A stretch of DNA of 11,234 bases from Chloroflexota bacterium (lineage in GTDB: Bacteria > Chloroflexota > Limnocylindria > Limnocylindrales > CSP1-4): positions 1 through 11,234 of the forward strand of contig JACCXQ010000252.1 in the NCBI GenBank assembly GCA_013696945.1, given 5' to 3'. The notes beneath the pieces are model-generated. The model did no database searches. It was given only the letters and a program-made list of their open reading frames with translations, and had not been told where the DNA came from. The position numbers and the translations under genes are program-made. Shown here in pieces: positions 1-11,234 of the stretch. Numbering within the stretch: position 1 is the first letter of the stretch; every line of letters starts with the position of its first letter.

Positions 1-2
1 GG

Positions 3-122
3 ATGCGACCTGCTCCCGGCTGGTCGGCAGATGCCTGGCGGGCGCTGCTTCGCCGCGTGATCCGCGAGGGGCCGCATGACCCGGGCGAACCCCACGGCCA
101 CCACCACTCCGGAGACGAGTGA
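3..122 (+). CDS. Possible C-terminal end of an unidentified protein with a His-rich tail (partial)
   Basis: One plus-strand frame is open from the left edge to a TGA at 120-122. It would encode about 39 residues ending in HGHHHSGDE after a short amphipathic stretch (WRALLRRVIREG). About three quarters of its codons end in G or C, which is below the clear genes here but compatible with coding. A His-rich tail is common in metal-handling proteins such as transporters, metallochaperones and nickel or zinc proteins, but nothing else identifies the family. It would converge on the ribonuclease gene that ends at 196. From 123 to 195 I see nothing: no hairpin followed by a T-run. It may equally be non-coding sequence, so this is a weak call. 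Confidence 0.3.
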   Translation: MRPAPGWSADAWRALLRRVIREGPHDPGEPHGHHHSGDE

Positions 123-195
123 CCGCCACTCGCCGCAGCCCGCCTCCCTCACCCGACACGTCGCCGCCACCCGACCCCCCTGCGTCGACCCAGCC

Positions 196-1707
196 CTAGT
201 CGAGCTCCACGACCTCCTGCCAGTCCGGCCGATACGGTTCGAGCCCGAGATCGCGCACCTTCGGTTCCAACGCCAGCTGGGCCTCGGGGTCGCCGTGGAC
301 CAGGAAGACGCGGCGCGGTTTGCGCGCCGCCCCGGCGAAGTGCCGAAGCCAGTCGAGAAGCTCGCTTTCATCCGCATGCGCGCTGAATCCGCTGATCGAG
401 CGGACCTGGCAACGGACCTGGCGCGTGGCGCCATCGAGGCGGATCTCCGTGGCACCGGCCTGAAGATGCGCCCCGAGCGTGCCCTCACCCTGGTAGCCCA
501 CGAACAGCAACAGCGCGGCCGGGTCATCGATGAGGTCGCGCAGGTGGTGCACGATCCGTCCGCCGGTGAGCATCCCGCTCGCCGACACGATCATCATCGG
601 CCGAGGCGCCGTTCGGATGGCCTTTGACTGCGACGCATCATTGGTGAACGTGGCGCCGGGGTAGTCGAGCGGGGTCTCGCCGCGCTGGAGCAGCTCGTAT
701 GTCTCGTCGTCGTAGTAGCCCTGGTAGCGGCGATAGACCTCGCTTGCGGCGCTCGCCATCGGCGAGTCGAGGTAGAGCGGCACATGAGGGATCCGTCCGG
801 CCGAGAGCAGTCGATCGAGCTCCCAGACGATCTCCTGCGTGCGCCCGATGGCGAACGCGGGCACGAGAAGGACGCCGCTGTGCTCCGCCACGGCGTTGAC
901 CGCCTCGGCCAGGAGGCGGATGGCCTCTTCGGTCGGATCGTGCTCCCGTCCGCCGTAGGTCGACTCGACGAGGACGTAGTCGGCGCCGTCCATGATGGCT
1001 GTGGGATCGCGCAGGATGGGCGTGTTCGGCCGGCCCACGTCGCCGGAGAAGCAGATCCGTCGGCTGGTGCCATCGGCATCCTCGGCATCGACGACGATGA
1101 TGGCCGAGCCCAGGATGTGCCCTGCGTCGCGGAAGGTCGCCGTGATGCCGGGCGCGACGGTCACCGGCGTGTCGTAGTCGGTGGGCCGGAAGAAACGGAC
1201 GGCGGCCTCGGCGTCGACCACCGTGTACAGCGGCTCCTCGATCTCCGTCTCGAGGACCGGCGGCTGTGCGCGCAGGTCGGCCTCGGCGTGGCGAGGGATC
1301 GGCGGCTCGCTCGGCGGCAGCGCGGTCTGTCCTGCGCTCTCCGCCGCCCGTCGCGCCTGCCGCTCGGCGCGCTGCTGGCGCGACCGCGTCTGCTCGGCCT
1401 GGACCTTCCCGCTGTCGAGGAGGACGAGCCGCGCCAGCTCCGCGGTCGCCTTGGTCATGTGGACGTCGCCGCTGAACCCCTCGCGGACCACGAGCGGCAG
1501 CAGTCCGCAATGGTCCAGGTGCGCATGTGTCAGGAGGATCGCGTCGATCGACGAGGGGTCGTAGACGAGCGGTATCCGGTTGCGCGCCGCCTCGTTCGGG
1601 GACCCCTGGAACAGGCCACAGTCGACGATCACGCGTGCGCGGTCGGTGGTGAGCAGGAACTGCGAGCCGGTTACCGTGGTCGCGCCGCCCAGGAACTGGA
1701 GTCTCAC
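196..1707 (-). CDS. Beta-CASP metallo-beta-lactamase ribonuclease (CPSF73/TTHA0252-like)
   Basis: The protein has 503 residues and is probably a cytoplasmic zinc-dependent RNA endo/exonuclease. The metallo-beta-lactamase signature HAHLDH lies at residues 61-66. A further metal ligand sits in AGHILGSA (His197) and the bridging Asp in SGDVG (Asp223). The beta-CASP motifs follow: Glu248 in VLVEST, the TGGRIVHH histidines near 387-388, and SGFSAHADE with His444. The RMMBL-type C-terminus contains LVHGDPEAQ (His471). The order and residues match CPSF73-like bacterial RNases, which are usually about 430-470 residues. The excess here is a charged, Arg/Glu/Pro-rich stretch at about residues 101-160. 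The start is GTG at 1707, preceded by AGGTGG at a spacing of about 5; no in-frame ATG is better placed. The gene is divergent from fabI across only 50 bp, so the two promoters must be compact or overlapping. Family is certain; substrate is unknown. Confidence 0.93.
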
Positions 1708-1743
1708 GCGTCCACCTGCATCGGGTGCATCCTATCGGGACAC

Positions 1744-1751
1744 GGAGGTGG
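1744..1751 (+). promoter_or_regulatory. Ribosome binding site that fixes the fabI start
   Basis: GGAGGTGG ends directly against the ATG at 1752, but lies 6 nt before the ATG at 1758. Only the latter spacing is workable. The resulting N-terminus ([13 protein letters not shown]) is also where FabI proteins normally begin, so the ATGs at 1725 and 1752 are rejected as starts. Confidence 0.7.
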
Positions 1752-1757
1752 ATGCTG

Positions 1758-2537
1758 ATGGGCTTGCTCGACGGCCGCAAGGCGCTGATCTTCGGCGTGG
1801 CCAATGACCACTCGATCGCCTGGGGCATCGCCCGGGCGCTGCACGCCGAAGGGGCGATGCTCGGCTTCAGCTCGGTCGAGAGTCTGGTCGACCGGCGGGT
1901 GCGGCCGCTGGCGCAAAGCATCGGCGCCGACTTCGTCGAGCCGTGCGACGTGCAGGACGACGCCCAGATCGAGCGTGTCTTCGAGCGCTGGCGCGAGCAG
2001 CATGGCACGCTCGACATCCTTGTCCACGCGCTGGCATACGCTAGGCGGGAGGATCTCGAAGGCGCCTTCGTCGACACGTCGCGCGAGGGGTTCGCGGTCG
2101 CCCTCGACGTGAGCGCCTACTCCCTGGTCGCCCTGACCCGGCATAGCCTCCCGCTCCTATCCTCCAAGGCGAGCATCCTCACGCTGACCTACTACGGCGC
2201 CGAGAAGGTCGTCGCGAACTACAACGTGATGGGCGTTGCCAAGGCCGCCCTGGAAGCGTCAGTGCGCTACCTGGCGGCCGACCTGGGTCCGCGCGGCGTC
2301 CGCGTCAACGCCATCAGCGCGGGTCCGATCCGGACGCTCGCCGCGTCGGGTGTCAGCGGCTTCAAGACGATGTACGGGAAGTTCCGCGATGTCGCGCCTC
2401 TTCGCCGCAACATCGCGATCGAGGACGTCGGGTCGGCGGCCGTCTTCCTGGTGAGTGACCTCTCCGCTGCGATCACCGGCGAGGTCATGTACGTCGACGC
2501 CGGCTTCAACGTCCTGGGCGTGCCGACCGACGAGTAG
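1758..2537 (+). CDS. fabI: Enoyl-[acyl-carrier-protein] reductase, NADH-type (FabI)
   Basis: The enzyme reduces the trans-2-enoyl-ACP double bond with NAD(P)H, the last step of each FAS II elongation cycle, in the cytoplasm. From the ATG at 1758 the protein has 259 residues, the usual FabI length. It is a short-chain dehydrogenase-type Rossmann protein. The FabI-specific dinucleotide motif is visible at 13-23 ([11 protein letters not shown]), and the catalytic Tyr-x6-Lys is Tyr155/Lys162 inside NYNVMGVAK. The second conserved tyrosine lies at 145-146, and the substrate-loop signature [12 protein letters not shown] spans about 187-198. All catalytic residues are intact. No other fab gene is nearby, so it appears to be a solitary transcription unit. 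It is divergent from the ribonuclease gene and ends 12 bp from the convergent exonuclease gene. The triclosan/isoniazid target type is a family property and was not tested here. Confidence 0.96.
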
Positions 2538-2541
2538 CGAC

Positions 2542-2558
2542 GGGCCGGCTCACGGCCC
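2542..2558. terminator. GC hairpin between convergent genes (possible bidirectional terminator)
   Basis: GGGCCG and CGGCCC form a perfect 6-bp stem around the 5-nt loop GCTCA, between the fabI stop and the exonuclease stop and overlapping the latter. There is no T-run on either side, so it is not a textbook intrinsic terminator. Its position between converging genes suggests a transcript-end role. Confidence 0.35.
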
Positions 2559-3098
2559 CCGCCACCCCAGAAGCAGCTGCGCCAGCTCCGCCTGCGCCTG
2601 GGCGTCGTCGAGCGCGTTGTGCGTCACTCGGCGCTCCGTGGGGTAGCGCTCGAGCACCCACCGCTTGCCGGTTTCCTCCCATCGCTGTACCCCGTCGCGG
2701 CCCATGTAGACCGACTTGAGGTCGAGGGCGGAGATACCGAACGGGTTCCGACCGAGGTAGCGATGGAGATAGTCGGCCACGAACATCCAGTCGAACGGGG
2801 CATTGAAGCCGACGAAGATCGGCCTGCCTCCGTCGGCCACCTGGTCCAGCCACGCCGCCAGCGATGCCATCGCATCGGCCGGCGCCACGGCCCTCGTCGC
2901 GAGGACGGCGCGCGTGAGGCCGTGGATCCGCTCCGTCGCAGGGTCCCACTCGCGGTCCGCCAGCGGCTGTATCTCACGGTAGAAGGCGACGTCCGGATCA
3001 GCCACGAGGCAGGCGCCGATGGCGATCATGCTGCCCGTGCCCGGCGTCGGTCCCGAGGCCTCGATATCGACGCTGATGAACTTCTCGTTGGTCGGCAC
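2550..3098 (-). CDS. DEDDh 3'-5' exonuclease (DnaQ/RNase T superfamily)
   Basis: This 182-residue single-domain nuclease should remove nucleotides from 3' ends using two metal ions. All five DEDDh residues are visible: Asp11 and Glu13 in SVDIEASG, Asp103 in FNAPFDWMF, and His160 with Asp165 in THNALDDAQA. Its size is that of a bare catalytic domain, with no polymerase, GIY-YIG or helicase fusion. Whether the target is DNA (proofreading or repair) or RNA (maturation) cannot be told from sequence. The start is GTG at 3098; the only Shine-Dalgarno-like element, TGAGG, lies about 13 nt upstream, so initiation may be weak. The nearby ATG at 3103 is out of frame. The secreted-peptide gene lies 63 bp upstream on the same strand, so both may share a transcript. 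Confidence 0.9.
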   Translation of the reverse strand: MPTNEKFISVDIEASGPTPGTGSMIAIGACLVADPDVAFYREIQPLADREWDPATERIHGLTRAVLATRAVAPADAMASLAAWLDQVADGGRPIFVGFNAPFDWMFVADYLHRYLGRNPFGISALDLKSVYMGRDGVQRWEETGKRWVLERYPTERRVTHNALDDAQAQAELAQLLLGWRGP

Positions 3099-3122
3099 GC
3101 CATCAATCGTGCCTCAGACGTG

Positions 3123-3138
3123 GGCCGGCCGTCCGGCC
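3123..3138 (-). other. GC hairpin between the peptide gene and the exonuclease gene
   Basis: GGCCGG and CCGGCC flank a 4-nt loop, giving a perfect 6-bp stem in the 63-bp gap. No T-run follows on the minus strand. It may attenuate or stabilise a joint transcript, or mean nothing in GC-rich DNA. Confidence 0.25.
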
Positions 3139-3161
3139 GAGCGGTCAGATGACGCGGGCGG

Positions 3162-3326
3162 TCACCTGGGCCACGGCATCGTCGAGAGATCATCCACGGT
3201 CGCTCCGGCCCGCGAGTCATCGAGGAGACCCTCAGCGAAGACCGGCGTCCCGGCCTGGAAGGCCAGCGACACGACGACGAGTGCGGCGAGGAGCAGGGCT
3301 CGCGCGCGACCCCGAAGGTTGCGCAT
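3162..3326 (-). CDS. Small secreted peptide precursor (54 residues), candidate signalling peptide
   Basis: No family is recognised. The ATG at 3326 is preceded by AAGGAG with a 6-nt spacer, one of the best Shine-Dalgarno sites in the window. The precursor begins with a basic n-region (MRNLRGRAR), then a 14-residue hydrophobic core (ALLLAALVVVSLAF), then a c-region ending PVFA before Glu-Gly. This is a typical Sec signal peptide with a likely signal peptidase I site after residue 31. The exported part is about 23 residues, acidic at first (EGLLDDSRAG) and ending LSTMPWPR. There is no lipobox Cys, Gly-Gly leader or Cys pair. Codons mostly end in G or C, like the real genes. The longer frame from 3392 overlaps this gene's own -10 and is rejected. 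It is divergent from an HTH/TPR regulator, an arrangement known from pheromone-receptor pairs. A signalling role is inference; it could be an ordinary small exported protein. Confidence 0.6.
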   Translation of the reverse strand: MRNLRGRARALLLAALVVVSLAFQAGTPVFAEGLLDDSRAGATVDDLSTMPWPR

Positions 3327-3332
3327 TTCGAA

Positions 3333-3338
3333 CTCCTT
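3333..3338 (-). promoter_or_regulatory. Strong ribosome binding site of the peptide gene
   Basis: Read on the minus strand, AAGGAG is followed by TTCGAA and then the ATG at 3326. This spacing selects the 54-codon frame over the longer one. Confidence 0.65.
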
Positions 3339-3390
3339 GATTGCGCGGCTTTGTGACTGGGGTAACGGACGGGGTGCCAGCGCAGGGCTC

Positions 3391-3420
3391 ATCGTACGCT
3401 ACGCACCACCGCACAGTCAA
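3391..3420 (-). promoter_or_regulatory. Sigma70-like promoter of the peptide gene
   Basis: On the minus strand, TTGACT (3420-3415) is separated by 18 bp from TACGAT (3396-3391), matching the -35 in five of six and the -10 in four of six positions. Transcription would start near 3384, giving a leader of about 58 nt. The -35 is itself one of the TTGAC boxes of the array, so a box-binding regulator could compete with or contact RNA polymerase here. Confidence 0.5.
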
Positions 3421-3509
3421 GCATTCGTTGACGTGGTGTCGTTGACGTAGGATGCGGATGGACTTGACTCCTGTTGACCGCTGGCACCACGGTGGCACTA
3501 TCGGGTCAA
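3416..3509. repeat. Array of six TTGAC/GTCAA boxes in the divergent promoter region
   Basis: TTGAC occurs on the plus strand at 3428-3432, 3442-3446, 3464-3468 and 3474-3478, and its complement GTCAA at 3416-3420 and 3505-3509. Two copies extend to the direct repeat CGTTGACGT (3426-3434 and 3440-3448, a 14-bp period). The first reverse copy pairs with the first forward copy as an inverted repeat with a 7-bp centre. Several copies could be sigma70 -35 elements, but six within 95 bp of GC-rich DNA is far above chance. The array lies between the peptide and regulator genes, so operator sites for the HTH regulator are the natural reading. This is not demonstrated. Confidence 0.5.
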
Positions 3510-3524
3510 AGATGGCATGACCAG

Positions 3525-3533
3525 GTGTACACT
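3525..3533 (+). promoter_or_regulatory. Palindrome and possible leaderless -10 element of the regulator gene
   Basis: GTGTACAC (3525-3532) is a perfect 8-bp palindrome. TACACT (3528-3533) inside it fits the TANNNT -10 form and ends 8 nt before the ATG at 3542. No Shine-Dalgarno sequence lies at normal spacing, so a leaderless transcript starting at or near the ATG is plausible. An alternative promoter is TTGACC (3474-3479), a 16-bp spacer and the weak -10 CACTAT (3496-3501). Confidence 0.35.
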
Positions 3534-3541
3534 CCGCGGTC

Positions 3542-4915
3542 ATGAAGACCCTGACTCGACGACGCATCGTGGTGGACGACAGCGCCCTCGCGGCCCGGAT
3601 CGGGATGCGTCTGCGAGAGGCGCGGACCCGGGCCGGCCTGACGCAGCAGAAGCTGGCGGAGGGCCGCTACACGAAGGCCTACGTGAGCGCGCTCGAGAAG
3701 GGGCACGCCAAGCCCTCGATGGCGGCGCTGACCTTCTTCTCCGACCGGCTCGGCTTGCCGCCCAGCCACTTCCTTGGGGACCGCGAGAGTCGGTGGCACC
3801 GGATCGACGCGGATCTCCTGCTCGCATCCGGACGCTGGCAGGAGGCAGCCGATGCCTACGAGTCCGTCCTCGAGACGCAGACCGATCGGGGCCTCCGGGC
3901 AGAGTCGCTCCGGGGGCTGGCCGAGGCCCTCTGCCGCCTGGACCGCGGGTCCGATGCCATCGGGCCGGCTACGGAAGCCGTCGAGGCGTTCGCCCGACTG
4001 GGGCGCGACCGTGACGCCGCCCTGGCGACCTACTGGCTCGCGAACGCGCAGCACCTGGCCGAGAACACGACCGAGGCGCGGGCCCTCCTGAGCGGTCTGC
4101 TCTCACAGCTCCGGGCCCGCACCGACGCGGATCCGGATCTCCGTCTGCGGTCACTGATGGCGCTCTCGACGCTGGATGCTTCCGAGGAGCAGCATCGCTC
4201 GGCGCTCGGCTACCTCGAGGAGGCCCGCGCCATGGCTTCGGACCTCGATGACTGGCGTCGTGCGCTCTTTCTCTCGCTGCTGGCCTACAGCTATACGGAG
4301 ACCGGCGACATGGAAGCCGCGATACGCACGGGCGTCGAGAGCCTGGGTCTCTTCCGGGCCGCGGAGTCGCAGCGGGAGGTCGCGAAGCTCGAGAACAACC
4401 TTGCCCTCGCGTACCTCCGGGTCGGCAACGCAGGGCGAGCGTGGGAGTTCGCCGGCCAGGCCCGCTCGCGATACTCAGCCACCGGCGATCGGCATGCGCT
4501 GGCCCACGTGGCCGAGACCGAGGCACAGATCGCGCTGTCCGATCGTGACGTCAGTCGCGCGCTGAGCCTGGCGGACGAAGCGATCGGGCACGCGGAGGCC
4601 AGCGACAACCACCGCGCCCGCGTGAGCGCGATGCTCACCCGCGCCCGCGCCCATGTCGTCGCGGGAGACCTCGACATCGCCATCGACGCGTATGACCGAA
4701 CGGCGGCCGTCGTTCGGGAGCACGGACCTCGACTGCGGCTTCGTGAGGCCCTCGGCGAGTGGGCTGACGTCCTCGCCTCGCTCGGGCGGCACCAGGAGGC
4801 GTACGCGCTCACCCGCGAGGCGCTCCAGGCATCGATGCCCGACCAGACGGCTCGACCCGCGGCGGCTGGGCAGCGCGTCCTCTCGGACCTTCCCGTCTCC
4901 CTGACCCGCTCCTAG
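3542..4915 (+). CDS. XRE-family HTH transcriptional regulator with C-terminal TPR repeats
   Basis: This is a predicted cytoplasmic DNA-binding regulator of 457 residues. An N-terminal Cro/C1-type helix-turn-helix lies at about 18-78, with the recognition region LTQQKLAEGRYTKAYVSALE followed by the typical GHAKPS. Residues 85-430 consist of repeated helix pairs of TPR type, seen as recurring A-x-x-x-A/L patterns and turns such as LASGRWQEAADAYE, YTETGDMEAAI, YLRVGNAGRAWE and HVVAGDLDIAIDAYD; I estimate eight or nine repeats. There is no transmembrane segment or enzymatic domain. The HTH+TPR design is that of RRNPP peptide receptors (PlcR, Rgg, NprR), but it is also widespread in GC-rich bacteria without a known ligand. 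The gene is divergent from a small secreted-peptide gene and is followed after 9 bp or 192 bp by the GGDEF/EAL gene, depending on that gene's start. The start at 3542 lacks a Shine-Dalgarno sequence. Confidence 0.88.
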   Translation: MKTLTRRRIVVDDSALAARIGMRLREARTRAGLTQQKLAEGRYTKAYVSALEKGHAKPSMAALTFFSDRLGLPPSHFLGDRESRWHRIDADLLLASGRWQEAADAYESVLETQTDRGLRAESLRGLAEALCRLDRGSDAIGPATEAVEAFARLGRDRDAALATYWLANAQHLAENTTEARALLSGLLSQLRARTDADPDLRLRSLMALSTLDASEEQHRSALGYLEEARAMASDLDDWRRALFLSLLAYSYTETGDMEAAIRTGVESLGLFRAAESQREVAKLENNLALAYLRVGNAGRAWEFAGQARSRYSATGDRHALAHVAETEAQIALSDRDVSRALSLADEAIGHAEASDNHRARVSAMLTRARAHVVAGDLDIAIDAYDRTAAVVREHGPRLRLREALGEWADVLASLGRHQEAYALTREALQASMPDQTARPAAAGQRVLSDLPVSLTRS

Positions 4916-4947
4916 GTCCGATCCATGCCCCGTTCTCGAACTTTGTC

Positions 4948-4976
4948 TTCACACGGTCCGGGAAGTCAAGTATTAT
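4948..4976 (+). promoter_or_regulatory. Sigma70-like promoter upstream of the GGDEF/EAL gene
   Basis: TTCACA (4948-4953), a 17-bp spacer and TATTAT (4971-4976) match the consensus in five of six positions at each element, with ideal spacing. It sits in a local AT-rich dip. Transcription would start near 4983, downstream of the ATG at 4925, which argues for the GTG at 5108 as the true start. AGTCAAG (4964-4970) abuts the -10 and repeats a 7-mer from the peptide-gene promoter at 3415-3421. Confidence 0.5.
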
Positions 4977-5009
4977 TCGCCTCCGGCGGCAAGCTCGCGA
5001 CCCGCCGAT

Positions 5010-5053
5010 CGGTCGGGACCCGACACTGGGGAACCGGAGCCCGACCGGGGAAC
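5010..5053 (+). promoter_or_regulatory. Structured segment, possible 5' leader element of the GGDEF/EAL gene
   Basis: CGGTCGGG (5010-5017) is exactly complementary to CCCGACCG (5040-5047), giving an 8-bp stem. The same left arm can instead fold locally, with GTCG (5012-5015) pairing to CGAC (5021-5024), so the two folds exclude each other. CCCGACACTGGGGAAC (5019-5034) is imperfectly repeated as CCCGACCGGGGAAC (5040-5053). I do not recognise a known riboswitch class; the GEMM cyclic-di-GMP core is absent. Confidence 0.3.
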
Positions 5054-5107
5054 GTTCTCGATGGGGTCCGGATCGACCGGAGCGGGAATTGGTCGACTCG
5101 ATGGTCT

Positions 5108-6439
5108 GTGCCGGATGGGATCGACGCGCAGACGGGCCTCCCGGATGCTCGTGCGTTCCGGACGGCGGTGCAGGCCGCAGTCGATGGGGCCGGGCGCGGC
5201 GGGCCGAGGCCCGCCGTCATGGTCGTAGATCTCGACAGGTTAGGACCACTCCGACTAAGCCTTGGCCCTGCGGCCGGCGACGAGCTACTGGGAGCCGTCG
5301 CCGGCCGCCTTGCGGCCACGGTCCGCCGGCCCGATCTTCTTGCGCGGCTTCGGCCCGGTGCCTTCGCGCTCCTGCTGCGTGAGACGCCGTCACCACGCGA
5401 GGCGATCCGCCACGCGGACGAGGTTGTCGACGTCCTGCGACGCCCGCTCGTCATCGGCGGCGCGGTCGTCGCGCCCCGTGCCAGTGCGGGACTCGCGTTC
5501 GCTGGGTCGGCCACCGATGCGGTCGGGCTCATCGGCGAGGCGGAACTTGCCGTGGCCCGTGCCAAGGTGGACGGCGGCGACCGGTGGAGCGCGTTCGAGC
5601 CCGCACTTCATGCCGTCGCAGCGGCGCGCGATGGCCTTGCCCGCGAGTTGGATCAGGCGATCGACGCCGGAGCGCTGACCCTCGAGTTCCAGCCGGAGCG
5701 TCGGATCGCGGGTGCACTCGGGCAGGCGGGAACCATCCGCTCGGTCGAGGCGCTCGTACGATGGCGCCACCCGGCGCGCGGCCTCGTCCGCCCGGCCGAC
5801 TTCCTGCCCGTCGCCGAGCAGACCGGGTCCATCGATCGGATCGGCGCGTGGGTCCTCCGGGAGGCAGCCGCCCACGCACGGTCGTGGCAGCTGACCGACC
5901 CGGGCTACGCCAGGCTCAGCGTGGGGGTCAATCTCTCGGCGCGCGAGATCGGCCGTCCCGGGTTGGTCGCCGAGGTCGTCAGCGTGCTCGCCGCAACGGG
6001 GCTCGCACCGGCCACCCTCACGCTCGAGGTCACCATCGCCGCGATCACGCACGACCCGCGGCACGCCGTTGCGACGCTGGCGGCGCTCCGGGCGACCGGT
6101 GTCCGCATCGCGCTCGACGACTTCGCCGGTGATGCGAACACGTTGGGGACCGAGCGGCGAGCGACCGTCGACGTCGTGAAGATCGATCCGAACCTCGTGG
6201 CAGCGGTCGCGTCCGATCGCGGGTCGGAGCGCGCCATCCGGGCCATCGTCCAGGTCGCCCGCGACCGCGGGATCGAGACGGTCGCAGAGGGGGTGGAGAC
6301 GCGAGAGCAGCTTGCGGCTCTTCGCGAGCTCGGTTGCGATCTCGCCCAGGGCTATCTCTTCGGCAAGCCGCTCGGAGCGTCGGGCATCAGCGCAGTGCTG
6401 CGCGCGGAGCGTCGCCGCGGGGACCGCGTGTCGGCCTGA
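5108..6439 (+). CDS. Degenerate GGDEF plus EAL domain protein (cyclic-di-GMP phosphodiesterase or sensor)
   Basis: Numbered from GTG 5108 there are 443 residues. A GGDEF fold spans about 5-165 (DAQTGLPDARAF, VVDLDRL, GDELLGAV). Its active site reads RPGAF (82-86) instead of GGDEF, so diguanylate cyclase activity is not expected. The EAL domain spans about 175-430: Glu214 in VEALVRWRHP, Asn275 in VNLS, Glu307 in TLEVTI, Asp337-Asp338, Lys358 in VKID, Glu394 in AEGVET and Gln414 in AQGYLFG. All metal and catalytic residues are thus kept. Two features are atypical: Ile310 replaces the usual second Glu of the LEITE motif, and loop 6 reads DDFAGDANTLG rather than DDFGTGYSSL. No membrane segment or sensor domain is seen. 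The start is uncertain. ATG 4925 would add 61 residues and sits 9 bp after the regulator, but its first 17 codons mostly end in A or T and cover a promoter; GTG 5108 lacks a Shine-Dalgarno sequence. Confidence 0.85.
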   Translation: MPDGIDAQTGLPDARAFRTAVQAAVDGAGRGGPRPAVMVVDLDRLGPLRLSLGPAAGDELLGAVAGRLAATVRRPDLLARLRPGAFALLLRETPSPREAIRHADEVVDVLRRPLVIGGAVVAPRASAGLAFAGSATDAVGLIGEAELAVARAKVDGGDRWSAFEPALHAVAAARDGLARELDQAIDAGALTLEFQPERRIAGALGQAGTIRSVEALVRWRHPARGLVRPADFLPVAEQTGSIDRIGAWVLREAAAHARSWQLTDPGYARLSVGVNLSAREIGRPGLVAEVVSVLAATGLAPATLTLEVTIAAITHDPRHAVATLAALRATGVRIALDDFAGDANTLGTERRATVDVVKIDPNLVAAVASDRGSERAIRAIVQVARDRGIETVAEGVETREQLAALRELGCDLAQGYLFGKPLGASGISAVLRAERRRGDRVSA

Positions 6440-6459
6440 GGGCGTGTGCCCCCGACACG
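6427..6459 (+). terminator. Hairpin spanning the stop codon of the GGDEF/EAL gene
   Basis: CGTGTCGG (6427-6434) and CCGACACG (6452-6459) form a perfect 8-bp stem with a 17-nt loop containing the TGA at 6437. No T-run follows, so an intrinsic terminator is only a possibility. Confidence 0.3.
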
Positions 6460-6499
6460 GACCGGGGTCGGCCCCTGAACGCGCGGCTCGCAGCGGCTA

Positions 6500-6523
6500 A
6501 CGTGTCGCGCGTGGAAGACACGT
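6500..6523. promoter_or_regulatory. Inverted repeat ACGTGTC-N10-GACACGT upstream of the oxidoreductase gene
   Basis: A perfect 7-bp inverted repeat (6500-6506 and 6517-6523), spanning 24 bp in the 118-bp gap before the oxidoreductase gene, could be a dimeric repressor operator. TAACGT (6498-6503) overlaps its left arm and fits a TANNNT -10, so binding here would block that promoter. The regulator is not identifiable. Confidence 0.35.
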
Positions 6524-6561
6524 GCGGGCAGTCCTCTGATCAGCCCGCCATGCCGCGATGA
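6511..6561 (+). CDS. Possible 16-residue upstream peptide overlapping the oxidoreductase start
   Basis: A GTG at 6511 lies 7 nt after the putative -10 TAACGT (6498-6503), the spacing of leaderless genes. It opens a 16-codon frame (VEDTCGQSSDQPAMPR) whose TGA overlaps the oxidoreductase ATG as ATGA. This would allow translational coupling, which could explain why the oxidoreductase lacks a Shine-Dalgarno sequence. The frame is short enough to be chance. Confidence 0.18.
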   Translation: MEDTCGQSSDQPAMPR

Positions 6562-7469
6562 GCCGCCGGCCGCTCAAGATAGGCGTGCAGCTCCCGGAGG
6601 TCGAGCGCGAGACCAGCTGGCCGGAGCTCCGCCTCATGGCCACGACGGCCGAGGAGGTCGGGCTCGACTCGCTGTGGGTAGGCGATCATCTGCTCTACCG
6701 GGAGCCGGGCACCCCGGCACGCGGTCCGTGGGAGGCATGGTCGATGCTGGCCGCGCTGGCCGCCGTGACGACGCGTGTCGCCATCGGGCCACTCGTCGCC
6801 GCCACGAGCTTCCATAACCCGGCGATGCTCGCCAAGAAGGCCGCAACGGTCGATGAGATCACCGGCGGCCGGCTGATCCTGGGCCTGGGTGCCGGCTGGA
6901 ACGAGGTGGAGTACCGAGCGTTCGGGTACCCGTTCGACCAGCGCGTCTCGCGGTTCGAGGAGGCGTTCACGATAATCCGCACCCTCCTCCGTGACGGCGC
7001 CATCGACTTTGACGGCCGCTTCTACAAGGTCCGCGATTGCGAGCTGCGGCCGCGTGGTCCGCGGGCCGAAGGGCCGCCGCTCATGGTCGGTTCGATCGGC
7101 CAGAAGATGCTGGGCACCACGCTGCCACACGTCGACTCATGGAACGCCTGGTACAGCTGGTACGGCAACTCGGCCGACGGCTACCCACAGCTCCGGGACA
7201 CCATCGATGATGCATGTCAGGCCGTCGGACGTGATCCCTCGACGGTGGAGCGGACAGTGGCGGTGCTCATCCGGCTGCCCGGGGGCACCGGCCGCGAGCA
7301 GGGGGACCGTGTCTCGGCACCGCCCGTGCCCGTCGAAGAGGCGGCTCGGGTGCTGCTCCAGCTGGCGTCCCACGGCGTCGCCCATGTCCAGCTCGTACTG
7401 GATCCGATCACGGTCGAGTCGATCGAGGCCCTGGCGCCGATGCTCAGCGAGCTGTCGACGAACGCCTGA
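6558..7469 (+). CDS. Luciferase-like (LLM class) oxidoreductase, probably F420-dependent
   Basis: This predicted cytoplasmic flavin- or F420-dependent TIM-barrel oxidoreductase has 303 residues, within the usual 280-350. The N-terminal strand KIGVQLPE (7-14) and EEVGLDSLWVGDHL (32-45) are characteristic. They are followed by TRVAIGPLV (72-80), SFHNPAMLAKKAATVDE (84-100) and GGRLILGLGAGWNEVEY (103-119), the block most diagnostic of the F420-dependent LLM group. After it come REEF-like SRFEEAF (131-137) and the substrate-side strand PPLMVGSIG (173-181). The substrate cannot be predicted; relatives act on sugars, alcohols, methylene-H4MPT or xenobiotics. If it uses F420, the host must make this cofactor, but no F420 gene is visible here. 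The start at ATG 6558 has no Shine-Dalgarno sequence. The 3' end overlaps the convergent DinB-like gene by 26 bp. Confidence 0.88.
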   Translation: MSRRPLKIGVQLPEVERETSWPELRLMATTAEEVGLDSLWVGDHLLYREPGTPARGPWEAWSMLAALAAVTTRVAIGPLVAATSFHNPAMLAKKAATVDEITGGRLILGLGAGWNEVEYRAFGYPFDQRVSRFEEAFTIIRTLLRDGAIDFDGRFYKVRDCELRPRGPRAEGPPLMVGSIGQKMLGTTLPHVDSWNAWYSWYGNSADGYPQLRDTIDDACQAVGRDPSTVERTVAVLIRLPGGTGREQGDRVSAPPVPVEEAARVLLQLASHGVAHVQLVLDPITVESIEALAPMLSELSTNA

Positions 7470-7918
7470 GCTCGACTACCCACTCGCGGAGCCGGGGCAG
7501 GTGCTCGTCGTAGTGCTCGGCGCCGGCCTTCCGGAGCACCCTCCGCGTCGGTCGTCCTGCGGGGCAACGAGGCCCACGCGGACAGCATGCGTGAGCGGGA
7601 TGCGGTGGCCTGGATCCGGACGATCTCGAGCGGGACGTCGGCCATGTCGGCCAGGAAGCGCGCGTTCATGGCATCGATGTCGATCTCGTCGGCCCGGAAA
7701 GTACCGGACCGGATCTGCTCGAGCACCGCCCCGGCCTCGGCCAGCCACGCCCCGATGTACGCCAGCATGTCCTTGGCCGACCAGCTCTCCTCGAAGTATC
7801 CCGCGGTCATCGCCTGGCTCGGAGTGAGCGAGGCCATCAGGTCGGACAGCTCGCCCCAGCGCCGCCGCTCGAGCGCGAGCTCAGCAGGATCGATCGCCGA
7901 TCCGGCGTCGTCTGTCAT
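7444..7918 (-). CDS. DinB-like four-helix protein interrupted by an apparent single-base frameshift
   Basis: The ATG at 7918 follows GGAGG (7928-7924) with a 5-nt spacer. The frame encodes a DinB/maleylpyruvate-isomerase-N-like protein: GELSDLMASLTPSQ, SWSAKDMLAYIGAWLAEAG and ASRSRMLSAWASLP. It then leaves the family pattern and reads Arg/Pro-rich nonsense to a stop at 7217. The expected C-terminus (AGAEHYDEHLPRLREWV) is present in the next frame. Removing one C from CCC at 7539-7541 joins both parts into a 157-residue protein ending at 7444, the normal length for the family. His134 and His138 would be two of the three usual metal ligands; the first is replaced by Tyr54 (LAYIGAW, usually LAHI). 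Family members are often metal-dependent, thiol-linked enzymes, but the function here is unknown. The extra base is either a real inactivating mutation or a sequencing error. Confidence 0.7.
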
Positions 7919-8062
7919 CCCAGCCTCCGTCCCGCTAAGCGCGATCCCGCGGCGCAAAGAGACGCTGACAGGGTACTCGGCCTGCATCCGTCCGGGCGTC
8001 GCATCGCAGCGACATGTCAATAAGGGGTAGACGGGGCTATGTCGGCCTTGCATACTGACCCT

Positions 8063-8252
8063 CGACGCCCCAGCGTCGTCGCCGCTCCACAACCGAACAA
8101 GCCGTACCAGCCGTGGCCGGACACCAGTCCGGCAGCACCACACCCTGCCCCAGCGGGGGTCGGTGTCGGGTCCGCGCGACCGGGTCGTTCGTCGCGCGTG
8201 CCCTCCTGCGCTCGTCGGCCTCAGCTGGCCGCCGCAGAGCCCGTGCGCACGG
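8063..8252 (+). promoter_or_regulatory. Hairpin-rich leader region upstream of the secreted-protein gene
   Basis: The gene-free stretch 7919-8270 contains a run of perfect inverted repeats. They are CGACGC/GCGTCG (8063-8078, loop 4), GCCGGAC/GTCCGGC (8116-8133, loop 4), CCCC/GGGG (8148-8158, loop 3), CGCGCGAC/GTCGCGCG (8173-8198, loop 10), CGGCC/GGCCG (8216-8231, loop 6) and the 12-bp palindrome CCGTGCGCACGG (8241-8252). The last ends 2 nt before the ribosome binding site. A smaller palindrome, GACATGTC, lies at 8011-8018. No protein frame here looks real, no known riboswitch was recognised, and no convincing promoter was found. GC-rich DNA folds easily, so structure conservation is untested. 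Confidence 0.35.
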
Positions 8253-8254
8253 TC

Positions 8255-8262
8255 AGGGGGAG
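8255..8262 (+). promoter_or_regulatory. Ribosome binding site that decides the secreted-protein start
   Basis: AGGGGGAG lies 8 nt before the GTG at 8271. This start places a basic n-region and hydrophobic core at the N-terminus, as a signal peptide needs, whereas starting at 8163 would add 36 residues of unlikely sequence. Confidence 0.55.
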
Positions 8263-8270
8263 AACCAGCC

Positions 8271-9179
8271 GTGTTCGTTCGAAGCCGTGGCGCTCAGCGC
8301 GCGCCGTTCGTCCACCGTGGCCGGACCGTGGGCCGTGGCCCGTCGCTTCTGGTCATCATCGTGCTCGCCGCCGTGTCCGGCATGACGCTGGTCCTCGGTG
8401 GGGCGCCGTCCCCGGCACGCGCTGCAGGCGGTCAGCCCAAGGCAGTCGTCATCGTCGGGCCCGGCTCAGGATCCACGTCGGAGTTCCTCAACGAGGGTGA
8501 GCTCATCGCCGACCAGGCAGCGGTCGCCGGCATGGCCGTCAGCCGCATCTTCCATCCGAACGCGACGTGGAAGCGTGTCAAGGAAGCGACCCTGGGCGCG
8601 AACCTCGTCGTCTACTTCGGCCACGGCAACGGCTGGCCGAGCCCCTATCCCCCGTTCCAGGAGGACACCAAGGACGGCTTCGGACTGAACGGGTACGAAG
8701 GCGCCTCGCAGTACTCCACGACCTACTACGGCGGCAACAAGATCCGTGCGAAGCTGCGCCTTGCGGACGATGCCGTCGTGATCATCTACCGCGCCTGTTA
8801 CTCGGCCGGGAACGGCGAGGATGGTTCGCCCATCCCATCCCAGAGTGTGGCTATCAAGCGGGTCGACAACTTCGCCGCGGCGTTCCTCCATCCTGATGTC
8901 GGAGCCGGCGTCGTGATGGCCTACCGTACCAAGCAGTGGATCGACTTTCCGGCGGGCCTGATGCTCCCCGGTCGGACCATGGACGACGTCTTCCGGACGC
9001 CAAGCTCGAAGCCCTCCTGGTCGATGAGCGGCTGGATCGGCACCAACGACATCTTTGCCGATTCCGTGCGAACGTCCGGCGCGCGCCTGCACCTCGACAA
9101 GCACCCCACCCTTGGCTACTCGAGGGCGGTCTCCGGATCGCTGGGCCTGACTACGGACGCTTGGCGGCTGGGCGAGTGA
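8271..9179 (+). CDS. Secreted protein with a caspase/gingipain-like (clan CD) His-Cys pattern
   Basis: From GTG 8271 there are 302 residues. Residues 1-25 are basic, 26-44 are hydrophobic (LLVIIVLAAVSGMTLVL) and SPARA ends near 51, giving a long Sec signal peptide or a membrane anchor. The rest follows the order of a caspase-like fold. It starts with the strand KAVVIVGPG (57-65) and a helix around EFLNEGELIADQAAVAG. Next is NATWKRVKEATLGANLVVYFGHGNG with His118, then a long polar loop. DDAVVIIYRACYSAG follows with Cys176, then FAAAFLHPDVGAGVVMAYRT. A hydrophobic strand ending in His-Gly and a second ending in Ala-Cys is the dyad signature of clan CD peptidases and CHAT domains. The C-terminal 80 residues (SWSMSGWIGTND, HLDKHPTLGYSR) are unrecognised. 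I know no named family that fits; a protease function is inference. The gene stands alone, converging on the GH15 gene with a 37-bp gap. Confidence 0.7.
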   Translation: MFVRSRGAQRAPFVHRGRTVGRGPSLLVIIVLAAVSGMTLVLGGAPSPARAAGGQPKAVVIVGPGSGSTSEFLNEGELIADQAAVAGMAVSRIFHPNATWKRVKEATLGANLVVYFGHGNGWPSPYPPFQEDTKDGFGLNGYEGASQYSTTYYGGNKIRAKLRLADDAVVIIYRACYSAGNGEDGSPIPSQSVAIKRVDNFAAAFLHPDVGAGVVMAYRTKQWIDFPAGLMLPGRTMDDVFRTPSSKPSWSMSGWIGTNDIFADSVRTSGARLHLDKHPTLGYSRAVSGSLGLTTDAWRLGE

Positions 9180-9216
9180 CGGCGGCCCGCACGCCGCACG
9201 GGGTTGCCCTGCCGAA

Positions 9217-11234
9217 CTAGCGCGACGGTGAGCGGCGTTTCTGCGGGCGGCGGGGGGCGCTGCGGCCATGGCCGCCGGTACGCGCCGGCCCGTGGGCGTC
9301 GCTCCGACGCTCCTCGGGCGGTGCGTGCACGGGCGAACGCGGCGACAGGGGCGCGGGCGAGCCGGAGACCTGCTCCGCCTGGATGACGTGCATCACCGCG
9401 TTGATGAGTGCCAGGTGCGTGAACGCCTGCGGGAAGTTGCCAAGGTGGCGTCCCGTCCCGGGGTCGATCTGCTCACCGAAGAGTCCGAGCGCGCTGGCGT
9501 AGGAGAGCATCTTCTCGCAGAGGCGCCTTGCCCGACGGATCTCGCCGATCTCGACGAGCGCCGACACGAGCCAGAACGAGCAGATGGCGAACGTCCCCTC
9601 CTCGCCGGTCAGCCCATCGTCGGTCTGCTCGACGCGATACCGAAGGACCATCCCGTCGACCGAGAGCTCGTCGGCGATCGCCAGCACCGTGGCGCGGATG
9701 CGAGGGTCATCGGGCGGCAGGAAGCGGACGAGCGGCATCAGCAGGAGCGAGGCATCGAGCGCATCGGTCCCGTAGTGCTGCGTGAAGACGCCGCGTCCAT
9801 CCATGCCGTTGGCAAGGATGTCGGCGCGGATCTCTTCCGCCGATGCCTCCCACTGCGCGGCCTGTTCGGCATCCTCCCTGATCCGAGCGAGGCGAGCCCC
9901 GCGGTCGAGCGCCACCCAGCACATCAGCTTCGATGAGGTGAAGTGCTGCGGCTCGCCACGCACCTCCCAGATGCCACGGTCCGGCTGGCGCCAATGCTCC
10001 AGCGCAGCTTCGACCTGGCGGACGAGGATGGGCCACACACGCTCGTCGAGGTGGTCGCGTGATCTCGTATGGAGGTAGACCGAATCCAGCACGGCTCCCC
10101 AGACGTCGTGCTGCCGCTGGTCGAACGCGGCATTCCCGACACGGACCGGCCGGGCGCCCTCGTAGCCGTCGAGGTGGTCGAGGGTCCGCTCCTGGGGCAC
10201 CGCCTCGCCATCGATGGCGTACATGACCCGCAGGGACTCGTCGCGCTCGGCGACATCGGCGATGAAGTACAGGTAGTCGTTCGCCTCCCAGTCGAAGCCC
10301 AGCGTGTAGAGGCCCCAGAGGGCGAACGTCGAGTCCCGGATCCAGGAGAAGCGGTAGTCCCAGTTCCGTTCGCCGCCGGGCGTCTCCGGCAGCGATGTCG
10401 TGGCGGCCGCGACGACAGCGCCGCTCGGCGCGTAGGTCAGGCCCTTCAACGTCAGCGCGGAACGCTGGAGATGGGTCCGCCACGGGTGATCCGGGAACTG
10501 GCCGCGGGCCAGCCAGTGCTGCCAGTGATGCGCTGTCCAGACGAGGCGCTTGTAGGCGTCCTCGTAGGTTCGCGGGGGCTGCGGCCTCCCCCATGACAGC
10601 GCGCAGAAGCGCGTCTCGCCTTCCTTTATGAGCGACCGAGCGATCGCGCGCGGTCCCTCGAAGCCCAGGTTCAGGTCGCTTGTCAGAGTCAGCTCGAGCT
10701 CCGAGCCCGGAGCCCGGCAGGCGCCCTGGTGATAGCCCGAGTCGGAGTACTCCCAGCGACCCAGCGTGAGACCGTACTCGAAGACCGGCTCACAGTCGAG
10801 GGCTAGCTGCATCTCACCGTTCACGCAGCGGACCGTCCGAACGAGCATGTGCGACGCGTCGTAGTCGGTCGGCGCACGGCGCTGCGAATGCGATCGCTCG
10901 GTCTCGTGGTCCCACGGCCCGATCAGCAGGACGTCGCGGATGATGACCCAGCCGGTCGGCGTCCCCCAGCTCGTCTCGAGGACCATCGTCCCGGGCAGGT
11001 ACCGACGTGCCGCGGGCACGGTGATGTCAGCCGGTCCGAAGCGGAATGCGCCCGCGTCCCGATCGAGGAGCGCCCCGAAGACGCTCGGCGAATCCATGCG
11101 TGGCAGACATAGCCACTCGATGTTGCCGCTCGGCGCGACGAGGGCCGTGGTCTCGCAGTCGGACAGGAAGCCGTAATCGCCGATCGGTGGGAAAGGTGAG
11201 CGCCCGACGTAGAGATCGTTCGTGGGCCAGCCGT
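9217..11234 (-). CDS. Glycoside hydrolase family 15 (glucoamylase/trehalase-like), 5' end outside the window
   Basis: The frame stays open to the right edge, and the conserved GH15 start IGDYGFLSDCETTALVAP lies upstream of the ATG at 11097, so that ATG is internal and the gene is partial. About 670 residues are visible. Numbered from 11097, an N-terminal beta-sandwich (about 1-200) is followed by an (alpha/alpha)6 barrel. The barrel shows ERNWDYRFSWIRDS (243-256), GYEGARPVRVGNAA (311-324), GIWEVRGEPQHFTSSK with catalytic acid Glu378 (375-390), GEEGTFAICSFW with the catalytic base Glu499/Glu500, and HLGNFPQAFTHLAL (551-564). These hydrolyse alpha-glucosidic bonds by inversion. Bacterial members of this architecture include glucoamylases and mycobacterial-type trehalases, and sequence alone does not decide. 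No signal peptide can be judged because the start is missing. After residue 577 comes a roughly 50-residue Pro/Arg/Ser-rich tail outside the family fold. Confidence 0.93.
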   Translation of the reverse strand, partial: GWPTNDLYVGRSPFPPIGDYGFLSDCETTALVAPSGNIEWLCLPRMDSPSVFGALLDRDAGAFRFGPADITVPAARRYLPGTMVLETSWGTPTGWVIIRDVLLIGPWDHETERSHSQRRAPTDYDASHMLVRTVRCVNGEMQLALDCEPVFEYGLTLGRWEYSDSGYHQGACRAPGSELELTLTSDLNLGFEGPRAIARSLIKEGETRFCALSWGRPQPPRTYEDAYKRLVWTAHHWQHWLARGQFPDHPWRTHLQRSALTLKGLTYAPSGAVVAAATTSLPETPGGERNWDYRFSWIRDSTFALWGLYTLGFDWEANDYLYFIADVAERDESLRVMYAIDGEAVPQERTLDHLDGYEGARPVRVGNAAFDQRQHDVWGAVLDSVYLHTRSRDHLDERVWPILVRQVEAALEHWRQPDRGIWEVRGEPQHFTSSKLMCWVALDRGARLARIREDAEQAAQWEASAEEIRADILANGMDGRGVFTQHYGTDALDASLLLMPLVRFLPPDDPRIRATVLAIADELSVDGMVLRYRVEQTDDGLTGEEGTFAICSFWLVSALVEIGEIRRARRLCEKMLSYASALGLFGEQIDPGTGRHLGNFPQAFTHLALINAVMHVIQAEQVSGSPAPLSPRSPVHAPPEERRSDAHGPARTGGHGRSAPRRPQKRRSPSR

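Follow-up and report, generated by a model that had tools for sequence, protein, structure and literature searches.

The divergent precursor and regulator genes

The window, that is, the whole stretch of 11,234 nt that was analysed, is one contig of the genome G000, which is 65% complete. It contains a gene for a short, predicted exported peptide and a gene for an XRE-TPR regulator, which are divergent and 215 nt apart. The features are listed below with the basis of each assignment in brackets.

3162..3326, minus strand: precursor gene, 54 aa, predicted to be exported, stop codon included (open frame, same-genus homologues, pN/pS)
3165..3191, minus strand: predicted pheromone DLSTMPWPR, the C-terminal 9-mer (tail comparison with G002 and G001)
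3192..3233, minus strand: spacer EGLLDDSRAGATVD, residues 32-45, missing from most relatives
3234..3326, minus strand: signal peptide, residues 1-31, predicted cut after PVFA (hydrophobic stretch and charge)
3333..3338, minus strand: ribosome binding site AAGGAG, 6 nt 5' of the ATG at 3326-3324 (sequence)
3391..3396, minus strand: -10 element TACGAT of the precursor promoter (promoter scan)
3415..3420, minus strand: -35 element TTGACT of the precursor promoter (promoter scan)
3421..3432, minus strand: 12-bp box GTCAACGAATGC abutting the -35 element, probable regulator site (sequence, boxes of relatives)
3504..3522, no strand: dyad GGTCA-N9-TGACC just 5' of the regulator -10, putatively functional (sequence)
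3528..3533, plus strand: likely regulator -10 element TACACT, 8 nt from the start codon (sequence)
3542..4915, plus strand: XRE-TPR regulator, 457 aa, predicted receptor (Pfam, model)
3599..3766, plus strand: HTH domain, residues 20-75 (HTH_3, E 2.3e-7)
3782..4831, plus strand: nine-TPR superhelix, residues 81-430, predicted peptide groove (AlphaFold2 model)
4925..6439, plus strand: GGDEF-EAL gene, first ATG 9 nt after the regulator stop codon, candidate output

The preliminary description proposed an exported peptide of 54 residues with a ribosome binding site, and the frame, the AAGGAG, the leader and an A-x-A site were all found. The ORF list starts the frame further upstream (76 aa); the start giving 54 aa is the one with the ribosome site. 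The leader has a mean hydropathy of 3.13 over its best 11 residues and a net charge of +4 ahead of the hydrophobic stretch. The A-x-A site, PVFA followed by EGLL, is found C-terminal to this stretch, and signal peptidase would probably cut after PVFA. A 23-mer from the precursor reads EGLLDDSRAGATVDDLSTMPWPR. Homologues from the same genus end in MPWPK and APWPR. The pN/pS of the precursor family is approximately 0.35 (29 pairs of close relatives, the pairs not being independent); computed separately from 29 pairs of equal length and at least 60% identity, it is 0.34 for the leaders and 0.37 for the tails. Judged by these ratios, the precursor frame is under purifying selection. Given its pN/pS, and since relatives have a frame with a conserved C-terminus in the corresponding position, the precursor is more than a chance ORF.

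The active segment had been suggested to be LSTMPWPR. Its C-terminal location stands, but its exact extent probably does not. The tails of the window's genus (DLSTMPWPR in G000, DQVGMPWPK in G002, and DLAGAPWPK and DLAGAPWPR in the two copies of G001) are alike in length, first D and PWP-basic end, and point to the 9-mer DLSTMPWPR as the likelier signal.

The regulator was earlier described as divergent from the peptide and containing eight or nine TPRs; nine are modelled. The AlphaFold2 model has a mean pLDDT of 90.9 and displays nine helix pairs C-terminal to the HTH. The Pfam match of the TPR part is to TPR_12 (E 1.9e-14). Among 47 members, the window regulator included, HTH_3 is found in 46 and TPR_12 in all 47, and an RNPP-specific Pfam model is absent among the 25 of 30 families listed. 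Conserved residues (R87, D91, R119, R132, Y164, W165, R203, R240, and N285) lie in the first helices of the repeats. A structure comparison finds the overall fold to be like that of NprR or Rap; LGN scores as high as NprR against the regulator, and the TPR fold is thus generic. Profile matches are found to PlcR (2e-9, HTH part), RapH (3.5e-9), and NprR (5e-5), and kinesin light chain and LGN score alike. The best NCBIfam match, to the NsdA family, covers the TPR part and reaches 33 bits against a cut-off of 75, and the PHROGs matches are to generic transcriptional regulators and two families of unknown function. A scan for phage-borne copies gave 105 pattern matches in viral contigs, none of which was confirmed as a relative. 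Judged by second HTH matches in the regulator search and one translated example, 18 genomes of the window's family contain a second XRE-type HTH stretch between the precursor and the XRE-TPR gene, just 5' of the latter (e.g., L048:1155-1520), possibly a partner regulator or a decoy. Scripted listings of a separate HTH-only ORF at this place recovered none, one, and five pattern hits of 19, four of the five being the regulator itself.

The sole sigma-70-like promoter in the region 3000-3700 (one found, 0.1 expected) is that of the precursor, TTGACT-18-TACGAT. A direct repeat, ACGTCAACGA, at 3439-3448 and 3425-3434 overlaps the 12-bp box. On the regulator side, TAGACT or TACACT is found at the same place as the -10 element in several relatives, and the short distance from this element to the start codon makes a leaderless regulator mRNA likely.

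It had also been remarked that no Opp importer or processing protease is visible. This holds for the locus, where a Pfam search of the window found neither protease nor permease, but as to the importer it does not hold genome-wide; the Opp-type binding-protein family PF00496 is present in 61 of 61 genomes and has nine matches in the window's own. An EAL-encoding stretch is found 3' of the regulator also in G001 and G004 and is absent within 779 nt in G002, making c-di-GMP a candidate output in the window's genus only. Elsewhere in the window (8163-9179), a 338-aa ORF with no Pfam match at E<=0.1 has a hydrophobic N-terminal stretch.

Occurrence of the pair in related genomes

The regulator search found matches with E<=0.001 in 61 of 101 genomes, and 50 places with E<=1e-50. 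Scanning of named genome contigs gave 69 regulator loci, all titled Chloroflexi or Chloroflexota bar one, and some matching proteins are named Candidatus Limnocylindria or Limnocylindrales, which makes this class likely. The resulting 119 loci were collapsed to 80 distinct regulators. The exception, L120, is titled Steroidobacteraceae and is nested within the family tree; its bin or title is probably wrong. Genomes of the small-genome sister family f2 (G061-G079, around 1 Mb) are not found among the 61 with a regulator match, as if the gene had been lost on genome reduction.

A signal-peptide precursor adjoins 58 of the 80 distinct regulators. It is divergent in 56 cases (a weak 75-aa candidate, L062, was removed by eye from these) and downstream in two, L072 and L079, which were found by a profile (HMM) built from the precursors themselves. 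Of the remaining 22 regulators, the upstream sequence is shorter than 400 nt for six and 488 nt long for one; for the other 15 it is complete but contains no intact precursor. One of these 15, L144, has kept the box and the leader, with the tail in another frame. Among the six short loci, L035 (G004, same genus) displays a box-like site, after which the contig ends before the precursor position. No regulator match was found in G003 of the same genus (92% complete). The preliminary description expected a signal-peptide frame beside orthologous regulators and took orthologues lacking one as evidence against the pair. Such a frame, ending in PWP(R/K), is found at all three testable loci of the genus (G000, G001, G002) and more widely in the proportion given above; the evidence against applies in part, at the 15 of 80 regulators that have complete upstream sequence but no intact frame. 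Mapped on a tree of 78 regulators, the presence of a precursor (57 rows labelled so) takes 9 changes, whereas shuffled labels take 18.8; precursors are therefore distributed in clusters, which implies several losses or gains.

Control regions were surveyed with fixed criteria, namely 34-65 aa, a hydrophobic stretch and positive charge, the tail being left unused. A divergent exported small ORF was found at 54 of the 72 regulators with 800 nt upstream (75%), against 0-11% overall in the controls: 3/72 for the same strand, 5/73 and 8/73 for the downstream regions, 1/61 and 5/61 for regions further upstream, 0/80 and 3/80 for stretches within the gene, and 4-8 of 72 for the five shuffles. The tail [FWYLIV]P[RKHQ]? 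was seen in 49/72 for the divergent candidates, and in the controls only once per downstream set, downstream being where L072 and L079 carry their precursors. No cluster of neighbour genes occurs in more than 20 of the 80 loci (the clusters were not annotated in full), and a universal target among them was rejected. The pairing of a conserved, exported and probably translated short peptide with an XRE-TPR regulator is well supported by sequence.

Searches starting from the precursor used a profile of 40 precursors. Among the 101 genomes it gave 33 matches with E<=1e-8, each beside a regulator; by their coordinates 32 adjoin catalogued regulators, and the 33rd (G007) adjoins the beginning of an HTH truncated at the end of its contig. 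Since 26 of these 33 sequences went into the profile, the result is informative in that strong matches elsewhere are lacking. Twenty-seven of 350 phylum genomes have a match with E<=1e-4, 19 of them belonging to the window's family or f4 and the other eight to neither. In four of the latter (f22) the match is a tiny frame close to an XRE-TPR gene of around 29% identity. In the other four it lies in a longer frame, with no regulator match in the locus, which indicates that ordinary signal peptides, too, are matched by the leader part of the profile. A set of 5.8 billion proteins gave 152 matches with E<=0.01; among the 120 listed, 112 are new, and 108 of these 112 end in [FWYLIVM]P[RKHQ]?. Two extra precursors, L202:2498-2617 (ending VTGGGDFPRS) and L203:2493-2666 (ending VSNGGDFPR), in G099 and G087, lack a regulator in the 5 kb read. 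They are weaker profile matches (6.6e-7 and 2.0e-4), and their leader is unlike that of the paired copy in the same genome.

Most precursors are shorter than that of the window. Among 56, 51 are 38-41 aa and 53 are 35-41 aa, and the three of 54-61 aa are all from the window's genus. In most relatives the signal peptide ends in A-x-A directly before a tail of about 8-9 residues, so that one cut by signal peptidase would be enough to release it. Counted over the 56, position -1 is R/H/K in 48, -2 is P in 46, -3 is F/Y/W in 39, and -10 is A in 42; examples are DGGTIPFPR, GSTGGPWPK, and VTGGGDFPR. Close relatives with a mostly common leader have differing tails (DGGSTIIPR, DGGPTIFPR, DGGSVIYPH, DGGSTIFPH). 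Tail distance correlates with TPR distance (Mantel, r 0.41), and the partial value given HTH distance is 0.17 (p 0.013). This is no better than the 0.16 for tail and HTH given TPR, and the test thus does not point to a specific co-evolution of tail and TPR.

The 12-bp box abuts the -35 element in most of the window's family, where its consensus is GTTTAGYAATAC. A lenient scan assigns a -35/-10 pair at all 56 precursors, the -10 being weak in f4 and a few others. A box matrix built from the precursors' own boxes scores at least 14 at 42 of the 56 precursor loci; L144 is the sole locus without a precursor where it does so. The pattern GTTTANNAATASTTGAC, which the window's own box variant does not match, occurs 17 times in the 101 genomes when one mismatch is allowed, always at the precursor-regulator locus, and the reversed control gave 0. 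As the pattern was derived from the same loci, this is to be read as absence of sites elsewhere, and no further box sites that could make up a regulon were found outside the locus in these genomes. A conserved promoter box at the precursor is well supported by sequence, and the regulator probably autoregulates the precursor promoter. In f4 relatives, the position corresponding to that of the window's dyad is occupied by another one, TGGCAAG-N5-CTTGACC. A regulon was sought with TGGCAAG-N5-CTTGAC in 10 genomes; one mismatch gave 24 matches against 25 in the reversed control and hence no signal, and the three exact matches are all at the locus.

Proposed mechanism and relation to known systems

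We favour the reading, at a probability of about 0.78, that the pair consists of a pheromone precursor and a cytoplasmic TPR receptor for the re-imported signal, working like the RRNPP systems. The steps we infer, from both cuts through re-import and groove binding to the direction of regulation and the output, would be as follows. The precursor would leave the cell through Sec, with signal peptidase I cutting off the leader. For most relatives this one cut would free the tail of about 8-9 residues, while in the window's lineage the 14-residue spacer would stay on and a second cut would have to free DLSTMPWPR. The tail would be re-imported via an oligopeptide permease and bind to the nine-TPR receptor, within its concave groove. 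The receptor would act at the 12-bp box abutting the precursor -35, making signal production autoregulated. In the window's species, c-di-GMP turnover by the GGDEF-EAL gene is a possible output.

XRE regulators are often found beside genes that they control, and the peptide might thus be an antimicrobial or another effector whose gene is merely regulated by an XRE-TPR protein answering to some other ligand or partner. The paired cysteines of some distant partners (...GPCC, C...GGLC; see below) would also suit a modified or disulphide-bonded peptide. We consider this unlikely, however, as the mature tails are 7-9 residues long, rich in Gly and Pro and have one basic end, typical bacteriocins being much longer. 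The tandem copies of a short motif also argue against an effector, as does the finding that no neighbour family recurs beyond 20 of the 80 loci.

A further alternative, which we regard as improbable, is that the nascent or unexported precursor is sensed within the producer as a read-out of secretion or of the envelope, with no message between cells. Tail repeats are difficult to reconcile with this, and so is the occurrence, within one genome, of nearly the same tail behind two different leaders; moreover, the part past the cleavage site keeps its general character while differing among close relatives. It would fit with the importer not being seen at the locus, with the signal-peptide-like leaders found throughout the catalogue (where they were a selection criterion), and with the single box at the precursor promoter, which suggests a closed feedback loop. 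Finally, GC-rich genomes yield many spurious frames, and the 11 kb studied here contain 94 ORFs of at least 40 aa. That the precursor is such a chance or annotation artefact with signal-like composition is nevertheless extremely improbable given the difference between 0-11% in controls and shuffles and 75% at the regulators, the purifying selection, and the precursor's own promoter and box.

The pheromone-receptor reading agrees with the earlier suggestion of an RRNPP-like pair outside the Firmicutes, which the 58/80 pairing supports in the sense that the pair would work like these systems; membership by descent is not claimed. As in RRNPP(A) receptors, an N-terminal XRE HTH is followed by a TPR array in the window family, a short exported propeptide is adjacent (58/80), and the active part is probably the C-terminal tail. 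Rap, a phosphatase or anti-activator, lacks the DNA-binding HTH that the window regulator has. Compared with PlcR-PapR and NprR-NprX, the similarity outside the HTH is at a generic TPR level, the tails are Gly-rich and end in F/Y/W-P-R/H/K, and the phylum is another. As to AimR-AimP, the viral-contig scan confirmed no copy of the window system. The TPR regulators of the NsdA family (Streptomyces) share a partial TPR match, far below the cut-off; we know of no peptide partner for them. Rgg-SHP pairs are divergent, as is the pair in the window, and with Rgg-SHP and ComRS it shares an XRE HTH and TPR-like receptor and a short precursor with the (here predicted) active peptide at the C-terminus. 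It differs from Rgg-SHP in the Sec-type leader, whose A-x-A in most cases immediately precedes the tail, and in the phylum; an Rgg-specific Pfam match is absent for the window family among the families listed. SHPs are smaller and are secreted by PptAB, according to the accessible part of the source (PMC9765709).

The same accessible text reports that 40-100% of Firmicutes receptors have a detected propeptide, depending on subfamily, and that tandem propeptide copies and propeptide-less "eavesdroppers" are known there (PMC9765709); 58/80 is thus within the usual range. The RRNPP_detector survey, as described in the accessible text, scanned only Firmicutes and viruses (PMC10075063). The accessible parts of three RRNPP papers contain no mention of Chloroflexi (PMC10075063, PMC9765709, PMC12700828), the sole mention in that of another is an enzyme reference (PMC13118402), and that in a fifth concerns sludge membership (PMC10945367). 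The preliminary description knew of no described example of such signalling in Chloroflexota, and a literature search outside preprints and most subscription journals likewise found none. RRNPP-type signalling has been described as a Firmicutes trait, and a conserved pair of this kind in many uncultured members would mean that Chloroflexota, too, have a peptide language. It would provide dozens of predicted signals of 7-9 residues open to synthesis, and would let one ask whether such receptors passed from one phylum to another or originated twice. A reporter should be easy to build on the single-site promoter box.

Regulators and partners in other Chloroflexota families

The regulator profile matched 59 of 301 phylum genomes with E<=1e-20. 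As fetched, the regulators of other families often have different tiny exported neighbours, partly on the same strand just upstream. These distant partners were assigned by position and signal alone, not by descent from the window's precursor. In windows of 500 nt, f3 regulators have a partner on the same strand in 7/18 and divergent in 4/18, f22 in 13/22 and 1/22, and f19 in 7/14 and 6/14, respectively; f5 gave 1/2, no exported partner was found in these windows for f38 (0/3) and f13 (0/2), and the control regions gave 0 or 1. Further surveys, overlapping the first, found a partner at 22 of 24 f19 regulators (all matching places, 18 genomes) and 25 of 29 f22 regulators, with 0-1 in other regions. 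The f22 figure comes from the 30 best loci, one per genome, obtained with a precursor-bearing query, and partner-less paralogues are under-sampled in it. Among the f22 regulator relatives listed, the named ones are two Dormibacteria, one Stellaceae and one Sulfotelmatobacter, all of them MAGs.

The tails differ between the families. C-DPTDTGGLC and FPEDPWPDL are found in f3, DGIGPCC, DNGPGCC, and ADGWPPHI in f22, and SCAEVWPNPL in f19, where other precursors hold two or three WPN units (GEAWPNAT, AEMWPNLP, DDIWPNNI). The putative dialects would be, for the window's class, [DG]GGxxxFP(R/H/K) and PWP(R/K); for a sister family, C-x(7-8)-C and FPEDPWP; for a Dormibacteria-like family, DxGPCC and WPPxx; and for another family, AEVWPNP, with two- or three-copy paralogous precursors. 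We lean slightly toward the view that cytoplasmic-receptor peptide signalling has a second, phylum-wide home in Chloroflexota, comprising several such dialects as well as eavesdropper paralogues and orphan precursors, and possibly of an origin separate from that in Bacillota.

The same-strand f3 partners L083, L085, L087, L089, L091, L092, and L094 have tails that start with Cys and in six of the seven also end with Cys (CDPTDTGGLC, CPPDGGGGLC), which is suggestive of a disulphide-bonded or modified signal. The f19 precursors with WPN repeats are those of L332, L333, L334, L335, L336, L337, and L357, and several of the genomes encoding them, G276, G411, G413, and G415 for example, also bear the single-copy AEVWPNP type.
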